Shown piece after piece: positions 1-64,000 of a stretch of DNA of 64,000 nucleotides. Origin of the DNA: Krasilnikoviella flava (GTDB taxonomy: Bacteria; Actinomycetota; Actinomycetes; Actinomycetales; Cellulomonadaceae). Positions within the stretch are counted from its first letter, which is position 1; each line of letters opens with the position of its first letter. A program made the position numbers and the translations under genes. The notes under the pieces are model-generated. The model saw nothing but the letters and a program-made list of their open reading frames with translations. It did not search any database and had not been told where the DNA came from. Where the stretch lies: positions 124,001 to 188,000 of the forward strand of contig NZ_FUZQ01000002.1 in assembly GCF_900167525.1 (NCBI RefSeq), in the 5' to 3' direction.

Positions 1-776
1 ACCTCGAAGCACGCCTGGCCGAACGTGGCGGCCTGCTGGTCGCCGAGGATGCCGGCGATCGGCACGCCGGGCACCAGGCCGCGGACGCGTCCCTGCCCGT
101 ACACCTCGGAGGAGGAGCGGATCTCCGGCAGCATCGACATCGGGATGCCCATGTCGGCGGCGATGTCCTCGCGCCAGCTCAGGGTGTCGAGATCCATGAG
201 CATGGTGCGCGACGCGTTGGTGACGTCGGTGACGTGCACGCCGCCCTCGGGCCCGCCCGTCATGTTCCACAGCACCCAGGTGTCGGTGTTGCCGAACAGC
301 AGGTCGCCGCGCTCGGCCGCCTCGCGTGCGCCCTCGACGTTGTCGAGGATCCACTTCACCTTGGGGCCGGAGAAGTAGGTCGCGAGCGGGAGGCCCACGA
401 TCGACTTGTACTTCTCGGCGCCCTCGGAGCCGCCGAGCTCGTCGACGATCGCCTGCGTGCGGGTGTCCTGCCAGACGATCGCGTTGTACACAGGCTTGCC
501 GGTGTTCTTGTCCCACACGACGGCGGTCTCACGCTGGTTGGTGATGCCGATCGCGGCGAGGTCGGTGTGCGCCAGGTTGCCGCGGGTGAGCGCCAGCCCG
601 ACGACCTCGCGGACGTTGGTCCAGATCTGCTCGGCGTTGTGCTCGACCCAGCCGGCCTTGGGGAAGATCTGCTCGTGCTCGAGCTGGCCGGAGGAGACGA
701 TCCGGCCGGAGTGGTCGAAGACGATGGCACGCGAGCTCGTCGTGCCCTGGTCGATGGCGAGGACGTAGTCAGCCAT
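1..776 (-). CDS. glpK: glycerol kinase, N-terminal part (cut by window edge)
   Basis: Phosphorylates glycerol to glycerol-3-phosphate with ATP in the cytoplasm, the committing step of glycerol use. About 258 N-terminal residues are visible; the rest lies beyond the left edge. The FGGY-kinase phosphate-binding motif DQGTTSSRA is at residues 9-17 and the substrate-contacting NQRE at 80-83, matching the Arg-Glu pair of bacterial GlpK. The ATG at 776 is preceded by an AAGGG-type ribosome binding site. It is last of three minus-strand genes, 74 bases after glpF. Family assignment is very secure. Confidence 0.97.
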
Positions 777-812
777 GGGGGTTGCCCTTCACGTCGGTGT
801 GGGTGGTGAGAG

Positions 813-842
813 GCCGGCCGGGCCCGGGCGGGCCCGGCCGGC
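813..842. terminator. intercistronic GC hairpin between glpF and glpK
   Basis: Perfect 14-bp arms (813-826 and 829-842) around a two-base centre, all G and C. It lies 9 bases after the glpF stop and has no U run, so it may be an attenuator or mRNA-stabilising hairpin that sets the glpF to glpK ratio rather than a full terminator. Confidence 0.5.
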
Positions 843-850
843 GGGTCGGG

Positions 851-1612
851 TCAGGAGTAGGCGGCGCCGAGGAGGCCGGCGAGCACGCCGCCCACCAGCG
901 GGCCCGCCACGGGCACCCAGGCGTAGGCCCAGTCGCTGGAGCCCTTGCCCTTGATCGGCAGGAAGGCGTGCGCGATGCGCGGGCCCAGGTCACGGGCGGG
1001 GTTGATGGCGTACCCCGTCGGGCCACCGAGGCTGGCGCCGATGCCGACCACGATCAGCGCGACGGCGAGCGGCCCGAGCCCGGAGGGCGACTTGCCCGAG
1101 ACGACGACGAAGAACACCAGCACGAAGGTCGCGACGACCTCGGTGATGAAGTTCCAGCCGTAGGAGCGCAGCTCCGGACCGGTGGAGAACACCGCGAGCT
1201 TGGTGGCTCCCGGGGCTTCCTGGTCGAAGTGCTTCTTGTACACGAGGAACGCGAGCACGGCGCCGATGATGGCGCCGATCATCTCTGCCGCGAAGTAGAT
1301 GAACATGTTGCTCACGGTCGGCTCGATCGTGGCGGTGACCCGCCCCTCGGGCCCGGTGAGCGTGGCGAACGGCAGGTCGGCCGTGTAGAGGCCGATCGTC
1401 ACCGCGGGATTGAGGTGCGCACCGGACTTGTACGCCGTGAAGACACCCGCGAAGACCGCGAGGCCCCACCCGAAGTTGATCAGCAGCCAGCCGCCGTCGA
1501 AGCCCTTGGTTCGGGGCAGGATGACGTTGGCGACCACTCCGGCACCCAGCAGGATCAGGGTCGCGGTCCCGAGGATCTCGGACCAGAACGCCTGCATGAT
1601 CAATGTATCCAT
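851..1612 (-). CDS. glpF: glycerol uptake facilitator (aquaglyceroporin, MIP family)
   Basis: Polytopic inner-membrane channel that lets glycerol diffuse into the cell, where GlpK traps it. The 253 residues are typical for the family, with six hydrophobic segments. Both half-helix NPA motifs are present (residues 68-70, in HLNPAVT; 204-206, in INPARD). The Asp directly after NPAR is the usual aquaglyceroporin residue, favouring glycerol over water-only transport. The ATG at 1612 has a purine-rich GAGAAAGAG about 8 bases upstream. It sits between glpD and glpK in the same direction. Confidence 0.95.
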   Translation of the reverse strand: MDTLIMQAFWSEILGTATLILLGAGVVANVILPRTKGFDGGWLLINFGWGLAVFAGVFTAYKSGAHLNPAVTIGLYTADLPFATLTGPEGRVTATIEPTVSNMFIYFAAEMIGAIIGAVLAFLVYKKHFDQEAPGATKLAVFSTGPELRSYGWNFITEVVATFVLVFFVVVSGKSPSGLGPLAVALIVVGIGASLGGPTGYAINPARDLGPRIAHAFLPIKGKGSSDWAYAWVPVAGPLVGGVLAGLLGAAYS

Positions 1613-1698
1613 CGTCGGATCTCTTTCTCTTCAGGGACCTCGTTGTCCTCTCCGGGACCGGAGAGCCCGCGACGGGCAGCCGCCCTGCGGGTGATTGC

Positions 1699-1720
1699 CC
1701 CGGCCGGGCTCCCGGCCGGG
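1699..1720. terminator. hairpin after glpD
   Basis: Two adjacent copies of CCCGGCCGGG (1699-1708, 1711-1720) can fold together 8 bases beyond the glpD stop on the minus strand. There is no U tract. It may partly terminate glpD transcription before glpF. Confidence 0.4.
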
Positions 1721-1727
1721 TGACTCG

Positions 1728-3473
1728 TCAGCCCCGCAGGGGCTGCATGGCGGCGACGTCGGGTGCGCGGAGGCGTGCGGCCTCTGCGCCGGCGTCGTCG
1801 GGCTCGTGCTCCGCCGCGTCCTCTGCTCGGGCGCGGGCGGTGTAGGAGTCGACCTCCGTCTGCCGGGTCGCGTCGTCCCAGCCGAGCAGCGGCGCGGCGA
1901 TGTCGGCGATCTCGTCGAGCGCGGCCACGCCGCGGTCCTCGACCTCGTACACGAGGCGGGTGCGGTGCAGCAGCAGGTCCTCGAGGTGCAGCGCACCCTC
2001 GTGGCTGACGCCGAAGTGGATCTCGGCGCGCAGGTAGGCGGGCGCGTGCTCGAGCGGGCGGGCGAGCGACGGGTCCTGCTCGCACAGGTCGACGAGCTGA
2101 CGCAGCGACGACCCGTAGCGGTGCAGCAGGTGGTCGACCATCGCCGGCGTCCACCCGTACCGCGCCGCCCACGTGCGGGCCAGGCGGCGCGTGGCCTGGA
2201 GGCCCACGGCTCCGAGCAGCGGGATCTGGTGCGTGATCGACGGCAGCGCGGCGGCCCGCTGGCCGATGGCGAAGTCCACGGCGTCCTTGGCCATCACGCG
2301 GTAGGTCGTGAGCTTGCCGCCGGCGATGACGGTGAGGCCGGGCACCGGGCTGGCGACGGTGTGCTCGCGCGACACCTTGGCCGAGCTGGTGCCCTCCTTG
2401 GTGCCGGGCTGCAGCAGGGGGCGCAGGCCGGCGTACGTGCCGATGATGTCGTCACGGGACAGCGGGTGGGCCAGCACGGCGTTGGCGTGGTCGAGGATGT
2501 AGTCGATGTCCTGCGCGGTCGCGATGGGGTGCGTCGGGTCCTGGTCCCACGGGGTGTCCGTGGTGCCGACGACCCAGTACCGGGACCACGGGATGACGAA
2601 CAGCACCGACTTCTCGGTCTGCAGGATCAGCCCGACGGTGCCCTTGATGCGCTCGCGGGGGACCACGATGTGCACGCCCTTGGAGGCCAGCACCCGCAGG
2701 CCGCCGGAGTCGCCGGCCAACGCCTCCGTGTCCTCCGTCCACACGCCGGTGGCGTTGATGACGTGCCGGGCGCGGACGGTGATCTCCTCGCCGCTCTCGA
2801 GGTCCACGAGGACGGCGCCGTTCACCGCGCCGGTGGCGCCCTTGGTGAGCGCGACGACCTGCGTGCGCGACGCGGCGTGCGCGCCGTAGCTCACGGCGGT
2901 GCGGACCAGCGTGGACACGAGGCGGGCGTCGTCCACGGACGCGTCCCAGTACTGCACGGCGCCGATGGCGGCGTCGTGCGCGAGGTCCGGGAACTTGCTC
3001 GACATCTGCCGCCGGGACAGGTGCCGGTGCAGCGGCATGGCGCGGCGGCCGGGGGCGAGCGAGGCGAGGGTGTCGTAGAGCGCGATGCCGGCGCCGACGT
3101 ACGCGCGCTCCCACACCCGGTGCTCCAGGGGGTACAGGAACGGCACCGGCTTGACCAGGTGCGGGGCGATGTCCTTGAGCAGGAGGTCGCGCTCGGTGAG
3201 CGCCTCCTTGACCAGGTGGAAGTCGAGCATCTGCAGGTAGCGCAGGCCGCCGTGCACCAGCTTGCTGCTGCGGCTGGAGGTGCCGGACGCCCAGTCCTGC
3301 GCCTCGACGATCGCGGTCGACAGGCCGCGGGTGGCGGCGTCGAGCGCGATACCGGCGCCGGTGACTCCACCGCCGATGACGAGCACGTCGAGCTCGCCGC
3401 TCGGGGTCTGGGAGCCCTTGAGCGCGGTCAGGGCCTGGGTTCGTGACTCGGCCGTGAGCCGGGTGGAGGACAT
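1728..3473 (-). CDS. glpD: glycerol-3-phosphate dehydrogenase (FAD, quinone-linked)
   Basis: Membrane-associated flavoenzyme that oxidises glycerol-3-phosphate to dihydroxyacetone phosphate and feeds electrons to menaquinone. 581 residues, the usual GlpD length. The N-terminal Rossmann motif (VIGGGVTGAGIALDAATRG, about residue 31) binds FAD; the C-terminal region matches the DAO_C helical domain. The start is the ATG at 3473 with AAGGAA ahead of it; an open frame continues much further upstream but reads into the divergent regulator and is not coding. First gene of the glpD-glpF-glpK series. Confidence 0.96.
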   Translation of the reverse strand: MSSTRLTAESRTQALTALKGSQTPSGELDVLVIGGGVTGAGIALDAATRGLSTAIVEAQDWASGTSSRSSKLVHGGLRYLQMLDFHLVKEALTERDLLLKDIAPHLVKPVPFLYPLEHRVWERAYVGAGIALYDTLASLAPGRRAMPLHRHLSRRQMSSKFPDLAHDAAIGAVQYWDASVDDARLVSTLVRTAVSYGAHAASRTQVVALTKGATGAVNGAVLVDLESGEEITVRARHVINATGVWTEDTEALAGDSGGLRVLASKGVHIVVPRERIKGTVGLILQTEKSVLFVIPWSRYWVVGTTDTPWDQDPTHPIATAQDIDYILDHANAVLAHPLSRDDIIGTYAGLRPLLQPGTKEGTSSAKVSREHTVASPVPGLTVIAGGKLTTYRVMAKDAVDFAIGQRAAALPSITHQIPLLGAVGLQATRRLARTWAARYGWTPAMVDHLLHRYGSSLRQLVDLCEQDPSLARPLEHAPAYLRAEIHFGVSHEGALHLEDLLLHRTRLVYEVEDRGVAALDEIADIAAPLLGWDDATRQTEVDSYTARARAEDAAEHEPDDAGAEAARLRAPDVAAMQPLRG

Positions 3474-3540
3474 CGTGGTTCCTTCCGATCGTCGGCGACG
3501 CTCCCAGAGCAGCACCGTCAGCACGTCCGCGCAACCTGGG

Positions 3541-3554
3541 TGCACGAACGTGCA
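3541..3554. promoter_or_regulatory. candidate operator between glpD and its divergent regulator
   Basis: TGCACGAACGTGCA: 6-bp perfect arms around AA, 19 bases before the regulator's start codon and roughly at its -35 position. A GATCCT hexamer at 3561-3566 would be the -10 of a leaderless regulator transcript. The position suits autoregulation and control of glpD; binding is inferred. Confidence 0.45.
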
Positions 3555-3572
3555 GGGTGAGATCCTGGGGGC

Positions 3573-4526
3573 ATGGCGACCTACCGGGAACGCGACGTGG
3601 TCATGGCCGCGACGATGTACTACCTGCAGGACATGAAGATGGAGACGATCGCGCGCCACCTGCGCACGTCCCGCTCCACGGTGTCGCGCCTGATCAAACG
3701 GGCGCGCGACACCGGCATCGTCGAGATCACGCTGCGCCCCGGCCCCTCCCGGGCGCCCGGGCTCGGCCAGGAGATCGCCGAGCGGTACGGCATCGACGCC
3801 TACGTCGTGCCCGTCTCGGACTCCGCCACGGACGACGACCGCCTGCAGCAGGTGTCGATCACCACCGCCCGGCTCCTGGCGCGCTGGTTCGACTCCGACA
3901 TGGTGCTGGGCGTCGCGTGGGGCACGACCCTCGCCGCGATCACCGAGCACCTGCCGCACAAGCCGACCCGGGGCGCCGCCGTCGTGCAGCTCAACGGCGC
4001 CGCCAACACCCGGACCTCGGGCATGAGCTACGCCGGTGACCTCATCTCGGGCTTCGGCACGGCGTTCGACGCGTCCGTCCACTACTTCCCGGTGCCCGCC
4101 TTCTTCGACTTCGCCGAGACCAAGGCCGCGATGTGGCGCGAGCGCTCCGTGCGGCGCGTGCTCGACGTCCAGGGCCGGGCCGACATCGCCCTGTTCTCGG
4201 TGGGCGCCCTCACCGGCGGCGTGCCGTCGCACGTGTACTCGGCCGGGTACCTCGACCCCGACGACGTCGCCGTGCTGGACGCGGAGGGGGTCGTGGGCGA
4301 CGTGTGCACCGTCTTCGTGCGCTCCGACGGCACGTACCGCGACATCCCCCTCAACGCCCGCGCCACCGGGCCGTCGCCCGCCGAGCTGCGTCGGATCCCG
4401 CGCCGGGTGTGCGCCGTCGCGGGCGACAACAAGGTGGCGCCCCTGCGCGCGGCCCTCGCCGCGGGAGTGGTCACCGACCTCGTGATCGACGAGGCCACGG
4501 CCGTCGCGCTCGTGGAGGAAGCGTGA
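3573..4526 (+). CDS. SorC/DeoR-type sugar-binding transcriptional regulator
   Basis: 317-residue one-component regulator. The N-terminal helix-turn-helix (about residues 22-45, METIARHLRTSRSTVSRLIK) is followed by the SorC-family effector domain, which in relatives binds phosphorylated sugars or polyols. It is divergent from glpD with a dyad operator in the shared region, so control of the glycerol genes in response to a phosphorylated intermediate is the likely job (inference from position). ATG at 3573, 6 bases after a -10-like GATCCT and without a clear ribosome binding site, so probably leaderless. Confidence 0.88.
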   Translation: MATYRERDVVMAATMYYLQDMKMETIARHLRTSRSTVSRLIKRARDTGIVEITLRPGPSRAPGLGQEIAERYGIDAYVVPVSDSATDDDRLQQVSITTARLLARWFDSDMVLGVAWGTTLAAITEHLPHKPTRGAAVVQLNGAANTRTSGMSYAGDLISGFGTAFDASVHYFPVPAFFDFAETKAAMWRERSVRRVLDVQGRADIALFSVGALTGGVPSHVYSAGYLDPDDVAVLDAEGVVGDVCTVFVRSDGTYRDIPLNARATGPSPAELRRIPRRVCAVAGDNKVAPLRAALAAGVVTDLVIDEATAVALVEEA

Positions 4527-4584
4527 ACGTCCGTGCACCGGACGCCCGCGCCCGGGCCGGGGCGCGCGACCGTAGAGTGACGGC

Positions 4585-5115
4585 GTGCGTCCGGACCCTT
4601 CTCACGACCACGGTGCGTCGTACGCCGTCCGACCCGCGCTGCCTGCCGACATGCGGGCGGTGCGCCGCCTGGTGGAGCCGTACGCCGAGCGACGCATCCT
4701 GCTGGCCAAGGAGATGGTCGGCTACTACGAGGCCGTGCAGGAGTTCCTCGTGGCCGCCGACGTCGACGGCGAGGTGATGGGCTGCGGCGCGCTGCACGTC
4801 ATGTGGGACGACCTCGCCGAGGTGCGCACCCTCGCCGCCGACCCGGCGTGGCGCGGCCGCGGGGTGGGGCACGCGATCGTCGAGGGGCTGATCGGGCGTG
4901 CGCGTGAGCTCGGGCTGCGGCGCGTCTTCTGCCTCACCTTCGAGGTGGGTTTCTTCCGCACGCACGGCTTCCGCGAGATCGACGGCACGCCCGTCGACGC
5001 GCAGGTCTACACCGAGCTGCTGCGCTCCCACGACGACGGCGTCGCCGAATTCCTGGACCTGGCGCGCGTGAAGCCCAACACCCTCGGCAACACCCGGATG
5101 CTCCTCGAGCTCTGA
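4585..5115 (+). CDS. amino-acid N-acetyltransferase (short ArgA-like GNAT)
   Basis: 176-residue single GNAT domain. The acetyl-CoA pyrophosphate loop RGRGVGHA is at residues 90-97. The C-terminal stretch VGFFRTHGFREID and the overall length match the short, kinase-domain-free N-acetylglutamate synthases of actinobacteria, which acetylate glutamate for arginine synthesis. No arg genes are nearby, so the substrate is inferred from family resemblance. GTG start at 4585 follows TAGAGT (4573-4578) by 6 bases: a leaderless pattern. Confidence 0.8.
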   Translation: MRPDPSHDHGASYAVRPALPADMRAVRRLVEPYAERRILLAKEMVGYYEAVQEFLVAADVDGEVMGCGALHVMWDDLAEVRTLAADPAWRGRGVGHAIVEGLIGRARELGLRRVFCLTFEVGFFRTHGFREIDGTPVDAQVYTELLRSHDDGVAEFLDLARVKPNTLGNTRMLLEL

Positions 5116-5121
5116 GCTCCC

Positions 5122-5169
5122 CCGCCGGTCGAGCCGGTCGACACCCGTCCGCCGGTCTCGACGGGCTCA
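5122..5169. repeat. palindromic repeat (GTCGAGCC family) between convergent genes
   Basis: Imperfect inverted repeat related to the copies at 22406, 49531 and 53316. It fills the gap between the convergent acetyltransferase and mutY, and its right end contains the mutY stop codon. Likely works as a bidirectional terminator. Confidence 0.55.
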
Positions 5170-6090
5170 GCCGACGGGTAGGTGGTACCGGCCGGCGTCG
5201 TCCTGCTCGACGAGGCCGTCCTCGACGAGTCCGGCGAGGCAGCGGTCGACCTGCGCCTGGTCCGGGCCGGAGTCGGCGAGCAGGGCGCCCGGCACGGGGT
5301 CGACGGCGGCCCGCAGCGCGGCCATGACGCGGCCGCGCACCTGGCGGTCGGTGCCGTGCCACGCCTGGGCGCGGCGGCGGTGCGCGTGCTCGTCCGGCGG
5401 GTGGCCGGCGGCGCGCCAGGCGCACAGGTCGGCGACCGGGCAGGCCCCGCAGCGCGGCGCGCGGGCGGTGCACACGACGGCGCCCAGCTCCATCGACGCC
5501 GCCGCCCAGCGCGCCGCGGTCGCCTCGTCGTCGGGCACGACTCCGGCGGCGACCGCGCGCTCCGCGGCCGTGGGGGAGGGTGCGCCGAGCGCCGTGCCGC
5601 CCAGCGTGCGGGCCAGCACGCGGCGCACGTTGGTGTCGACGACGACGGAGCGCCGCCCGAAGGCGAACGCGCGCACGGCGGCCGCGGTGTACTCGCCGAT
5701 CCCGGGCAGGGCGCGCAACGCGTCCTCGTCGTCGGGGACGGCGCCGTCGTGCCGCTCGACGATCGCGCGGGCGCAGTCCGCCAGCCGCAGCGCCCGGCGC
5801 GGGTAGCCGAGCCGGTCCCACGCGCGCAGCACGTCGGCCGTGGGGGCGGCGGCGAGGTGGGCGGGAGCGGGCCAGCGTTCCATCCAGGCCCGCCACACCG
5901 GCTCGACCCGCACCACCGGCGTCTGCTGCAGCATCACCTCGCTGACGAGCACGCCCCACGGCGTGCGGTCGGCGCGCCGCCACGGCAGGTCGCGCGCGGC
6001 GTCGTCGAACCACGCGACGGTGCGCGCGACCAGCGCGGCCTGGCGCGACGGCGGGTCCGGGAGCTGCGTTGCGGGGTCGAGGTGCGGCAC
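5167..6090 (-). CDS. mutY: A/G-specific adenine glycosylase
   Basis: Base-excision repair enzyme that removes adenine mispaired with 8-oxoguanine. 307 residues. The MutY/Nth fold is clear: catalytic Glu in VSEVMLQQTP (about residue 51), the HhH segment LPGIGEYTAAAVRAFAF followed by the Asp of VVDTNVRR, and a C-X6-C-X2-C-X5-C iron-sulfur loop. The distal NUDIX-like 8-oxoG recognition domain is short or absent, as often in actinobacteria. The start is taken as GTG at 6090; the frame stays open far upstream but through the dispersed repeat and an opposite-strand gene. Confidence 0.92.
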   Translation of the reverse strand: MPHLDPATQLPDPPSRQAALVARTVAWFDDAARDLPWRRADRTPWGVLVSEVMLQQTPVVRVEPVWRAWMERWPAPAHLAAAPTADVLRAWDRLGYPRRALRLADCARAIVERHDGAVPDDEDALRALPGIGEYTAAAVRAFAFGRRSVVVDTNVRRVLARTLGGTALGAPSPTAAERAVAAGVVPDDEATAARWAAASMELGAVVCTARAPRCGACPVADLCAWRAAGHPPDEHAHRRRAQAWHGTDRQVRGRVMAALRAAVDPVPGALLADSGPDQAQVDRCLAGLVEDGLVEQDDAGRYHLPVG

Positions 6091-6110
6091 GGTCGCCCAT
6101 TCTCGCCCAC

Positions 6111-6236
6111 GACTCGTCAGACCCAGGGCGAGAGGCGTGCCGCGCCCCGGGTCTGACAGGTCGCTCGGACAGGTCCTGGGCGGGGCAAGCTGTCGGGCCC
6201 ACTGGCGGCCGTACCCCGCGGTGGGTCCGACAACTC
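6111..6236. repeat. paired palindromic elements upstream of mutY
   Basis: Two palindromes side by side. The first has perfect 9-base arms GTCAGACCC (6116-6124) and GGGTCTGAC (6149-6157). The second has 11-base arms with one mismatch (6192-6202, 6221-6231) around a centre containing TACCCCGC. Arm sequence, centre and the flanking CAACTCGGG resemble the pair inside menE (30762-30875), so this is a dispersed repeat family. Confidence 0.7.
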
Positions 6237-6333
6237 GGGCGGGTGGCGCGCGACGGCGGCGCGGCTCCGCGGAGCGGGCCCGCGCGCGTCGTACGGTGGC
6301 GCCGCGGCACGGATCGAGACGGAGGGGTGGCCC

Positions 6334-7719
6334 GTGGCACGTGCGGAAGACGGGCGTCGAGGTGCCGGCACCTCGCGCGGTTCCGGCGCGCGCTCCGGTG
6401 CCGGTCGGAACGGTTCCGGCGCCACCGGGCGCACGGGCGGCACGCCGCGCGGGACCTCCTCGGGACCCGCGAGGGGCACGTCGAAGAACACCGCGAAGGG
6501 CGCGCCCAAGAGCGGGGCGAAGGGCACGGCGAAGAGCACCCCGAAGAGCACCCCGAAGAGCACCCCGAAGAGCACCCCGAAGAGCGCCGGCCGCGGAGGC
6601 GCGACGTCCTCCGCGCAGGGCGCCTCTCGGGGCGGCGCCACGCGCGGCAGCGGGTCGGGCACGCGGTCGTCGAGCACGCGGTCGTCGAGCACGCGGTCGT
6701 CGAGCACGCGGTCGACGTCGCCGCGCCAGTCGGGGTCCGGCTCGTCGTCCCGCGCGCAGGGCGCGCGCCGGGGCGACCGTCGCGTGGTCAGCGCGTCGCA
6801 GCTGGTGGCCCCGGGTGCCTCGCGCGGGGGTGCGCGCTCGGCGTCGGTCCGCCGGACGACGACGAGCGGCCGTCCGGCCCGCCCCCGGACCGCACCACGG
6901 CGGCGTGGCCGCCGCTCGCTGATCGTCTCGATGCTGGTCGTGGTGCTGCTGTGCGCCGTGGGCGTGGTCGGCGGGTACGGCCTCGGGCAGGCGGTCGACG
7001 GTGCGCGAAACCTGCTCACCGGCCCGGAGAGCCTCCCGGCGGACAAGGTGGCGGCGCCCGAGCCGCTGGACGTCGGCGGTCCCGCCACGACGTGCCGCTC
7101 GCAGGACGTGGAGGTGCGGCTGTCGCCGAGCGCCACGACCGTCACGGCCGGGTCCCCGATGTCGTTCATGGTGCGCGTCGCGAACGTGGGGCGCGTGCCG
7201 TGCCTGTTCGACGGCGCCGCCGCCAGCCGCGCTGTGACGATCACCGACGAGTCCGGCAAGGAGGAGGTCTGGTCGTCCGCGGAGTGCTCCGACGGCTCGA
7301 CCATGCTGCTCCTCGGTCCCGAGGGCGTGAACGCCGGCGAGGTGCACTGGACGTCGGTCCAGGGCTGCGCGAAGGAGGCCCCCGTCGTCGAGGCGGGCAC
7401 CTACCGGGCCACCGCGGCGCTGGAGGACGTCCCGGGGGCGTCGAGCGAACCCGTGACCTTCACCGTGGCGGCCAAGGCGAAGCCGCGCCCCACGCCCAGC
7501 GCCGACACGAGCACCGAAGGGGCGACGTCGGGCGACGAGGCGGACGCGAAGGGCGGCGCTGCGAAGGACGGCGCGACCTCCGACGACGAGAAGGACGACG
7601 GCCAGAAGGGCGACGGGGGCAGGGCCGACGACGCGACCGGCGGCGGCGGCGAGGAGGCTGCCGCGGACCGGGCCGCCGAGGGCAGGGCCACCGCGGACGA
7701 GAAGTCCGCGACGCGCTGA
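6334..7719 (+). CDS. basic low-complexity membrane-anchored protein, function unknown
   Basis: 461 residues, not recognised as a named family. Residues 1-190 are Ser/Gly/Arg/Thr-rich and strongly basic, with tandem KSTP and RSSST repeats. One transmembrane helix (about 196-218) follows an Arg cluster, so the basic part should be cytoplasmic. Outside is an Ig-like beta-sandwich segment (about 240-390) with four cysteines that could form two disulfides, then a Lys/Asp/Glu/Ala-rich tail. GTG at 6334 has GGAGGGG 6 bases upstream. The layout suggests an envelope protein with a nucleic-acid- or polyanion-binding inner tail; this is inference. Confidence 0.75.
   Translation: MARAEDGRRGAGTSRGSGARSGAGRNGSGATGRTGGTPRGTSSGPARGTSKNTAKGAPKSGAKGTAKSTPKSTPKSTPKSTPKSAGRGGATSSAQGASRGGATRGSGSGTRSSSTRSSSTRSSSTRSTSPRQSGSGSSSRAQGARRGDRRVVSASQLVAPGASRGGARSASVRRTTTSGRPARPRTAPRRRGRRSLIVSMLVVVLLCAVGVVGGYGLGQAVDGARNLLTGPESLPADKVAAPEPLDVGGPATTCRSQDVEVRLSPSATTVTAGSPMSFMVRVANVGRVPCLFDGAAASRAVTITDESGKEEVWSSAECSDGSTMLLLGPEGVNAGEVHWTSVQGCAKEAPVVEAGTYRATAALEDVPGASSEPVTFTVAAKAKPRPTPSADTSTEGATSGDEADAKGGAAKDGATSDDEKDDGQKGDGGRADDATGGGGEEAAADRAAEGRATADEKSATR
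6531..6584 (+). repeat. 12-base microsatellite in the basic domain
   Basis: About four and a half copies of a unit equivalent to CCGAAGAGCACC, encoding KSTP repeats. Copy number is likely to vary by slippage. Confidence 0.8.
6661..6713 (+). repeat. 15-base microsatellite in the basic domain
   Basis: About three and a half copies of ACGCGGTCGTCGAGC, encoding TRSSS repeats in the same protein. In frame, so length changes would not break the gene. Confidence 0.8.
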
Positions 7720-7730
7720 CCCCGGGGCGC

Positions 7731-7746
7731 GGCGTCCGCGGACGCC
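7731..7746. terminator. short hairpin after the basic membrane protein
   Basis: GGCGTCCGCGGACGCC is a perfect palindrome 11 bases past the stop codon, giving a 6-bp stem with a CGCG loop. No U run; weak terminator candidate. Confidence 0.35.
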
Positions 7747-7783
7747 ACCGCCGCGCCCTGGCGGGCGCGCGTACCGTGCCGAG

Positions 7784-8233
7784 GTGCTCGAACCGGTGCG
7801 CTCCCGCGAGATCCCCGACCTGACCGACTTCTTGTGCGGTGCCGACCTCACGGTGGCGGGACTCGACGCGCCGGCCGTGCGCCTGTGGGCGCGGCGCGAC
7901 GGCGCGGGGATCGCTGCGAGCGCGGGCATCGAGCTCAGCGCGGACGGCCGGCACGCCCTGATCCGCAGCACCGCGGTGCGTCCCGACCTGCGCGGCCGCG
8001 GCGCCGGTCTCGCGGCCGCGACGTTCGCCGTCGACCGCGCCAGAGACGCCGGGGCGAGCACGGCGTGGCTGTTCTCGCGGCGGTCCGGACCGTTCTGGGA
8101 GCGGCTGGGCTTCGCCCGCTCGACGACCGGCGCGCTGGCCGCGGCGCTGCCGGACGCGCAGCAGGTGCGGCTGTTCCGCCGCACCGGTCAGCTGGACGGA
8201 GAGGTCGCGTGGAGCCTGGCGCTGCGGGGGTGA
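7784..8233 (+). CDS. GNAT-family N-acetyltransferase
   Basis: 149-residue GNAT protein with acetyl-CoA motif RPDLRGRGAGLAAA (about residues 66-79) and a C-terminal FWERLGFARS typical of the fold. Size and the pattern of a secondary-site LPDAQQVRLF segment recall ArsN2-type acetyltransferases, but no arsenic genes are nearby, so the substrate is unknown. GTG start 6 bases after TACCGT (7772-7777) indicates a leaderless message. It converges on disA with only 6 bases between stops. Confidence 0.8.
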   Translation: MLEPVRSREIPDLTDFLCGADLTVAGLDAPAVRLWARRDGAGIAASAGIELSADGRHALIRSTAVRPDLRGRGAGLAAATFAVDRARDAGASTAWLFSRRSGPFWERLGFARSTTGALAAALPDAQQVRLFRRTGQLDGEVAWSLALRG

Positions 8234-8239
8234 CCCCGG

Positions 8240-9325
8240 TCAGACGTAGCGTTCCAGGATGCTGGACTCGGCCAGGCGGGACAGGCCCTCGCGCACGGCG
8301 CGGGCGCGCTGCTCGCCGACGCCGTCGACGGCCATGAGGTCGTCGACGCTCGCGGCCAGGAGCTTCTGCAGCCCGCCGAAGTGCCCGACCAGCCGCTCGA
8401 TGATGGCGGCGGGCAGGCGCGGCACCTTGGACAGCAGCCGGTAGCCGTGGGGTGCCACGGCGGCGTCGAGGGCGACGCCGCCGCCCGGCAGCTCCAGCAC
8501 GCGCCCGATGTGGCCGAGGTCCAGGAGCTGCGCGGAGTCGAGGGCGGCCAGGTCGGCCTGCACGCCGGCGAGGGAGCGGCCGCTGCGCTCGAGCTCGACG
8601 TAGTCGCGCACCACGAAGTCGCGGTCGGCGCCGATACCGCCGATGAGCTCGTCGAGCTGCAGGGCGAGGAGGCGGCCGTCGGCCCCGAGCTCGACGACGT
8701 ACCCGTCGATCTCCTCGGAGATCCGGCGCACCATCTCGAGGCGCTGGACGACGGAGCACACGTCGCGCACGGTGACGAGGTCCTCGATCTCCAGCGCGGA
8801 CAGGGTGCCGGACACCTCGTCGAGGCGGGAGCGGTAGCGCTCGAGGGTGGCGAGGGCCTGGTTCGCGCGCCCGAGGATCGTGTCCGGGTCCTCGAGCACG
8901 TGCCGGTGCGACCCGACGTAGATGGCGATGATCCGCATGGACTGGCTGACCGAGATCACGGGCAGGCCGGACTGCTTGGCGACGCGCTCGGCGGTGCGGT
9001 GGCGGGTGCCGGACTCGCTGGTCTCGATCGACGGGTCGGGCAGCAGCTGCACGGCGGCGCGGCGGATGCGGGTGGCGTCGTGGTCGAGCACGCACGCGCC
9101 GTCCATCTTCGACAGCTCCCGCAGCCGGGTGGCGGAGAACTGGACGTCCAGCTCGAACCCGCCGGAGCACATCTGCTCCACCGTCTTGTCGAGGCCGAGC
9201 ACGATGAGTGCGCCGGTGCGGCCGCGCAGGATGCGCTCCAGGCCGTCGCGCAGCTCGGTGCCGGGGGCGACCGCGGCAAGCGTCTCCCGGAGCAGGGCAT
9301 CGGAGTGCACGGAAGAGGGAGCCAC
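8240..9325 (-). CDS. disA: DNA integrity scanning protein, diadenylate cyclase
   Basis: Makes the second messenger c-di-AMP from two ATP and pauses at branched DNA. 361 residues, full length. The N-terminal DAC domain carries the catalytic DGA (75-77) and RHR (108-110) motifs. A long helical linker follows and the C-terminal helix-hairpin-helix domain contains the [14 protein letters not shown] segment. GTG start at 9325, 9 bases after the radA stop, so the two are cotranscribed, as in many actinobacteria and Firmicutes where RadA restrains DisA. A second GTG six codons in is an alternative start. Confidence 0.96.
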
Positions 9326-9334
9326 GGGGGAATC

Positions 9335-10780
9335 CTACGACGCGGGCGGCCGCTCGCCCCGGCGATCCGCCGATCGGACACCGACTCCGGCGAGCTCGAC
9401 GGCCTCGGCGAGGTGCCGGGCCTCCAGGAGCTGCATCCCCGCGGGCGCCTTGACGGACGACCCGGCGGGCACCACGGCGCGCACGAAGCCGAGGCGGGCG
9501 GCCTCGCCGACGCGGCGGTCGAGGCCGGTGACGGGCCGGATGTCGCCGGCGAGGCCGACCTCGCCGAGCGCGACGGTGCCGGTGGGCAGCGGCTCGCCCG
9601 TCCTCGCCGAGACGATCGCGAGGGACGTGGCCAGGTCGGCGGCGGGCTCGGTGACGCGCGCGCCACCGATGGTGGAGACGTACACGTCCTGGTCGGCGAG
9701 GCGCAGGCCGGCGTGCCGGTGCAGGACGGCGAGGATCATCGCGAGCCGCGACGACTCGACGCCGCTGGTGGTGCGCCGCGGGTTGGCCAGCGGGGACGGC
9801 GCGACCAGCGACTGGAGCTCGAGCGCGAGCGGGCGGCGCCCCTCGAGGGTGACCGTCACGCAGGTGCCGGGCACGCCCGCGCCGAGGTGGGAGAGGAAGA
9901 GGCCGCTCGGGTCGCTGAGGCCGACGATGCCCGCCTCTGACAGCTCGAAGCAGCCCACCTCGTCCGTCGGGCCGTACCTGTTCTTGACCGCCCGGACCAT
10001 GCGCAGGCGCGAGTGCCGGTCGCCCTCGAACTGGCACACGACGTCCACCAGGTGCTCGAGGGTGCGCGGGCCGGCGACCGTGCCGTCCTTGGTGACGTGC
10101 CCGACCAGCAGCACGGGCACCTGCCGGGACTTGGCCACGGCGATGAGCGCGGCGGCCACCTCGCGCACCTGGCTCACGCCCCCGGGGGCGCCGTCCACCT
10201 CCGCGGACGCGATGGTCTGCACCGAGTCCACGACCAGCAGGTCGGGTTCGTTGGCCTCGATGTGACCGAGCACGGTGCCGAGGTCGGTCTCGGCCGCGAG
10301 CAGCAGGGTCGGGGCGAGCGCGCCCACGCGCTCGGCGCGCAGGCGCACCTGCCCGGCGGACTCCTCGCCCGTCACGTAGAGCACCGTGCGGGCGTCGCGA
10401 CCGTCCGCGCCGCGCGCGTAGGCGGCCGCGACGTCGAGCAGCAGCGTCGACTTGCCGACGCCGGGCTCCCCCGCCAGCAGCACGACGGCGCCGGGCACGA
10501 GGCCGCCGCCGAGCACGCGGTCCAGCTCCGGCACCTGCGTCGGTGCCGCTTGCGCCGAGGCGACGTCGATCTCGGAGATCGGGCGCGCCGGAGCACGCCC
10601 GGGGCTGGTCGCGACCGTGCGTGGGCCGGCCGACGCGGGGCCCTCGTCGGTGACCGTGCCCCACTCCTGGCACTCGCCGCACCGCCCCACCCACTTCGAG
10701 GTGGTCCAGCCGCACTCGGTGCAGCGGTAGCCGGGGCGCGACTGCTTGGCGCGGGTGCGGGACGACGTCGTGGTGCTCAC
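9335..10780 (-). CDS. radA: DNA repair protein RadA (Sms)
   Basis: Branch-migration ATPase for recombination intermediates. 481 residues: N-terminal C4 zinc finger (Cys20, 23, 34, 37), RecA-like ATPase with Walker A GEPGVGKST (104-112) and Walker B LLVVDSV, the RadA signature as KNRYG (266-270, a conservative variant of KNRFG), and a C-terminal Lon-like domain. GTG start at 10780, 8 bases downstream of a TAGCGT -10 candidate on the minus strand; a longer open frame continues upstream but reads through an opposite-strand gene. Heads the radA-disA operon. Confidence 0.96.
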   Translation of the reverse strand: MSTTTSSRTRAKQSRPGYRCTECGWTTSKWVGRCGECQEWGTVTDEGPASAGPRTVATSPGRAPARPISEIDVASAQAAPTQVPELDRVLGGGLVPGAVVLLAGEPGVGKSTLLLDVAAAYARGADGRDARTVLYVTGEESAGQVRLRAERVGALAPTLLLAAETDLGTVLGHIEANEPDLLVVDSVQTIASAEVDGAPGGVSQVREVAAALIAVAKSRQVPVLLVGHVTKDGTVAGPRTLEHLVDVVCQFEGDRHSRLRMVRAVKNRYGPTDEVGCFELSEAGIVGLSDPSGLFLSHLGAGVPGTCVTVTLEGRRPLALELQSLVAPSPLANPRRTTSGVESSRLAMILAVLHRHAGLRLADQDVYVSTIGGARVTEPAADLATSLAIVSARTGEPLPTGTVALGEVGLAGDIRPVTGLDRRVGEAARLGFVRAVVPAGSSVKAPAGMQLLEARHLAEAVELAGVGVRSADRRGERPPAS

Positions 10781-10840
10781 GTCGTCAGACGCTAGGGGGC
10801 GGCACCGACAGGGGCCGTCGCTCGCGCGATGATGGGCGGC

Positions 10841-11539
10841 ATGGTCCCCGAGCCCCCGGACGTGAGCCGGTTCCTGCACGGCGGACGCCTGGAGACGATG
10901 CCCCGGCGACGGGAGCACCGCAGGGCGGTGGCGCGCTGGCTCGCGCACGCAGCGCTGCCCGACCTGCTCGAGCCCGTGGGGGAGCGGGAGGTCACGCGGC
11001 GGCTGGGAGACCTCGCGGACGACCCGGTCGGCGTCCGCCGGGCGCTCGTCGACCTCGGGATCGTGCGCCGCACGCGCGACGGCGCCGAGTACTGGCGCAC
11101 GGAGCTCACCGAGTACGACGACGTCGGGCCAGAGGGTGGCGCGGACGCGGGGCATCGCACGCTCCATCTCGACGGCAGCAGGGTCGACTCGATCGCCGCG
11201 TTCTACGACGAGCTGAACCGGGTGTTCATGGCAGGCGAGGCCTGGCGGCTCGGGCCGAGCCTCGACGCACTGGACGACCTGCTGCACGGCGGCTTCGGCG
11301 CCGCGCGCGGCGCAGACCGGCTCACCGTCGTCTGGCACGGCTACGCCCTGGCCCGCGCTGCCCTCGGTTTCGCGGCGACGTGCGAGTACTACCGCGCGAA
11401 GGTCGCGGACCCGCGGTTCGACACCACGCTGTTCCGGGGACGGCTCGCCGACCTCGAGGCGGGTCGCGGCAAGACCTACGCCGAGCTGGTCCTGGAAGTC
11501 TTCGCCGACCACCCCGGCGTCGAGCTGCTGCTGCGCTGA
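10841..11539 (+). CDS. DUF2087-barstar fusion protein
   Basis: 232 residues with two recognisable parts. Residues about 8-85 match DUF2087, a small domain with a winged-helix look found alone or in regulators. Residues about 108-232 match the barstar family, with the hallmark FYDELNRVFMAGEAWRLG, LDALDDLLHGGFG and the C-terminal ADLEAGRGKTYAELVLEVF. Barstar proteins block barnase-type ribonucleases; no such nuclease is in this window. Starts at 10829 and 10832 are also in frame; 10841 is chosen because GATGAT (10828-10833) lies 7 bases before it as a leaderless -10. Divergent from radA. Confidence 0.85.
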   Translation: MVPEPPDVSRFLHGGRLETMPRRREHRRAVARWLAHAALPDLLEPVGEREVTRRLGDLADDPVGVRRALVDLGIVRRTRDGAEYWRTELTEYDDVGPEGGADAGHRTLHLDGSRVDSIAAFYDELNRVFMAGEAWRLGPSLDALDDLLHGGFGAARGADRLTVVWHGYALARAALGFAATCEYYRAKVADPRFDTTLFRGRLADLEAGRGKTYAELVLEVFADHPGVELLLR

Positions 11540-11540
11540 G

Positions 11541-11568
11541 CCGCCGGCCGGCCCTGCCCGGTCGGCGG
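11541..11568 (+). terminator. hairpin terminator after the barstar gene
   Basis: An 11-bp stem (11541-11551 with 11558-11568, one G-U pair) and a 6-base loop, one base past the stop codon. No U tract, common for high-GC actinobacteria. Confidence 0.55.
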
Positions 11569-11663
11569 ACGGCCGATCGACACGCGGCCCGCGGTCGTGA
11601 TCGATCCGACCCGCCGCGCCCTAGGCTGCCCCTGCACCGCCGCCGACCCCGCAGGAGGACATC

Positions 11664-12290
11664 GTGAGCCAGGCACGTACGGGTGGGAACGGCCGCCCGT
11701 CGCCGGAGGTGTTCCGGCGTCGCCGCCTCGTGGTGGCGTCCGCCGCGGGCGCGCTGGTGCTGCTGATCGTGCTGCTGACGGCGTTCGCGTGGCCGGGGTT
11801 CGCGCGCGACGAGCCGGAGCCGCAAGCCACGGTGACGGCGCCGGTGCCGACGCCGACGATCGCGCCGAGCGGGCGGCCGGAGGACCAGACGGCGTTCGTC
11901 AAGGCGCAGCCGGACGCGGTCCTCGCGCTCGCGCTGCGTGAGGTCGCGGCGTACCCGACGTGGGAGGACGACGCCGACGCCGTCGAGGCATGGCAGCTCA
12001 CCTACGCGGACGGCGCCGGCGAGGGCGCGGCGTCCGTCGTCGTCCTCGCCGGTCAGTGGGAGGACGACGACGCTGCGACCGGTGCGTACGAGGCCTTGGC
12101 GAAGGCGGCGGGCGAGCCGACCGACGAGGGCGAGGTCGCGGTGGAGGGCGAGGCGACGGGCGCGTACGTCGTGACGCCGGGCTCCACCGCCGGCACCGCC
12201 GTCGTGACGTGGCGCAACGGCACCGCCGTGCTGCAGGCCACGGGTCCGGCGGACCTCGTCGAGGACTTCTACTCGGCCTACCCGCTGTAG
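11664..12290 (+). CDS. single-pass membrane protein, function unknown
   Basis: 208 residues, family not recognised. A short basic cytoplasmic head (with RRRR near residue 18), one transmembrane helix (about 22-45), a Pro/Thr-rich spacer with several TP dipeptides, then a compact acidic extracellular domain of about 140 residues lacking cysteines. GTG at 11664 with AGGAGG 6 bases upstream, so unlike its neighbours it has a conventional leader. Stands alone between barstar and proC. Confidence 0.75.
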   Translation: MSQARTGGNGRPSPEVFRRRRLVVASAAGALVLLIVLLTAFAWPGFARDEPEPQATVTAPVPTPTIAPSGRPEDQTAFVKAQPDAVLALALREVAAYPTWEDDADAVEAWQLTYADGAGEGAASVVVLAGQWEDDDAATGAYEALAKAAGEPTDEGEVAVEGEATGAYVVTPGSTAGTAVVTWRNGTAVLQATGPADLVEDFYSAYPL

Positions 12291-12336
12291 GGCCGGCCGG
12301 CGGCCGCGGCACCCCGCGCGACGTACCGTGGTGCCC

Positions 12337-13200
12337 GTGAGCGAGCAGACTGACGAGCATGGCGGCGCCCCGACGAACAACCAGGTGGGCGGCGTGAAGA
12401 TGGCGTTCCTCGGGACGGGGAACATGGGCGAGGCGGTGCTGGCGGGGGCGCTGGCCGCCGGTGTCGCGCCCGAGGACGTGGTGGCCACCTCCCGGCGCCC
12501 GGAGCGCGGCGCCCACCTCACCGAACGGTTCGGGGTCCGCGCGACGACGGACAACGTCGCGGCCGTCGACGGCGCGCACGTCGTCGTCATCGGGGTGAAG
12601 CCCAAGGACGTGGGCGCGATGCTCGACCGCGTGGCGGACACGCTGGAGCCGGGCGCCGTCGTCGTGAGCGTGGCCGCCGGCCTGCCGCTGTCGTTCTTCG
12701 AGCAGCGCCTCCCCGCGGGCACTCCCGTCGTCCGTGCGATGCCGAACACCCCGGCGCTGGTGGGCGCGGGGGTCACCGCACTCGTCGGCGGCTCCGCGGC
12801 GCGGGAGGACGACGTCGCGCTGGTCGAGAAGGTGCTGTCGGGCTCGGGGCACGTGTTCCGGGTCGCGGAGAAGGACATCGACGCGTTCGGCGCCCTCGCC
12901 GGCTCGGGCCCGGCGTACGTGTTCTACGTGGTCGACGCGATGGCGGAGGCCGGCGTGCTGCTGGGCCTCACGCGCGACGTCGCGCGGCGCCTCGCGGTGG
13001 AGACCGTGCTCGGCTCGGCGAAGCTTCTCGACGAGACGGGCGAGCACCCCGTGCTGCTGCGCGAAAAGGTCTCCTCGCCCGGCGGCACCACCGTCGCCGC
13101 GCTGCGCAAGCTCGACGACGGCGGCGTGCGCGCCGCGTTCCTCGACGCGCTCGAGGCGGCGCGCGACCGGTCCCGCGAGCTCGCCGCCGAGCACGGCTGA
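12337..13200 (+). CDS. proC: pyrroline-5-carboxylate reductase
   Basis: Final step of proline synthesis: reduces pyrroline-5-carboxylate with NAD(P)H. 287 residues. Rossmann motif FLGTGNMGEAVLAG near the N-terminus; C-terminal dimerisation and active-site segments SGPAYVFYVVDAMAEAGV and SSPGGTTVAAL are intact. Three in-frame GTGs exist (12328, 12331, 12337); the last is chosen because TACCGT (12324-12329) is 7 bases ahead, leaving no room for a ribosome binding site. The TetR gene begins 12 bases after the stop. Confidence 0.93.
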   Translation: MSEQTDEHGGAPTNNQVGGVKMAFLGTGNMGEAVLAGALAAGVAPEDVVATSRRPERGAHLTERFGVRATTDNVAAVDGAHVVVIGVKPKDVGAMLDRVADTLEPGAVVVSVAAGLPLSFFEQRLPAGTPVVRAMPNTPALVGAGVTALVGGSAAREDDVALVEKVLSGSGHVFRVAEKDIDAFGALAGSGPAYVFYVVDAMAEAGVLLGLTRDVARRLAVETVLGSAKLLDETGEHPVLLREKVSSPGGTTVAALRKLDDGGVRAAFLDALEAARDRSRELAAEHG

Positions 13201-13211
13201 CGGAGCGGGTC

Positions 13212-13895
13212 GTGACGGGCGGTCGGGTGGACGACCGGGCCGACGGCCCGGTGGGCACGGCGCGCCGGGGGCGCCGGCCGGCGGGGCAGGACACCCGCGA
13301 GCTGGTGCTCGCCGGCGCCCGGGAGGAGTTCCGCGAGCGCGGGTACGAGGCGGCGTCCGTCCGCTCGGTCGCGCGGCGCGCGGGGGTGGACCCGGGCACG
13401 GTACGGCACTGGTTCGGGGACAAGACGCACCTGTTCACCGCCTCGCTCGGCCTGGTCGACGTCGACCCGGCGGCGATCGTGCGCGCCGCGGCCGAGGGCC
13501 CGGTGGAGAGCCTGGGGGAGCGGCTCGTGCGGGCGGTCGTCGACGTTTGGGACACGGACTACGGCGAGACGGTGCGGCTCGTGATCCCCGCCGTGATGGC
13601 GGACCCCGGGCTGCGCGCGCTGCTGCCGCAGTTCCTGGGCGCCGAGCTGCTCGGCCCGATCGTGCGCCGGCTCGACGTCGAGGACGCGCACCTGCGCACC
13701 GCGTTGGTCGCGTCGCAGATGGCGGGCGTGCTCATGACGCGCTACCTGGTGCCGATCGAGCCGCTCGCGTCGCAGCCGCCCGCGCGGGTGGCGGCGCTCG
13801 TGGGCCCGACGGTGCAGCGCTACCTCACGGGCGACCTGCCCGCGGGCATTGCGCCCGGCGCCCGGGAGGAGCAGAATTCCCCACATGGGGAATAG
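13212..13895 (+). CDS. TetR-family transcriptional regulator (ABC exporter operon)
   Basis: 227 residues. An unusual basic, glycine-rich head precedes the TetR helix-turn-helix (about residues 45-80, ending in VRHWFGDKTHLF). The C-terminal ligand domain resembles TetR_C_17-like regulators. Its stop overlaps the ABC ATPase start by 11 bases, so it is translated with the exporter it presumably represses in response to a transported drug or metabolite. GTG start at 13212. Confidence 0.85.
   Translation: MTGGRVDDRADGPVGTARRGRRPAGQDTRELVLAGAREEFRERGYEAASVRSVARRAGVDPGTVRHWFGDKTHLFTASLGLVDVDPAAIVRAAAEGPVESLGERLVRAVVDVWDTDYGETVRLVIPAVMADPGLRALLPQFLGAELLGPIVRRLDVEDAHLRTALVASQMAGVLMTRYLVPIEPLASQPPARVAALVGPTVQRYLTGDLPAGIAPGAREEQNSPHGE
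13876..13893. promoter_or_regulatory. inverted repeat spanning the ABC ATPase start codon
   Basis: ATTCCCC (13876-13882) and GGGGAAT (13887-13893) with ACAT between; the AT of the spacer and first G of the arm form the start codon. It could be an operator or an RNA hairpin hiding the start. It lies within the 3-prime end of tetR. Confidence 0.45.
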
Positions 13896-14664
13896 TGGTG
13901 AAGCGGTGCGCGTCGCCGGGCTCCGGGTCGAGCGCGGCGGCCGGACGATCATCGACGGGCTGGACGTCGCGGTGCCGGCCGGCCAGGTGGTGGGCCTGCT
14001 CGGGCCGTCGGGCTCGGGCAAGACGACGCTGCTGCGCGCCGTCGTCGGCGTCCAGGCTCGTGTCACGGGCGAGGTGACCGTGCTCGGCGAGCCCGCGGGC
14101 GCACCCGGCCTGCGTCGGCGCGTGGGCTATGTGACACAGGCCGCGTCCGTGTACACGGACCTGACGGTGGTGCAGAACCTGCGCTACTTCGCCCAGCTCG
14201 CCGGCCTGCCGCACGCCGGGGCAGAGGCGGCCGTGCGGCGCGCGGTCACCGCGGTCGACCTGGGCGGGCACGCGAAGCAGCGGGTGGGCACCCTGTCCGG
14301 CGGGGAGCGCTCGCGCGTCTCGCTCGCCGCCGCGCTCGTCGGCGACCCCGAGCTCCTCGTGCTCGACGAGCCCACCGTCGGCCTCGACCCCGTGCTGCGC
14401 CGCGACCTGTGGGCGATGTTCCGTCGGCTCGCCGCCGAGGGGCGCACCCTGCTGGTCTCCAGCCACGTCATGGACGAGGCCACCCAGTGCGACCGGCTGC
14501 TGCTGCTGCGCGACGGGGCGCTCGTCGCCGACACCACCCCGGCCGAGCTGCTCACCACCACCGGCGCGCCCGACGCCGAGCGCGCCTTCCTCGCCCTCAT
14601 CGACCAGCAGGCCGCCACGTCCGGCTCGACGTCGGGCCCGGCGGCCGGGGAGGGGTCCCGATGA
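13885..14664 (+). CDS. ABC transporter ATP-binding protein
   Basis: 259-residue ATPase of an ABC-2 type exporter. Walker A GPSGSGKTTLL, signature LSGGERSRVSLA, Walker B LLVLDEPTVGLDP and switch His in LLVSSHVMDEA are all present, so it should be active. ATG at 13885 overlaps the end of tetR. A GGAGGA (13865-13870) is 14 bases upstream, rather far, and the start lies inside an inverted repeat, so translation may be coupled to tetR. Its stop overlaps the permease start (ATGA). Confidence 0.9.
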   Translation: MGNSGEAVRVAGLRVERGGRTIIDGLDVAVPAGQVVGLLGPSGSGKTTLLRAVVGVQARVTGEVTVLGEPAGAPGLRRRVGYVTQAASVYTDLTVVQNLRYFAQLAGLPHAGAEAAVRRAVTAVDLGGHAKQRVGTLSGGERSRVSLAAALVGDPELLVLDEPTVGLDPVLRRDLWAMFRRLAAEGRTLLVSSHVMDEATQCDRLLLLRDGALVADTTPAELLTTTGAPDAERAFLALIDQQAATSGSTSGPAAGEGSR

Positions 14665-15383
14665 CGCTCACCACCACGACCGCGGGCCGCGTCATCGCCC
14701 AGCTCCGGTTCGACCGCCGTACCGTCGCGCTCATCCTCGTGCTGCCGTGCCTGCTGCTCGGCCTCATCGCGTGGATGTTCGACGGCACGCCTGTGCTCGA
14801 CCAGTTCGGCCCCATGCTCGTGGGGCTCTTCCCGCTCATCGTGATGTTCCTGGTGACGAGTGTCGCGACCCTGCGCGAGCGCCAGTCCGGCACCCTCGAG
14901 CGGCTCATGACGACACCGCTGCGCAAGGGCGACTTCGTGGCGGGCTACGCGCTCGCTTTCGCGGCCCTCGCGCTGCTGCAGTCCCTCGTGGTGGTGGGTT
15001 TCGCGCTCGCCGTCGGGATGGACGTGCTCGGCCCGCTGTGGCTGGTGGTCGTCGTGGGCATGCTCGACGCCGTCCTCGGCTGCTGCCTCGGCCTCGCCGC
15101 CTCGGCCCTCGCGCGCACGGAGTTCCAGGCCGTGCAGATGATGCCCGCGGTGATCTTCCCGCAGCTCATCACCTGCGGCCTGCTCATGCCCCGCGACCAG
15201 ATGCCGGAGGTCCTCGAGTGGCTCTCGCGCGTCTTTCCGCTCACCTATGCCGTCGAGGCCATGCAGACGCTCGCCGCGGGCGGCGAGTGGGTCGACGTCC
15301 AGGGCGCCGTCGGGGCGATCGTGCTGTTCATCGTCGGCGCCGTCGCCCTCGGCATCTTCACCCTGCGCCGCCGCACCGCCTGA
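14661..15383 (+). CDS. ABC-2 type transporter permease
   Basis: 240-residue inner-membrane subunit with six hydrophobic helices and the ABC2_membrane signature ERQSGTLERLMTTPLRKGDFV after the second. Together with the preceding ATPase it should form a homodimeric-permease exporter; the cargo cannot be read from sequence, but drug export under TetR control is typical. AGGGG precedes the ATG at 14661, which overlaps the upstream stop. Confidence 0.9.
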   Translation: MTLTTTTAGRVIAQLRFDRRTVALILVLPCLLLGLIAWMFDGTPVLDQFGPMLVGLFPLIVMFLVTSVATLRERQSGTLERLMTTPLRKGDFVAGYALAFAALALLQSLVVVGFALAVGMDVLGPLWLVVVVGMLDAVLGCCLGLAASALARTEFQAVQMMPAVIFPQLITCGLLMPRDQMPEVLEWLSRVFPLTYAVEAMQTLAAGGEWVDVQGAVGAIVLFIVGAVALGIFTLRRRTA

Positions 15384-15393
15384 CCGTCCCGAC

Positions 15394-15458
15394 GCATCGA
15401 GCGTGCTGACTTGTTCCTCAAACCGTGGATTTGAGGAACAAGTCAGCACGCTCGATGC
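15394..15458. repeat. perfect 29-bp-arm inverted repeat
   Basis: Arms 15394-15422 and 15430-15458 are exact reverse complements around a 7-base loop (15423-15429). It lies between convergent genes (ABC permease and phytase) and is clearly less GC-rich than its surroundings. It can work as a bidirectional terminator, but its length and perfection go beyond that; no U tract follows. Confidence 0.9.
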
Positions 15459-15468
15459 GAGCGGTGGG

Positions 15469-16845
15469 TCAACGGAAGCGCGGGTCGTTCCCGGCGCGGG
15501 TGCCGACCACCAGGTCGAGCGCGTCCGCGACGTCGTCCCAGCCGACGTACGAGAACCCGGTCGCGTCGCCGCGGCCGGCCTCGACGTCCGCGCCGGTCTC
15601 CGGCTCGTCGTGCGTCACCAGCAGGCCCGCCTCGAAGTCGCCGACAGGCCGGTGGGTGACCGCCAGGCCGTCCGAGCCGTTCACGTCGTCGACACCGCCG
15701 GTCCCCGCCACGCGGAAGGATCCGAGCGCCCGGTTGCGGCCCGTCGTCGAGTAGACGGCGTACGTGTCGTCGCCCTGGCTGGACACGATGACGTAGCCCG
15801 TCCGGCCGGGGCCGTGATAGACGTCCACGCCCTCAGCGTCGGCGGTGAGCAGGTCGCCGCCGAACGGGTTCGCGGCGACGGCGTCCTCCTGGGACGAACC
15901 GTCTGCGGGGGCGCACTCCTCGGTCTCGGGGTCGTAGGCGTCCTGGACGCCGAAGTCGGTGACCTCGTCGACGAGCCGCGGCTCGCCCGAGCCCAGCGGC
16001 AGGGCCAGGCGCCACAGGCCGACGTCCTCCTGCGCGGCGTACAGCGTGCCGGTGCGCTGGTCCACGGACAGCCCCTCGAGCTGCGGGCCGACGCCCGGCT
16101 CCTCGCACGGCGTCCACGTGGTGCCGCCCGGCAGGTCGAACGACGCGGGCAGGTCGAGGTGCTCCACGTCCGCGTAGCCGACGGTGCCGTCGGCGCGCGG
16201 GACGAGCCGGGCCGTGGCGACGCGGGTCGTGCCCTCCTGCGTCACGACCGCGTACGCGTCGGCGCCGTCCTGCCACACGGCCAGCCCGTAGGCGGTCTGC
16301 TCGGAGCCGACGCCCGCCCGGTCGGGCTGGAACAGGAACGGCTGCTCGGGCGCGGTGATCTCGGTGAGCGGGGTGTCCGCGTCGGCGCCGTCCGGGTCGA
16401 TCGCGAACAGGCGCAGCTGGTCGTTGTAGCGGTCGGAGACGACGGCGACGTCCAGGGTCTCGCCGCCCACCGTCAACCCGAAGGCGAGGTCGACGTTGTT
16501 GTAGCGGCCGGCGACGCCGTCCGCCCGCGGCGCGGGGTCCGCGGCCAGCGCCTGCAGCTCGTCGCCCGCGGTGTCGTACACGCGCAGCCCGCCCTCCTTG
16601 GCGGTCGCCAGCACGAGCGACCCGTCGGCGTCGTCGGGGTGCACCCAGATCGCCGGGTCGTCGCCGGACGCGTTCCCGCCCTCGTCGTCGTCGTACAGGA
16701 CGGGCGTCTCGACGTCGGTGGTCACGGTCGCGACGTCGTGACCGCGGTCATGACCGGGCCCGTGGCCCCACGCCGAGGAGGCGGGCACGAGGGCGAGAGC
16801 GGGCAGCAGGAGCAGCGCCGGCAGGGCGCGTCGGGGGTATCGCAC
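15469..16845 (-). CDS. secreted beta-propeller phytase (3-phytase)
   Basis: 458 residues with an N-terminal signal peptide (hydrophobic LPALLLLPALALVPASSAWG) and no anchor, so exported. It matches the calcium-dependent BPP phytase family: GDDPAIWVHPDD near the mature N-terminus, YNNVDLAFG, SDRYNDQLRLFAID, QLEGLSVDQRTGTLYAAQE and VIVSSQGDDTYAVY in order, each a blade or Ca/phosphate-site segment. It hydrolyses phytate to release phosphate. GTG start at 16845. A monocistronic gene ending just before the perfect hairpin. Confidence 0.93.
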   Translation of the reverse strand: MRYPRRALPALLLLPALALVPASSAWGHGPGHDRGHDVATVTTDVETPVLYDDDEGGNASGDDPAIWVHPDDADGSLVLATAKEGGLRVYDTAGDELQALAADPAPRADGVAGRYNNVDLAFGLTVGGETLDVAVVSDRYNDQLRLFAIDPDGADADTPLTEITAPEQPFLFQPDRAGVGSEQTAYGLAVWQDGADAYAVVTQEGTTRVATARLVPRADGTVGYADVEHLDLPASFDLPGGTTWTPCEEPGVGPQLEGLSVDQRTGTLYAAQEDVGLWRLALPLGSGEPRLVDEVTDFGVQDAYDPETEECAPADGSSQEDAVAANPFGGDLLTADAEGVDVYHGPGRTGYVIVSSQGDDTYAVYSTTGRNRALGSFRVAGTGGVDDVNGSDGLAVTHRPVGDFEAGLLVTHDEPETGADVEAGRGDATGFSYVGWDDVADALDLVVGTRAGNDPRFR

Positions 16846-16924
16846 GGACCCGAGCGTGCCCGGCGTGGTTGGCCGGGCGGTGGCGTCCGCGTGAACGGTC
16901 GCCGAACGCGCCCGGCGCCACGGG

Positions 16925-17596
16925 TCAGGGCCGTGCGGAGAAGCGCTCCAGCAGGTCGGCGTGGCCGGAGCAGACCAGCAGGTCGTTGGCGCTCACACGG
17001 GTCTCGGGCGTGGCGTACTGGAACTCCACGCCGGGCGACTTCACGCCGATGACGGTGACGCCGTACCGCTTGCGGATGTCCGACTGGGCCAGCGTGAAGC
17101 CCTGCATCTCCTTCGGCGGGCGCATCTTGACGATGGTGAAGCCGTCCTCCACCTCGATGTAGTCGAGCATCTTGCCGCTCACGAGGTGCGCCACGCGGGA
17201 GCCGGCGTCGGCCTCCGGGTAGACGACGTGGTGGGCGCCGATGCGCGTGAGGATGCGGCCGTGCTCCGCCGAGATCGCCTTGGCCCAGATCTGCGGGGTG
17301 CCGAGGTCGACGAGGTTGGCGGTGATGAGCACCGACGCCTCGAGCTCGGTGCCGACTCCGACCACCGCCACGCCGAAGTCCTTGGCGCCCAGCTGGACGA
17401 GCGCCTCCGCCTCCGACGCGTCCGCCTCGACCAGGGGCAGGCGGCCGGACCACTGTGCGACGAGCTTCTCGTCGCGCTCGACGGCGAGCACGTCCTGGCC
17501 CAGCCGGTCCAGCGTCGTCGCGAGCGAGGATCCGAAGCGGCCGAGGCCGATCACGAGCACGCCCGCGTCGCGCGCGGGAGCCTTCTTGTCCGCCAC
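16925..17596 (-). CDS. potassium uptake regulatory subunit TrkA/KtrA
   Basis: 223-residue cytoplasmic gating subunit with one RCK_N domain (Rossmann VIGLGRFGSSLA near residue 15, nucleotide-binding) and one RCK_C domain (about 140-223), the KtrA-like single layout rather than the duplicated E. coli TrkA. It forms a ring under the TrkH/KtrB channel encoded just upstream (36 bases between). GTG start with AGGAGAA 5 bases before it. RCK_C domains of KtrA bind c-di-AMP in Firmicutes; whether this one does is unknown. Confidence 0.93.
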   Translation of the reverse strand: MADKKAPARDAGVLVIGLGRFGSSLATTLDRLGQDVLAVERDEKLVAQWSGRLPLVEADASEAEALVQLGAKDFGVAVVGVGTELEASVLITANLVDLGTPQIWAKAISAEHGRILTRIGAHHVVYPEADAGSRVAHLVSGKMLDYIEVEDGFTIVKMRPPKEMQGFTLAQSDIRKRYGVTVIGVKSPGVEFQYATPETRVSANDLLVCSGHADLLERFSARP

Positions 17597-17632
17597 GGTT
17601 CTCCTCTTTCAGGCAGGTCGTCCAAGGACGGG

Positions 17633-19021
17633 TCACCCGATGATCGGGCGCTCCTCGGGGAAGCGTACGATGCGCCGCCGGTCGCGCAGGGCCAGGGCGC
17701 CGAGCAGCGAGATGACGCCGACGCGGCCCACGAACATCAGGGCGCACAGCACATACTTGGCGCCGTCCGGCAGGGTGGCGGTGATCCCTGTGGACAGGCC
17801 TACCGTGGCGTAGGCGGAGATGACTTCGAACAGCGCCTCGGAGAGCCGCAGGTCGGTGAGGCGCAGCAGCGCCAGGCACGACACGAGCACGGCGGTGGCG
17901 CCCATGAAGACCACCGCGATGGACAGCCGCAGCGTGTCGCGGGGGATGCGCCGGCCGAACACCTCGGTGTCGGCGTCGCCGCGCGCCTCGGCGAGGATCG
18001 CGAGCAGCATCACGGCGAACGTCGTGACCTTGATGCCGCCCGCCGTGGACGCCGAGCCGCCGCCCACGAACATCAGGGCGTCCGTGACCAGCCAGGTCTC
18101 CTGCGACATCTCGTCCACGGGCACGGAGCTGAACCCGCCCGAGCGGGGCATCACGGAGGCGAAGATCGACGAGAGGATCTTGGTGGCGAAGCCCTGCCCG
18201 CCGAAGGTCGCCGGGTTGGTCCACTCCATCGCGCCGATGAGGATCGCGCCGCCGACCAGGAGCGCGAGGCTGGTGGTCACCGTCAGCTTGGTGTGCAGCG
18301 ACAGGGCCCGGACCCAGTGCTTGTGCCGGCGCCGGTTGGTGAGCACGTTGAGGATGACGGGGAAGCCGAGCGAGCCGATGAACACGCCCAGCGCGATCGG
18401 CACCAGCACGAACCAGTCGGAGGCGAACGGGAGCAGGCCGTGCTCCGTCGGGACGAAGCCGGCGTTGTTGAACGACGAGACGCCGTAGAACAGGGCGTGC
18501 CACGCCGCGGTGCCCGCCTGGTCGCCGAGGGCGAGGAAGCGCGGGAACAGCAGCAACGAGATGCACAGCTCGATGCTCGTGGCCGTGATGATGATCGTGC
18601 GCAGCAGCGCACCCACCTCGCCCAGCCGCTCCGTCTTCGTCTCCGAGGCCGTGAGCAGCTTCTGCGTCAGGCCGAGCCTGCGCGACACCGCGAGGCCCAG
18701 CAGCGAGGCGAGCGTCATCACGCCCAGGCCGCCCACCTTGATGCCGACGAGGATGACCACGTGGCCGAACTCGGACCAGTAGGTGGCGGTGTCCTGCACG
18801 ACGAGGCCGGTGACGCAGACGGCCGACGTCGCAGTGAACAGGGCGTCGACGACGGACGCGCCGCGGCCCGACGCCGTCGCCCACGGGGTGAGGAGCAGCA
18901 GCCAGATGACGGTGATGACGGCGGCGAACACCGTCATCGCGAGCCTGGCGGGGTACTCGCGTGCCGCCCGGTTCGCCCATCCGCGCAGCGAGAGCCCGCG
19001 ACCGCCCCACGTCCTCGGCAC
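17633..19021 (-). CDS. potassium transporter TrkH/KtrB family
   Basis: 462-residue potassium-translocating membrane subunit with the four M1-P-M2 repeats of the SKT superfamily; filter-region segments such as TSAVCVTGL, SSFNNAGF, GGSASTAGGIK and SAYATVGLS are visible. The size fits KtrB-like proteins. GTG start at 19021 and divergent from acuC with a 64-base shared region. First gene of a two-gene unit with the RCK subunit. Confidence 0.94.
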   Translation of the reverse strand: MPRTWGGRGLSLRGWANRAAREYPARLAMTVFAAVITVIWLLLLTPWATASGRGASVVDALFTATSAVCVTGLVVQDTATYWSEFGHVVILVGIKVGGLGVMTLASLLGLAVSRRLGLTQKLLTASETKTERLGEVGALLRTIIITATSIELCISLLLFPRFLALGDQAGTAAWHALFYGVSSFNNAGFVPTEHGLLPFASDWFVLVPIALGVFIGSLGFPVILNVLTNRRRHKHWVRALSLHTKLTVTTSLALLVGGAILIGAMEWTNPATFGGQGFATKILSSIFASVMPRSGGFSSVPVDEMSQETWLVTDALMFVGGGSASTAGGIKVTTFAVMLLAILAEARGDADTEVFGRRIPRDTLRLSIAVVFMGATAVLVSCLALLRLTDLRLSEALFEVISAYATVGLSTGITATLPDGAKYVLCALMFVGRVGVISLLGALALRDRRRIVRFPEERPIIG

Positions 19022-19085
19022 CGTGCCCCCTTCCGCCCCTCAGTCGCTGGGCACAGCCTGCCACGCCGTCGGCTACGGTGACGGG

Positions 19086-20261
19086 ATGCGCGTCGCCCGG
19101 CTGCTGTGGAGCCCTGAGCTCCTGCGCTACGACTTCGGCCCCGGGCACCCCATGGCGCCCGCCCGCCTCGACCTCACGATGCGGCTGGTGGCCGAGCTGG
19201 GCCTGCTCGACGAGCCGACCCTCGAGGTGGCGGACGTCGAGCCCGCGCCCGACGCGCTGATCGAGACGGTGCACGACGCCGCGTACGTCGCGGCGGTGCG
19301 CCGCGCGGCCGCGACCGGGGTGCCCGACGTGGCCCGCGGGCTCGGCACCGACGATGACCCGGTGTTCCCGTCGATGCACGAGGCCGCCGCCCGGCTGGTC
19401 GCCGCGTCGGTGGACGCCGCGGAGGCGGTCTGGTCGGGCCGGGTGGTGCACGGGGTGAACATCGCGGGCGGCATGCATCACGCGCAGCGGGGAGCTGCGT
19501 CCGGGTTCTGCATCTACAACGACGCCGCCGCGGCGGTGCAGCGCCTGCTCGACCTCGGGGCGGAGCGGGTCGCGTACGTCGACCTGGACGCCCATCACGG
19601 CGACGGCGTCGAGGCGATCTTCTGGGACGACCCGCGCGTGCTCACCGTCTCGGTGCACCAGGACGGGCACACGTTGTTCCCGGGCAGCGGCAGTGCCGGC
19701 GACACGGGCGGCACGGCCGCGCAGGGCACCGCGGTGAACCTGGCGCTGCCGCCGCGCACCGACGGCGCGCACTGGCTGCGGGCCCTGGACGCCGTCGTGC
19801 CGGCCGTGGTGCGCGAGTTCCGCCCCCAGGTGATCGTGTCGCAGCACGGCTGCGACGCGCACGGCAACGACCCCCTCACCGACCTGAACGTGGGCGTGGG
19901 CGCGCAGCGGACGGCGGCACGGTGGGTGCACGACCTCGCGCACGAGCTCGCGGACGGCCGGTGGGTGGCCCTCGGCGGCGGCGGGTACGCCGTGGTCGAC
20001 GTCGTGCCGCTGGTGTGGGCGAGCCTCGTGGCGGAGGCCGCACACGCCCCGCTGGCCATCGGCATCGAGCTGCCGGAGTCCTGGCGGCGGGAGGTCGAGG
20101 AGCTCTCCGGCCTGGACCCTGCCGAGCGGCTGGGCAGCGGCGACGTCGCGTGGCGCCCGTGGACCGACGGCTACGACCCCGCCGACGACGTCGACCGCGC
20201 GATCCTCGCCACCCGGCGCCACGTGTTCCCCACCTGGGGCCTCGACCCGTACCGGGACTGA
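19086..20261 (+). CDS. AcuC-type histone deacetylase-fold protein
   Basis: 391-residue class I HDAC-like zinc amidohydrolase. The active-site segments are all present: GMHHAQRG (His pair), YVDLDAHHGDGVEAIFW (metal ligands), SQHGCDAHGNDP (metal Asp) and ALGGGGY (catalytic Tyr). Homologues deacetylate acetyl-CoA synthetase or other proteins and are called acetoin utilisation protein AcuC; no acu genes are nearby. ATG at 19086 follows TACGGT (19074-19079) by 6 bases, so leaderless; the frame is open further upstream through trkH. Confidence 0.92.
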   Translation: MRVARLLWSPELLRYDFGPGHPMAPARLDLTMRLVAELGLLDEPTLEVADVEPAPDALIETVHDAAYVAAVRRAAATGVPDVARGLGTDDDPVFPSMHEAAARLVAASVDAAEAVWSGRVVHGVNIAGGMHHAQRGAASGFCIYNDAAAAVQRLLDLGAERVAYVDLDAHHGDGVEAIFWDDPRVLTVSVHQDGHTLFPGSGSAGDTGGTAAQGTAVNLALPPRTDGAHWLRALDAVVPAVVREFRPQVIVSQHGCDAHGNDPLTDLNVGVGAQRTAARWVHDLAHELADGRWVALGGGGYAVVDVVPLVWASLVAEAAHAPLAIGIELPESWRREVEELSGLDPAERLGSGDVAWRPWTDGYDPADDVDRAILATRRHVFPTWGLDPYRD

Positions 20262-20311
20262 GCCCGGGCCCGAGCCTGACCGGACCGGTCGGGAGGGCGC
20301 CCGGCATCGGG

Positions 20312-20403
20312 TACCCTGGGGGACGGACTTTTTCGCGTTGGTCGGCTGCGCCTGGACACAGGCCTCGTGGGACCAACCGTGCTCCACCTACCGACCAGCA
20401 TTG
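20312..20403 (+). promoter_or_regulatory. structured 5-prime leader of bS22
   Basis: A TACCCT -10 (20312-20317) puts the transcript start about 90 bases before the ATG, in contrast to the leaderless neighbours. In the leader GTTGGTC (20337-20343) can pair with GACCAAC (20371-20377), enclosing a small hairpin (20350-20354 with 20359-20363). Alternatively TGGTCGG (20339-20345) can pair with CCGACCA (20391-20397), next to the GAGG ribosome binding site. The two long stems exclude each other, an attenuator-like layout. Confidence 0.5.
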
Positions 20404-20413
20404 TGAGGACCTC

Positions 20414-20512
20414 ATGGGCTCCGTCATCAAGAAGCGCCGTAAGCGCATGGCGAAGAAGAAGCACCGCAAGCTGCTTCGCAAGACGCGTCACCAGCGCCGC
20501 AACAAGAAGTGA
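20414..20512 (+). CDS. 30S ribosomal protein bS22 (AURKAIP1/COX24 domain)
   Basis: 32 residues, 18 of them Lys or Arg: MGSVIKKRRKRMAKKKHRK at the N-terminus. It matches the actinobacterial small-subunit protein seen in mycobacterial ribosome structures and named bS22, often annotated AURKAIP1/COX24-domain protein. ATG at 20414 with GAGG 5 bases upstream. Too short for standard gene thresholds but unmistakable. It has a long structured leader and its own terminator, so it is an independent transcription unit. Confidence 0.95.
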   Translation: MGSVIKKRRKRMAKKKHRKLLRKTRHQRRNKK

Positions 20513-20546
20513 CGTCGTCCCCGCCATCCGGCGGGGCGGCACGCAC

Positions 20547-20580
20547 CGAGCCCGGACCTTCCTCGAGGGTGCCGGGCTCG
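20547..20580 (+). terminator. terminator after bS22
   Basis: Stem CGAGCCCGG (20547-20555) with CCGGGCTCG (20572-20580), extended by ACC/GGT past one bulged G; 34 bases after the stop and between convergent genes. Confidence 0.65.
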
Positions 20581-20603
20581 TCGCGTCTCCGGGGGACGGG
20601 CGC

Positions 20604-21407
20604 TCAGCGGCCCTGGAGGCGGCGGCGGATGCTGCGCAGCACGAGCCCGGCCACCCAGGCGGCCCCCGCCCACGACGCGGTCTTCATGCCCCGCCCGGCC
20701 ACGCGCCGCCCGCGCCCGCGGAACTCGCGGATGGGCCAGCCGACATCCTTGGCGTGCCGGCGCAGGCGGGCGTCGGGGTTGATGGGGCACGGGTGCCCGA
20801 CGGTGCGCATCATCGGCAGGTCGTTGAGCGAGTCGCCGTACGCGTACGACGCGGACAGGTCGATGCCCTCCCGCTCCGCGAGCTCGCGCACGGCGGCGCC
20901 CTTCGCCTCGCCGTGCATGAGGTCTCCCACGAGCCGCCCGGTGTAGAAGCCGCCCGAGTGCTCGCCGATCGTGCCGAGGCAGCCCGTGGCGCCGAGGCGG
21001 CGTGCGATGAGGCTGCCGATCTCGACCGGCGTGGCGGTCACGAGCCACACCTGGTCGCCGGCGGCCAGGTGCTCGTCGAGCAGCCGCTTGGTGCCGGGGA
21101 AGATCCGCAGCTCGAGCACGGTGTCGTACACGTCCTCGCCGACGGCGGTGATCTCCGCCACGGAGCGGCCCGCGATCAGCGACAGGGCCCGGCTGCGCAC
21201 GAGCTCGATCTGGGACCGGGACTCGCCGAACAGCAGGTACTTCGCCTGGATCAGCGCGAACCGCAGCAGGTCGCGGGTGCCGAAGAACCGGCGTTGGTAC
21301 AGGGCCCGCGCCAGGTGGAAGGCGCTGGCACCGCGGATGATGGTGTTGTCGACGTCGAAGAAGGCTGCGGCGCGCGCCGGCGGGGACGACTCGACGGGCG
21401 ACGGCAT
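20604..21407 (-). CDS. HAD-IB family phosphatase
   Basis: 267-residue haloacid-dehalogenase-type hydrolase. Motif I is AAFFDVDNTII (about residues 14-24), motif II VTATP, and motif III/IV YAYGDSLNDLPMM, the SerB-like type IB arrangement. Substrate unknown; relatives are often annotated as phosphoserine phosphatase-like. A hydrophobic basic C-terminal tail may touch the membrane. ATG at 21407 with TACAGT on the minus strand (21415-21420) 7 bases ahead; the longer open frame upstream overlaps the divergent glutaredoxin gene. Confidence 0.9.
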   Translation of the reverse strand: MPSPVESSPPARAAAFFDVDNTIIRGASAFHLARALYQRRFFGTRDLLRFALIQAKYLLFGESRSQIELVRSRALSLIAGRSVAEITAVGEDVYDTVLELRIFPGTKRLLDEHLAAGDQVWLVTATPVEIGSLIARRLGATGCLGTIGEHSGGFYTGRLVGDLMHGEAKGAAVRELAEREGIDLSASYAYGDSLNDLPMMRTVGHPCPINPDARLRRHAKDVGWPIREFRGRGRRVAGRGMKTASWAGAAWVAGLVLRSIRRRLQGR

Positions 21408-21414
21408 GCGGCCC

Positions 21415-21436
21415 ACTGTATCGGCGCGGATACGCT
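21415..21436. promoter_or_regulatory. back-to-back -10 elements of HAD gene and glutaredoxin gene
   Basis: Minus-strand TACAGT (21415-21420) serves the HAD gene and plus-strand TACGCT (21431-21436) the glutaredoxin gene. Each lies 6-7 bases before a start codon. The two promoters are so close that their polymerases must compete. Confidence 0.5.
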
Positions 21437-21442
21437 GTGCAG

Positions 21443-21715
21443 GTGAGCAGGCTGCAGGGATCCGCAGGTGAACCCCGGGTGCTGCTGTACACGCGTGTCG
21501 GATGCCACCTGTGCGAAGAGGCTCGGGCGGTGGTCGCGGACGTGTGCGGCGCGGCGGGGGAGGCATGGCGGGAGGTCGACATCGACGTCGACGGTCCCGG
21601 CGGTGACCTGGTGGGCAAGTACGGGGACTACGTGCCCGTCGTCGAGGTGGACGGCGTGCAGCAGGGCTTCTGGCGGGTCGACGGCGCGCGGCTCGCGCGG
21701 CGGCTGGCACGGTAG
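21443..21715 (+). CDS. glutaredoxin-like thioredoxin-fold protein
   Basis: 90 residues with the redox motif CHLC (VGCHLCEEA, about residue 23-31) in a thioredoxin fold, and the PVVEVDG strand that follows the cis-Pro. DUF836-type glutaredoxins of this size commonly sit beside rex in actinobacteria. GTG at 21443 is preferred to the in-frame GTG at 21437 since TACGCT ends 6 bases before it. Followed after 18 bases by rex, so they are probably cotranscribed. Confidence 0.87.
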   Translation: MSRLQGSAGEPRVLLYTRVGCHLCEEARAVVADVCGAAGEAWREVDIDVDGPGGDLVGKYGDYVPVVEVDGVQQGFWRVDGARLARRLAR

Positions 21716-21733
21716 CCCGGGGAGGACGACGGA

Positions 21734-22393
21734 GTGATCGAGCTCGGTGAGGCGACGGTGCCGGCCGCGACGGTGGCGCGGCTGCCCTACTATCTGCGCG
21801 CCCTGCGCGACCTGGCGGAGGCCGGCGTGACGACGACGTCGTCGTCGGAGCTGGCGGAGCGTTCCGGGGTGGGGTCGGCGCAGCTGCGCAAGGACCTGTC
21901 CTACCTCGGGTCGTTCGGGACGCGCGGGGTGGGATACGACGTGCAGTCGCTGGCGCAGTACATCGCGTCGGCGCTCGGACTGGGGTCGGAGCACCGCCTG
22001 GCGATCGTCGGCATCGGCAACCTGGGGCACGCGCTGGCGAACTACTCGGGGTACGCGGCCCGTGGCTTCCAGGTGGTGGCGCTGCTGGACGCGGACCCGC
22101 AGGTGGTGGGGGGCTCCGCGGCGGGGTTGACGATCGAGCACGTCGACGCGCTGGAGGACGTGCTGCCGCGTACCGGCGTGTCGATGGTGGTGCTCGCGAC
22201 GCCGGGCCCGGTGGCGCAGGCCATCGCCGAGCGGATCGTCGGGTGCGGGGTGCGGGAGATCCTGTCGTTCGCGCCCGTCGCGCTGCAGCTGCCCGACGAC
22301 GTCGTCGTGCGCTCCGTGGACGTGGCCGGCGAGCTGCAGATCCTGGCGTTCCACGCCGCGGCCCGGGCGGCGACGAACGGCACCCCGCGATAG
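21734..22393 (+). CDS. rex: redox-sensing transcriptional repressor Rex
   Basis: 219-residue dimeric repressor that senses the NADH/NAD+ ratio: it binds DNA when NADH is low and leaves when NADH rises. N-terminal winged helix (PAATVARLPYYLRALRDLAE, then SAQLRKDLSYLG for recognition) and C-terminal Rossmann domain with GIGNLGHALANY. GTG start with GGAGGAC 8 bases upstream, consistent with translation from the glutaredoxin transcript. A matching operator lies before menJ-nuo at 53815-53832. hemA, the usual next gene in actinobacteria, is not here. Confidence 0.97.
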   Translation: MIELGEATVPAATVARLPYYLRALRDLAEAGVTTTSSSELAERSGVGSAQLRKDLSYLGSFGTRGVGYDVQSLAQYIASALGLGSEHRLAIVGIGNLGHALANYSGYAARGFQVVALLDADPQVVGGSAAGLTIEHVDALEDVLPRTGVSMVVLATPGPVAQAIAERIVGCGVREILSFAPVALQLPDDVVVRSVDVAGELQILAFHAAARAATNGTPR

Positions 22394-22405
22394 CGGAGAC
22401 GGCGC

Positions 22406-22473
22406 GGACCCCCGCGGGTCGAGCCCGTCGAGACCAGCGCGAGGTCTCGACAGGCTTCGACCGACGGGGGTCC
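22406..22473. repeat. long palindromic repeat (GTCGAGCC family), terminator between rex and yceI
   Basis: A large imperfect hairpin: outer arms GGACCCCCG / CGGGGGTCC and inner GTCGAGCCCGTCGAGACC paired with its near complement. It separates the convergent rex and yceI genes and belongs to the family at 5122, 49531 and 53316. Confidence 0.75.
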
Positions 22474-22493
22474 GTCCGCCGTGACGTGCGGGC

Positions 22494-23042
22494 TCAGGCC
22501 TGCTTGATGGCCGAGACGTCGAGGGCGATCTTGACCTTGTCGCCCACGAGGACGCCGCCGGTCTCGAGCGCCGCGTTCCAGATCAGGCCGTAGTCCTTGC
22601 GCGAGATCTCGATCTCGGACTCGAAGCCGGCGCGCGGGTTGCCGAACGGGTCGGTGGCGGTGCCGGTGAACTCGGTGGGCAGCGCGACGTCGTTGGTGAC
22701 GCCGTTGATCGTCAGGGCGCCGTGGATGACGTAGTCCTCGCCGTCGGTGGAGATGCCCTTCGAGGCGAACGTCCAGACCGGCTTCTCCTCCGCGTGCCAG
22801 AAGTCGGCGCTCTTCAGGTGGCCGTCGCGGTTGTCGTCGCCGGTGCTGACCGACGCGGCGTCGAGCTCCGCGGTGACGGCCGACGACTCGAGGTCGTCGC
22901 CCACGCTGATCTCGCCGGCGGAGATCGCGATCGTGCCGCGCACCTTGGCGATCCCGGCGTGACGCACGGCGAACGAGGCGGTCGAGTGGGCGGTGTCGAT
23001 GGCGTAGGTGCCGGTGGTCAGGCCTGCGGGCAGCGCGGTCAT
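22494..23042 (-). CDS. YceI-family polyisoprenoid-binding protein
   Basis: 182 residues, one lipocalin-like YceI domain covering the whole protein (TYAIDTAHSTASFAVRH at the start, NRDGHLKSADFWHAE and DYGLIWN later). YceI proteins bind long polyprenyl chains; this copy lacks a signal peptide, so it should be cytoplasmic, as in many actinobacteria. ATG at 23042 with GAGGAGA 5 bases upstream. Divergent from a MarR regulator with a perfect dyad in between. Binding of menaquinone side-chain precursors would fit the region but is speculation. Confidence 0.92.
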   Translation of the reverse strand: MTALPAGLTTGTYAIDTAHSTASFAVRHAGIAKVRGTIAISAGEISVGDDLESSAVTAELDAASVSTGDDNRDGHLKSADFWHAEEKPVWTFASKGISTDGEDYVIHGALTINGVTNDVALPTEFTGTATDPFGNPRAGFESEIEISRKDYGLIWNAALETGGVLVGDKVKIALDVSAIKQA

Positions 23043-23081
23043 GGTGTCTCCTCGGGTTCGGGTCGGTCGGACGTTCACCAA

Positions 23082-23103
23082 GATAGTTGATGGATCAACT
23101 ATC
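23082..23103. promoter_or_regulatory. MarR-type operator between yceI and marR
   Basis: GATAGTTGA (23082-23090) and TCAACTATC (23095-23103) with TGGA between: a perfect 9-bp dyad containing TTGATNNATCAA-like half sites usual for MarR regulators. AT-rich in a GC-rich context and set between two divergent starts. Confidence 0.7.
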
Positions 23104-23144
23104 GTCACGAGGGGAGGAACACGGCGGTCTCGTAACCTATTCCC

Positions 23145-23705
23145 GTGGGTGCGACGAGGACGCGGGAGCGCGACGACGACGGTGGCGGCGCGGAGGTGCG
23201 CTGGCTCGACGAGGAGCAGCAGTGGGCGTGGCGGCGCTTCCTCGAAGGGACGTCACGATTCTTCGAGGCGCTCGGTGACGCCCACGACGTGGGCCTGCCG
23301 GTCACGCTCGGCGAGTACCACCTGCTGGTGCAGCTCTCCGAGGCGCCGGAGCGCACGCTGCGGATGTCGGCGCTCGCGGAGTTCCTCGCGCTGTCGCGCA
23401 GCCGCCTGACGCACACGGTCGACCGGATGGAGCGGCGCGGGCTCGTGGTCCGCAACCCGGTGCCCGGCGACCGGCGCGGCGTGAACTGCGTCATGACCGA
23501 CGCCGGGTACGCGGCGCTCGTCGACGCCGCCCCCGGCCACGTCACCGCCGTGCGGCGCCTGCTGGTCGACGCCCTCGAACCCGGGGAGATGGCGGTGCTC
23601 GGCCGCGCGATGGCGAAGATCGCCGCCACCGCGAAGGGGCTCGACCCGGCCGTCGAGCTCGCCACGGACCCCGCCGCTCCAGGGGCGCGACCCGCCGCCG
23701 AGTGA
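23145..23705 (+). CDS. MarR-family transcriptional regulator
   Basis: 186 residues with a winged-helix domain: the recognition segment LAEFLALSRSRLTHTVDRME and the wing RNPVPGDRRGVNCVMTDAGY. It starts with an acidic tail of about 20 residues. GTG start at 23145, 6 bases after TAACCT (23133-23138), so leaderless. Its position beside the dyad at 23082-23103 suggests it represses itself and yceI until a lipophilic or phenolic ligand or an oxidant binds; it has one internal Cys that could matter for sensing. Confidence 0.9.
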   Translation: MGATRTRERDDDGGGAEVRWLDEEQQWAWRRFLEGTSRFFEALGDAHDVGLPVTLGEYHLLVQLSEAPERTLRMSALAEFLALSRSRLTHTVDRMERRGLVVRNPVPGDRRGVNCVMTDAGYAALVDAAPGHVTAVRRLLVDALEPGEMAVLGRAMAKIAATAKGLDPAVELATDPAAPGARPAAE

Positions 23706-23766
23706 GGGCCGTCACGCTCGGCTGAACGGGACCTGGATACCCCGGAGTTCTGGGACACTGGGACCC

Positions 23767-24411
23767 ATGGCCACCACCACCGTCCATCTCGTGCGGCACG
23801 GCGAGGTCCACAACCCGGACGGGGTCCTCTACGGGCGCATCCCCGGCTACCGGCTGTCCGATCGCGGTCAGGCGATGGCGCGCCGCGTGGCGGAGCACCT
23901 GTCCGGCAAGGGCCGCGACGTCGTCGCCGTCGTCGCCTCCCCGCTGCAGCGCGCGCAGGAGACCGCGACCCCGACGGCCGAGGCCTTCGACCTGACGCTC
24001 GCCACGGACCACCGGCTCATCGAGGCGGGCAACCACTTCGAGGGCACCACGATCGGCAAGAACCCGGGTCAGCTCGCCAACCCCAAGTACTGGCGCTACC
24101 TGTGGAACCCGCTGAGCCCGTCGTGGGGAGAGTCGTACGCGGACCAGGTGACCCGGATGCGGGCCGCCGTGGACGACGCACGTCGTGCGTACGAGGGGCA
24201 CGAGGTGGTGCTCGTCAGCCACCAGCTCCCGGTGTGGGTCACCCGTCGCTCCTACGAGGGCGGCCCCCTGGCGCACGACCCGCGGCGCCGGCAGTGCGCC
24301 CTGGCGTCGATGACGTCGCTGCGGTTCGACGGCGAGGCCTTCGTCGGCCTGCACTACACCGAGCCTGCCGCGGACCTGCTCGCCGGCGCCGACCCCGTGC
24401 CGGGGGCGTGA
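23767..24411 (+). CDS. histidine phosphatase family protein
   Basis: 214-residue phosphoglycerate-mutase-like phosphatase. The catalytic RHG motif is LVRHGEVHNP (about residues 8-17), the second His is in LVSHQLPVW, and ASPLQRAQETATPTAEAF carries the conserved Arg/Glu. It is the first gene of the cytochrome c maturation unit; its stop overlaps the next start (TGATG). Homologues hold this place in other actinobacteria, but the substrate is unknown. ATG 6 bases after GACACT, probably leaderless. Confidence 0.9.
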   Translation: MATTTVHLVRHGEVHNPDGVLYGRIPGYRLSDRGQAMARRVAEHLSGKGRDVVAVVASPLQRAQETATPTAEAFDLTLATDHRLIEAGNHFEGTTIGKNPGQLANPKYWRYLWNPLSPSWGESYADQVTRMRAAVDDARRAYEGHEVVLVSHQLPVWVTRRSYEGGPLAHDPRRRQCALASMTSLRFDGEAFVGLHYTEPAADLLAGADPVPGA

Positions 24412-25046
24412 TGCGCGCCGCTCGCATTCGCGCCCTCCGCCGCGCCTCCGCCACGGTCGGAGCTGTCGTGAGCCTCGGCCTCCTCGCCGCGTGCGGCGCG
24501 CAGGACTCGGGCGCCGGCGACGTCGTCGGGCAGGGCTTCGTCTCCGGCGACGGCTCGGTGAAGCAGTGGGACGCGGGCGACCGCGAGGACGCCGTGACCG
24601 TCGAGGGCACCACCTTCGAGGGCGACGAGGTCAGCACCGCCGAGTGGCTCGGCGACGTCGTCGTGGTGAACACCTGGTACGCCGGGTGCGCACCGTGCCG
24701 CGCCGAGGCCCCCGACCTGGTGGCCCTCGCCAACGACCGTGAGGCCGACGGCGTGCGGGTGCTGGGCATCAACACCGAGGACGAGGCCGGCGCCGCCACG
24801 TCGTTCGAGCGCACCTTCGACGTGCCCTACCCGTCGATCGAGGACCGCAGCGGCCAGGTCGTGGCCAGGCTGTCGGGGGTCGTCCCGCTGCAGGCCGTGC
24901 CGTCGACCGTCGTGCTCGACGCCGAGGGGCGGGTCGCGGCCCGCGTCATCGGGCAGGCGGAGGCGTCCACGCTCGACGCGATCGTCGACGAGCTGCTCGC
25001 CGAGTCGGACAGCGGCTCGGACGACGGCGCCGCGAAGGGCGCCTGA
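24411..25046 (+). CDS. ResA/TlpA-like thiol-disulfide oxidoreductase (lipoprotein)
   Basis: 211 residues. A lipoprotein signal with lipobox LLAACG (Cys at about residue 26) anchors it outside the membrane. The thioredoxin fold has the redox motif CAPC in [12 protein letters not shown] (about 88-95) and the cis-Pro region [11 protein letters not shown]. In this operon it should reduce apocytochrome c haem-site cysteines using electrons passed by CcdA. The ATG at 24411 overlaps the upstream stop; its own stop overlaps the ccdA ATG. The frame is open upstream inside the phosphatase gene. Confidence 0.93.
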
Positions 25047-25825
25047 TGGGCGACTTCTTCGCCACCACGGTGTGGAGCGGCTCGATGCTGCTCGCGCTGC
25101 CCGTGGCGCTGATCGCCGGCCTGGTGTCGTTCGCGTCGCCGTGCGTGCTGCCCCTGGTGCCCGGCTACGTCGGGTACGTCAGCGGCATGGCCGCGGCGAC
25201 GGCGGGGTCCGGCACGAAGAGCCGCCCGGGAGTGCCTCAGGACCCGGCCCGCCGCCGCGTCGTCCTCGGCGTGGGCCTGTTCGTGCTCGGCTTCACCGCG
25301 GTGTTCGTGGCGCTGATGGCTGCCGCCGGAGCGCTCGGGTCCTACCTGGTCCTGTGGGAGGACACGATCATGCGTGTCCTCGGCATCGTCGTGATCCTCA
25401 TGGGTCTGGCGTTCCTCGGGGCCGTGCCGTTCCTGCAGCGCGAGCGGCGCATGCACCTCAGTCCGCGCGCCGGCCTGTGGGGCGCCCCGTTGCTCGGCAT
25501 CGTGTTCGGGCTCGGCTGGACGCCGTGCATCGGCCCGACCCTCGCGGCCGTGCAGGCGCTGTCGCTGGACCAGGCGTCCGCCGGCCGCGGCATCGTGCTG
25601 GGGATCGCGTACTGCGTCGGGCTGGGCGTGCCGTTCCTGCTGGTGGCGCTCGGGCTGCAGTCGTCGCAGCGCATGCTCGGCTTCCTGCGTCGCCACCGCC
25701 TGGGCATCCAGCGCGCGGGCGGCGCCCTGCTGGTGCTGGTCGGCCTGGCGCTGGTCACGGGCCTCTGGTCCGCGTGGACCAGCCAGCTCCAGGGCTGGAT
25801 CAGCGGATTCGCGACGGTGGTGTGA
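25046..25825 (+). CDS. ccdA: cytochrome c biogenesis protein CcdA
   Basis: 259-residue membrane protein with six helices that carries reducing equivalents from cytoplasmic thioredoxin to ResA. The two membrane cysteines are in [16 protein letters not shown] (helix 1) and [13 protein letters not shown] (helix 4). Start and stop overlap both neighbours by one to four bases, so translation is coupled. Function in system II cytochrome c assembly is secure from the neighbours. Confidence 0.95.
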
Positions 25826-27609
25826 TGAGCGACAAGGCGACCTACCGCCCCGAGGGCATCCACGACGCGTTCACCGAGGGACGCGCCGGCGACGCCCCCG
25901 CGGCGACCGACGGCGGCCCGACGAAGCCTGCCGGCGGCCCGAACCTGCCGACTCTGGGCTGGCGCGGGACGCTGCGCTGGACGTGGCGCCAGCTCACGAG
26001 CATGCGCGTGGCGCTCATGCTCCTGATGCTGCTCGCCGTCGCGGCGGTTCCCGGCTCGGTGCTGCCGCAGCGCGGCCAGGACGCCGCGGCCGTGCTGGCG
26101 TACCTCGGCGACCACCCGACGCTGGGGGAGTGGCTGGACCGGTTCGGCTTCTTCGAGGTCTACAGCTCGGTCTGGTTCTCCGCCATCTACATCCTGCTGT
26201 TCGTGTCCCTCGTCGGCTGCATCGTGCCGCGCACGATGTCGCACGGCCGTGCGCTGCGGAACCGGCCCCCCAAGACTCCCGTGCGGTTCGGCCGGTTCCC
26301 CGCGACGGCCGGGGCGCGCACCACGGCCTCGCCCGACGAGGTCACCACCGCCGTGGCCCGCCACCTGCGCGGCCCGCTGCGCCGCCTGCCCACCTTCCGG
26401 GTCGACGTCGGCTCCGAGGAGCCGCGGCTCGGCCGCCCTGCCACCCGCACCGTGGCCGCCGAGCGTGGCTACCTGCGCGAGACCGGCAACCTCGTGTTCC
26501 ACCTCGCGCTGCTGGGCCTGCTCGTCTCGGTCGCCCTCGGCCAGCTGCTGCACTACCGCGGCCAGGCGATCGTCACGGAGGGGCGCGGCTTCGCCAACGC
26601 CGTCGTGGACTACGACACCTTCGACAAGGGCGCCTGGTTCCAGCCCTCGTCGCTGTCGCCGTTCTCCATGACCCTCGACTCGTTCGACTCCGAGTTCGCC
26701 TCCGACACCGTCGCGTTCGCCCAGGCACGCGACTTCACCGCGCACGTGACGGTCAGCGAGCCGGATGGCGGGCAGCACTCCGACCAGATCAAGGTCAACT
26801 CCCCGCTGACCGTCGACGGCGCCAAGATCTACCTGCAGGGCAACGGCTTCGCCCCCGAGATCACGGTCAAGGACGGCGCGGGCGAGATGGCCTTCTCCGG
26901 GCGGGTGCCGTTCCTGCCCGAGGACACCATGTACACCTCGCGCGGCGTCGTGAAGGTGCCGGACGTCTCGGCCGGCCAGGAGCAGGTCGGGCTCGTCGGG
27001 TACTTCCTGCCCACGGCCGTCGTGGAGGCGGACGGCTCCGCCCGCTCCGTCTTCCCCCAGCCGCAGAACCCGCTGCTGGTGCTCGAGGTGTATCGCGGAG
27101 ACCTGGGTCTGGACGACGGCGTGCCGCAGAACGTCTACCGCCTCGACACCGCGAGCCTCACGCCCTCGGTCGACGACGACGGGCAGACGATCAAGCTGCT
27201 CGTGAAGCCGGGGGAGACGGTCGAGCTCCCCGACGGCCTGGGCTCGGTCACCCTCGGCGAGGACGTGCCCCGCTACGTCGCGCTCGACCTGCGCTACGAC
27301 CCGTCGCTCGCCTGGGTGCTGACCTTCTCCCTCACCGCGCTCGCCGGCCTCGCGGTCTCGCTGTTCACGCCGCGCCGCCGCGTCTGGGTGCGATCATGGG
27401 AGACCACGGACGACGACGGCCGACCCGTCACCCGCGTCGAGCTCGCCGGGCTCGCGCGCGGCGACGACGCCGGCCTGCAGCGCGAGGTCGACAAGGCCCT
27501 GGCAGCGGTGCCCGGCCTCGCCGACGGGACCGGTCACGACACGAGTCACGACAAGACCGCCGACGACACGCTCGTCGACGACCATCAGAGAACCGCCACG
27601 GAGGACTGA
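25825..27609 (+). CDS. resB: cytochrome c biogenesis protein ResB
   Basis: 594-residue Ccs1/ResB subunit of the system II haem-lyase. A 50-residue polar cytoplasmic head, helix 1 (MRVALMLLMLLAVAAVPG), helix 2 near FSAIYILLFVSLVGC, helix 3 after ETGNLVFHLALLGLL, a large extracytoplasmic domain (about 260-500), then helix 4 (WVLTFSLTALAGLAVSLF) and a charged tail. Works with CcsB to move haem across the membrane and attach it to CXXCH sites. The ATG at 25825 overlaps the ccdA stop; the open frame upstream is not coding. Confidence 0.95.
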   Translation: MSDKATYRPEGIHDAFTEGRAGDAPAATDGGPTKPAGGPNLPTLGWRGTLRWTWRQLTSMRVALMLLMLLAVAAVPGSVLPQRGQDAAAVLAYLGDHPTLGEWLDRFGFFEVYSSVWFSAIYILLFVSLVGCIVPRTMSHGRALRNRPPKTPVRFGRFPATAGARTTASPDEVTTAVARHLRGPLRRLPTFRVDVGSEEPRLGRPATRTVAAERGYLRETGNLVFHLALLGLLVSVALGQLLHYRGQAIVTEGRGFANAVVDYDTFDKGAWFQPSSLSPFSMTLDSFDSEFASDTVAFAQARDFTAHVTVSEPDGGQHSDQIKVNSPLTVDGAKIYLQGNGFAPEITVKDGAGEMAFSGRVPFLPEDTMYTSRGVVKVPDVSAGQEQVGLVGYFLPTAVVEADGSARSVFPQPQNPLLVLEVYRGDLGLDDGVPQNVYRLDTASLTPSVDDDGQTIKLLVKPGETVELPDGLGSVTLGEDVPRYVALDLRYDPSLAWVLTFSLTALAGLAVSLFTPRRRVWVRSWETTDDDGRPVTRVELAGLARGDDAGLQREVDKALAAVPGLADGTGHDTSHDKTADDTLVDDHQRTATED

Positions 27610-27611
27610 CC

Positions 27612-28622
27612 ATGCAGATCGCCGAGCTGAGCGTGCTGCTCGTCTGGGGCGCCGCCACGGCGCTCACGATCGCGCTCGTCGCGTTCGCGATCGACCTGGG
27701 CCGCCGCACCGAGGAGCGGGCCGACGCCCGCGCCGAGGCGCGTACGCCCGCGGCGGTGGGGGCCGGCTCCCGGCCGACGCTCGCGCCGGCGAGCACCCTG
27801 CCGGCGACCCCGCCCGGGGACACCGGGCACGGGCCGGCCCGTCGTCGTGCCGCCGGCATCGCGATGTCCACCACCTGGCTGGGCACCGCGTTGCTCCTGG
27901 TCGCGATCGTGCTGCGCGGGATCGCCGCGGGCCGCACCCCGTGGGCCAACATGTACGAGTTCACGCTGGTGGGGTCGTTCATGGCCCTCGCCGTGTTTCT
28001 CGGGATGAACGTGCGCAAGGACTTCAAGTTCCTCGGCGCCTTCGTCACCGGCCTCTCCGTGCTGTTCCTCGTGCTCGGTCTCAACGTCTTCTACGTGGCC
28101 GCGATGGGCGTCCAGCCGGCGCTGCAGAACTACTGGCTCGTGATCCACGTGGGCGTCGCGATCAGCGCCACCGGCATCTTCACGGTGGCGTTCGTCGCCT
28201 CGGTGCTGCAGCTGTTCCGCGACAGCCGGGACTCCGGCTCCCCGTACCTGCAGCGCCCCGGCTTCCGCTGGCTCGACCGCGTGCCGACGCCCACCTCGCT
28301 GGAGGCGCTGTCCTTCCGGCTCAACGCCGTCGGCTTCGTGCTGTGGACCTTCACCATCATCGGCGGCGCCATCTGGGCCGAGCACGCCTGGGGCCGGTAC
28401 TGGGGCTGGGACCCCAAGGAGGTCTGGAGCTTCGTCATCTGGGTCGTGTACGCGGCCTACCTGCACGCCCGCACCACCCGCGGCTGGGACGGCCGCCGTG
28501 CCGCCTGGTTCGTGATCGTCGGCTACCTGTGCGTGCTGTTCAACTTCACCGGCGTGAACCTGATCTTCAACGGCAAGCACTCGTACTCGGGCCTCAACAC
28601 CGACACCACCGGCGGCGCTTGA
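27612..28622 (+). CDS. ccsB: cytochrome c biogenesis protein CcsB (CcsA/ResC type)
   Basis: 336-residue polytopic haem-handling subunit. The tryptophan-rich WWD loop is WGRYWGWDPKEVW (about residues 258-270), flanked by His residues of AEHAWG and YLHARTTRG that act as haem ligands. A hydrophilic insert (about 30-80) separates helices 1 and 2. The ATG is 2 bases after resB. Last gene of the maturation unit; the next gene is on the other strand. Confidence 0.95.
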   Translation: MQIAELSVLLVWGAATALTIALVAFAIDLGRRTEERADARAEARTPAAVGAGSRPTLAPASTLPATPPGDTGHGPARRRAAGIAMSTTWLGTALLLVAIVLRGIAAGRTPWANMYEFTLVGSFMALAVFLGMNVRKDFKFLGAFVTGLSVLFLVLGLNVFYVAAMGVQPALQNYWLVIHVGVAISATGIFTVAFVASVLQLFRDSRDSGSPYLQRPGFRWLDRVPTPTSLEALSFRLNAVGFVLWTFTIIGGAIWAEHAWGRYWGWDPKEVWSFVIWVVYAAYLHARTTRGWDGRRAAWFVIVGYLCVLFNFTGVNLIFNGKHSYSGLNTDTTGGA

Positions 28623-28634
28623 CACCGCGCCCGG

Positions 28635-28985
28635 TCAGGGGGTGTCGCCGCCGCCCTCGCGCTCGCGGCGGCGCTTCTCCTGCTCCAGGCGCCAGAGGAA
28701 CTCCGGGTCGTCGTCGGGGGCCACGGGGCCGGAAGGGCGCTTCGGGCCGGAGGGGCGCCGTCCGGGCCGTGACGACGGGCCCGGCCCGCCGCCGGACGCG
28801 CGCCGCGCCGAACGCTTGACGATGATCCAGGCCACGGCGCCGAAGATCGGCAGCAGCACGATGATCACCGCCCAGAGCCACCGGGGGAGGCCGCCACGCT
28901 CGTCCTCCTCGGATCCGAACAGGTCGAGCAGGGCGTAGAGGGCGAGCCCGACGACGAGGAGGGGCAGGATCACACGCGCGAACAT
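28635..28985 (-). CDS. PLDc_N domain membrane protein
   Basis: 116 residues: an N-terminal two-helix PLD-nuclease N-terminal domain (residues about 1-60, with WLWAVIIVLLPIFGAVAWIIV) and a Pro/Gly/Arg-rich polar tail ending in a charged helix. These domains occur alone as small membrane proteins of unknown role. ATG at 28985. Divergent from the DUF4229 gene and converging on ccsB. Confidence 0.85.
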   Translation of the reverse strand: MFARVILPLLVVGLALYALLDLFGSEEDERGGLPRWLWAVIIVLLPIFGAVAWIIVKRSARRASGGGPGPSSRPGRRPSGPKRPSGPVAPDDDPEFLWRLEQEKRRREREGGGDTP

Positions 28986-29040
28986 GCCTCCAGCCTAGTT
29001 CGGCGTCGGAGTGCTCAGGAATCGCGCCTACCCTGGAGGC

Positions 29041-29316
29041 GTGCCCCTCGTCATGTACACCGTCTGGCGGATCCTGCTGTTCGTCGCCGCCCTCGGTGCC
29101 GGTTACCTGCTCGGCCTGCGCAGCTGGCTCCTCGTCCTCGTCGCCGCCGTCGTGGCGTTCGCTGTCTCGTACCTCGCGTTCAGCAGGCCGCGGGACGCGG
29201 CGGCGCGGTGGCTGGCGGAGAAGGAGCAGCGGCGCAAGGACGGCTCCGACAAGCACGACGCCGACTCCGACTACGAGGACTCCGTCGTGGACCGGGAGAA
29301 CCCCACCGCCGGCTGA
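29041..29316 (+). CDS. DUF4229 small membrane protein
   Basis: 91 residues: two transmembrane helices (about 8-26 and 28-46) with the DUF4229 pattern YLAFSRPRDAAARWLAEKEQRRK and an acidic tail. Role unknown; homologues are regularly found beside menA in actinobacteria. GTG at 29041 follows TACCCT (29029-29034) by 6 bases, so leaderless; a longer in-frame start at 29011 would lie upstream of that promoter. Converges on menA. Confidence 0.85.
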   Translation: MPLVMYTVWRILLFVAALGAGYLLGLRSWLLVLVAAVVAFAVSYLAFSRPRDAAARWLAEKEQRRKDGSDKHDADSDYEDSVVDRENPTAG

Positions 29317-29323
29317 GCGTGCG

Positions 29324-30193
29324 TCAGAGCGCCAGGCCGAGCGCCAGCAGCACCCCGTACGCGAGCTCGAACATCCCGGTGCCGGCGAGCACCTTGACCA
29401 GCAGCGGCCCACGCGCCCCGGCCATCACCGGCGCCACGAGCAGCGCGGCAGGCAGCAGCAGCACCGTGACGAGCAACGCCCACGGCGACCAGGCCGCGCA
29501 CACCATGCCCAGCACCACGGGCAGCAGGATGCAGGCGGCGTACCAGCGGCGGGCCCGGTAGTCGCCCAGCCGGACGGCGAGGGTGCGCTTGCCCGCGACG
29601 ACGTCGGTCGGGATGTCGCGCACGTTGTTCACCATGAGCAGGCCGCAGGCGATCATGCCGACGCCGACAGCGCCGAGCACGGACGGCCACGTGAGCGTGT
29701 CGGCCTGCGTGTACGTGGTGCCGAGCGTCGCGACGAGCCCGAAGAACACGAACACCCCGACCTCGCCCAGCCCCGCGTACCCGTAGGGGTGCTTGCCGCC
29801 CGTGTAGTACCAGGCGGCCAGCACGCACAGCACACCCACGGCCAGCAGCCACCAGTGCCCGCTCACAGCGCACAGGGCGAGCCCGAGCACGCCGGCGACG
29901 CCGAACGACGCGAACGCGGCGCCCTTGACCTGCCCGGGCCGGGCCGCCGCGGAGGCGGTGAGGCGCAGCGGCCCCACCCGGTCCACGTCGGTGCCGCGCA
30001 CGCCGTCGGAGTAGTCGTTCGCGTAGTTGACACCCACCTGCAGGGCGAGCGCGACGCCGAGGGCGAGGACGGCGGGCAGCCAGGCGAACGCGCCGACGTC
30101 CGCCGCCGCCCCGGAGCCGATCAGCACCGGCGCGGCCGCGGCCGGCAGGGTGCGGGGGCGTGCTCCGGCGATCCACTCGCTGGTCGTGGCCAT
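29324..30193 (-). CDS. menA: 1,4-dihydroxy-2-naphthoate polyprenyltransferase
   Basis: Joins the polyprenyl chain to dihydroxynaphthoate to give demethylmenaquinone. 289 residues with about eight helices. The UbiA-family Asp motifs are NYANDYSDGVRGTD (first) and NNVRDIPTD (second), which bind the prenyl diphosphate through Mg. ATG at 30193, 49 bases after the menE stop, so menE and menA form one unit. Confidence 0.95.
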   Translation of the reverse strand: MATTSEWIAGARPRTLPAAAAPVLIGSGAAADVGAFAWLPAVLALGVALALQVGVNYANDYSDGVRGTDVDRVGPLRLTASAAARPGQVKGAAFASFGVAGVLGLALCAVSGHWWLLAVGVLCVLAAWYYTGGKHPYGYAGLGEVGVFVFFGLVATLGTTYTQADTLTWPSVLGAVGVGMIACGLLMVNNVRDIPTDVVAGKRTLAVRLGDYRARRWYAACILLPVVLGMVCAAWSPWALLVTVLLLPAALLVAPVMAGARGPLLVKVLAGTGMFELAYGVLLALGLAL

Positions 30194-30242
30194 CGTTCTC
30201 CGTCCATCCGTGCGGCGCCGGGGCGTCGCGTGCGCGAGCGGG

Positions 30243-31538
30243 TCAGGCGTGCGCCTCGTGCTCGCGGACGAGGGCGACGACGCCACCGCGGTCCACCTTC
30301 CCGGGGCCGCGCAGCGGGAGCGCGGCCGTGCGGTACACGCGGCGGGGCGCGGACGGCGCACCCAGCCTAGTCGTCGCGGCGGCACGCACCCGCGCCACGT
30401 CGTCGCCGTCGACCGGGCTGAGGCGGGCCCCGCCGGAGGCCGGGTCGGCGACGACGGCGACGAGGGCCTGCCCCCACTCCGGGTCCGGGACGCCGACGAC
30501 GCACGCCTCGCCGCCGAGCAGCTCGCCGACGAGCGCCTCCACCGGCGCCGGGGCCACGTTCACCCCGCCCGTCACCACGACGTCGTCCGCGCGCCCCAGC
30601 ACCTGCAGCGTGCCGTCCGCGCGCAGCCTGCCCAGGTCGGAGGTGCGGAACCAGCGCGACCCGTCGGCGTCGGTCCGGAACGCGGCGGCCGTGGCGGCGT
30701 CGTCGCCCAGATACCCGGCCGCGAGTGTGGGCCCACCCAGCTCGATCACACCGACCTCCCCGGAGTCGTCAGAGCCACGGCGGGCCATACCTCGCTGTGC
30801 CTCTGACAACTCGGGAGGGCGCGAGTTGTCAGAGCCAGGGCGGGCTATACCCCGCTGTGGCTCTGACAGGTCGGCCGGGACGACGCGTACCCGGACGCCG
30901 CGCAGGGGAGCGCCGTCGTACACGCAGCCGCCGGCGGTCTCGGACATGCCGTAGGTCGTCACGACGTGGACCCCGGCGTCGGCCGCCCGCTCCAGCAGGG
31001 CGGGCGGGGACGCCGCGCCCCCGAGCAGCACCGCCGCGCAGCGGGCCAGCGCCGCCAGCCCGCGGGACGCGCCCTCGTGCGCGGCGGCGAGCAGGCGGTG
31101 CACCTGGGTGGGCACCAGCGAGACGTACACGGGGTCGCCGCCGGCGGCGTCGAGCGCCGGCTCGAGCAGGTCGGCCAGGCCGTCGGGCGTGAAGCGGGCG
31201 TCCGGGTCGGCGGCCGTCAGCGGGGTGCCGGCGAGGGCGGACCGCACCACCACCTGCAGGCCCGCCACGTGCGTGGGCGGCAGCGTCAGCACCCACCGCC
31301 CCGGTCCGCCGAGACGCTCGTGGGTGGCCGTCGCGGACGCGCGCAGCGCCGCGGCCGTCAGCGCCACCTCGCGAGGCGTGCCGGTCGACCCGGAGGTGCG
31401 CACGACGAGCGCGGTGCCAGCCGGCACCGGGGCCGCCGTCGTGCGGGGCAGGGGGACGACGACGGTGCCGCCGTCGAGCGCGTCGCGCACGGCGTCGCGG
31501 AGCGCGCCGACGGGCGGGGGGAGAGAGGGTCCGGGCAC
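30243..31538 (-). CDS. menE: o-succinylbenzoate-CoA ligase with in-frame repeat insertion
   Basis: Activates o-succinylbenzoate to its CoA thioester. 431 residues. The adenylate-forming motifs are intact: TSGSTGTP (about 48-55), TTYGMSETAGG, WFRTSDLGRL, and the C-terminal catalytic Lys in PLRGPGKVDR. Residues about 222-260 are extra: they are encoded by a palindromic repeat pair and read ELSEAQRGMARRGSDDSG-like sequence twice. They fall between two strands (RVRVVP and GVIELGGP), probably a surface loop, so activity may survive. GTG at 31538, 6 bases after TACCCT on the minus strand. Confidence 0.92.
   Translation of the reverse strand: MPGPSLPPPVGALRDAVRDALDGGTVVVPLPRTTAAPVPAGTALVVRTSGSTGTPREVALTAAALRASATATHERLGGPGRWVLTLPPTHVAGLQVVVRSALAGTPLTAADPDARFTPDGLADLLEPALDAAGGDPVYVSLVPTQVHRLLAAAHEGASRGLAALARCAAVLLGGAASPPALLERAADAGVHVVTTYGMSETAGGCVYDGAPLRGVRVRVVPADLSEPQRGIARPGSDNSRPPELSEAQRGMARRGSDDSGEVGVIELGGPTLAAGYLGDDAATAAAFRTDADGSRWFRTSDLGRLRADGTLQVLGRADDVVVTGGVNVAPAPVEALVGELLGGEACVVGVPDPEWGQALVAVVADPASGGARLSPVDGDDVARVRAAATTRLGAPSAPRRVYRTAALPLRGPGKVDRGGVVALVREHEAHA
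30762..30875. repeat. palindromic repeat pair inside menE
   Basis: Two palindromes in tandem. The second has perfect 10-base arms GTCAGAGCCA (30828-30837) and TGGCTCTGAC (30858-30867), with GCGGG/CCCGC inside. The first has arms GTCAGAG (30768-30774) and CTCTGAC (30801-30807) and a closely matching centre. The pair keeps the menE frame open and resembles the pair at 6111-6236. Confidence 0.85.
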
Positions 31539-31657
31539 CGCACCAGGGTAGGTCCGGGCCGTGCCGGGTCTCGGCGGGGCTGCCGTAGGGTGGTCCGGTC
31601 CCGGCCCGGGAGCCGCTCGGGCCGGTCGTCGGACGCACGTCGAGGAGGACGCCGAGG

Positions 31658-32770
31658 ATGCCCACGATGCCCGGAGGCACGACCCGGGGCGCACGCGCCG
31701 GGGCCGTCGCCGCGCTCGTCGCGGTCGCCCTGCTGGCCACGGCCGCGTGCGGCGTCGGCGAGCCGGCCGCCCCGCCCACCGTGACCGCGGCCCCGGACGT
31801 GGCGGTGCCCAAGGCGGCACCGCCCGATCCCGTGAAGCCGCAGCCGAAGCCCAAGCCCATGCCCGTGGTGTGGCCGCTCAACGGCAAGCCGACCGGGACG
31901 AAGAAGGTCCCGGCCCGGCCCGCCGTCGCGGTGAAGATCGAGAACTCCGTGCAGGCGCGCCCGCAGTCCGGGCTGCAGCAGGCGGACATCGTCTGGGAGC
32001 AGGTGGTCGAGGGCGGCATCTCGCGGTACGTCGCCGTGTACCAGTCGAAGCTGCCCGGCACCGTCGGGCCGGTCCGGTCGGTGCGCCCCATGGACCCGGC
32101 GATCGTCGCCCCGATGCGCGGCATCCTCGCGTACTCCGGTGGGCAGCCGCCGTTCATCCGCGCGGTGGGGAAGGCGAAGGTCCAGTCCGTGACCATGGAC
32201 GGCGGCGACCCCGGCTTCCGGCGCAGCGGCGACCGCGCCGCCCCGCACAACGTCTACGGGTCGGTGAGGTCGTTCGCGAAACAGGCCAGCAAGAGCCGCG
32301 CGACGCCGCCGCCCGCGCAGTTCTCCTACGCTGCCAAGGTCGGGCAGGGTTCCGCCGCGAAGAACGACCGCGAGGGCCACGTCGCGGACGTCCGGCTCTC
32401 CCCGGCGCAGCGCACCGTGTGGCGGTGGAAGGCGAAGACCAAGACCTACGCCCGCTACGACGGCTCGACGCCCTCGATCTCCTCCGGGAGCCAGCTGCGT
32501 GCTCGGAACGTGCTGGTCCTGTCCGTGAAGATGAAGAACACGAAGTACCGCGACCCGAGCGGTGCACCCGTGCCCGAGACGCAGATGGTCGGCTCGGGCA
32601 AGGGCGTGCTGCTCACCCGGGGCAAGGCGCTCAACGTCAGCTGGTCCAAGAAGAAGACGGGCAAGAAGATCGTGCTCACGACCCGGGGCGGCGACCCGGT
32701 GAGCCTCGACCCGGGCAACCTGTGGGTCGAGCTCGTGCCACGCGACAGCGGGTCGTGGCGGGTGCGGTGA
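31658..32770 (+). CDS. DUF3048 lipoprotein, copy 1
   Basis: 370 residues. A lipoprotein signal (LLATAACG) puts it on the outer face of the membrane, followed by a Pro/Lys-rich linker and the two-part DUF3048 domain (YerB-like) with AVKIENSVQARPQSGL, VRPMDP, ILAYSGGQPPF and RAAPHNVY. Function unknown; a cell-wall role is often assumed. ATG at 31658 with a GAGGAGGA box 12-19 bases upstream. Tandem paralogue of the next gene and divergent from menE. Confidence 0.88.
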   Translation: MPTMPGGTTRGARAGAVAALVAVALLATAACGVGEPAAPPTVTAAPDVAVPKAAPPDPVKPQPKPKPMPVVWPLNGKPTGTKKVPARPAVAVKIENSVQARPQSGLQQADIVWEQVVEGGISRYVAVYQSKLPGTVGPVRSVRPMDPAIVAPMRGILAYSGGQPPFIRAVGKAKVQSVTMDGGDPGFRRSGDRAAPHNVYGSVRSFAKQASKSRATPPPAQFSYAAKVGQGSAAKNDREGHVADVRLSPAQRTVWRWKAKTKTYARYDGSTPSISSGSQLRARNVLVLSVKMKNTKYRDPSGAPVPETQMVGSGKGVLLTRGKALNVSWSKKKTGKKIVLTTRGGDPVSLDPGNLWVELVPRDSGSWRVR

Positions 32771-32846
32771 CGCCGGATCGTGACGCTCCCGGCATACGGT
32801 GACCGTGTGTGATCGCGCGCACGACCCGCCATCCCGGGAGGACCGC

Positions 32847-33932
32847 ATGACCGCAACGCCCCGCCTGCCCCGCCCGCCCCGCGCCCGCAGCGCCGTCGTC
32901 CGGGGCGTCGTCGTCCTGGCGCTCGGCGCGGTCGTCACGCTCGGTGCGTGCTCGTCGGGCGGGTCGCCCTCGCCGACGGTCACCCCGAGCAGCACGGCGG
33001 ACAAGGGCGCGCCGCCGCAGCCCGCGGTGCCCTCGGCGTGGCCCCTCACCGGGGTGCCGTCGGACGACGTGGCCGCTCGTCCGGCGCTCGCCGTGAAGAT
33101 CGAGAACGCGCCCGAGGCGCGGCCGCAGACCGGGCTCGAGGACGCCGACCTGGTGTGGGAGGAGGTCGTCGAGGGCGGCATCACGCGGTTCGTCGCCGTG
33201 TACCACTCGCAGGTGCCGAAGGCCGTCGAGCCCGTGCGCTCCGTGCGGCCCATGGATCCGGACGTCGTGGCGCCGCTCGGCGGCATCCTCGCCTACTCCG
33301 GCGGCCAGACGCCGTTCATCACGGCGGTGGAGAAGTCCGGCACCCAGTCGGTGATCATGGACCGCGGCGACGCGGGCTTCTCCCGCGACCCGGACCGTGC
33401 CGCGCCGCACAACGTCGTCGGCGACCCGAAGGCGTTCCTCGACCAGGCCGACGGCGACCGCACCGTGCCGCCGCCCGCCCAGTTCCGCTACGCCGGCGAG
33501 GCGGGGGCGGGCACCGCCGGCACGGACGGGAAGAAGGCGGCCACGGTCGACGTGACGCTCAGCCCGGCGCAGAGAAGCGTCTGGGACTGGTCGGGCAAGG
33601 AGAAGCAGTGGCAGCGCAGCGAGGGCTCCCGGGAGTCCGTCTCGTCGTCGGGGGCGCGGCACGCCGCCACCAACGTGCTCGTCCTGTCGGTGGACGTGGT
33701 CAAGACGAAGTACAAGGACCCGGCCGGGTCCCCGGTCCCCAAGACCGAGCTGGTCGGGAAGGGCAAGGGCGTGCTGGCGTCGGCGGGGAAGACCGTCCCG
33801 GTGCGGTGGTCGAAGAAGGACCAGGCGTCTCTGGTCGAGCTGACCCGTGACGGCGAGCCCGTCGAGCTCGACCCCGGGAGCACCTGGATCGAGCTCGTGC
33901 CGAAGGACAGCGGGAGCTGGAAGGTCTCCTGA
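32847..33932 (+). CDS. DUF3048 lipoprotein, copy 2
   Basis: 361 residues with lipobox TLGACS and the same DUF3048 layout as copy 1; the blocks EVVEGGITRFVAVYHSQ, PVRSVRPMDPDVVAP and GILAYSGGQ are nearly identical, so the pair arose by tandem duplication. GGGAGG 7 bases before the ATG at 32847 fixes the start; an in-frame ATG does not precede it within the promoter. Converges on the propeller genes. Confidence 0.88.
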   Translation: MTATPRLPRPPRARSAVVRGVVVLALGAVVTLGACSSGGSPSPTVTPSSTADKGAPPQPAVPSAWPLTGVPSDDVAARPALAVKIENAPEARPQTGLEDADLVWEEVVEGGITRFVAVYHSQVPKAVEPVRSVRPMDPDVVAPLGGILAYSGGQTPFITAVEKSGTQSVIMDRGDAGFSRDPDRAAPHNVVGDPKAFLDQADGDRTVPPPAQFRYAGEAGAGTAGTDGKKAATVDVTLSPAQRSVWDWSGKEKQWQRSEGSRESVSSSGARHAATNVLVLSVDVVKTKYKDPAGSPVPKTELVGKGKGVLASAGKTVPVRWSKKDQASLVELTRDGEPVELDPGSTWIELVPKDSGSWKVS

Positions 33933-33956
33933 CCGCCGGTGCCCGGATCGCCAGGG

Positions 33957-35570
33957 TCAGCCGAGGCCGTGCACGGCGCCGTCGAAGGCCACCACGTGCC
34001 CACCGATCGACTGCAGCCCCTCGAGGTAGCCCCTCCGTTCCCGCTCCCACACCGTGGTGCCGTCGCGCAGGTCGAGGGCCACCAGCCGGTGCCGCTCGCC
34101 GCTGCCGCTGATGCCGACCAGCAGGCGGGTGCCGTCCGTGACCGCCCCGGTGACCCAGTCGCCCGACCCGTCGGCCGCGCGCTCGAGCAGGTCGCGACGC
34201 GCCCAGACCTCGGCGCCGGTCGCCACGTCGATCCCGACGAGCCCACCTCCGTCCTGCACGACGACGACGCCCGCCACCCGCGCGAGCACGCCGCCGAGGT
34301 CGTCGGTCGGGGTGCTCCACTCCTCCGCGCCGTCCGGGCCGACCGCCGTGAGCCGTAGCTCCCCCTCGGCGTCGCCCGTACCCACGAGCACGAGGAAGGG
34401 CCCCTCGGGGTCGTCGTCCACCAGCGGCGGGAGCAGAAAGCCCGGCACCGTGGCGACGACCGACCCGTCCTCGTCGATCACGGTGCTCTCCTCGCTCACG
34501 AGGACGTGACCGCCGCCGGGGATCGGACGAACCCATGCGCCGTCCGGGCCCACGTCGAGCACGGCGCCGTCGGGCGTGACGAGGACCGAGGCGCTGCACA
34601 CCGAGAGCGAGGTCACCGACGGGGACGCGTCGACCATGGGGTCCGTCATCAGCTCGGGCGCGGCGTCTTCGTCCTGAGTCATCCCGCACTCCCCGAGGTC
34701 CTGTGCCCGGAGGCGCACGGTCGCCTCGCCGCGCACCTCGCCGGTGAGCGCGTCCTCGAGACGCAGCGTCGGGTCCACCCAGCCGTCGGCGCGGAGCGCG
34801 CGCAGGGTGTCCTCGTCAGGCATGTCGTCGGCGGGCCACGGGGCGGTGGCGTTCGTGCTGCCCTCGACCACCGCGATCGCGCCCGCGGCGGCGGGCACCA
34901 CCACGGGGGCGCCGTCCGGGGCTGCCTCATCGAACGCGTCGGTCCGTGCGGGGCCGAGCGACCGCTCGCCGAGGACGACGCCGGTGGCGTCGAGCACCGT
35001 GACGGTGCGGTCGTCCGACTCGCCGCTGAGGCAGACCGCGGTGTCGGCGGGTGTGCCCGGGTCGTCCCGGGAGCTTCCCTGCGGGCCGCACGCCGGGTAC
35101 GGACCGACGTCGCGCTGCCACAGCTCTTCGCCGGTGGCGGCGTCGAGCGCCGACACGGACGTGCCCTGGGTCGTGAGCACGATGCCACCGGGGAGCGTCA
35201 CCAGGGTGCCGTGACCGTTCGCGAGCTCCCACGTCTCGCCGAGCGGCTCGGACAGGTCGCCGACCACGCCGGGCAGGCCCTGCACGGCCTCGGCGCGCAG
35301 CCGGTCGGCGCGGGCGTCCAGGAGGCCCGGGCCGACGGCGGCGGTGGCGGCGGCGGCCACGACGACGGCGGTGCCGGCCGCGAGGGTGACGCGGCCGCGG
35401 CGGGACAGGGAGCGCCAGCGGGCGAGGGCACGATCGCGCAGGTCGGCGAGGGGCCGCCGGCCGCCGGGCTCGTCGCCGTCCGGGGCGAGAAAAGGCTCGT
35501 CCTCCCGCTCGTCGTCCGGCACGAGCTCGAACGTGGCCATCGGCTCGCGACGACGGAACCTCGGGGGCAT
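33957..35570 (-). CDS. membrane-anchored PQQ-like beta-propeller protein, copy 1
   Basis: 537 residues. About 60 cytoplasmic residues, one transmembrane helix (VTLAAGTAVVVAAAATAAVG, about 61-80), then an extracytoplasmic propeller built of repeats such as SALDAATGEELWQRD, GIDVATGAEVWARRD and VALDLRDGTTVWERE, as in the PQQ/BamB-like family. No cofactor-binding residues can be assigned; a scaffold or sensor role is possible. ATG at 35570, 6 bases after TAGCCT on the minus strand (35577-35582). Tandem paralogue of the gene upstream. Confidence 0.85.
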   Translation of the reverse strand: MPPRFRRREPMATFELVPDDEREDEPFLAPDGDEPGGRRPLADLRDRALARWRSLSRRGRVTLAAGTAVVVAAAATAAVGPGLLDARADRLRAEAVQGLPGVVGDLSEPLGETWELANGHGTLVTLPGGIVLTTQGTSVSALDAATGEELWQRDVGPYPACGPQGSSRDDPGTPADTAVCLSGESDDRTVTVLDATGVVLGERSLGPARTDAFDEAAPDGAPVVVPAAAGAIAVVEGSTNATAPWPADDMPDEDTLRALRADGWVDPTLRLEDALTGEVRGEATVRLRAQDLGECGMTQDEDAAPELMTDPMVDASPSVTSLSVCSASVLVTPDGAVLDVGPDGAWVRPIPGGGHVLVSEESTVIDEDGSVVATVPGFLLPPLVDDDPEGPFLVLVGTGDAEGELRLTAVGPDGAEEWSTPTDDLGGVLARVAGVVVVQDGGGLVGIDVATGAEVWARRDLLERAADGSGDWVTGAVTDGTRLLVGISGSGERHRLVALDLRDGTTVWERERRGYLEGLQSIGGHVVAFDGAVHGLG

Positions 35571-35656
35571 GCCCGGAGGCTACCGGCGGGACGGCGCTCT
35601 CACCCCGGACGCGCCTCGTGCTGGTGGGTGAGATGTCGTCCGGTGCGGTGCTGCGT

Positions 35657-37279
35657 TCATCCGAGGCCGTGCAACGTGCTCGTGAGGAGCACGGGATGCC
35701 CGCCGACCGCCTCCAGGGCGTTCAGGTGCCCCTTGCCCTCCCGTTCCCAGGTGGTCGTGCCGTCGCGGACGTCGAGTGCGACCAGCCGGTGGCTGCCGCC
35801 GCTGCTCCCGCCGACGCCCAGCAGCACTCGGGTGCCGTCGGTGAGCGCGCCGGCCACCCACTCGCCGTTGCCGTCCTTCGGCACGTCGAGCAGACCGTCG
35901 TGGGCCCAGAGCTCGGCCCCGGTCGCGGCGTCGAGCCCGAGGACCCGGTCGGCGTCCTGCAGCAGGACGACGCCGGCGACGCGTGCCGCCACGCCCGGGG
36001 GGCTCGTCACGGGGACGGCCCACGCCTGCTGGCCGTCGGGTCCGAAGGCGGCGAGCCGCATGTCCTCCGCTCGCTCGTCGACGACCGTGAGCGCGAGGGT
36101 GAGGCCGCTCGGGTCGGCGTCGACGGAGGGCAGCACCACCCACCCCGGGACCGTCGTGACCAGCGAGCCGTCGGAGGCGTGGACCCTGCTCTCCTCGCCC
36201 GTGGCTGCGAACCCGCCGCCGGCGATCGCCTGCAGCCACCCGGCGGACGTCGATGCGTCGAGCGGCGACCCGTCGGCCATGAGGCCGACGCTCGAGCCGC
36301 ACGCCGACAGGACGGCGAACGACGGTGTGACGTCGACCGAGCTGTCCGGGATGACCCGGACCCGAGTCGTGCCCTCCTCGTTCGTCTCGTACGACTGGCC
36401 GCAGCCCTCGAGACCCTCGGGTCGCAGGCGCGCCGTCACCTCGGCGCGCACCTCGCCGGTCACTGCGTCCTCGATCCGCATGGTCGGGTCGGTCCACCCG
36501 CGTTCCCGCAGGGTCCGCAGGGTCCGCAGAGCGGCGTCGGCGTCACCGGTCTCCGACCAGGCGGCGTCGACGCCGCTCGTCCGGTCGTCGACGACGACGA
36601 CCGCCCCGTCGGCGGCGGGCAGCATGATCCGGGTGTCGTCGTCGAGCCCCTCGGAGTACGGGTCGGTGATCGCCGCGCCGACGGTGCGCTCGCCCGTCAC
36701 GGTGCCGGACGCGTCGAGGACCGTGACGGTGCGCGCGTCGGGTTCGCCCCCGAGGCAGACGACGGTGTCGACGGGCCGGTCGAGCTCGACCGAGCTGGGC
36801 CGCGGTCCGCAGACCGGATCCGCCCCGACCTGATGTCGCCAGACGTCCTCGCCCGTCGTGACGTCGACGGCCCGTGCGTCGGTCCCGTCCGTCGTGACGA
36901 CCACGCTGCGAGGGAGAACCGCGAGGATCCCGGTGCCGTTGGGCACCTCCCAGGTCTGCTGCAGCGGTTCCGACAGGTCGGGGACCGTTCCCGCCAGCCC
37001 GCGGACCGCCTCCGCCCGCAGCCGGTCCGCGCGCGCGTCGAGCAGGGACGGGCCCGCGATTGCGCCCGTCGTGGCGAGCACGACGACGACAGCCCCGGCC
37101 GCCATTGCGACACGGGCCCGGCGGGACAGCCGATGCCAGTGCGCGGCGGCGCGGTCGCGGATCGTGGGGTCCCCCGGGGCGTCGCCGCCGGGCAGCGGCG
37201 GGCCGCCGGCTTCGGGCTCGGCGTCGGGCACGAGCTCGAAGGTGGTCATCGGCTCGGGGCGACGGAACCTCGGCGGCAT
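35657..37279 (-). CDS. membrane-anchored PQQ-like beta-propeller protein, copy 2
   Basis: 540 residues with the same architecture as copy 1: near-identical N-terminus (MPPRFRRPEPMTTFELVPD), one helix (about 58-80), the juxtamembrane block LLDARADRLRAEAV, then repeats such as GLDAATGAELWAHD and VALDVRDGTTTWERE. The leaderless promoter is also duplicated: TAGCCT (37286-37291 on the minus strand) 6 bases before the ATG at 37279, and the 20-odd bases around the start are almost the same in both copies. Function unknown. Confidence 0.85.
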   Translation of the reverse strand: MPPRFRRPEPMTTFELVPDAEPEAGGPPLPGGDAPGDPTIRDRAAAHWHRLSRRARVAMAAGAVVVVLATTGAIAGPSLLDARADRLRAEAVRGLAGTVPDLSEPLQQTWEVPNGTGILAVLPRSVVVTTDGTDARAVDVTTGEDVWRHQVGADPVCGPRPSSVELDRPVDTVVCLGGEPDARTVTVLDASGTVTGERTVGAAITDPYSEGLDDDTRIMLPAADGAVVVVDDRTSGVDAAWSETGDADAALRTLRTLRERGWTDPTMRIEDAVTGEVRAEVTARLRPEGLEGCGQSYETNEEGTTRVRVIPDSSVDVTPSFAVLSACGSSVGLMADGSPLDASTSAGWLQAIAGGGFAATGEESRVHASDGSLVTTVPGWVVLPSVDADPSGLTLALTVVDERAEDMRLAAFGPDGQQAWAVPVTSPPGVAARVAGVVLLQDADRVLGLDAATGAELWAHDGLLDVPKDGNGEWVAGALTDGTRVLLGVGGSSGGSHRLVALDVRDGTTTWEREGKGHLNALEAVGGHPVLLTSTLHGLG

Positions 37280-37351
37280 GCCCGGAGGCTACCGGCACGG
37301 GGGACGGGATCGGCGGTGGTCCGGACCCTCCGCAGCCGCAGCCGAGGCAGG

Positions 37352-38326
37352 TCAGAAGGCGTACGGGAAGCGCGACCAGTCAGGGTCGCGCTTCTCGAGG
37401 AACGCGTCGCGACCCTCGACGGCCTCGTCGGTGAGGTAGGCGAGGCGCGTCGCCTCGCCGGCGAAGACCTGCTGGCCCATGAGGCCGTCGTCGGCGAGGT
37501 TGAACGCGAACTTCAGCATCCGGACCGCCTGCGGGGACTTCCCGGCGATGGTCCGCGCGTACTCGATCGCGAGGCCCTCGAGGTCGTCGTGCTCGGCCAC
37601 CTCGTTGACGCCGCCCCAGCGCTCGGCGTCGTCTGCCGAGTACTCGCGGGCGAGGAAGAAGATCTCCCGCGCGCGCTTCTGCCCCACCTGCCGGGCGAGG
37701 TACGCGGAGCCGTAGCCGCCGTCGAACGAGCCGACGTCCGCGTCGGTCTGCTTGAACCGTCCGTGCTGGCGGCAGGCGATCGACAGGTCGGCCACGACGT
37801 GCAGCGAGTGCCCGCCCCCGGCGGCCCACCCGTCCACGACGGCGATGACGACCTTCGGCATCGTGCGGATGAGGCGCTGCACCTCGAGGATGTGCAGCCG
37901 CCCCGCGCGGGCCGGGTCGACGGCGTCGGCGCCGTGCTCGACGCCGCCCCCGTCGTCGGCCGTCGTGTACTGGTAGCCGGAGCGGCCGCGGATGCGCTGG
38001 TCGCCGCCGGAGCAGAACGCCCAGCCGCCGTCCCTCGGGGACGGTCCGTTGCCGGTGAGCAGCACGGTGCCGACGTCGGACGTCATGCGGGCGTGGTCGA
38101 GCACCCGGTACAGCTCGTCCACGGTGTGTGGGCGGAACGCGTTGCGCACCTCGGGCCGGTCGAACGCGACGCGCACCACGGGCAGGTCGCGCACGACGGC
38201 GCCGGCGGCGTCGCGCTCGACGCCGCGGTGGTAGGTGAGGTCGGTGAGGCCCTCGAACCCGGCGACCTCGCGCCACACGGCGGGGTCGAACGTCTGGGAC
38301 ACGGTGCGGGGGAGGGGTGCGCTCAC
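37352..38326 (-). CDS. menB: 1,4-dihydroxy-2-naphthoyl-CoA synthase
   Basis: Crotonase-fold enzyme closing the naphthoate ring from o-succinylbenzoyl-CoA. 324 residues, the long actinobacterial form. Oxyanion-hole and active-site segments are WAFCSGGDQRIRG, VDGWAAGGGHSLHVVADLSIA and TDADVGSFDGGYGS (with the catalytic Asp), plus the C-terminal Tyr region DWSRFPYAF. GTG start at 38326. Divergent from menC across a small gene. Confidence 0.96.
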   Translation of the reverse strand: MSAPLPRTVSQTFDPAVWREVAGFEGLTDLTYHRGVERDAAGAVVRDLPVVRVAFDRPEVRNAFRPHTVDELYRVLDHARMTSDVGTVLLTGNGPSPRDGGWAFCSGGDQRIRGRSGYQYTTADDGGGVEHGADAVDPARAGRLHILEVQRLIRTMPKVVIAVVDGWAAGGGHSLHVVADLSIACRQHGRFKQTDADVGSFDGGYGSAYLARQVGQKRAREIFFLAREYSADDAERWGGVNEVAEHDDLEGLAIEYARTIAGKSPQAVRMLKFAFNLADDGLMGQQVFAGEATRLAYLTDEAVEGRDAFLEKRDPDWSRFPYAF

Positions 38327-38452
38327 GCGGCCACCCTAGTTCCGGATCGGGCCTCGCCCCGGATCAGGCCTTGCCCGGATCGGGTCGGGCGGCGTCGCGG
38401 CGCGCCCGGCGTCCTCCTCGGGGCCGCGGGTGTCGGGGCGCACCCTGAAGTC

Positions 38453-38620
38453 ATGAGCGTGCGGGAACCCGAGGACGACGTGGTGGACCCGGCCGACGTC
38501 GCGCACGAGATCTTCGTGTACGACGCAGAGACGGTCCGCCGCGACGCCCAGCGCATCGGTGGTCGCCCGGCTCCGAGCCCGTTGTCCTACGTGCCGGAGC
38601 TGACGGACTTCACCGACTGA
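38453..38620 (+). CDS. small acidic protein, function unknown
   Basis: 55 residues, rich in Asp/Glu, no helix or signal: begins MSVREPEDDVVDPADVAHE and ends SYVPELTDFTD. Support for its being a gene: an ATG exactly 6 bases after CACCCT (38441-38446), the same spacing as its leaderless neighbours, and a position between the divergent menB and menC promoters where nothing else is coded. Not a family I recognise. Confidence 0.55.
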   Translation: MSVREPEDDVVDPADVAHEIFVYDAETVRRDAQRIGGRPAPSPLSYVPELTDFTD

Positions 38621-38698
38621 CCGGCCAGGGACCTCCGGACGGGGCCTCCCGGCGTCCTGCCGTGCCCGCGCCCTGCCACCGGCCAGTAACCTGAACGG

Positions 38699-39718
38699 GT
38701 GCAGCTGCTGCGTGAAGTCGTGTACCGCACCCCGCTGACCACCCGGTTCCGCGGCCTCGACGTGCGCGACGGCCTGCTGCTGCGGGGCGACGCCGGGTGG
38801 GGCGAGCTGTCCCCGTTCTGGGACTACGACGACGTCGAGTCCGCGACCTGGCTCCGCGCCGCGCGCGAGGCCGCCGACGTCGGCTTCCCCGCACCCGTGC
38901 GCGACCGCGTGCCCGTCAACGTCACGGTCCCCGCCGTCGGCCCCGAGCGGGCCCGCGAGATCGTCCTCGCCTCCGGCGGCTGCCGCACCGCGAAGGTGAA
39001 GGTCGCACAGCGGGACCGCTCCGCCGACGGCCGCCCGGGCGCGCTCGAGCCGCTGGAGGCGGAGGAGGCGCGGGTCGCGGCGGTGCGCGCGGCGCTCGAC
39101 GAGGTGCACGGGCCGGGGGTCGGCGCGATCCGGGTGGACGCGAACGGCGGCTGGTCCACCGACGAGGCGCTGGCGCGCATCCCCGTGCTCGACGCCGCGG
39201 CGGGCGGGCTGGAGTACGTGGAGCAGCCCTGCGCCACCGTCCCGGAGCTGGCCGCCGTGCGCCGCCGGTTGCGCTCGCCCGTCCCGGTGGCCGCCGACGA
39301 GTCGATCCGCCGTGCCGCCGACCCCCTGCGGGTGGTGCGCGAGGACGCCGCGGACGTCGTCGTGCTCAAGGTCCAGCCGCTCGGCGGCGTCCGCGCCTGC
39401 CTCGACCTCGCGGAGCAGGTGGGGCTCCCGGTGGTGGTGTCGTCCGCGCTGGAGTCGTCGGTGGGCCTCGCCGCAGGTGTGGTGCTGGCCGCCGCGCTGC
39501 CCGAGCTGCCTTATGCCTGCGGCCTCGCGACGTCGCAGCTGCTGGTGCACGACGTCGTCGCCGACCCGCTGCTGCCGGTCGACGGCGCGCTGCCCGTGCG
39601 CCGGCCCGCGCCGGACGCCACCGCTCTTGCCGCCGCCGAGCCCGACCCGGCGACGCGCGACCGGTGGCTGGCGCGGTACTCCCGCCTCGCCGGCCTGCTG
39701 GACGGGGTGCCCGCGTGA
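38699..39718 (+). CDS. menC: o-succinylbenzoate synthase
   Basis: Enolase-superfamily dehydratase making o-succinylbenzoate from SHCHC. 339 residues. The catalytic set is visible in order: KVKVAQ (Lys), IRVDANGGWS (metal Asp), YVEQPC (metal Glu), VAADESIR (metal Asp) and VVLKVQPLGG (Lys). GTG at 38699, 6 bases after TAACCT (38687-38692). Its stop overlaps the menD start (GTGA), so the two are translationally coupled. Confidence 0.95.
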   Translation: MQLLREVVYRTPLTTRFRGLDVRDGLLLRGDAGWGELSPFWDYDDVESATWLRAAREAADVGFPAPVRDRVPVNVTVPAVGPERAREIVLASGGCRTAKVKVAQRDRSADGRPGALEPLEAEEARVAAVRAALDEVHGPGVGAIRVDANGGWSTDEALARIPVLDAAAGGLEYVEQPCATVPELAAVRRRLRSPVPVAADESIRRAADPLRVVREDAADVVVLKVQPLGGVRACLDLAEQVGLPVVVSSALESSVGLAAGVVLAAALPELPYACGLATSQLLVHDVVADPLLPVDGALPVRRPAPDATALAAAEPDPATRDRWLARYSRLAGLLDGVPA

Positions 39719-41562
39719 GCGCGCCGGCACCCGCGCTCCCGCCGTCGCTCGTGGCGGCGCGGGCCGTCGTGGCCGACCTGGCCCTGCAGGGCGTGCGCGA
39801 CGTCGTGCTGGCGCCCGGGTCGCGGTCCGCGCCCCTCGCCTACGCGCTGGCCGAGGCCGCGGACGCCGGGCGGCTCACGCTGCACGTGCGGGTGGACGAG
39901 CGGACCGCGGGCTTCCTCGCGCTCGGCCTCGCGCGCGGCAGCGAGCCCCTGCTCCGGCACGCCGGCGGCGAGCCCGTCGAGGTGCCGTGCGCGGTCGCCG
40001 TCGTGACGACGTCCGGAACCGCCGTGGCCAACCTGCACCCCGCCGTCCTCGAGGCGCACCACTCCGGTGTGCCGCTCGTGCTGCTCACCGCCGACCGCCC
40101 GCACGAGCTGCGCGGCACCGGCGCCTCCCAGACCACCGACCAGGCGGGGATCTTCGGCAGCGCCGTGCGGTACGCCGTCGACGTCCCCGCCCCCGACGGG
40201 CGCGACGGCGAGGTGCGTGACCTGCTCGGCGCCCTCGGCCGCGCGCTCGCGGCCGCCCAGGGGCTCCGTGACCGCGATCCGGGGCCTGTGCACGTCAACC
40301 TCGCATTCCGCGACCCCCTGCACCCGCCGGCACCGCTCGAGCCCCTCCCGCCCGAGGAGCCGCGGCCCGAGGGCTTCCGCCGCACCACCGTCGTCCCGCC
40401 GGTGTCCCCGGTCGGCAGCGACCCGGCGTTGCACGGCGACGCTGCGCGGACCCTCGTCGTCGCGGGGGACGGCGCGGGCCCGGACGCGCGCGCCGTCGCA
40501 GAGGCGCAGGGGTGGCCGCTGCTCGCCGAGCCGTCGTCGGGCGCGTGCGGGGGCCCGAACGCGGTGGCGGCCTACCGCTCGGTGCTGGGCGTCGAGGAGC
40601 TGACCCGCGACGTCGAGCACGTCGTCGTGTTCGGCCGGCCGACGCTGTCCCGCCCCGTGCAGCGGCTGTTGGGCCGCCCGGACGTCGCCGTCACCGTCGT
40701 CGCGCCCGGCGGAGGCCCCTGGCCGGACGCGGCCCGCAACGCCGAGCTGGTCGTGCCCCGGCTCGCCGACCGCTGGTCGTCCCCGGCCGCGCCCGCGGAC
40801 GCCCGCGCCGGTGGCGTCGACGGGGCGTTCCTTGCCCGCTGGCAGGCCGGGGGCCGGGCGGCCGCCGCCGTGGTCGACGCCGCGACGAGCGACGAGGCGG
40901 TCGCCGCGGGGCTCCTGACGGCGCCCCACGCCGCGCTCGCCGTCGCGCGCGCCGTGGCGTCCGTCCTCGGCCCGGACGACCTGCTCGTCGTCGGGTCGTC
41001 CAACCCCGTGCGCGACCTGGACCTCGTGCTCGGGCTCGACCACCCGCATGCCGGCGACCTGCCCGACGTGCTCGCCAACCGCGGGCTGGCCGGCATCGAC
41101 GGCACGGTGTCGACCGCGGCGGGCGTCGCGCACGCCGGCGCCCGCCAGGGCCGCCGCACGCGCGCGCTGGTCGGCGACCTCACCTTCCTGCACGACGCCG
41201 GCGGGCTGCTGCGTGGACCGCACGAGCCGCCGGCCGACCTCGAGATCGTCGTCGTGAACGACGACGGCGGGTCGATCTTCGCCACGCTCGAGCACGGGGA
41301 GCTGGCGTCGTCGTCCGCGAGCGGCTCCGCCACCTTCGAGCGCGTCTTCGGCACCCCGCACGGCGCCCACCTCGCCGAGCTGTGCGCCGGCTACGGGGTG
41401 GACCACCAGCTGGTGCTCGACGTCGGCTCGCTGCGGCACGCGCTGCAGGCACCGACGCGCGGCGTGCAGGTGATCGAGGTGCACGTGCCGCGCGCCGAAC
41501 GCCTCGCGGAGACGCGAGGACTCGCCGCCGACGTGGCCGCGGCGGTCCGCGCGACGCTCTGA
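39715..41562 (+). CDS. menD: SEPHCHC synthase
   Basis: Thiamine-diphosphate enzyme that joins isochorismate and 2-oxoglutarate, the first committed menaquinone step. 615 residues. N-terminal Pyr domain with VLAPGSRSAPLAYAL and the catalytic Glu region VRVDERTAGFLALGLAR; C-terminal PP domain with GDLTFLHDAGGLL and VVNDDGGSIFATLE (Mg-ThDP). The GTG at 39715 overlaps menC. menH, which usually acts next, is not in the window. Confidence 0.96.
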   Translation: MSAPAPALPPSLVAARAVVADLALQGVRDVVLAPGSRSAPLAYALAEAADAGRLTLHVRVDERTAGFLALGLARGSEPLLRHAGGEPVEVPCAVAVVTTSGTAVANLHPAVLEAHHSGVPLVLLTADRPHELRGTGASQTTDQAGIFGSAVRYAVDVPAPDGRDGEVRDLLGALGRALAAAQGLRDRDPGPVHVNLAFRDPLHPPAPLEPLPPEEPRPEGFRRTTVVPPVSPVGSDPALHGDAARTLVVAGDGAGPDARAVAEAQGWPLLAEPSSGACGGPNAVAAYRSVLGVEELTRDVEHVVVFGRPTLSRPVQRLLGRPDVAVTVVAPGGGPWPDAARNAELVVPRLADRWSSPAAPADARAGGVDGAFLARWQAGGRAAAAVVDAATSDEAVAAGLLTAPHAALAVARAVASVLGPDDLLVVGSSNPVRDLDLVLGLDHPHAGDLPDVLANRGLAGIDGTVSTAAGVAHAGARQGRRTRALVGDLTFLHDAGGLLRGPHEPPADLEIVVVNDDGGSIFATLEHGELASSSASGSATFERVFGTPHGAHLAELCAGYGVDHQLVLDVGSLRHALQAPTRGVQVIEVHVPRAERLAETRGLAADVAAAVRATL

Positions 41563-41658
41563 CATGAGACGACATGATTCGCAGGAAGTTCACAGGTTGA
41601 GCCAAGGCCCGCACCAGGGTGGGGTGGTCTCCTGGAGTCACACATCGAGGAGGGCATC

Positions 41659-43410
41659 ATGAGCACCGACACCCCGGGCGCACCGCAGCCGTCGGGCGCC
41701 GACGAGCCGAACCGGAGCGCGACGCCGCACACGGAGCAGCCGACGGAGCAGCAGCCCGCTGCCGAGCGCGCTCCCCAGCCGGACGCGCAGGACACCCAGC
41801 ACCTCACCGTGCAGCCGACCCAGCAGATTCCGACCCAGCGCGACCAGCAGCCCCCGGCGCCGCCGCAGCCGACGGCTCCCCAGCAGCCGACGGCACAGCA
41901 GCCGCGCTACGGGCAGATGGCGCCCGGGTCGCCGTACTACAACCAGCAGCAGCACCCGCAGGGGCAGTACCACCAGCAGCAGGGGCAGCACCCGCAGGGG
42001 CAGCACCCGCAGGGCCAGCCGTACGGCCAGGGCCCGGCCAACCCGTACGCCGTGGGCCAGACCTCGGCGCAGCCGGGAGGGCCGGAGGGCTCGGTCGCCA
42101 CGACGCGCCAGCGGTCCGTGTGGGTCCCGGTGGCGAGCGCCGCCGTCATCGCGGCGGTCCTCGCGAGCCTGGGCACCGCGGCCGCGACCGGCGCCTTCGA
42201 CGCGGGCAACCCCTCGTCGCTGGCGAGCGTGGGCACGAACCAGCAGTCCACCGACGAGGCCCCGGTCAAGAACTCGACCTCGAGCAACCCGGACTGGGAG
42301 GCCGTCACCACGGCGGTGGCCCCGTCCGTCGTCGCCATCCAGGTGCAGAGCCAGGCCGGTGGCGCCGAGGGCTCGGGCGTGATCTACGACGACCAGGGTC
42401 ACATCGTCACCAACAACCACGTGGTGTCGGGCGCGGAGAACGGCACCGTGCAGGTGACGCTGTCCGACGGCCGCCTGTACGAGGCGACCATCGTGGGCAC
42501 CGACCCGACCACGGACCTGGCCGTCGTCAAGCTGAAGGACCCGCCGGACGACCTCAAGGCCGCGTCGATCGGCAGCGCCGACGACGTCACGGTGGGCGAC
42601 GCCGTGCTGGCCGTGGGCAACCCGCTCGGCCTGGCCAACACCGCCACCACGGGCATCGTGTCGGCCCTCGACCGTCCGGTCTCGGCGACGGGGGAGGACG
42701 GCAGCACGCAGGTCGTCACCAACGCCATCCAGATCGACGCCGCGATCAACCCGGGCAACTCCGGCGGCCCGCTGTTCAACGCGCAGGGCCAGGTCATCGG
42801 CATCACCTCGTCGATCGCCACGCTCTCCAGCGGGATGGGCGAGAGCCAGTCCGGCTCGATCGGCCTCGGGTTCGCCATCCCGGTGAACCTCGCGACGAAC
42901 ATCGCGGACCAGCTGATCAAGAACGGCACGGCGGAGCACGCCTTCCTCGGGGTGACCATGCAGGACGCGACGGCCACGGCCGACGGCGTCACGCGCCGTG
43001 GCGCCCAGGTGGTCGAGGTGTCCTCCGGGTCGCCCGCCGCCGAGGCCGGCATCCAGGCCGGCGACGTGATCGTCGCGATCGACGACGACTCCGTCAACGG
43101 CGCCGAGTCCCTCACGGCATACGTCCGGGAGAAGGCGGCCGACCAGAAGGTCACGCTCACCTACGTCCGTGACGGCAAGACGCAGACCGTCGACGTCGCA
43201 CTCGCCGTCCGCGACGAGTCGTCCACCACCGGTCAGGGCAGCGGGGACCAGAACGGTCAGGGCGACCAGGGTCAGGACGGCCAGGGTCAGGGCGACCAGG
43301 GTCAGGACGGCCAGGGTCAGGGCGACCAGGGTCAGGACGGCAGCTCGGACTCGACCGACCCGGGCAACCTGCCCGGGTGGCTGCGGGACCTGCTCCAGGG
43401 CGGCAACTGA
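41659..43410 (+). CDS. HtrA-like trypsin-fold serine protease with PDZ domain
   Basis: 583 residues. A 150-residue Gln/Pro-rich cytoplasmic region with repeated HPQGQ units, one transmembrane helix (about 155-178), a trypsin domain (about 215-410) with catalytic His in TNNHVVSG, Asp in TTDLAVVK and Ser in NPGNSGGPLF, then a PDZ domain (about 420-515) and a Gly/Gln/Asp repeat tail. It is an envelope quality-control protease of the PepD/HtrA type. ATG at 41659 with GAGGAGGG 4-11 bases upstream. Confidence 0.94.
   Translation: MSTDTPGAPQPSGADEPNRSATPHTEQPTEQQPAAERAPQPDAQDTQHLTVQPTQQIPTQRDQQPPAPPQPTAPQQPTAQQPRYGQMAPGSPYYNQQQHPQGQYHQQQGQHPQGQHPQGQPYGQGPANPYAVGQTSAQPGGPEGSVATTRQRSVWVPVASAAVIAAVLASLGTAAATGAFDAGNPSSLASVGTNQQSTDEAPVKNSTSSNPDWEAVTTAVAPSVVAIQVQSQAGGAEGSGVIYDDQGHIVTNNHVVSGAENGTVQVTLSDGRLYEATIVGTDPTTDLAVVKLKDPPDDLKAASIGSADDVTVGDAVLAVGNPLGLANTATTGIVSALDRPVSATGEDGSTQVVTNAIQIDAAINPGNSGGPLFNAQGQVIGITSSIATLSSGMGESQSGSIGLGFAIPVNLATNIADQLIKNGTAEHAFLGVTMQDATATADGVTRRGAQVVEVSSGSPAAEAGIQAGDVIVAIDDDSVNGAESLTAYVREKAADQKVTLTYVRDGKTQTVDVALAVRDESSTTGQGSGDQNGQGDQGQDGQGQGDQGQDGQGQGDQGQDGSSDSTDPGNLPGWLRDLLQGGN
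43261..43340 (+). repeat. 30-base tandem repeat at the end of the HtrA gene
   Basis: Two exact 30-base copies (43261-43290, 43291-43320) and a 20-base partial third, coding for the decapeptide GDQGQDGQGQ. In frame and C-terminal to the PDZ domain. Confidence 0.9.
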
Positions 43411-43445
43411 GCCGCGGCGGGCCCCCTGGCCGGCCGCACCGAGCA

Positions 43446-43494
43446 GCCCCGCGGGCCGCGACGAACTCCCCCTCCTCGTCGCGGACCGCGGGGC
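43446..43494 (+). terminator. strong terminator after the HtrA gene
   Basis: Nineteen-base arms (43446-43464, 43476-43494) with one mismatch and an 11-base loop, followed by TTCGTCGT. Lies 35 bases past the stop, before a convergent tetR gene. Confidence 0.8.
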
Positions 43495-43538
43495 TTCGTC
43501 GTGACCGCTCCGAGGCTGAGGCTGTCGTCCGGACGGGC

Positions 43539-44141
43539 TCAGCCGGCGGGGCCGGGACGCAGCGCGGCGAGGACGCCGAGGGCGCTGCGCTCGAGGAAGT
43601 CGGCGAGCTCGGAGGGGGAGATCTCGGGGTCGGTGGCGGCCTCGACGAGGGCCTGCTCGGCGAACGAGATCCACGAGTGCAGGGCGACCTCCAGCAGGGG
43701 GCTCGGGGCGACGCCGATCTCCTGGAAGGCGTCGCGCAGGTGCCCGGCGAGCACGTCGCGCGCGTGCTGGATGGTGGCCCGGACGTGCTCGTCGCCCGAC
43801 GCGGCGCCGCGCACCAGCGAGTAGAACGTCGCGTCGTGGTCGTGCACGAAGTCCACGAACCGGTCGAGGGTGTCGCGCAGGCGCTCGCGGGGCGGCAGCT
43901 CGGCGCGGGGCTCGGTGGCGTGCAGCATGGCGTCGCGGGCCGTGCGGACGATGGCGGAGTGCAGGCCCTGCCGGTTGCCGAAGTAGTAGTGGACGAGGCC
44001 GGGGGAGACCCCGGCCTGGGCGGCGAGATCCTCCACGGTGACGGACTCCAGGGGCCGGTCCGCGAGGGCGGCCACACCGAGCGCGACGAGCTGCTGCCGG
44101 CGTTCGTCGGGGCTCATCCGGGTGCGTCGCGCGGCTGCCAT
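43539..44141 (-). CDS. TetR-family regulator (divergent from DUF6230 gene)
   Basis: 200 residues with a standard TetR helix-turn-helix (TVEDLAAQAGVSPGLVHYYFGNRQGLH, about residues 35-60) and a helical ligand domain with FVDFVHDHDATFYSLVRGAA. ATG at 44141, 6 bases after TATGCT on the minus strand (44148-44153). It is divergent from the DUF6230-DUF6114 pair, with a dyad in that pair's promoter, so it likely controls them; the ligand is unknown. The open frame continues upstream but past the promoter. Confidence 0.88.
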   Translation of the reverse strand: MAAARRTRMSPDERRQQLVALGVAALADRPLESVTVEDLAAQAGVSPGLVHYYFGNRQGLHSAIVRTARDAMLHATEPRAELPPRERLRDTLDRFVDFVHDHDATFYSLVRGAASGDEHVRATIQHARDVLAGHLRDAFQEIGVAPSPLLEVALHSWISFAEQALVEAATDPEISPSELADFLERSALGVLAALRPGPAG

Positions 44142-44215
44142 GCCCCGAGCATATGGCCGTTTCACGAGGTGACGGCGTCGGCCGGAGGGTGAAGCGCCGC
44201 GGGCAACCAGTTCTA

Positions 44216-44245
44216 TTGACGCCGCCTCAGTAAGAGGCGTACCGT
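44216..44245 (+). promoter_or_regulatory. promoter with embedded dyad for the DUF6230-DUF6114 unit
   Basis: TTGACG (44216-44221), 18-base spacer, TACCGT (44240-44245). The spacer contains CGCCTC-AGTAA-GAGGCG (44223-44239), a perfect 6-bp dyad that a repressor such as the adjacent TetR could occupy to block polymerase. Confidence 0.65.
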
Positions 44246-44295
44246 CGCGACTCGTCGGCGACACAGGGGTCGCCATGTCGCCTGTTGGAGGGGAA

Positions 44296-44886
44296 ATGAA
44301 GCTCAGCGCACTGACGCGCACGCGTCGAGGCCGTGCGATGCTCGCGGCGGTTCCGACCGTCGCGGTGATCGGCGTCCTCATGGGCGGGGTCGCCCAGGGA
44401 GCGGTGCCGGTGTCGATGGCGATCTCGGGCCAGCAGTTCAAGATCGGGGCCGACCTGCTGGAGGGGACCGGCTTCTCGCAGTACGCGGGCGAGGCGAAGG
44501 ACGCGGACGGCAAGTCGCACCCGGTGGCGATCGCCAACATCAAGGACGCCACGCTGCACAACCTCTGTCAGTCGGTGAAGGTCCCGGGCATGCCGCTCGG
44601 CCTGCTCATCTCGGCCGGCACGGACCCGAAGAACCCGGTCAAGGCGACCGACCTGCAGATCGGCATGAGCGACCTGCGCGGCACCGCGCAGTTCAACCAG
44701 ATCCGGATCGGCGTGGACGCGTCCACCGTCAACACCAAGGCGCACGGCAGCAAGGGCGACTTCGCGATGGACTCCGACGCGATCACCATCGACGACCTCA
44801 AGCAGGTCTCGTCGAGCACGTCGGCCGCGGTCTTCAAGCTCACCGACCTGCACCTGAAGATCTCCGACGGCACCGAGTGCTTCTGA
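44296..44886 (+). CDS. DUF6230 family envelope protein
   Basis: 196 residues. A short basic head (RTRRGRA) and one hydrophobic segment (about 15-36) ending in GVAQGA: signal peptide or anchor. The exported domain is beta-rich with SVKVPG at 93-98 and the block DLQIGMSDLRGTAQF; two cysteines, one at the last-but-one residue. Old annotations call such proteins cholesterol esterase, without support I can see. ATG at 44296 with GGAGGGG; an upstream in-frame ATG (44275) lacks one. Followed after 28 bases by its usual partner, DUF6114. Confidence 0.85.
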   Translation: MKLSALTRTRRGRAMLAAVPTVAVIGVLMGGVAQGAVPVSMAISGQQFKIGADLLEGTGFSQYAGEAKDADGKSHPVAIANIKDATLHNLCQSVKVPGMPLGLLISAGTDPKNPVKATDLQIGMSDLRGTAQFNQIRIGVDASTVNTKAHGSKGDFAMDSDAITIDDLKQVSSSTSAAVFKLTDLHLKISDGTECF

Positions 44887-44914
44887 TCGGCCCGGGCGAC
44901 CAGGGAGACCAGGC

Positions 44915-46435
44915 GTGAGCGACGAGAACACCCCGAGCATCCCCGAGGGGACCCCCGAGTCGTCCACGGCAGCGACCACGGCGTCGCCCCACGAGGCACC
45001 GGCCACCCGCCGCGAGCGGTTCGCCGCGTGGCGGCGGGACCGGCCCTTCTGGGGCGGGACGTTGGCGATCCTGTCCGGTGTGGTGCTGTGGTTCTCCGGC
45101 CGGCTGCAGATCGACAACTTCGAGATCCAGCTCGGCATCGAGGGCATGCAGTCCACGCTGCTGCCCGTGGCGCTGGTGCTGCTCGGCGCCCTCCTGCTGG
45201 CGCAGCCGCAGTTCCGGGTGTTCTACGGCGTGATCACGCTGGCGATCTCGGTGTACTCGCTGCTGGGCGTCAACCTGGGCGGCTTCGGCGTCGGCATGAT
45301 CCTCGGCGTGGTCGGCGGCATCCTCGCGGTGTCCTGGATGCCGCGCCCCGCCGCGGAGGCCTCGGCGTCCACGGCGTCCAGGGCGGGCGAGGGTCCCGCC
45401 ACGGCGCCGGAGCCCGCCGTCCCGACGCCCGCGGACCCGCGTGCCGAGGGCGAGGAGGTCGGCCTCACCGAGCTCCTGCCGTTCGACGAGGAGCCGGCCC
45501 CCGGCCGGCGGCACGCCGCGATCATCGCCGCGGTGGCGGTGGTCGCCCTCGGCGGCACCGGCACGACGGCGGTCGAGGCCGCCGCCGCGGCACCCACGAC
45601 GCAGGTGCGTGCCGCCTCGGACTGCTGGGACCCGCTGGGCTGGCTCGAGTGGGCCTGCGGCGGCGACGACGAGGCCGACCCGACGCCCAGCCCGTCGCCG
45701 TCGGCCACGGCCGGCGCCGGCGAGACCGACGGCGGTGCCACGACGGGTGGCGCTGCCGCAGGGTCGGAGGACGCGGGGACGGACGACGACGCGACGTCCG
45801 ACGACGGTGACGCCGGCAAGGAAGGCAAGGCCGGCAAGGGCGCGACCGACAAGGACGCGCCGTCCGGGGAACAGGCCCAGGACGACGTCGAGAAGGAGTT
45901 CGAGCTCGAGCTGGGCCCCTGCGCACGGATCACCTTCGGCGGCGAGTACGACATCAACGTCTCCCTGCCCGGGGACTGCGGCAAGCGCGAGGACGCCAAC
46001 GTCTTCTCGGTCGACGGCGAGCTCGAGACGCGGGACCTGCAGCTGCCGCTGACCGGTATCAACGGCATCGACGTGGTCAACGTGCCCGTGACGACCGGCG
46101 GCCCGCGGCGTGACGCGCTGCGGATCAACGTCGACTCCGTCAAGGTGCCCGGGTTCTGGCTCAAGACGTACGCCGACAACGACGGCAAGGTCGGCGGCAC
46201 GGTCACCGACGCGGACTACGTGTCGATGGAGGGCGACGCGCAGATGTACATCTCCTCCATCCACGCGGACCTGCCCGACGGCGACGACTGGGCCGAGCTG
46301 GGGGAGAAGATCGCGGCGGGCGCGTCGCCGGTCGAGATGCTGCTCGGCCTCACGGACGCGCGGATCGGCCTCATGGGGGCGACGTCGGACAAGCAGGTCT
46401 GGTCGCAGTTCCGCGAGCAGGTCTGGGAGGAGTAG
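44915..46435 (+). CDS. DUF6114 membrane protein with extra C-terminal domain
   Basis: 506 residues. Cytoplasmic head of about 45 residues, a four-helix DUF6114 membrane domain (about 46-148), an acidic linker, another hydrophobic segment (about 198-220), a Ser/Thr/Gly/Asp-rich low-complexity stretch, then a soluble domain (about 325-506). That last domain holds SVKVPG (408-413) and a TDADYVSMEGDAQMYISSI block in the same order as in the DUF6230 partner, suggesting the two are related. GTG at 44915. The two probably form one envelope complex; function unknown. Confidence 0.83.
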   Translation: MSDENTPSIPEGTPESSTAATTASPHEAPATRRERFAAWRRDRPFWGGTLAILSGVVLWFSGRLQIDNFEIQLGIEGMQSTLLPVALVLLGALLLAQPQFRVFYGVITLAISVYSLLGVNLGGFGVGMILGVVGGILAVSWMPRPAAEASASTASRAGEGPATAPEPAVPTPADPRAEGEEVGLTELLPFDEEPAPGRRHAAIIAAVAVVALGGTGTTAVEAAAAAPTTQVRAASDCWDPLGWLEWACGGDDEADPTPSPSPSATAGAGETDGGATTGGAAAGSEDAGTDDDATSDDGDAGKEGKAGKGATDKDAPSGEQAQDDVEKEFELELGPCARITFGGEYDINVSLPGDCGKREDANVFSVDGELETRDLQLPLTGINGIDVVNVPVTTGGPRRDALRINVDSVKVPGFWLKTYADNDGKVGGTVTDADYVSMEGDAQMYISSIHADLPDGDDWAELGEKIAAGASPVEMLLGLTDARIGLMGATSDKQVWSQFREQVWEE

Positions 46436-46455
46436 TTGCCGAGGTAGTGCGCGGG

Positions 46456-47868
46456 TCAGTCGGCGCCGAGCGCCCACCGCATGGGCACCAGCTTCGCCTC
46501 GGACTCGGCGAGCTCGGCCTCCGGGTCGGAGGCAGCGACGATGCCGCAGCCGGCGAAGAGCCGCACGTGCCGCGGGTCGACGGGGGAGAGCTCGGCGGAC
46601 CGCAGGGCGATGCCCCACTCGCCGTCCCCGTCGGCGCCGACCCACCCGACGGGACCGGCGTAGCGGGAGCGGTCCATGCCCTCGATCTCGCGGATGAGGT
46701 CGCGGGCCACGTTCGTGGGCGTGCCGCACACGGCGGCTGACGGGTGCAGCGCGGCCGCGAGGGTGAGCGACGACGGCGCCCGCTCCACCCCGTCGGGGCC
46801 CCGGTCGAGGACGCCCGTGACGTCGGACGCGAGGTGCATGACGTTCGGCAGGTGCAGCACGAACGGGGCGTCCGGCACGTTCATCGACGAGCAGAACGGC
46901 TCGAGCGCGGCCGCCACCGAGCGCACGGCGTACTCGTGCTCCTCGAGGTCCTTGGAGGAGCGGGCGAGCTGCGCGGCGTGCAGCAGCGCGTCGTCGTCCG
47001 ACATGCCCGCCTCGCGGCGGATGGTGCCGGCCAGGACGCGGGAGGTGACGAGCCCTTTCTCGCTGCGAACCAGGAGCTCGGGGGTGGCGCCCACCATGCC
47101 GGACACGGAGAAGGTCCAGCAGGCGGAGTAACGGTCGGCCAGCCGGCGCAGGAGCCAGCGGGGGTCCACGGGGTGCTCGGTGGTGGCGAGCACGTCGCGG
47201 GCCAGCACCACCTTCTCGAGGGCGCCCGACTGGATGCGGGCCACGCCCTCGCGCACGACGGCGGGCCAGTCGGCGGCGGCGACGGCGCCGTCCGCGAAGC
47301 GGACGCGGCCCGGAGCGGCGACCTCCGTGCGGGGCTCCCGTCGCAGCGCGTCGGTGCCGGGTGCGGCGTCGAGGCTCGCGCCCGGGGTGATGGTGGTCAT
47401 CCAGGTCACGCCCGCGCGGCGACCCACGACGACCCGCGGGACGACGAGCGAGCCGTCGGGCCGCGGGTGCCCGACGTCGTCGCCGTCCTGGTCGTCGAGC
47501 TGGCCGGCGTCGTCGAAGGCGAACGTGCCGAACGCGACGGGCCCGGTGCCGGGCAGGCGCACGTCGTCGCGCACCACGGCCCGCTGCAGGGTGGCCTGCC
47601 AGGCGGCCTCGGCGTCGGCGAAACGGCCCGGGCCGAAGGTGTCGAAGCGCAGCGCCTCGCCCCAGCCCACGATGCCGTCCCCGCGCCGCACCCAGCTCAG
47701 CGGGCGGGCGTCGGGCAGGAGGTCGACGAGGGCGGTGAGGCCGCCGGGGAGATCGTCGATCCGGGAAGTGCGGACCAGGAGTGCGAGGGGCTCGGTCGCG
47801 GGATCGGTGGCGGCGGGATCGGTCGTGCCCGGGAGGGGGCGCGGCGCCGGGAGGGGCGTGGCGGACAT
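46456..47868 (-). CDS. menF: isochorismate synthase
   Basis: Converts chorismate to isochorismate for menaquinone synthesis. 470 residues, one chorismate-binding domain in the C-terminal half: VLARDV (Lys/Arg region), LHPSAAVCGTPT, then IEGMDRSRYAGPVGW and GEWGIALRSAEL carrying the Mg-binding Glu residues. A siderophore-type EntC cannot be ruled out from sequence, but the neighbours are all menaquinone genes. ATG at 47868, 7 bases after TACTCT on the minus strand (47876-47881); the in-frame start at 47910 is upstream of that promoter. Confidence 0.92.
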   Translation of the reverse strand: MSATPLPAPRPLPGTTDPAATDPATEPLALLVRTSRIDDLPGGLTALVDLLPDARPLSWVRRGDGIVGWGEALRFDTFGPGRFADAEAAWQATLQRAVVRDDVRLPGTGPVAFGTFAFDDAGQLDDQDGDDVGHPRPDGSLVVPRVVVGRRAGVTWMTTITPGASLDAAPGTDALRREPRTEVAAPGRVRFADGAVAAADWPAVVREGVARIQSGALEKVVLARDVLATTEHPVDPRWLLRRLADRYSACWTFSVSGMVGATPELLVRSEKGLVTSRVLAGTIRREAGMSDDDALLHAAQLARSSKDLEEHEYAVRSVAAALEPFCSSMNVPDAPFVLHLPNVMHLASDVTGVLDRGPDGVERAPSSLTLAAALHPSAAVCGTPTNVARDLIREIEGMDRSRYAGPVGWVGADGDGEWGIALRSAELSPVDPRHVRLFAGCGIVAASDPEAELAESEAKLVPMRWALGAD

Positions 47869-47937
47869 CGGCTCCAGAGTACGCCCGACGGTCCGCCACG
47901 CCCCGCTCACGGTGCGTTCCTCACGAGCCCCGCGAGG

Positions 47938-49422
47938 TCACGGCGTGGCCGCGCCGTCGCGGGGCTCGTCCGCTGCGGCGGACCGCCGTCCGGCCGACCG
48001 GTTGAGGACGCCGTCGTCCGCGAGGTCGTCGAGCTGGTCGTCGTCGACGGCCTTGCTGGCGGTGCCCTTGACGAAGACCGACGGGTTCTCGGGCGTGCCG
48101 GCCTTGATGTGGTTGAACAGGATGTTCAGCAGGATCGCCATGAGCGCGGCCGAGCTGATCCCCGAGTGGAAGATCGTGCCGAACCACGTGGGGAACTGGT
48201 CGTAGAAGTCGGGCTTCGCGATCGGGATCATGCCGAAGGAGATCGATGCGGCCACGATGACGAGGTTCATCGAGTTGGCGTAGTCCACCTTGGCGAGCGT
48301 CCGGATCCCGGAGGCGGCGACGGACCCGAACAGGACGATGCCGGCGCCGCCGAGCACGGGGGTCGGGACGGCGGCCACGACGCGGCCCAGCACGGGCAGC
48401 AGGCCCAGCACCACCAGGATCACGCCGCCGGCGGAGACGACGAAGCGCGACTTCACGCCCGTGATCGCCACGAGCCCGACGTTCTGCGCGAACGCGGACT
48501 GCGTGAACGAGCCGAAGACCGGCGACACGACGGACGACGCCATGTCGGCGCGCAGGCCGTTCGCGATGCGCTTGCGGTCCACCTTGGTGCCCACGATCTC
48601 GCCGACGGCGATGATGTCCGCCGTCGTCTCCGTGAGCGTCACCAGGATGACGATGAGCATCGAGACGATGGCGGCGACCTCGAAGGTCGGCGGGCCGAAG
48701 GCGAACGGCGTCGGGAAGGCGAACACCGGGCCCTCGCCCACGCCGGCGAAGTCCGCCATCCCGAGCGCGAGGGCGATCAGGGTGCCCGCGACGATCGCGA
48801 TGAGGATCGACAGCCGGGACACGACGCCGGAACCCACCTTCGACAGCAGGATGACGATGGCGAACGTGAGGAAGGCGAGCCCGATGTTGCTCGTGGAGCC
48901 GTAGTCGGGCGCCTCGGCGTCGCCGCCCATCGCCCAGTTCGCCGCGACGGGCATGAGGGTCAGGCCGATCGTCGTGATGACGACGCCGGTGACCACGGGC
49001 GGGAAGAACCGGATGATCTGGGCGAAGAACGGGGTGATGAGGAACCCGATCGCCGACGCGACCAGCACCGCGCCGAGCACGGCCTGGATGCCGCCGCCGC
49101 CTGCGACGATCGCGACCATCGTGGAGACACCGGCGAACGACACCCCCTGGACCAGCGGGAGCTGGGAGCCGAAGAAGCGGATCCCGACCGTCTGCAGGAT
49201 CGTGGCCAGGCCGCCCATGAAGAGGCAGGCCGCGATGAGTGTGCCGATCTCCGCCGACGTGAGGCCGGCCGCGCCGCCCACGATGAGCGGCGGGGCGATG
49301 ATGCCTCCGTACATGGTGAGCACGTGCTGGAAGCCGTACCCGAACGTGGCGCCGAGGGGCAGGCGCTCGTCCTCGGGTCGGGTGGGGCCGGTTGCCGCAC
49401 GGGTGGATGCGGGTCGGGACAT
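47938..49422 (-). CDS. NCS2-family nucleobase permease (xanthine/uracil type)
   Basis: 494 residues, fourteen hydrophobic helices. The family signature region SVFGSFTQSAFAQNVGLVAITGVKSRFV-like segment (helix 10 area) and the Gln/Glu of LPLVQGVSFAG and TLTETTADIIAVGE fit the xanthine/urate branch of NCS2 rather than the uracil branch. Proton- or sodium-coupled uptake of purine bases is likely. It lies downstream of and parallel to an 8-oxoguanine deaminase gene, supporting a purine substrate. A polar 45-residue tail is cytoplasmic. Confidence 0.9.
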   Translation of the reverse strand: MSRPASTRAATGPTRPEDERLPLGATFGYGFQHVLTMYGGIIAPPLIVGGAAGLTSAEIGTLIAACLFMGGLATILQTVGIRFFGSQLPLVQGVSFAGVSTMVAIVAGGGGIQAVLGAVLVASAIGFLITPFFAQIIRFFPPVVTGVVITTIGLTLMPVAANWAMGGDAEAPDYGSTSNIGLAFLTFAIVILLSKVGSGVVSRLSILIAIVAGTLIALALGMADFAGVGEGPVFAFPTPFAFGPPTFEVAAIVSMLIVILVTLTETTADIIAVGEIVGTKVDRKRIANGLRADMASSVVSPVFGSFTQSAFAQNVGLVAITGVKSRFVVSAGGVILVVLGLLPVLGRVVAAVPTPVLGGAGIVLFGSVAASGIRTLAKVDYANSMNLVIVAASISFGMIPIAKPDFYDQFPTWFGTIFHSGISSAALMAILLNILFNHIKAGTPENPSVFVKGTASKAVDDDQLDDLADDGVLNRSAGRRSAAADEPRDGAATP

Positions 49423-49530
49423 AGCGGACCTCCTTGTGCGCTATCAGTGCCAGATCTTCCGGTGTACGGAAGAAGCCTTCCACCATTCGACCGGCAAGGG
49501 TGCTCTGTGTCAACCCTTTCGGTCCGTCCG

Positions 49531-49573
49531 TCGGTCGAGCCTGTCGAGACCTCCCGGGGTTTCGACAAGCTCA
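49531..49573. repeat. palindromic repeat (GTCGAGCC family) between deaminase and permease genes
   Basis: GTCGAGCCTGTCGAGACC and a near-complementary TTTCGACAAGCTCAGCC flank a short loop. Located 17 bases downstream of the deaminase stop and before the permease start on the minus strand. Confidence 0.65.
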
Positions 49574-49607
49574 GCCGGCGTCGACGAGGTCAGCCGGCGT
49601 CGACGAG
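49572..49607. repeat. 17-base direct repeat overlapping the deaminase stop
   Basis: CAGCCGGCGTCGACGAG occurs at 49572-49588 and 49591-49607. The second copy contains the last codons and most of the stop of the deaminase gene, suggesting the end of the gene was duplicated next to the palindrome. Confidence 0.75.
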
Positions 49608-50966
49608 CCGGCGGGCCGCCTCACGATGCTCGGCCAGGAGGGCGGGCAGGTCGAGGCCGACGACCGCGCCGTCGACCACGCGCCACTCGCCGCCGACCAT
49701 GACGCGGTCCGCCCGGTCGGCGCCGCACAGCAGGAGCGCGGCGACCGGGTCGTGGGAGCCGGAGAAGCGCGGCTCGTCGAGCCGCCAGAGCGCGAGGTCG
49801 GCCTGCTTGCCGACGGCGAGCACGCCGAGGTCGTCGCGGCCGAGCACGCGCGCCGAGCCCCGGGTGGCCCAGCCGAGGGCCCTGGCCACCGGGACCGACG
49901 CGCCGTACCTCAGGCGCTGCAGGTACAGGGCCTGGCGTGCCTCGGGCATCATCGTCGACGCGTCGTTCGACGCCGACCCGTCGACGCCCAGGCCCACGGG
50001 CACACCGGCGTCCTCCAGCTCGAGCACCCGCGCGATGCCGGACGCGAGCCGCATGTTCGACGTCGGGCAGTGCGCCACACCCGTCCCCGCGGCGCCGAGC
50101 CGGGCGATCTCGGCGTCGTCGAAGTGGATGCCGTGGCCCAGCCACGCGCGGTCCGTGAGCCAGCCGACCGACTCGAGGTAGTCCACCGTGCGCATACCGA
50201 ACCGCTCGCGCAGGAAGTCCTCCTCGTCGATCGTCTCCGCGAGGTGGGTGTGCAGGCGCACGTCGTGCCGCTCGGCGAGGGCCGCCGTGTCCCGCATGTT
50301 CTGGGTCGTGACCGAGAACGGCGAGCAGGGCGCGAGCGCGATCTGGATCTGCGCCCCCGCGCCGCGTTCGTGGTAGGCGCCGATGAGGCGCTCGGAGTCG
50401 GCGAGGATCGTGTCGGCGTCCTGCACCACCGACTGCGGCGGCAGCCCGCCGTCGTCCGTGCCGAGCGTCATCGAGCCGCGGGTGAGGGTGGCCCGCATGC
50501 CGAGCTCGCGCACGGCCGCCACCTGGATGTCGATCGCTTCGTCGAGGCCGGCGGGGAAGACGTAGTGGTGGTCGGCCGCGGTGGTGCAGCCGGACAGCAA
50601 CAGCTCCGTGAGCGCGACCTTGGTCGCCAGCTCGTGGGCGCGCGGGGTGAGGCGGGCCCACACCGGGTAGAGGCGCACGAGCCAGGGGAACAGCTCGGCG
50701 TCGGCGACCGGTCCCCAGGCCCGGGTCAGGGTCTGGTAGAAGTGGTGGTGCGTGTTGATCAGGCCGGGCGTGACCACGTGCTCGGACGCGTCGAACGTGG
50801 CGTCCACCGGCGTCGACGGGCTCGCGCCCCCCGCGACCAGCTCCGTGATCACGCCGTCGGTGACGACCAGTCCGCCGCGGGCGTCGGGCGTGCCGGCGCC
50901 GTCGGAGCTGTCGGTGGAGTCGTTGGCGGTGAAGACGGCCAGCGGGTTCTTGATCCAGGTGCTCAT
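49590..50966 (-). CDS. 8-oxoguanine deaminase (amidohydrolase superfamily)
   Basis: 458 residues. Metal-dependent amidohydrolase with HxH in LINTHHHFYQTLTRA (about residue 70), His of LHTHLAETIDEE, His in WLGHGIHF and Asp in GLGVDGSASND. The WGPVADAELFPWLVRLYPVW segment and overall length fit the 8-oxoguanine deaminase/atrazine chlorohydrolase-like group, which turns 8-oxoguanine into urate. With the downstream purine permease this looks like salvage or detoxification of purines. ATG at 50966 has AGGAGG 6 bases upstream. Confidence 0.88.
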   Translation of the reverse strand: MSTWIKNPLAVFTANDSTDSSDGAGTPDARGGLVVTDGVITELVAGGASPSTPVDATFDASEHVVTPGLINTHHHFYQTLTRAWGPVADAELFPWLVRLYPVWARLTPRAHELATKVALTELLLSGCTTAADHHYVFPAGLDEAIDIQVAAVRELGMRATLTRGSMTLGTDDGGLPPQSVVQDADTILADSERLIGAYHERGAGAQIQIALAPCSPFSVTTQNMRDTAALAERHDVRLHTHLAETIDEEDFLRERFGMRTVDYLESVGWLTDRAWLGHGIHFDDAEIARLGAAGTGVAHCPTSNMRLASGIARVLELEDAGVPVGLGVDGSASNDASTMMPEARQALYLQRLRYGASVPVARALGWATRGSARVLGRDDLGVLAVGKQADLALWRLDEPRFSGSHDPVAALLLCGADRADRVMVGGEWRVVDGAVVGLDLPALLAEHREAARRLVDAG

Positions 50967-51135
50967 CGGTGCCTCCTGGCGGCGCCCGGGGAGCGGCGCC
51001 GCGTCGCGCCGGCTCAGTGGGCCTGTCTGCCGATCCAGGGAGCGACGGCGCCGCGCCGTCCTCGCTCCAGGACGGTAGGCGAGCGGCGCTCGGTGCGTCA
51101 ACGGTGCGTCGACGGTGCGTGCGACGATGACGTCC

Positions 51136-51831
51136 ATGTCCCGCGCCAGCCTGGAGAAGAAGCCCGCCGAGGTCGCGTCGATGTTCGACGGGATCGCCAA
51201 GCGCTACGACCTCGTCAACGACCTCGTCTCCCTCGGCCAGGACCGGCGCTGGCGACGGGCCGTGGTCGACGCCGTCGCGGCCGTCCCCGGCGAGCGGGTG
51301 CTCGACCTCGCCGCGGGCACCGGCACGTCCAGCGAGCCCTTCGTGGACGACGGTGCCCTGGTGGTGCCGTCCGACTTCAGCCTCGGCATGCTGGCCGTGG
51401 GCAAGGAGCGCCGGCCCGACCTGTCCTTCGTCGCCGGAGATGCCACCCGGCTCCCGTTCGCCGACGGCGTCTTCGACGCGGTGACCATCAGCTTCGGGCT
51501 GCGCAACGTGGTGGACACCGACGCCGCGCTGCGCGAGATGCTGCGGGTGGTGCGGCCCGGCGGCAGGGTCGCGATCTGCGAGTTCTCCACCCCCACGTGG
51601 GCGCCGTTCCGCACCGTGTACATGGAGTACCTCATGCGCGCGCTGCCGGTGGTGGCCGGGGCGGTGACGCGCGACCGCGGGTCCTACGACTACCTCGCCG
51701 AGTCCATCCGCAGCTGGCCGGACCAGGCCGCGCTCGGCCGCCGGCTGCTCGACGCCGGCTGGGACCGGGTGTCCTACCGCAACCTCACCGGCGGCATCGT
51801 CGCGCTGCACCGGGCGGTCCGCCCGGCCTGA
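51136..51831 (+). CDS. menG: demethylmenaquinone methyltransferase
   Basis: Last core step of menaquinone synthesis: C-methylation of demethylmenaquinone with S-adenosylmethionine. 231 residues. SAM-binding [12 protein letters not shown], UbiE/MenG signatures [18 protein letters not shown] and [14 protein letters not shown]. Three in-frame starts exist (51115, 51127, 51136); the last is chosen because the protein then begins [13 protein letters not shown] as usual for the family, and GACGAT lies 7 bases before it. Divergent from the deaminase. Confidence 0.94.
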
Positions 51832-51862
51832 GCGCCGCCCTCCCCGCGTCCGACCTCGGTCT

Positions 51863-51891
51863 TTGACCCGAGCGGTCGTGCGTCGTATCGT
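51863..51891 (+). promoter_or_regulatory. promoter of the MFS transporter gene
   Basis: TTGACC (51863-51868), 17-base spacer, TATCGT (51886-51891): the best consensus-like sigma-70 promoter in the window, with a start near 51898. Confidence 0.7.
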
Positions 51892-51900
51892 CGACTCGTC

Positions 51901-51925
51901 CTGAAACGATTCAACGTAGATTCAG
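51901..51925 (+). promoter_or_regulatory. LacI-type operator over the MFS transcription start
   Basis: TGAAACGATTCA (51902-51913) is a near-perfect dyad with the central CG of LacI-family sites; an outer pair CTGAA (51901-51905) / TTCAG (51921-51925) frames it. It lies just downstream of the -10, a repression position. Confidence 0.55.
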
Positions 51926-51975
51926 GGCGCACCGATGCGCCAAGCACGACGACGTACGCAGGGAAGGTCAGGTCG

Positions 51976-53307
51976 ATGACGACACCACACAGCGCGATGC
52001 GCCCGACGCCGGGCGGCGGCACCCGCCTGCACGGCTACCGGGCGACCGTCGCGGTCGCGATGTCCAACTACATCGAGGCGGGCTCGATCATCGCGCTCGC
52101 CACCAGCCTCACGCTCTGGCAGGAGCACTTCGGGCTCAGCAACCTCGCCGTCGGGCTCGCGGCCGCGCTCAGCGCCAACGCTTTCGGTGCCGCCGTGGGC
52201 GCCATGATCGGCGGGCCGCTGGGCGACCGGTACGGCCGCAAGTTCATCTATACCTACGACCTGCTGCTGTACATGCTCGGCACGGCGTTCATCGTGTTCG
52301 CCGGCGCCCCGTGGATGCTGTTCGTCGGCATCGTGCTCACCGGCATCGCCGTCGGCGCGGGCGTGCCCGTCGCGTGGACGTACATCGCCGAGGAGGCGCC
52401 CGACGACCAGCGGGCCCGGCACGTCGGCACGGCGCAGCTCGCCTGGTCGCTCGGGCCGCTCGTGGGCTTCGTGCTCGCGACGGCGCTCGTGCCGCTCGGC
52501 CTCCTCGGCAGCCGCATCATCTTCGCCCACCTGTTCGTCATCGCGTTCGTCACCTGGTGGGTGCGTCGCGGCCTCGCCGAGTCGGACGTCTGGAAGGAGT
52601 CGAACGCCAAGCAGGTCGCCCTCGGCCGCAAGCGGCGCGGCTTCCGGGAGCTGATCTCGCACCCGCAGAACGTCAAGGCGCTGCTGTTCCTCGTCGGCGT
52701 CTACGCCCTGTGGAACACGGTCGCCGGGCAGGCCGGCATCTTCATGCCCCGGGTCTACCAGACGGCGGGGGTCGAGAGCGCCGTCGCGCAGAACCTCCTG
52801 CAGGTGCTGGTGTGGGGCCTGACCTCCGCGGCCACCTTCTGGGGGTTCATGAAGTACGGCGACCGGGTGAGCCGCCGGCTGCTGTACGGCATCGGCGCCT
52901 TGATGGCCGTCGCGGCGTGGATGATCCTCGCCTTCGTGCCGCACGTCTCGATGCCGCTGCTCATCGCGTACGCCGTCCTGTGGGGCGTGTCCGCCGGCAT
53001 CGGTGCCCAGGCGTTCTACGCGCTGTGGACGGCGGAGCTGTTCGCGACCGCCTACCGCGCGTCGGCCCAGGGCGTGCTGTTCTTCGTGGCGCGCATCGCC
53101 GTCGGGCTGCTGAGCTACCTCTTCCCGACCATGCTCGCGAACCAGGGCGTGCCCTTCGTCGGCGGGATCATGGTCGCGCTGCTCGTCGCGTCGCTGGTGA
53201 TCGGCGTCCTCTGGACTCCCGACACCGCGGGCAAGAGCCTCAAGGAGATCGAGCGGGAGCGCTACGGCGCCGACCTCGACGACGCCGAGGTGCCCGCGGC
53301 GCGCTGA
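51976..53307 (+). CDS. MFS transporter
   Basis: 443 residues, twelve predicted helices, major facilitator superfamily. The loop 2-3 motif is GGPLGDRYGRKFIYTYD and a mirrored FMKYGDRVSRRLLYG follows helix 8. The sugar/metabolite:proton symporter type is likely, as is carbohydrate control from the LacI-like operator in front; no sugar-degrading genes are nearby to name the substrate. ATG at 51976 is 11 bases after a GGGAAGG box (51959-51965). Confidence 0.88.
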   Translation: MTTPHSAMRPTPGGGTRLHGYRATVAVAMSNYIEAGSIIALATSLTLWQEHFGLSNLAVGLAAALSANAFGAAVGAMIGGPLGDRYGRKFIYTYDLLLYMLGTAFIVFAGAPWMLFVGIVLTGIAVGAGVPVAWTYIAEEAPDDQRARHVGTAQLAWSLGPLVGFVLATALVPLGLLGSRIIFAHLFVIAFVTWWVRRGLAESDVWKESNAKQVALGRKRRGFRELISHPQNVKALLFLVGVYALWNTVAGQAGIFMPRVYQTAGVESAVAQNLLQVLVWGLTSAATFWGFMKYGDRVSRRLLYGIGALMAVAAWMILAFVPHVSMPLLIAYAVLWGVSAGIGAQAFYALWTAELFATAYRASAQGVLFFVARIAVGLLSYLFPTMLANQGVPFVGGIMVALLVASLVIGVLWTPDTAGKSLKEIERERYGADLDDAEVPAAR

Positions 53308-53315
53308 GCAGGCCC

Positions 53316-53368
53316 CGCCGGTCGAGTCTGTCGAGACCCTCGGAGGGTCCCGACAGGCTCGACCGGCG
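53316..53368. repeat. palindromic repeat (GTCGAGCC family), terminator between MFS and ytxH-like genes
   Basis: Twenty-five-base arms (53316-53340, 53344-53368) with two mismatches and a 3-base loop. Begins 8 bases after the MFS stop and ends 6 bases before the convergent gene's stop. Confidence 0.8.
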
Positions 53369-53374
53369 TCCGCC

Positions 53375-53590
53375 TCAGCTGCCGGCGGTGCGGTCCTTGA
53401 GGGCGCTGCCCTGCTCCTTGGCGAACTCCGTCACGCTGCTGGTGACGTCCGAGACCTTGGCCTGCACGCGTGGGTCGTTCCAGGTCTCCGTCGCCCAGTC
53501 CTTGGCCTTGTCCAGCTGCTGTCGGCCCCTCTCGGTGCCGAACAGGTAGCCGAGCGCCGCACCGACGACGAATGCCGGTCCTGCCTTCAT
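53375..53590 (-). CDS. YtxH-like small protein
   Basis: 71 residues: a short hydrophobic GxxxG segment (AFVVGAALGYLFGTERGRQQL, about residues 5-25) followed by an amphipathic helix with AKDWATETWNDPRVQAKV. The pattern is that of YtxH-domain proteins, general-stress envelope proteins in Bacillus; role here unknown. ATG at 53590 with GAGGAGG 8 bases upstream; the longer frame upstream of it runs through the divergent regulatory region. Confidence 0.8.
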   Translation of the reverse strand: MKAGPAFVVGAALGYLFGTERGRQQLDKAKDWATETWNDPRVQAKVSDVTSSVTEFAKEQGSALKDRTAGS

Positions 53591-53708
53591 GTGTCGCGCC
53601 TCCTCGATGATCGTCCTGGCGGTCGTGGTCGTGGGTCGTGCGCACGACCGTAGGCACGTGCGGCGTCGTACGCACCCCGCGACATGCCGGCCGTGGCACC
53701 CTTCCGGA

Positions 53709-53734
53709 CCTGCGGGGACGCGCGTCCCCGCAGG
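53709..53734. promoter_or_regulatory. perfect 26-base palindrome
   Basis: Arm CCTGCGGGGACGC (53709-53721) followed directly by its exact reverse complement. Could be a dimeric regulator site or a cruciform; about 65 bases upstream of the likely -35 region of menJ-nuo. Confidence 0.6.
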
Positions 53735-53814
53735 GCGACGGCCCGTCCCCCGGGCAAGGAAGGGTTGCCTTCCTACACAGCGCCGCCCGAACGTGACTAG
53801 AGTGCTGGCAAGAG

Positions 53815-53832
53815 TTGTGATGAGGTTCACAA
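53815..53832 (+). promoter_or_regulatory. Rex operator before menJ-nuo
   Basis: TTGTGATGAGGTTCACAA fits the actinobacterial Rex consensus TTGTGAA-N4-TTCACAA with perfect outer half sites TTGTGA/TCACAA. It sits 12 bases downstream of a TAGAGT -10 (53798-53803), so a bound repressor would cover the transcription start. Rex itself is encoded at 21734-22393. Confidence 0.85.
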
Positions 53833-53881
53833 GTCGACTCCGGCACCGTCGCCGGGACGCTCGAGGGATCGAGGTGAGCAC

Positions 53882-55195
53882 GTGCGGTCAGGTCGCTTGG
53901 ACGACGCCGACGTCATCGTCGTGGGCGCCGGCCCGGCGGGGACGTCCACGGCCCACTGGTGCGCTGCCGCGGGCCTCGACGTGCTCCTGCTCGACAAGGC
54001 GTCCTTCCCCCGTGACAAGGTCTGCGGGGACGGGCTCACCCCCCGCGCCGTCGGAGAGCTGGCCCGCATGGGGCTCGGCACGCGGGAGGACGACGGGTGG
54101 ATCCGCAACGAGGGTCTGCGGGTGGTCGCCGGCGCCCGCTCGTGGGAGCTTCCCTGGCCCGACCTCGACTCCTTCCCCGGCTACGGCATGGCCCGCGCAC
54201 GGACGTCGCTCGACCACCGGCTCGCGCAGCACGCGCAGGCCGGCGGCGCCAAGCTGCTCGAGCGCACGAAGGTGACGGGGCCGCTGCTCGACGACCGCGA
54301 CGGGCGCGTCGTGGGGGTGCGGGCGCAGGCCCTCGACGGCCGCGGTCGTGCTGACGGCGCCGAGACGGTCTTCCGCGCGCCCGTCGTCGTGGCGGCCGAC
54401 GGTGTCTCCTCCCGCTTCGCGACGGCGCTCGGGATCACACGGCGCGACGACCGCCCGCTCGGCACCGCCGTGCGCACCTACTTCCGCACCGAGGGCACGT
54501 CCCGGCACCAGGACGCGTGGATGGAGTCGCACCTCGAGCTGTGGGACGGCGCCCCCGGCGCGTCGAACCTCCTGCCCGGCTACGGGTGGATCTTCGCGCT
54601 CGGCGACGGCACAGCCAACGTGGGCCTCGGCGCCGTGAGCTCGACGCCTGCGCGGCAGTCGGCGACCGGCCACGACTACCGCGGCATGATGCAGGCCTGG
54701 ATGCGCAACACCCCCGCCGAGTGGGGCTTCACGCCCGAGAACCAGGTGGGCCCGATCCGCGGCGCCGCGCTGCCGATGGGCTTCAACCGCCGCCCGCTGT
54801 ACCGCGACGGCGCGGTGCTGGTGGGCGACGCGGCCGGGATGGTCAGCCCCTTCAACGGCGAGGGCATCGCCTACGCCCTGCAGGCGGGCCGGGTCGCCGC
54901 CGATGCGATCGCCCAGGCGCGCACCCGCACCACGGACGACGCGCGGGAGCGCACGCTCGCCTCCTACGCGGACCGGATGCGGGCCGACCTGGGCGGCTAC
55001 TACACGTTGGGCCGCTGGTTCGTGCGGCTCATCGAGCACCCGCAGATCATGCGGATCTGCGTGCGGTACGGGCTGCCGCGGCCGGTGGTCATGCGGTTCG
55101 TGCTCAAGCTGCTCTCCGACTGCTACGAGCCGCGGGGCGGCGACTGGGTGGACCGGGTCGTCGCGGGGCTCACCAGGGTGGTCCCGGCGGCATGA
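53882..55195 (+). CDS. menJ: menaquinone isoprenyl reductase, geranylgeranyl reductase family
   Basis: 437-residue flavoprotein. FAD-binding VIVVGAGPAGTSTAHW (about residues 10-25), FPRDKVCGDGLTPRAV and the second FAD motif VGDAAGMVSPFNGEGIAYAL match mycobacterial MenJ, which saturates one double bond of the menaquinone side chain. A generic archaeal-lipid-type reductase is the alternative. GTG at 53882; its transcript starts near 53810, over the Rex site. Its stop overlaps a 27-residue ORF that overlaps nuoA, so it heads the complex I operon. Confidence 0.88.
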   Translation: MRSGRLDDADVIVVGAGPAGTSTAHWCAAAGLDVLLLDKASFPRDKVCGDGLTPRAVGELARMGLGTREDDGWIRNEGLRVVAGARSWELPWPDLDSFPGYGMARARTSLDHRLAQHAQAGGAKLLERTKVTGPLLDDRDGRVVGVRAQALDGRGRADGAETVFRAPVVVAADGVSSRFATALGITRRDDRPLGTAVRTYFRTEGTSRHQDAWMESHLELWDGAPGASNLLPGYGWIFALGDGTANVGLGAVSSTPARQSATGHDYRGMMQAWMRNTPAEWGFTPENQVGPIRGAALPMGFNRRPLYRDGAVLVGDAAGMVSPFNGEGIAYALQAGRVAADAIAQARTRTTDDARERTLASYADRMRADLGGYYTLGRWFVRLIEHPQIMRICVRYGLPRPVVMRFVLKLLSDCYEPRGGDWVDRVVAGLTRVVPAA

Positions 55196-55275
55196 GCGCA
55201 AACGAGCACAAGGGAGTGGTCGAGATGCACGAGGTCGAGATGGACGCGGCCGTGCGGACGGGGGAGTCGCGATGA
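55192..55275 (+). CDS. 27-residue ORF coupling menJ to nuoA
   Basis: The ATG overlaps the menJ stop (ATGA) and its TGA overlaps the nuoA ATG, so ribosomes can pass from menJ through it into nuoA. The peptide is acidic (MSANEHKGVVEMHEVEMDA...). Inside it GGGGGAG-like purines act as the nuoA ribosome binding site. It may be only a coupling device; a real small protein is possible. Confidence 0.45.
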   Translation: MSANEHKGVVEMHEVEMDAAVRTGESR

Positions 55276-55634
55276 CCAACCCGTACGTGCCGGTCCTCAT
55301 GCTCATGGGCGTGGCCCTGGTGCTCGCCGTGGGCGGCGTGGCGGCGAGCGCCGTCATCGGCCCCAAGCGCTACAACCGGGCCAAGCTCGACGCCTACGAG
55401 TGCGGCATCGAGCCGACGCCGCACGCGGTCGGCGGCGGCCGGCTCCCCGTGAAGTACTACCTGGTCGCGATGACGTTCATCGTCTTCGACATCGAGGTGG
55501 TCTTCCTCTACCCGTGGGCGGTGGACTTCGCGGCGCTCGCCGGCTTCGGCCTGGTCGCGATGCTCGCGTTCCTCGCCCTCATCACCGTGCCCTTCGTCTA
55601 CGAGTGGCGACGTGGGGGCCTCACCTGGGTCTAG
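55272..55634 (+). CDS. nuoA: NADH-quinone oxidoreductase subunit A
   Basis: 120 residues, three transmembrane helices, membrane arm of complex I next to the quinone site. The conserved loop [24 protein letters not shown] carries the Cys and Glu typical of NuoA, and helix 2 has the [14 protein letters not shown] signature. ATG at 55272, GGGGGAG about 4 bases ahead. First complex I gene of the operon. Confidence 0.96.
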
Positions 55635-55740
55635 CCCCGGGCGCACGACCAGCACCACCAGCACCACCCGGCACGACACGGCAAGACGGACGGCAACGGT
55701 GCCGAGAGATCCGGCACCGATGTTCAGGAGGGGAGGGGTC

Positions 55741-56292
55741 ATGGGCCTGGAAGAGGCTCCGTCGGGCTTCCTGCTGACGACGATCGAGGACCTGGCGGGC
55801 TATCTGCGCAAGGCGTCCGTGTGGCCGGTGACGTTCGGGCTCGCGTGCTGCGCCATCGAGATGATGGCTGCCGGCGCGTCGCGGTTCGACCTGTCGCGGT
55901 TCGGCATGGAGGTGTTCCGGGCGTCGCCGCGGCAGGCGGACCTGATGATCGTCGCGGGCCGGGTGAGCCAGAAGATGGCGCCCGTCGTGCGGCAGGTCTA
56001 CGACCAGATGAGCGAGCCCAAGTGGGTGCTGTCCATGGGCGTGTGCGCGTCCAGCGGCGGCATGTTCAACAACTACGCGATCGTGCAGGGCGTCGACCAC
56101 ATCGTGCCCGTCGACATCTACCTGCCCGGCTGCCCGCCCCGCCCGGAGATGCTGATCAACGCGATCCTCGCGCTGCACCAGCAGATCCAGGACGCGCCGC
56201 TCGGCGTCAACCGCCGGGAGGCGGCCGCGGCCGCCGAGGCGGCGGCGCTCGACGCCACCCCGACGTTCGAGCTCAAGGGGCTGCTGCGATGA
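55741..56292 (+). CDS. nuoB: NADH-quinone oxidoreductase subunit B
   Basis: 183 residues; carries the last iron-sulfur cluster N2, which reduces menaquinone. Cluster ligands are visible: the adjacent Cys pair in [10 protein letters not shown], Cys in MGVCASSGG and Cys in [11 protein letters not shown]. Its C-terminal tail is Ala-rich. ATG at 55741 with AGGAGGGG 6 bases upstream; 106 bases separate it from nuoA, the largest gap in the operon. Its stop overlaps nuoC. Confidence 0.97.
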
Positions 56293-57101
56293 GCGACGGG
56301 ACGACGGCGGGCGGGTCCGCGTCGGACAAGCCCGTCCCGCAGCCCGAGGAGGTCCTCGGTCCCCGGTCCAGGGAGCTCGTGTCCGGCAGCGAGCAGGCCG
56401 GCCGCGGCGGACGCGGGCCGGAGGTCGTCGAGGTGCGCCGGGGCATGTTCGGCGTGCAGGGCTCCGGCGACACGTCGGGCTACGGCGGGCTGGTGCAGCC
56501 GGTCGCGATGCCCGGCGCCGCGACCCGGCCCTACGGCGGCTGGTTCGACGAGGCGGTCGACGTGCTCGCCGAGGTGCTCGGCGAGGCGGGCGTCGCCTTC
56601 GCCGACGCGATCGAGAGGGTCGTCGTCGACCCGCAGCCCGACCCGCCCGACGTGCTCGCCGAGCTCACCCTGGACGTGGCGCGCGAGCACCTCGTCGCGG
56701 TCTGCCGGGCGCTGCGCGACGACCAGGACCTCCGCTTCGAGCTCAGCCTCGGCGTCTCGGGCGTGCACTACCCGCACGACGCGGGCCGCGAGCTGCACGC
56801 CGTCTACCACCTGACGTCGGTGACGCACGGCCGGCGCATCCGGCTGGAGGTCGCCGTCCCGGACGCCGACCCGCACGTGCCGTCGACCACGTCCGTGTAC
56901 CCCACCAACGACTGGCACGAGCGCGAGACCTGGGACTTCTTCGGGATCGTCTTCGACGACCACCCCGGCCTGGCGCGCATCGAGATGCCGGACGACTGGC
57001 CGGGGCACCCGCAGCGCAAGGACTACCCGCTCGGCGGCATCCCCGTGGAGTACAAGGGCGCCACGGTGCCGCCGCCGGACACGAGGAGGCAGTACTCGTG
57101 A
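56289..57101 (+). CDS. nuoC: NADH-quinone oxidoreductase subunit C
   Basis: 270 residues of the peripheral arm. An actinobacterial N-terminal extension (about 85 residues, polar) precedes the 30-kDa domain; the signature is [21 protein letters not shown] followed by [16 protein letters not shown] at 56289 overlaps the nuoB stop. Not fused to nuoD, unlike in E. coli. Confidence 0.95.
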
Positions 57102-57153
57102 CCTCACCCCACCCGATCCCCTGCTCCGCCCGCGCTCGAACGGGGGCCCCGAG

Positions 57154-58500
57154 ATGAGCACCGGAACCTTCAGTGCGACCCGACCGCCGACCGGCGACGA
57201 GTTCGACCCGGGCATCCCGGGCTTCGAGGCGTCCGGCGGGGACTGGGACGAGATCGCCCGCGAGGCCGTGGGCGAGGAGCGCATCGTCGTCAACATGGGC
57301 CCGCAGCACCCGTCCACCCACGGCGTGCTGCGACTCATGCTCGAGATCGACGGCGAGACGGTCACCGAGGCCCGGTGCGGCATCGGCTACCTGCACACCG
57401 GCATCGAGAAGAACATGGAGTTCCGCACCTGGACGCAGGGCACCACGTTCTGCACCCGGATGGACTACCTGGCGCCGCTCTTCCAGGAGTCGGCGTACTG
57501 CCTCGCCACGGAGCGGCTGCTCGGCATCACGGACGACGTGCCCGAGCGGGCGTCGATCATCCGGGTGCTGATGATGGAGCTCAACCGGGTGGCGTCCCAC
57601 CTCGTGTGCCTGGGGACGGGCGGCAACGAGATGGGCGCGACGACGGTCATGACCATCGGCTTCACCGCCCGCGAGGAGATCCTGCGGCTGTTCGAGGCCG
57701 TGACCGGGCTGCGCATGAACCATGCGTACGTGCGGCCGGGCGGCGTCGCGCAGGACGTCCCGGACGGCTTCGTGGACCAGGTGCGGGCGGCTATGCCGAA
57801 GGTCCGGCACTACCTCGGCCAGCTCGGCGACCTCATGCTCGCCAACCCGATCTTCAAGGCCCGGCTCACGGACGTCGGGGTGCTCAACCTCGCGGGCTGC
57901 ATGGCGTTGGGCGTCACGGGCCCGGTGCTGCGCTCGGCCGGGCTGCCCTACGACGTGCGCAAGGCGTTCCCGTACTCGGGCTACGAGACGTACGACTTCG
58001 ACGTCCCGACGTCGACCGACGCGGACTGCTACTCCCGCGTGGTGCTGCGGATCGAGGAGTGCTACCAGTCGCTGCGGATCGTGGAGCAGGCCCTCGCGCG
58101 GCTCGAGGACACCGCCGGGGCGGCGGTCATGGTGGCGGACAAGAAGATCGCGTGGCCGGCCCAGCTCGCCGTCGGTGCCGACGGCCAGGGCAACTCGCTG
58201 GACCACATCCGTCAGATCATGGGCACCTCGATGGAGGCCCTGATCCACCACTTCAAGCTCGTCACCGAGGGCTTCCGCGTGCCTGCCGGGCAGGTCTGGC
58301 AGACGGTCGAGCACCCCCGCGGCGAGCTCGGCGTGCACGCGGTGTCCGACGGCGGCACCAAGCCGTACCGGGCGCACTTCCGCGACCCGTCGTTCAACAA
58401 CCTCCAGGCCGTGTCGGTGATGTGCGAGGGCGGCCAGGTGGCCGACGTCGTGGTCGCCGTCGCGTCGCTGGACCCCGTGCTGGGAGGGGTGGACCGATGA
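57154..58500 (+). CDS. nuoD: NADH-quinone oxidoreductase subunit D
   Basis: 448 residues, 49-kDa subunit forming the quinone pocket with NuoB. The quinone-site segment [15 protein letters not shown] is at about 49-63 and the conserved C-terminal [13 protein letters not shown] is present. It lacks the hydrogenase NiFe ligands, as expected. ATG at 57154, 52 bases after nuoC; its stop overlaps nuoE (ATGA). Confidence 0.97.
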
Positions 58501-59375
58501 CGGCAGAACCCACGAGCGCGCGCTCGGCCACGCGGTACGACGCCGACACGCTGGCGGCGCTGACCGCGGACGCCGCGACGATCACGGCGCGCTACCCGGA
58601 CCCTCGCTCCGGGCTGCTGCCGATGCTGCACCTGGTGCAGTCGGTGGACGGGTACGTGAGCCGTGACGGCATCCTGTTCTGCGCCGAGCGGCTGGGGCTC
58701 ACGCCCGCCGAGGTGAGCGCCGTCGCGACCTTCTACACCCAGTACAAGCGGCACCCCAACGGCACCTACACCGTGGGCGTGTGCACCAACACGCTGTGCG
58801 CCGTCATGGGCGGCGACGCCGTCTTCGACGAGCTGAGCGAGCACCTCGGCGTCGGGCACGACGAGACCACCGAGGACGGCGCGATCACGCTCGAGCGCGT
58901 CGAGTGCAACGCGGCCTGCGACTACGCGCCGGTCGTGATGGTCAACTGGGAGTTCTTCGACAACCAGACGCCGGAGTCCGCCACCGACCTCGCCGACCGG
59001 CTGCGCGCCGGCGAGCAGGTGGCTCCCACCCGCGGGGCGTCGTCGGTGTGCTCGTTCCGGCAGATGAGCCGCGTGCTAGCCGGGTTCACGGACGGCCGCG
59101 CCGACGAGGGCGTGGGCGCGGGCGAGCCGACGCTCGCCGGGCTGCGGCTGGCGCGGGCCGCAGCGGCGGTCGACGGCGCGGCACCGTCGGTCGAGCCTGC
59201 CGAGACCACCGAGAGGGCCGCGACGGGCGCGAGCGCCGAGGTGCCGCCGCAGACCGGTGGCGAGCAGTCCAGCGCCGAGCGGGAGCCTGCGGCACCGGGG
59301 GACGAGAGCCCCGGGCGCTCGCCGTCCGGCGGCCCGGCGAATCCCGAGCCGGAGAAGGGTGGCAGCGATGACTGA
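58497..59375 (+). CDS. nuoE: NADH-quinone oxidoreductase subunit E with long repeat-derived tail
   Basis: 292 residues. The thioredoxin-like 24-kDa domain (about 1-190) holds the 2Fe-2S cluster N1a: Cys in [13 protein letters not shown] and in [11 protein letters not shown]. Beyond residue about 195 is a low-complexity tail of some 95 residues that normal NuoE lacks or has shorter; codons about 231-240 (59187-59216) come from half a GTCGAGCC-family palindrome. ATG at 58497; its stop overlaps nuoF by 8 bases. Confidence 0.94.
59187..59216 (+). repeat. half copy of the GTCGAGCC palindrome within nuoE
   Basis: GGTCGAGCCTGCCGAGACCA reads VEPAETT in frame. Only the left half of the palindrome is present. 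Compare the copy in nuoG at 63294. Confidence 0.6.
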
Positions 59376-60702
59376 CCTCATGCCCGTGCTCACGGACACG
59401 TGGGACGCCGACCGGTCGTGGAAGCTCGCCGCCTACGAGGCGGCCGGCGGGTACGCCGGGCTGCGCAAGGCGCTGGCGACCGAGCCGGGCGACCTCGTGC
59501 AGACCGTGAAGGCCTCGGGCCTGCGCGGCCGCGGCGGCGCGGGCTTCCCGACCGGCATGAAGTGGGGCTTCCTGCCCCCGCCGGACGGCGGCCCGCGCTA
59601 CCTCGTGGTCAACGCGGACGAGTCCGAGCCCGGCACCTGCAAGGACATCCCGCTGATGCTGGCGAGCCCGCAGCACCTGGTGGAGGGCATCGCGATCACG
59701 AGCTACGCCATCGGCTGCCACCACGCGTTCGTCTACGTCCGCGGGGAGGTGCTGCACGTGTACCGGCGGCTCCTGGCCGCGGTGCAGGAGGCGTACGACG
59801 CCGGATACCTCGGCAAGGACGTGCTCGGCTCCGGATTCGACCTGGACGTCACCGTGCACGCCGGCGCCGGCGCCTACATCTGCGGCGAGGAGACGGCGCT
59901 GCTCGACTCGCTCGAGGGCAAGCGCGGGCAGCCGCGGCTCAAGCCGCCGTTCCCCGCCGTCGCCGGCCTGTACGCGCGGCCCACGGTGGTGAACAACGTG
60001 GAGTCGATCGCGTCCGTGCCGGGCATCGTGGCCCACGGCGCGGACTGGTTCGCCGGCATGGGCACCGAGAAGTCGCAGGGGCACGGGCTGTTCTCCCTGT
60101 CCGGGCACGTCACCCGGCCGGGGCAGTACGAGGCGCCGCTGGGCATCACGCTGCGCGAGCTGCTCGACCTGGCCGGCGGCATCCGGGCCGGTCACGAGCT
60201 GAAGTTCTGGACGCCCGGCGGGTCGTCGACGCCGCTGTTCACGGCGGACCACCTCGACACCCCGCTCGACTACGAGTCGGTGGGCGCGGCCGGGTCGATG
60301 CTCGGCACCCGCGCCCTGCAGCTCTTCGACGACTCGACGTGCGTGGTCCGGGCGGTGAGCCGGTGGACCGACTTCTACGCGCACGAGTCGTGCGGCAAGT
60401 GCACGCCGTGCCGCGAGGGCACCTACTGGCTCAAGCAGGTGCTGCACCGCATCGAGGCCGGGCAGGGCGAGGAGCGCGACGTCGACCTGCTGCTCGACCT
60501 GTGCGACAACATCCTCGGCCGCGCGTTCTGCGCGCTCGGCGACGGCGCGACGTCGCCCGTCACGTCGAGCATCCAGCTCTTCCGCGACGAGTACCAGGCG
60601 CACATCGACGGCCACGGGTGCCCGTTCGACCCGAGCGCCAGCGCCCTGTTCCCGTACACCCCCAAGCAGTCGCCGGCGCTCGCCGGGGCGGGAGGTCACT
60701 GA
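59368..60702 (+). CDS. nuoF: NADH-quinone oxidoreductase subunit F
   Basis: 444 residues, NADH-oxidising subunit with FMN and cluster N3. NADH/FMN-binding [15 protein letters not shown] (about 52-66) and [14 protein letters not shown]; 4Fe-4S ligands in [12 protein letters not shown] and the later Cys of [13 protein letters not shown] at 59368 overlaps the end of nuoE; its stop overlaps the nuoG ATG (TGATG). Full length. Confidence 0.97.
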
Positions 60703-63371
60703 TGACGGCGACCACGGACAAGTCGACCGCGGCCGCGCCCCCGGTCGAGACGGTGACGCTCACCATCGACGAGGTCGAGGTGACCGTGCCGAAGGGCACG
60801 CTGATCATCCGCGCGGCCGAACAGGTGGGCATCGAGATCCCGCGGTTCTGCGACCACCCGCTGCTCGAGCCTGCCGGCGCGTGCCGGCAGTGCCTCGTCG
60901 AGGTCGCGATGCCGGACCGCGAGGGCAACGTGCGACCGATGCCGAAGCCGCAGGCCTCGTGCACGATGACGGTCACGCCCGGCATGGTCGTCAAGACGCA
61001 GCGCACGTCCCCGGTGGCCGACAAGGCGCAGCACGGGGTCATGGAGCTCCTGCTCATGAACCACCCGCTGGACTGCCCGGTGTGCGACAAGGGCGGCGAG
61101 TGCCCGCTGCAGAACCAGGCGATGTCCAACGGTCGCGCCGAGACCCGGTTCGAGGACGTCAAGCGCACGTTCCCCAAGCCCATCGCCGTGTCCACCGAGA
61201 TCCTGCTGGACCGCGAGCGCTGCGTGCTGTGCCAGCGCTGCACCCGGTTCGGCGAGGAGATCGCGGGCGACGCGTTCATCGCCCTGCAGGAGCGCGGCGC
61301 GCACCAGCAGATCGGCCGGTTCGACGAGACGGTGCTGGACTTCGCGCCGCCCCCGCAGGGCGAGCCGGCCGAGGCGACGTTCGGGTCCGCCGCGGTCACG
61401 GCCGGCGGGCAGCCGTTCGCGTCCTACTTCTCCGGCAACACCGTGCAGATCTGCCCGGTGGGGGCGCTGACCGGCGCGGCGTACCGGTTCCGCTCCCGCC
61501 CGTTCGACCTCGTGTCGACGCCGGGGATCTCCGAGCACGACTCGTGCGGCTCCGCGATCCGCGTCGACCACCGGCGCGGCGTGGTGCTGCGCCGGCTGTC
61601 GGGGGAGGACCCCGCGGTCAACGAGGAGTGGATCACCGACAAGGACCGGTTCGCCTTCACCTGGCAGGCGGCGCCGGACCGGCTCACCACCCCGCTGGTG
61701 CGCGACCGCGTGCTCGACGCGCACGGCGCCGTCGTGTCGCGCGGCGAGCTGCGGCCCGCGTCGTGGGTCGAGGCCTTCGAGCTGGCGGCCGAGGGCCTGG
61801 CCGCCGCCCGCGCGGCAGGCGGCGTCGGGGTCCTGCCGGGCGGCCGGCTCACCGTGGAGGACGCGTTCGCCTGGTCGCGCTTCGCGCGCACCGTGCTCGG
61901 CACGGACGACGTCGACCAGCGGGCCCGCGTGGGCTCGGCGGAGGAGACGGCGTTCCTCGGCCACGCGGTGGCCGGCACGGGAGTGGGTGTGACGTTCGGC
62001 GACGTCGAGGCCGCCCCCGCCGTGCTGCTGGCGGGCCTCGAGGCCGAGGAAGAGGCCGGGGTCACGTTCCTGCGGCTGCGCAAGGGGGTGCGTGCCCACG
62101 GCACGAGGGTGTGGTCCGTCGCGCCCTTCGCGAGCCGCGGCCTCGCCCGCCTGGACGGCGAGCTGCTGCCCGCCGCACCCGGCACGGAGGCCGAGTGGCT
62201 GGGCATCCTCGCGACCCGGGCCGCCGGCGGACTGGTGCCGGCCGACTCCGACGCCGCCGCGCTCGGCGCCGTCGCCGACGGCCTTGCCGCCCCCGGCGCG
62301 CTGATCCTCGTGGGCGAGCGGCTCGCGTCGTCGCCCGGTGCGTTCGCCGCCACGCTGCGGCTCGCAGAGGCCACCGGCGCTCGCGTCGCCTGGATCCCGC
62401 GGCGCGCGGGGGAGCGTGGCGGAGTCGAGGCCGGGCTGCTGCCCGGGCTGCTGCCGGGCGGTCGCCCGCTGACCGACCCGGCGGCCCGCGCGGAGGTCGC
62501 CGCCGCCTGGGCGGTCGACGCCGACGCCTTGCCGGTTGCTCCCGGCCGCGACGTCGCGGAGATCCTCGACGCGCTCTCGGTCGGCCAGCTCGGCGGCGCC
62601 CTCGTGGGCGGCGTGGAGCTCGCGGACCTGCCCGACCCGGAGCATGCCCGGCGCGCGCTCGCGGACGCGGGCTTCGTGGTCTCGCTCGAGGTGCGGACGA
62701 CCGAGGTCGTCGCGCTCGCAGACGTCGTCCTTCCTGTTGCTCCACCGGCCGAGAGGCCGGGGTCGTACTGGAACTGGGAGGGGCGGGTCCGGGCGTTCGG
62801 CCAGGCGCTGGAGTCGGCCGCGCTGCCCGACCACCGGGTGCTCGACGCCCTCGCCGCGCAGGCCGGCGTCGACCTCGGCAGCGCGACGCCTCTCGACGCA
62901 CACCGGGCGATCGCGGCGCTGCCTTCGTGGGGCGGCGCCCGGTTGCCGGCGCCGGTGGGCGAGGCCGTCGAGCCGCCCGAGGTGCCGCCGGGCTCCGCCG
63001 TGCTGGCGAGCTGGCACCTGCTGCTCGACGACGGCGCCCTGCAGGACGGCGAGCAGTTCCTCGCCGGCACGGCCAAGCGGCCGGTCGCGCGGATGTCCGC
63101 CGCCACGGCGGCCGCCGTCGACGTGTACGACGGCGACCGGGTGACCGTGGCCACCGACCGCGGCTCCGTGACGGTGCCCGTCGCCATCACGGAGATGGTC
63201 GACCACGTGGTGTGGCTCCCGCTCGCGTCGCGCGGCTGCCGGGTGCACGACACGCTCGGCGCTGCGCCGGGGGACCTGGTGCGGATCTCCCCGGTGGTCG
63301 AGCCTGCCGAGACCGCGAGCGGGGTCTCGACGAGCTCGACCGGCACGAACGAGCAGGGAGGGGCCGCATGA
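60702..63371 (+). CDS. nuoG: NADH-quinone oxidoreductase subunit G
   Basis: 889 residues, largest peripheral subunit. The N-terminal 2Fe-2S ferredoxin domain (Cys in [17 protein letters not shown]), the NuoG 4Fe-4S binding region ([17 protein letters not shown]), a further cluster ([11 protein letters not shown] ... CPVGAL) and a molybdopterin-oxidoreductase-like C-terminal half without metal site are all visible. The last 25 residues (from about 865) derive from a GTCGAGCC-family palindrome. ATG at 60702; its stop overlaps nuoH. Confidence 0.96.
63294..63343 (+). repeat. GTCGAGCC palindrome forming the nuoG C-terminus
   Basis: GGTCGAGCCTGCCGAGACC and its near complement GGTCTCGACGAGCTCGACC surround a 7-base loop and are translated as [18 protein letters not shown]. 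It could fold in the mRNA just before the nuoH start. Confidence 0.75.
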
Positions 63372-64000
63372 TCCCCGGGGTCGCGTCCGACTTCAGCAAC
63401 GACTGGCTGTGGGTGTCGCTGATCAAGGCGGTGCTCATCGTCGTGTTCCTGCTGACCAGCGTGCTCTTCGCGATCTGGTTCGAGCGCAAGGTCGTGGCGC
63501 GCATGCAGGTGCGCCCCGGCCCCAACTGGCACGGCCCGTTCGGCCTGCTGCAGTCGCTCGCGGACGCGATGAAGCTGCTCCTCAAGGAGGACGTGAACGT
63601 CACCCGCGCGGACCGGATCGTGTACCTGCTGGCGCCGATGATCTCGGTGTTCTGCGCGCTGCTGGTGTTCGCGGTCATCCCGTTCGGCCCCGAGGTGACG
63701 ATCCCGTTCACCGAGTACACGACGCCGGCGCAGCTCACCGACTTCCCGGTGGCGGTGCTGTACGTGCTCGCCTGCGCGTCGATGGGCGTGTACGGCATCG
63801 TGCTCGGCGGCTGGTCGTCGGGGTCCACCTACCCGCTGCTCGGGTCGGTGCGGTCCACCGCCCAGGTGATCTCCTACGAGCTGGCCATGGGCCTGTCCCT
63901 GGTGAGCGTGTTCATCATGGCCGGCTCGATGTCGACCTCCCAGATCGTGGCCTCGCAGACGAGCATCTGGTGGTTCCTGCCCCTGCTGCCCGCCTTCGTC
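63368..64000 (+). CDS. nuoH: NADH-quinone oxidoreductase subunit H, N-terminal part (cut by window edge)
   Basis: 211 residues are visible before the right edge. NuoH is the membrane subunit that shapes the quinone channel. The conserved [17 protein letters not shown] follows helix 1 (about 37-53), then [18 protein letters not shown], and four more helices with the loop [20 protein letters not shown] at 63368 overlaps the nuoG stop, with CAGGGAGG 5 bases ahead. Later nuo genes should follow outside the window. Confidence 0.96.

Follow-up and report, generated by a model that had tools for sequence, protein, structure and literature searches.

A predicted Rex operator in front of a menJ-like gene and the nuo genes in Krasilnikoviella flava and other Actinomycetes

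The window analysed here, a stretch of 64,000 nucleotides (64 kb) corresponding to 124001-188000 of contig C8 in the genome of Krasilnikoviella flava, carries a menJ-like gene followed on the same strand by the complex I genes nuoA to nuoF, and, farther upstream, the gene rex (Table 1). The palindrome TTGTGATGAGGTTCACAA lies upstream of menJ on the forward strand, separated by 49 bases from the GTG start codon (53882), and it matches the Rex consensus TTGTGAANNNNTTCACAA (TTGTGAA-N4-TTCACAA) at 13 of 14 positions; the single deviation, T for A, falls in the promoter-proximal half at position 7. The first-pass annotation had claimed a Rex site of the actinobacterial type at this place, and the claim was confirmed: in 40 simulated first-order Markov sequences of 64 kb each the maxima were 9 to 11 of 14, never higher, and when up to three mismatches were allowed TTGTGATGAGGTTCACAA had no further match in the window and 0 in 100 shuffles. 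The same annotation had reported no second good match, either in the window or in front of rex. Both statements hold, since the runner-up sites in the window score 10 (at 17134 and 63900), as expected by chance, and no operator was found upstream of rex, where the top score in the scanned stretch (21101-21760) is only 8 of 14.

The presence of rex in the window, also part of the earlier description, was borne out by a score of 315.4 bits against NF003992, well above the NCBIfam Rex cut-off of 226. Its product is the sole match to PF06971 in the genome, identifying it as the cognate Rex, and retains the stretch RKDLSY..GS.GTRGVGY of a Rex of known structure. The identity of the first gene under the operator is less firm. 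It had been called MenJ, the menaquinone reductase, and this remains the best-scoring name, as the top NCBIfam model of the product is the MenJ equivalog NF045655; however, the score of 236.5 bits lies far below the equivalog cut-off of 700, while the broader model TIGR02032 (geranylgeranyl reductase family) is matched with 225.7 bits against a cut-off of 158.8. By protein comparison the closest named relatives belong to Isoptericola, and the nearest solved structures by sequence are distant, the first being a digeranylgeranylglycerophospholipid reductase. The gene adjoins nuo and stands near menG (51115-51831), which supports MenJ as the likely name. In the region 51115-53307 a gene for a major facilitator family transporter lies between menG/ubiE and menJ, and elsewhere in the window (31658-33932) a DUF3048 gene pair stands in tandem. 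The region 55100-55700, with the gap between menJ and nuoA inside it, gave no match resembling a terminator or a promoter, and menJ and nuo are probably co-transcribed. The stretch from nuoB to nuoF was drawn from open frames, whose true starts are not fixed.

Table 1. Features of the menJ-nuo region, the rex gene and the Rex-like sites of the genome (coordinates of the window unless a locus is named)
Feature	Position	Strand	Basis or remark
Second conserved inverted repeat, AAGG-gttg-CCTT	53760..53771	+	Centred about 44 bases before the putative transcription start
Possible weak -35 box, TACACA	53774..53779	+	18 bases before the -10 box; proposed from sequence and conservation in the genus
Putative -10 box, TAGAGT	53798..53803	+	Conserved at similar distance in relatives
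Rex operator (ROP), predicted	53815..53832	+	13/14 consensus positions; kept in relatives
menJ-like gene, geranylgeranyl reductase family protein	53882..55195	+	First gene under the operator; TIGR02032 above cut-off; NF045655 best model, below cut-off
nuoA	55272..55634	+	Reading frame and homology; 76 bases after menJ
nuoB, nuoC, nuoD, nuoE, nuoF	55612..60702	+	Pfam Oxidored_q6, Complex1_30kDa, Complex1_49kDa, 2Fe-2S_thioredx, Complex1_51K
rex	21734..22393	+	NF003992; PF06971 and PF02629; only one found in the genome
Genome site L001			Before alcohol dehydrogenase (adh)
Genome site L019			Before pyruvate formate-lyase (pflB)
Genome sites L020/L312 (two)			Before cydA, cytochrome bd oxidase subunit I
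Genome site at menJ	53815..53832	+	The palindrome of the window
Genome site L002	L002:1501-1518 (G000:C5:307430-307447)		14/14; before a 165-residue membrane protein without family
Genome site L311			Weakest, 2 mismatches; before a gene resembling a LacI-type regulator by eye

A scan of the promoter region with the sigma-70 consensus found nothing, missing both TAGAGT and TACACA, so that it is conservation only that argues for the -10 box. Concerning the relatives, a TANNNT motif starts 9-23 bases upstream of the operator in 101/101 family loci and 81/83 class loci that possess the site (the samples are described below), although the contrast with the in-gene control (0, 0 and 1 loci) is flattered by the GC-rich coding DNA of which the control consists. 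If TAGAGT is the -10 box, transcription would start near 53810 and the operator would extend from about +5 to +22, just downstream of that start; the first-pass annotation had put it over the likely transcription start. Farther upstream, the inverted repeat AAGG-N4-CCTT, with at least 7 of its 8 arm bases kept, was found 51-59 bases before the operator in 84 of the 101 family loci with the operator and in 2 of the 83 class loci; it is followed by CTACACA (the two together occupying 53760-53779) and is possibly the site of some activator. The repeat was compared by eye with the consensus of the iron box (IdeR/DtxR), whose spacing does not fit.

The first-pass annotation had proposed a genome-wide search for Rex sites, and this was carried out over the whole 4.85-Mb genome using the consensus with at most two mismatches and the reversed pattern as control. 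Seven sites at six loci were obtained, including those before adh, pflB and cydA, against 0 for the control. Alcohol dehydrogenase, formate-lyase and cytochrome bd oxidase have been listed as targets of Rex (PMC5355995). The pflB and cydA products of our genome stay below the NCBIfam cut-offs because the ends of the loci truncate the proteins. At L001 and L002 the site is flanked by divergent genes, either of which could be the target. The membrane protein gene at L002, whose product has no match in Pfam or NCBIfam, is a candidate new Rex target on the strength of its perfect site.

Conservation was evaluated in two samples. In the family, 121 genomes were drawn, 112 of which had a match to the menJ product, and 108 orthologues with upstream DNA were retained, leaving out a MenJ paralogue (L129) and four genomes whose menJ match was truncated, a fragment or weak (G101, G108, G062, G039). 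A score of at least 11 of 14 was found within 350 bases upstream of menJ in 101 of the 108 orthologues, the in-gene control reaching at most 9; nuoA follows menJ within 700 bases in 104/108, with a median gap of 68.5 bases. In a set of 80 named loci, partly overlapping with the 108, the site is present in 64 and nuoA after menJ in 79. The second sample comprised 101 loci of the class Actinomycetes outside the family, 28 returned by the search and 73 chosen from a list; a score of at least 12 was found before menJ in 83 of them (in-gene control at most 9), a fraction that is not that of a random sample because the 73 loci were hand-chosen from 271 genomes with a match. In this sample nuoA comes after menJ in 88/101 loci. 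From these data it is evident that the statement of the first-pass annotation that here MenJ stands first under the operator is true for this locus and is not special to the organism, the arrangement being common in the loci sampled. Twelve of the 18 class loci without the site belong to one large-genome group (family f25, genus g54), presumably Streptomyces, and in those twelve nuoA was not found within 900 bases downstream of menJ. Six class loci (L228, L233, L241, L249, L254, L267) possess a second Rex-like site, scoring 11-12 of 14, between menJ and nuoA, suggesting a separate nuo promoter there. In two loci, L113 and L114 (genomes G025 and G045, both of which possess rex), the operator has the symmetric form TTGTGC-CTTCGT-GCACAA, with C and G at positions 6 and 13, a possible case of co-change of Rex and its site.

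The two halves of the operator are not conserved to the same extent. Among 48 distinct family sites 55 mismatches fall in the promoter-side half and 10 in the gene-side half, and among 55 distinct class sites the corresponding numbers are 44 and 20; selection of both sets by score restricts how many mismatches occur, not the side on which they fall. Position 7 is A in only 35/101 family sites and in 83/83 class sites, while position 12 is T in 94 of the family sites and in 82/83 class sites; in the family, position 1 is T in 85 sites and position 18 is A in 95. Since the promoter-side half overlaps the putative start, constraints of transcription initiation may explain the imbalance. That it reflects a tuned, weaker operator would be a bolder reading than initiation constraints.

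The palindrome also contains, exactly, the core TGTGA-N6-TCACA of the consensus for the cAMP-dependent regulators CRP/GlxR, and because this core fits both regulators the dependence of the site on rex was evaluated, taking a match to PF06971 above its cut-off as presence of Rex. Rex was not found in nine menJ-bearing genomes of the family (G001, G010, G022, G026, G035, G052, G061, G081, G086). A site scoring at least 12 is present in 93/99 rex-bearing genomes versus 0/9 rex-less ones, and a site scoring at least 11 in 99/99 versus 2/9, six rex-bearing genomes scoring just 11, a score that the best two rex-less ones also reach; by Fisher's test the probability is about 1e-9 at either cut, computed on species that are not independent of each other. 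On a MenJ tree the distribution of rex-less genomes needs at least five changes, even when only well-supported branches are counted; the tree was built with a quick method on 107 of the 108 rows (G107 was left out), and two rex-less rows, G022 and G035, are long, the latter also with an unusual composition. Inspection by eye of six of the nine (G001, G022, G026, G061, G081, G086) still shows a -10-like TA...T box, with the operator gone or eroded. These six represent four of the five lineages that lost rex, and in them menG ends well before menJ (112-168 bases before it in G001 and G026, in which the -10-like box remains). In the other three (G010, G035, G052) menG coding DNA extends as far as menJ and leaves no promoter region at all.

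Outside the family the tie between the site and rex is looser: all of the 34 genomes tested for Rex were positive, including seven of the 18 siteless class genomes. A genome-wide count of loose Rex-like matches, in which coding and intergenic ones were not sorted, gave at least 64 in 15 rex-less and at least 142 in 23 rex-bearing genomes and did not separate the two groups.

CRP/GlxR was present in all 46 genomes tested, including the nine without rex, and the K. flava genome encodes one protein of clear CRP/GlxR type. It could be hypothesized that the site serves both proteins, with Rex repressing and CRP/GlxR providing a second input; the family version of the site largely satisfies both consensuses, and position 7 differs from A in 66/101 family sites versus 0/83 class sites. 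Against this, the site does not outlive the loss of rex, and activation by CRP would be unusual from a position downstream of the -10-like box; we consider such a dual reading improbable. Still less probable is that the palindrome is a CRP/GlxR site outright. The exact fit to the core, the presence of such a protein in the genome and the freedom of position 7 in the family would all be expected of a CRP site; nevertheless, none of the nine rex-less genomes holds a site of at least 12, although all of them have kept CRP/GlxR. The genome contains only six occurrences of TGTGA-N6-TCACA, and the three with the outer T and A are those at menJ, adh and L002. Moreover, the prevailing T at positions 1 and 12 and A at position 18 of the family sites are needless for a CRP site, and in the class the near-invariant A at position 7 and T at position 12 argue against it too. 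CRP/GlxR was thus rejected as the main reader: from sequence comparison, the predicted site follows Rex, not CRP, and the separate losses of rex accompanied by erosion of the site serve as a clean natural control in assigning a motif to which CRP has an equal claim. That the palindrome is a functionless relic or a product of chance is scarcely credible, in spite of the 18/101 class loci that are devoid of it, given a conservation that goes far beyond its variable centre, a limited distance from the -10-like box and its disappearance along with rex in five lineages or more.

We conclude that the palindrome is very probably the operator through which the NADH/NAD+-sensing repressor Rex controls menJ-nuo, as the first-pass annotation had proposed. 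The comparative side of that proposal is strongly supported by the set of sites in the genome, by conservation in family and class and by loss together with rex.

Control of nuo by Rex in Streptomyces, which had been taken as known, is indeed published for nuoA1-N1 of S. avermitilis, where Rex represses the complex I genes and binds the nuoA1 promoter; binding was demonstrated by gel shift and chromatin immunoprecipitation, and footprinting is described (PMC5355995). The consensus used there is the same TTGTGAANNNNTTCACAA, and binding there tolerates two or three mismatches; the atpI site, like ours, has T at position 7 (PMC5355995). The two systems differ in that the nuoA1 site, ATGTGAAGCAGGTCACAA, lies 147 bases before nuoA1, and the passages on nuoA1 name no menJ (PMC5355995). 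In K. flava the operator has menJ as its first gene. The placement just downstream of the start, predicted for K. flava, resembles that at S. avermitilis cydA1, where the protected region goes from -3 to +25, although the target of that operator is a cytochrome bd oxidase (PMC5355995). A geranylgeranyl reductase gene adjoining nuo, together with menaquinone genes, is found also in the ggr-nuo locus of Actinomyces oris; that study, however, concerns pilus assembly (PMC5478893).

Among open-licence full texts, no paper joining Rex with menJ or with a geranylgeranyl reductase gene was found. Older works on Rex (one on S. coelicolor from 2003 and a comparative survey from 2012) may list actinobacterial targets. 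In the main text of the paper on S. spinosa Rex the terms nuo, geranylgeranyl and menaquinone are absent (PMC4172946). One text containing both Rex and MenJ was discarded as a link between the two, since the Rex in it is a resin (PMC6461227). What is new, on the evidence of the sampled loci, is the predicted target: a menJ-like gene is first under the putative Rex operator in most of them. By this sample, it is the Streptomyces-like genomes that seem exceptional, and elsewhere a quinone-modifying gene mostly stands first under the same operator.

According to the model that we propose, Rex, encoded 32 kb away, would together with NAD+ cover positions +5 to +22 or so of the menJ-nuo transcription unit, blocking transcription. 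When NADH rises Rex would leave and the operon would be made, yielding first the MenJ-like reductase and then complex I, which re-oxidises NADH. Binding of Rex to the site is expected, and its action would be repression, by analogy with Rex elsewhere; that Rex control also affects menaquinone saturation is a good hypothesis. More tentatively, and with more doubt than confidence, it could be supposed that in most of the class Actinomycetes a single Rex operator makes both complex I and the degree to which the menaquinone side chain is saturated depend on the NADH/NAD+ ratio, and that its halves are deliberately unequal, the gene-side one kept and the promoter-side one relaxed, which would give it less strength than the adh and cyd sites have and let it open first as NADH rises.

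If the coupling is true, the cell would alter its quinone pool chemically in step with the enzyme supplying that pool. With a quinone-modifying gene first under the operator in most loci sampled, the questions of why actinobacteria saturate menaquinone, and whether they adjust this saturation, become directly testable.
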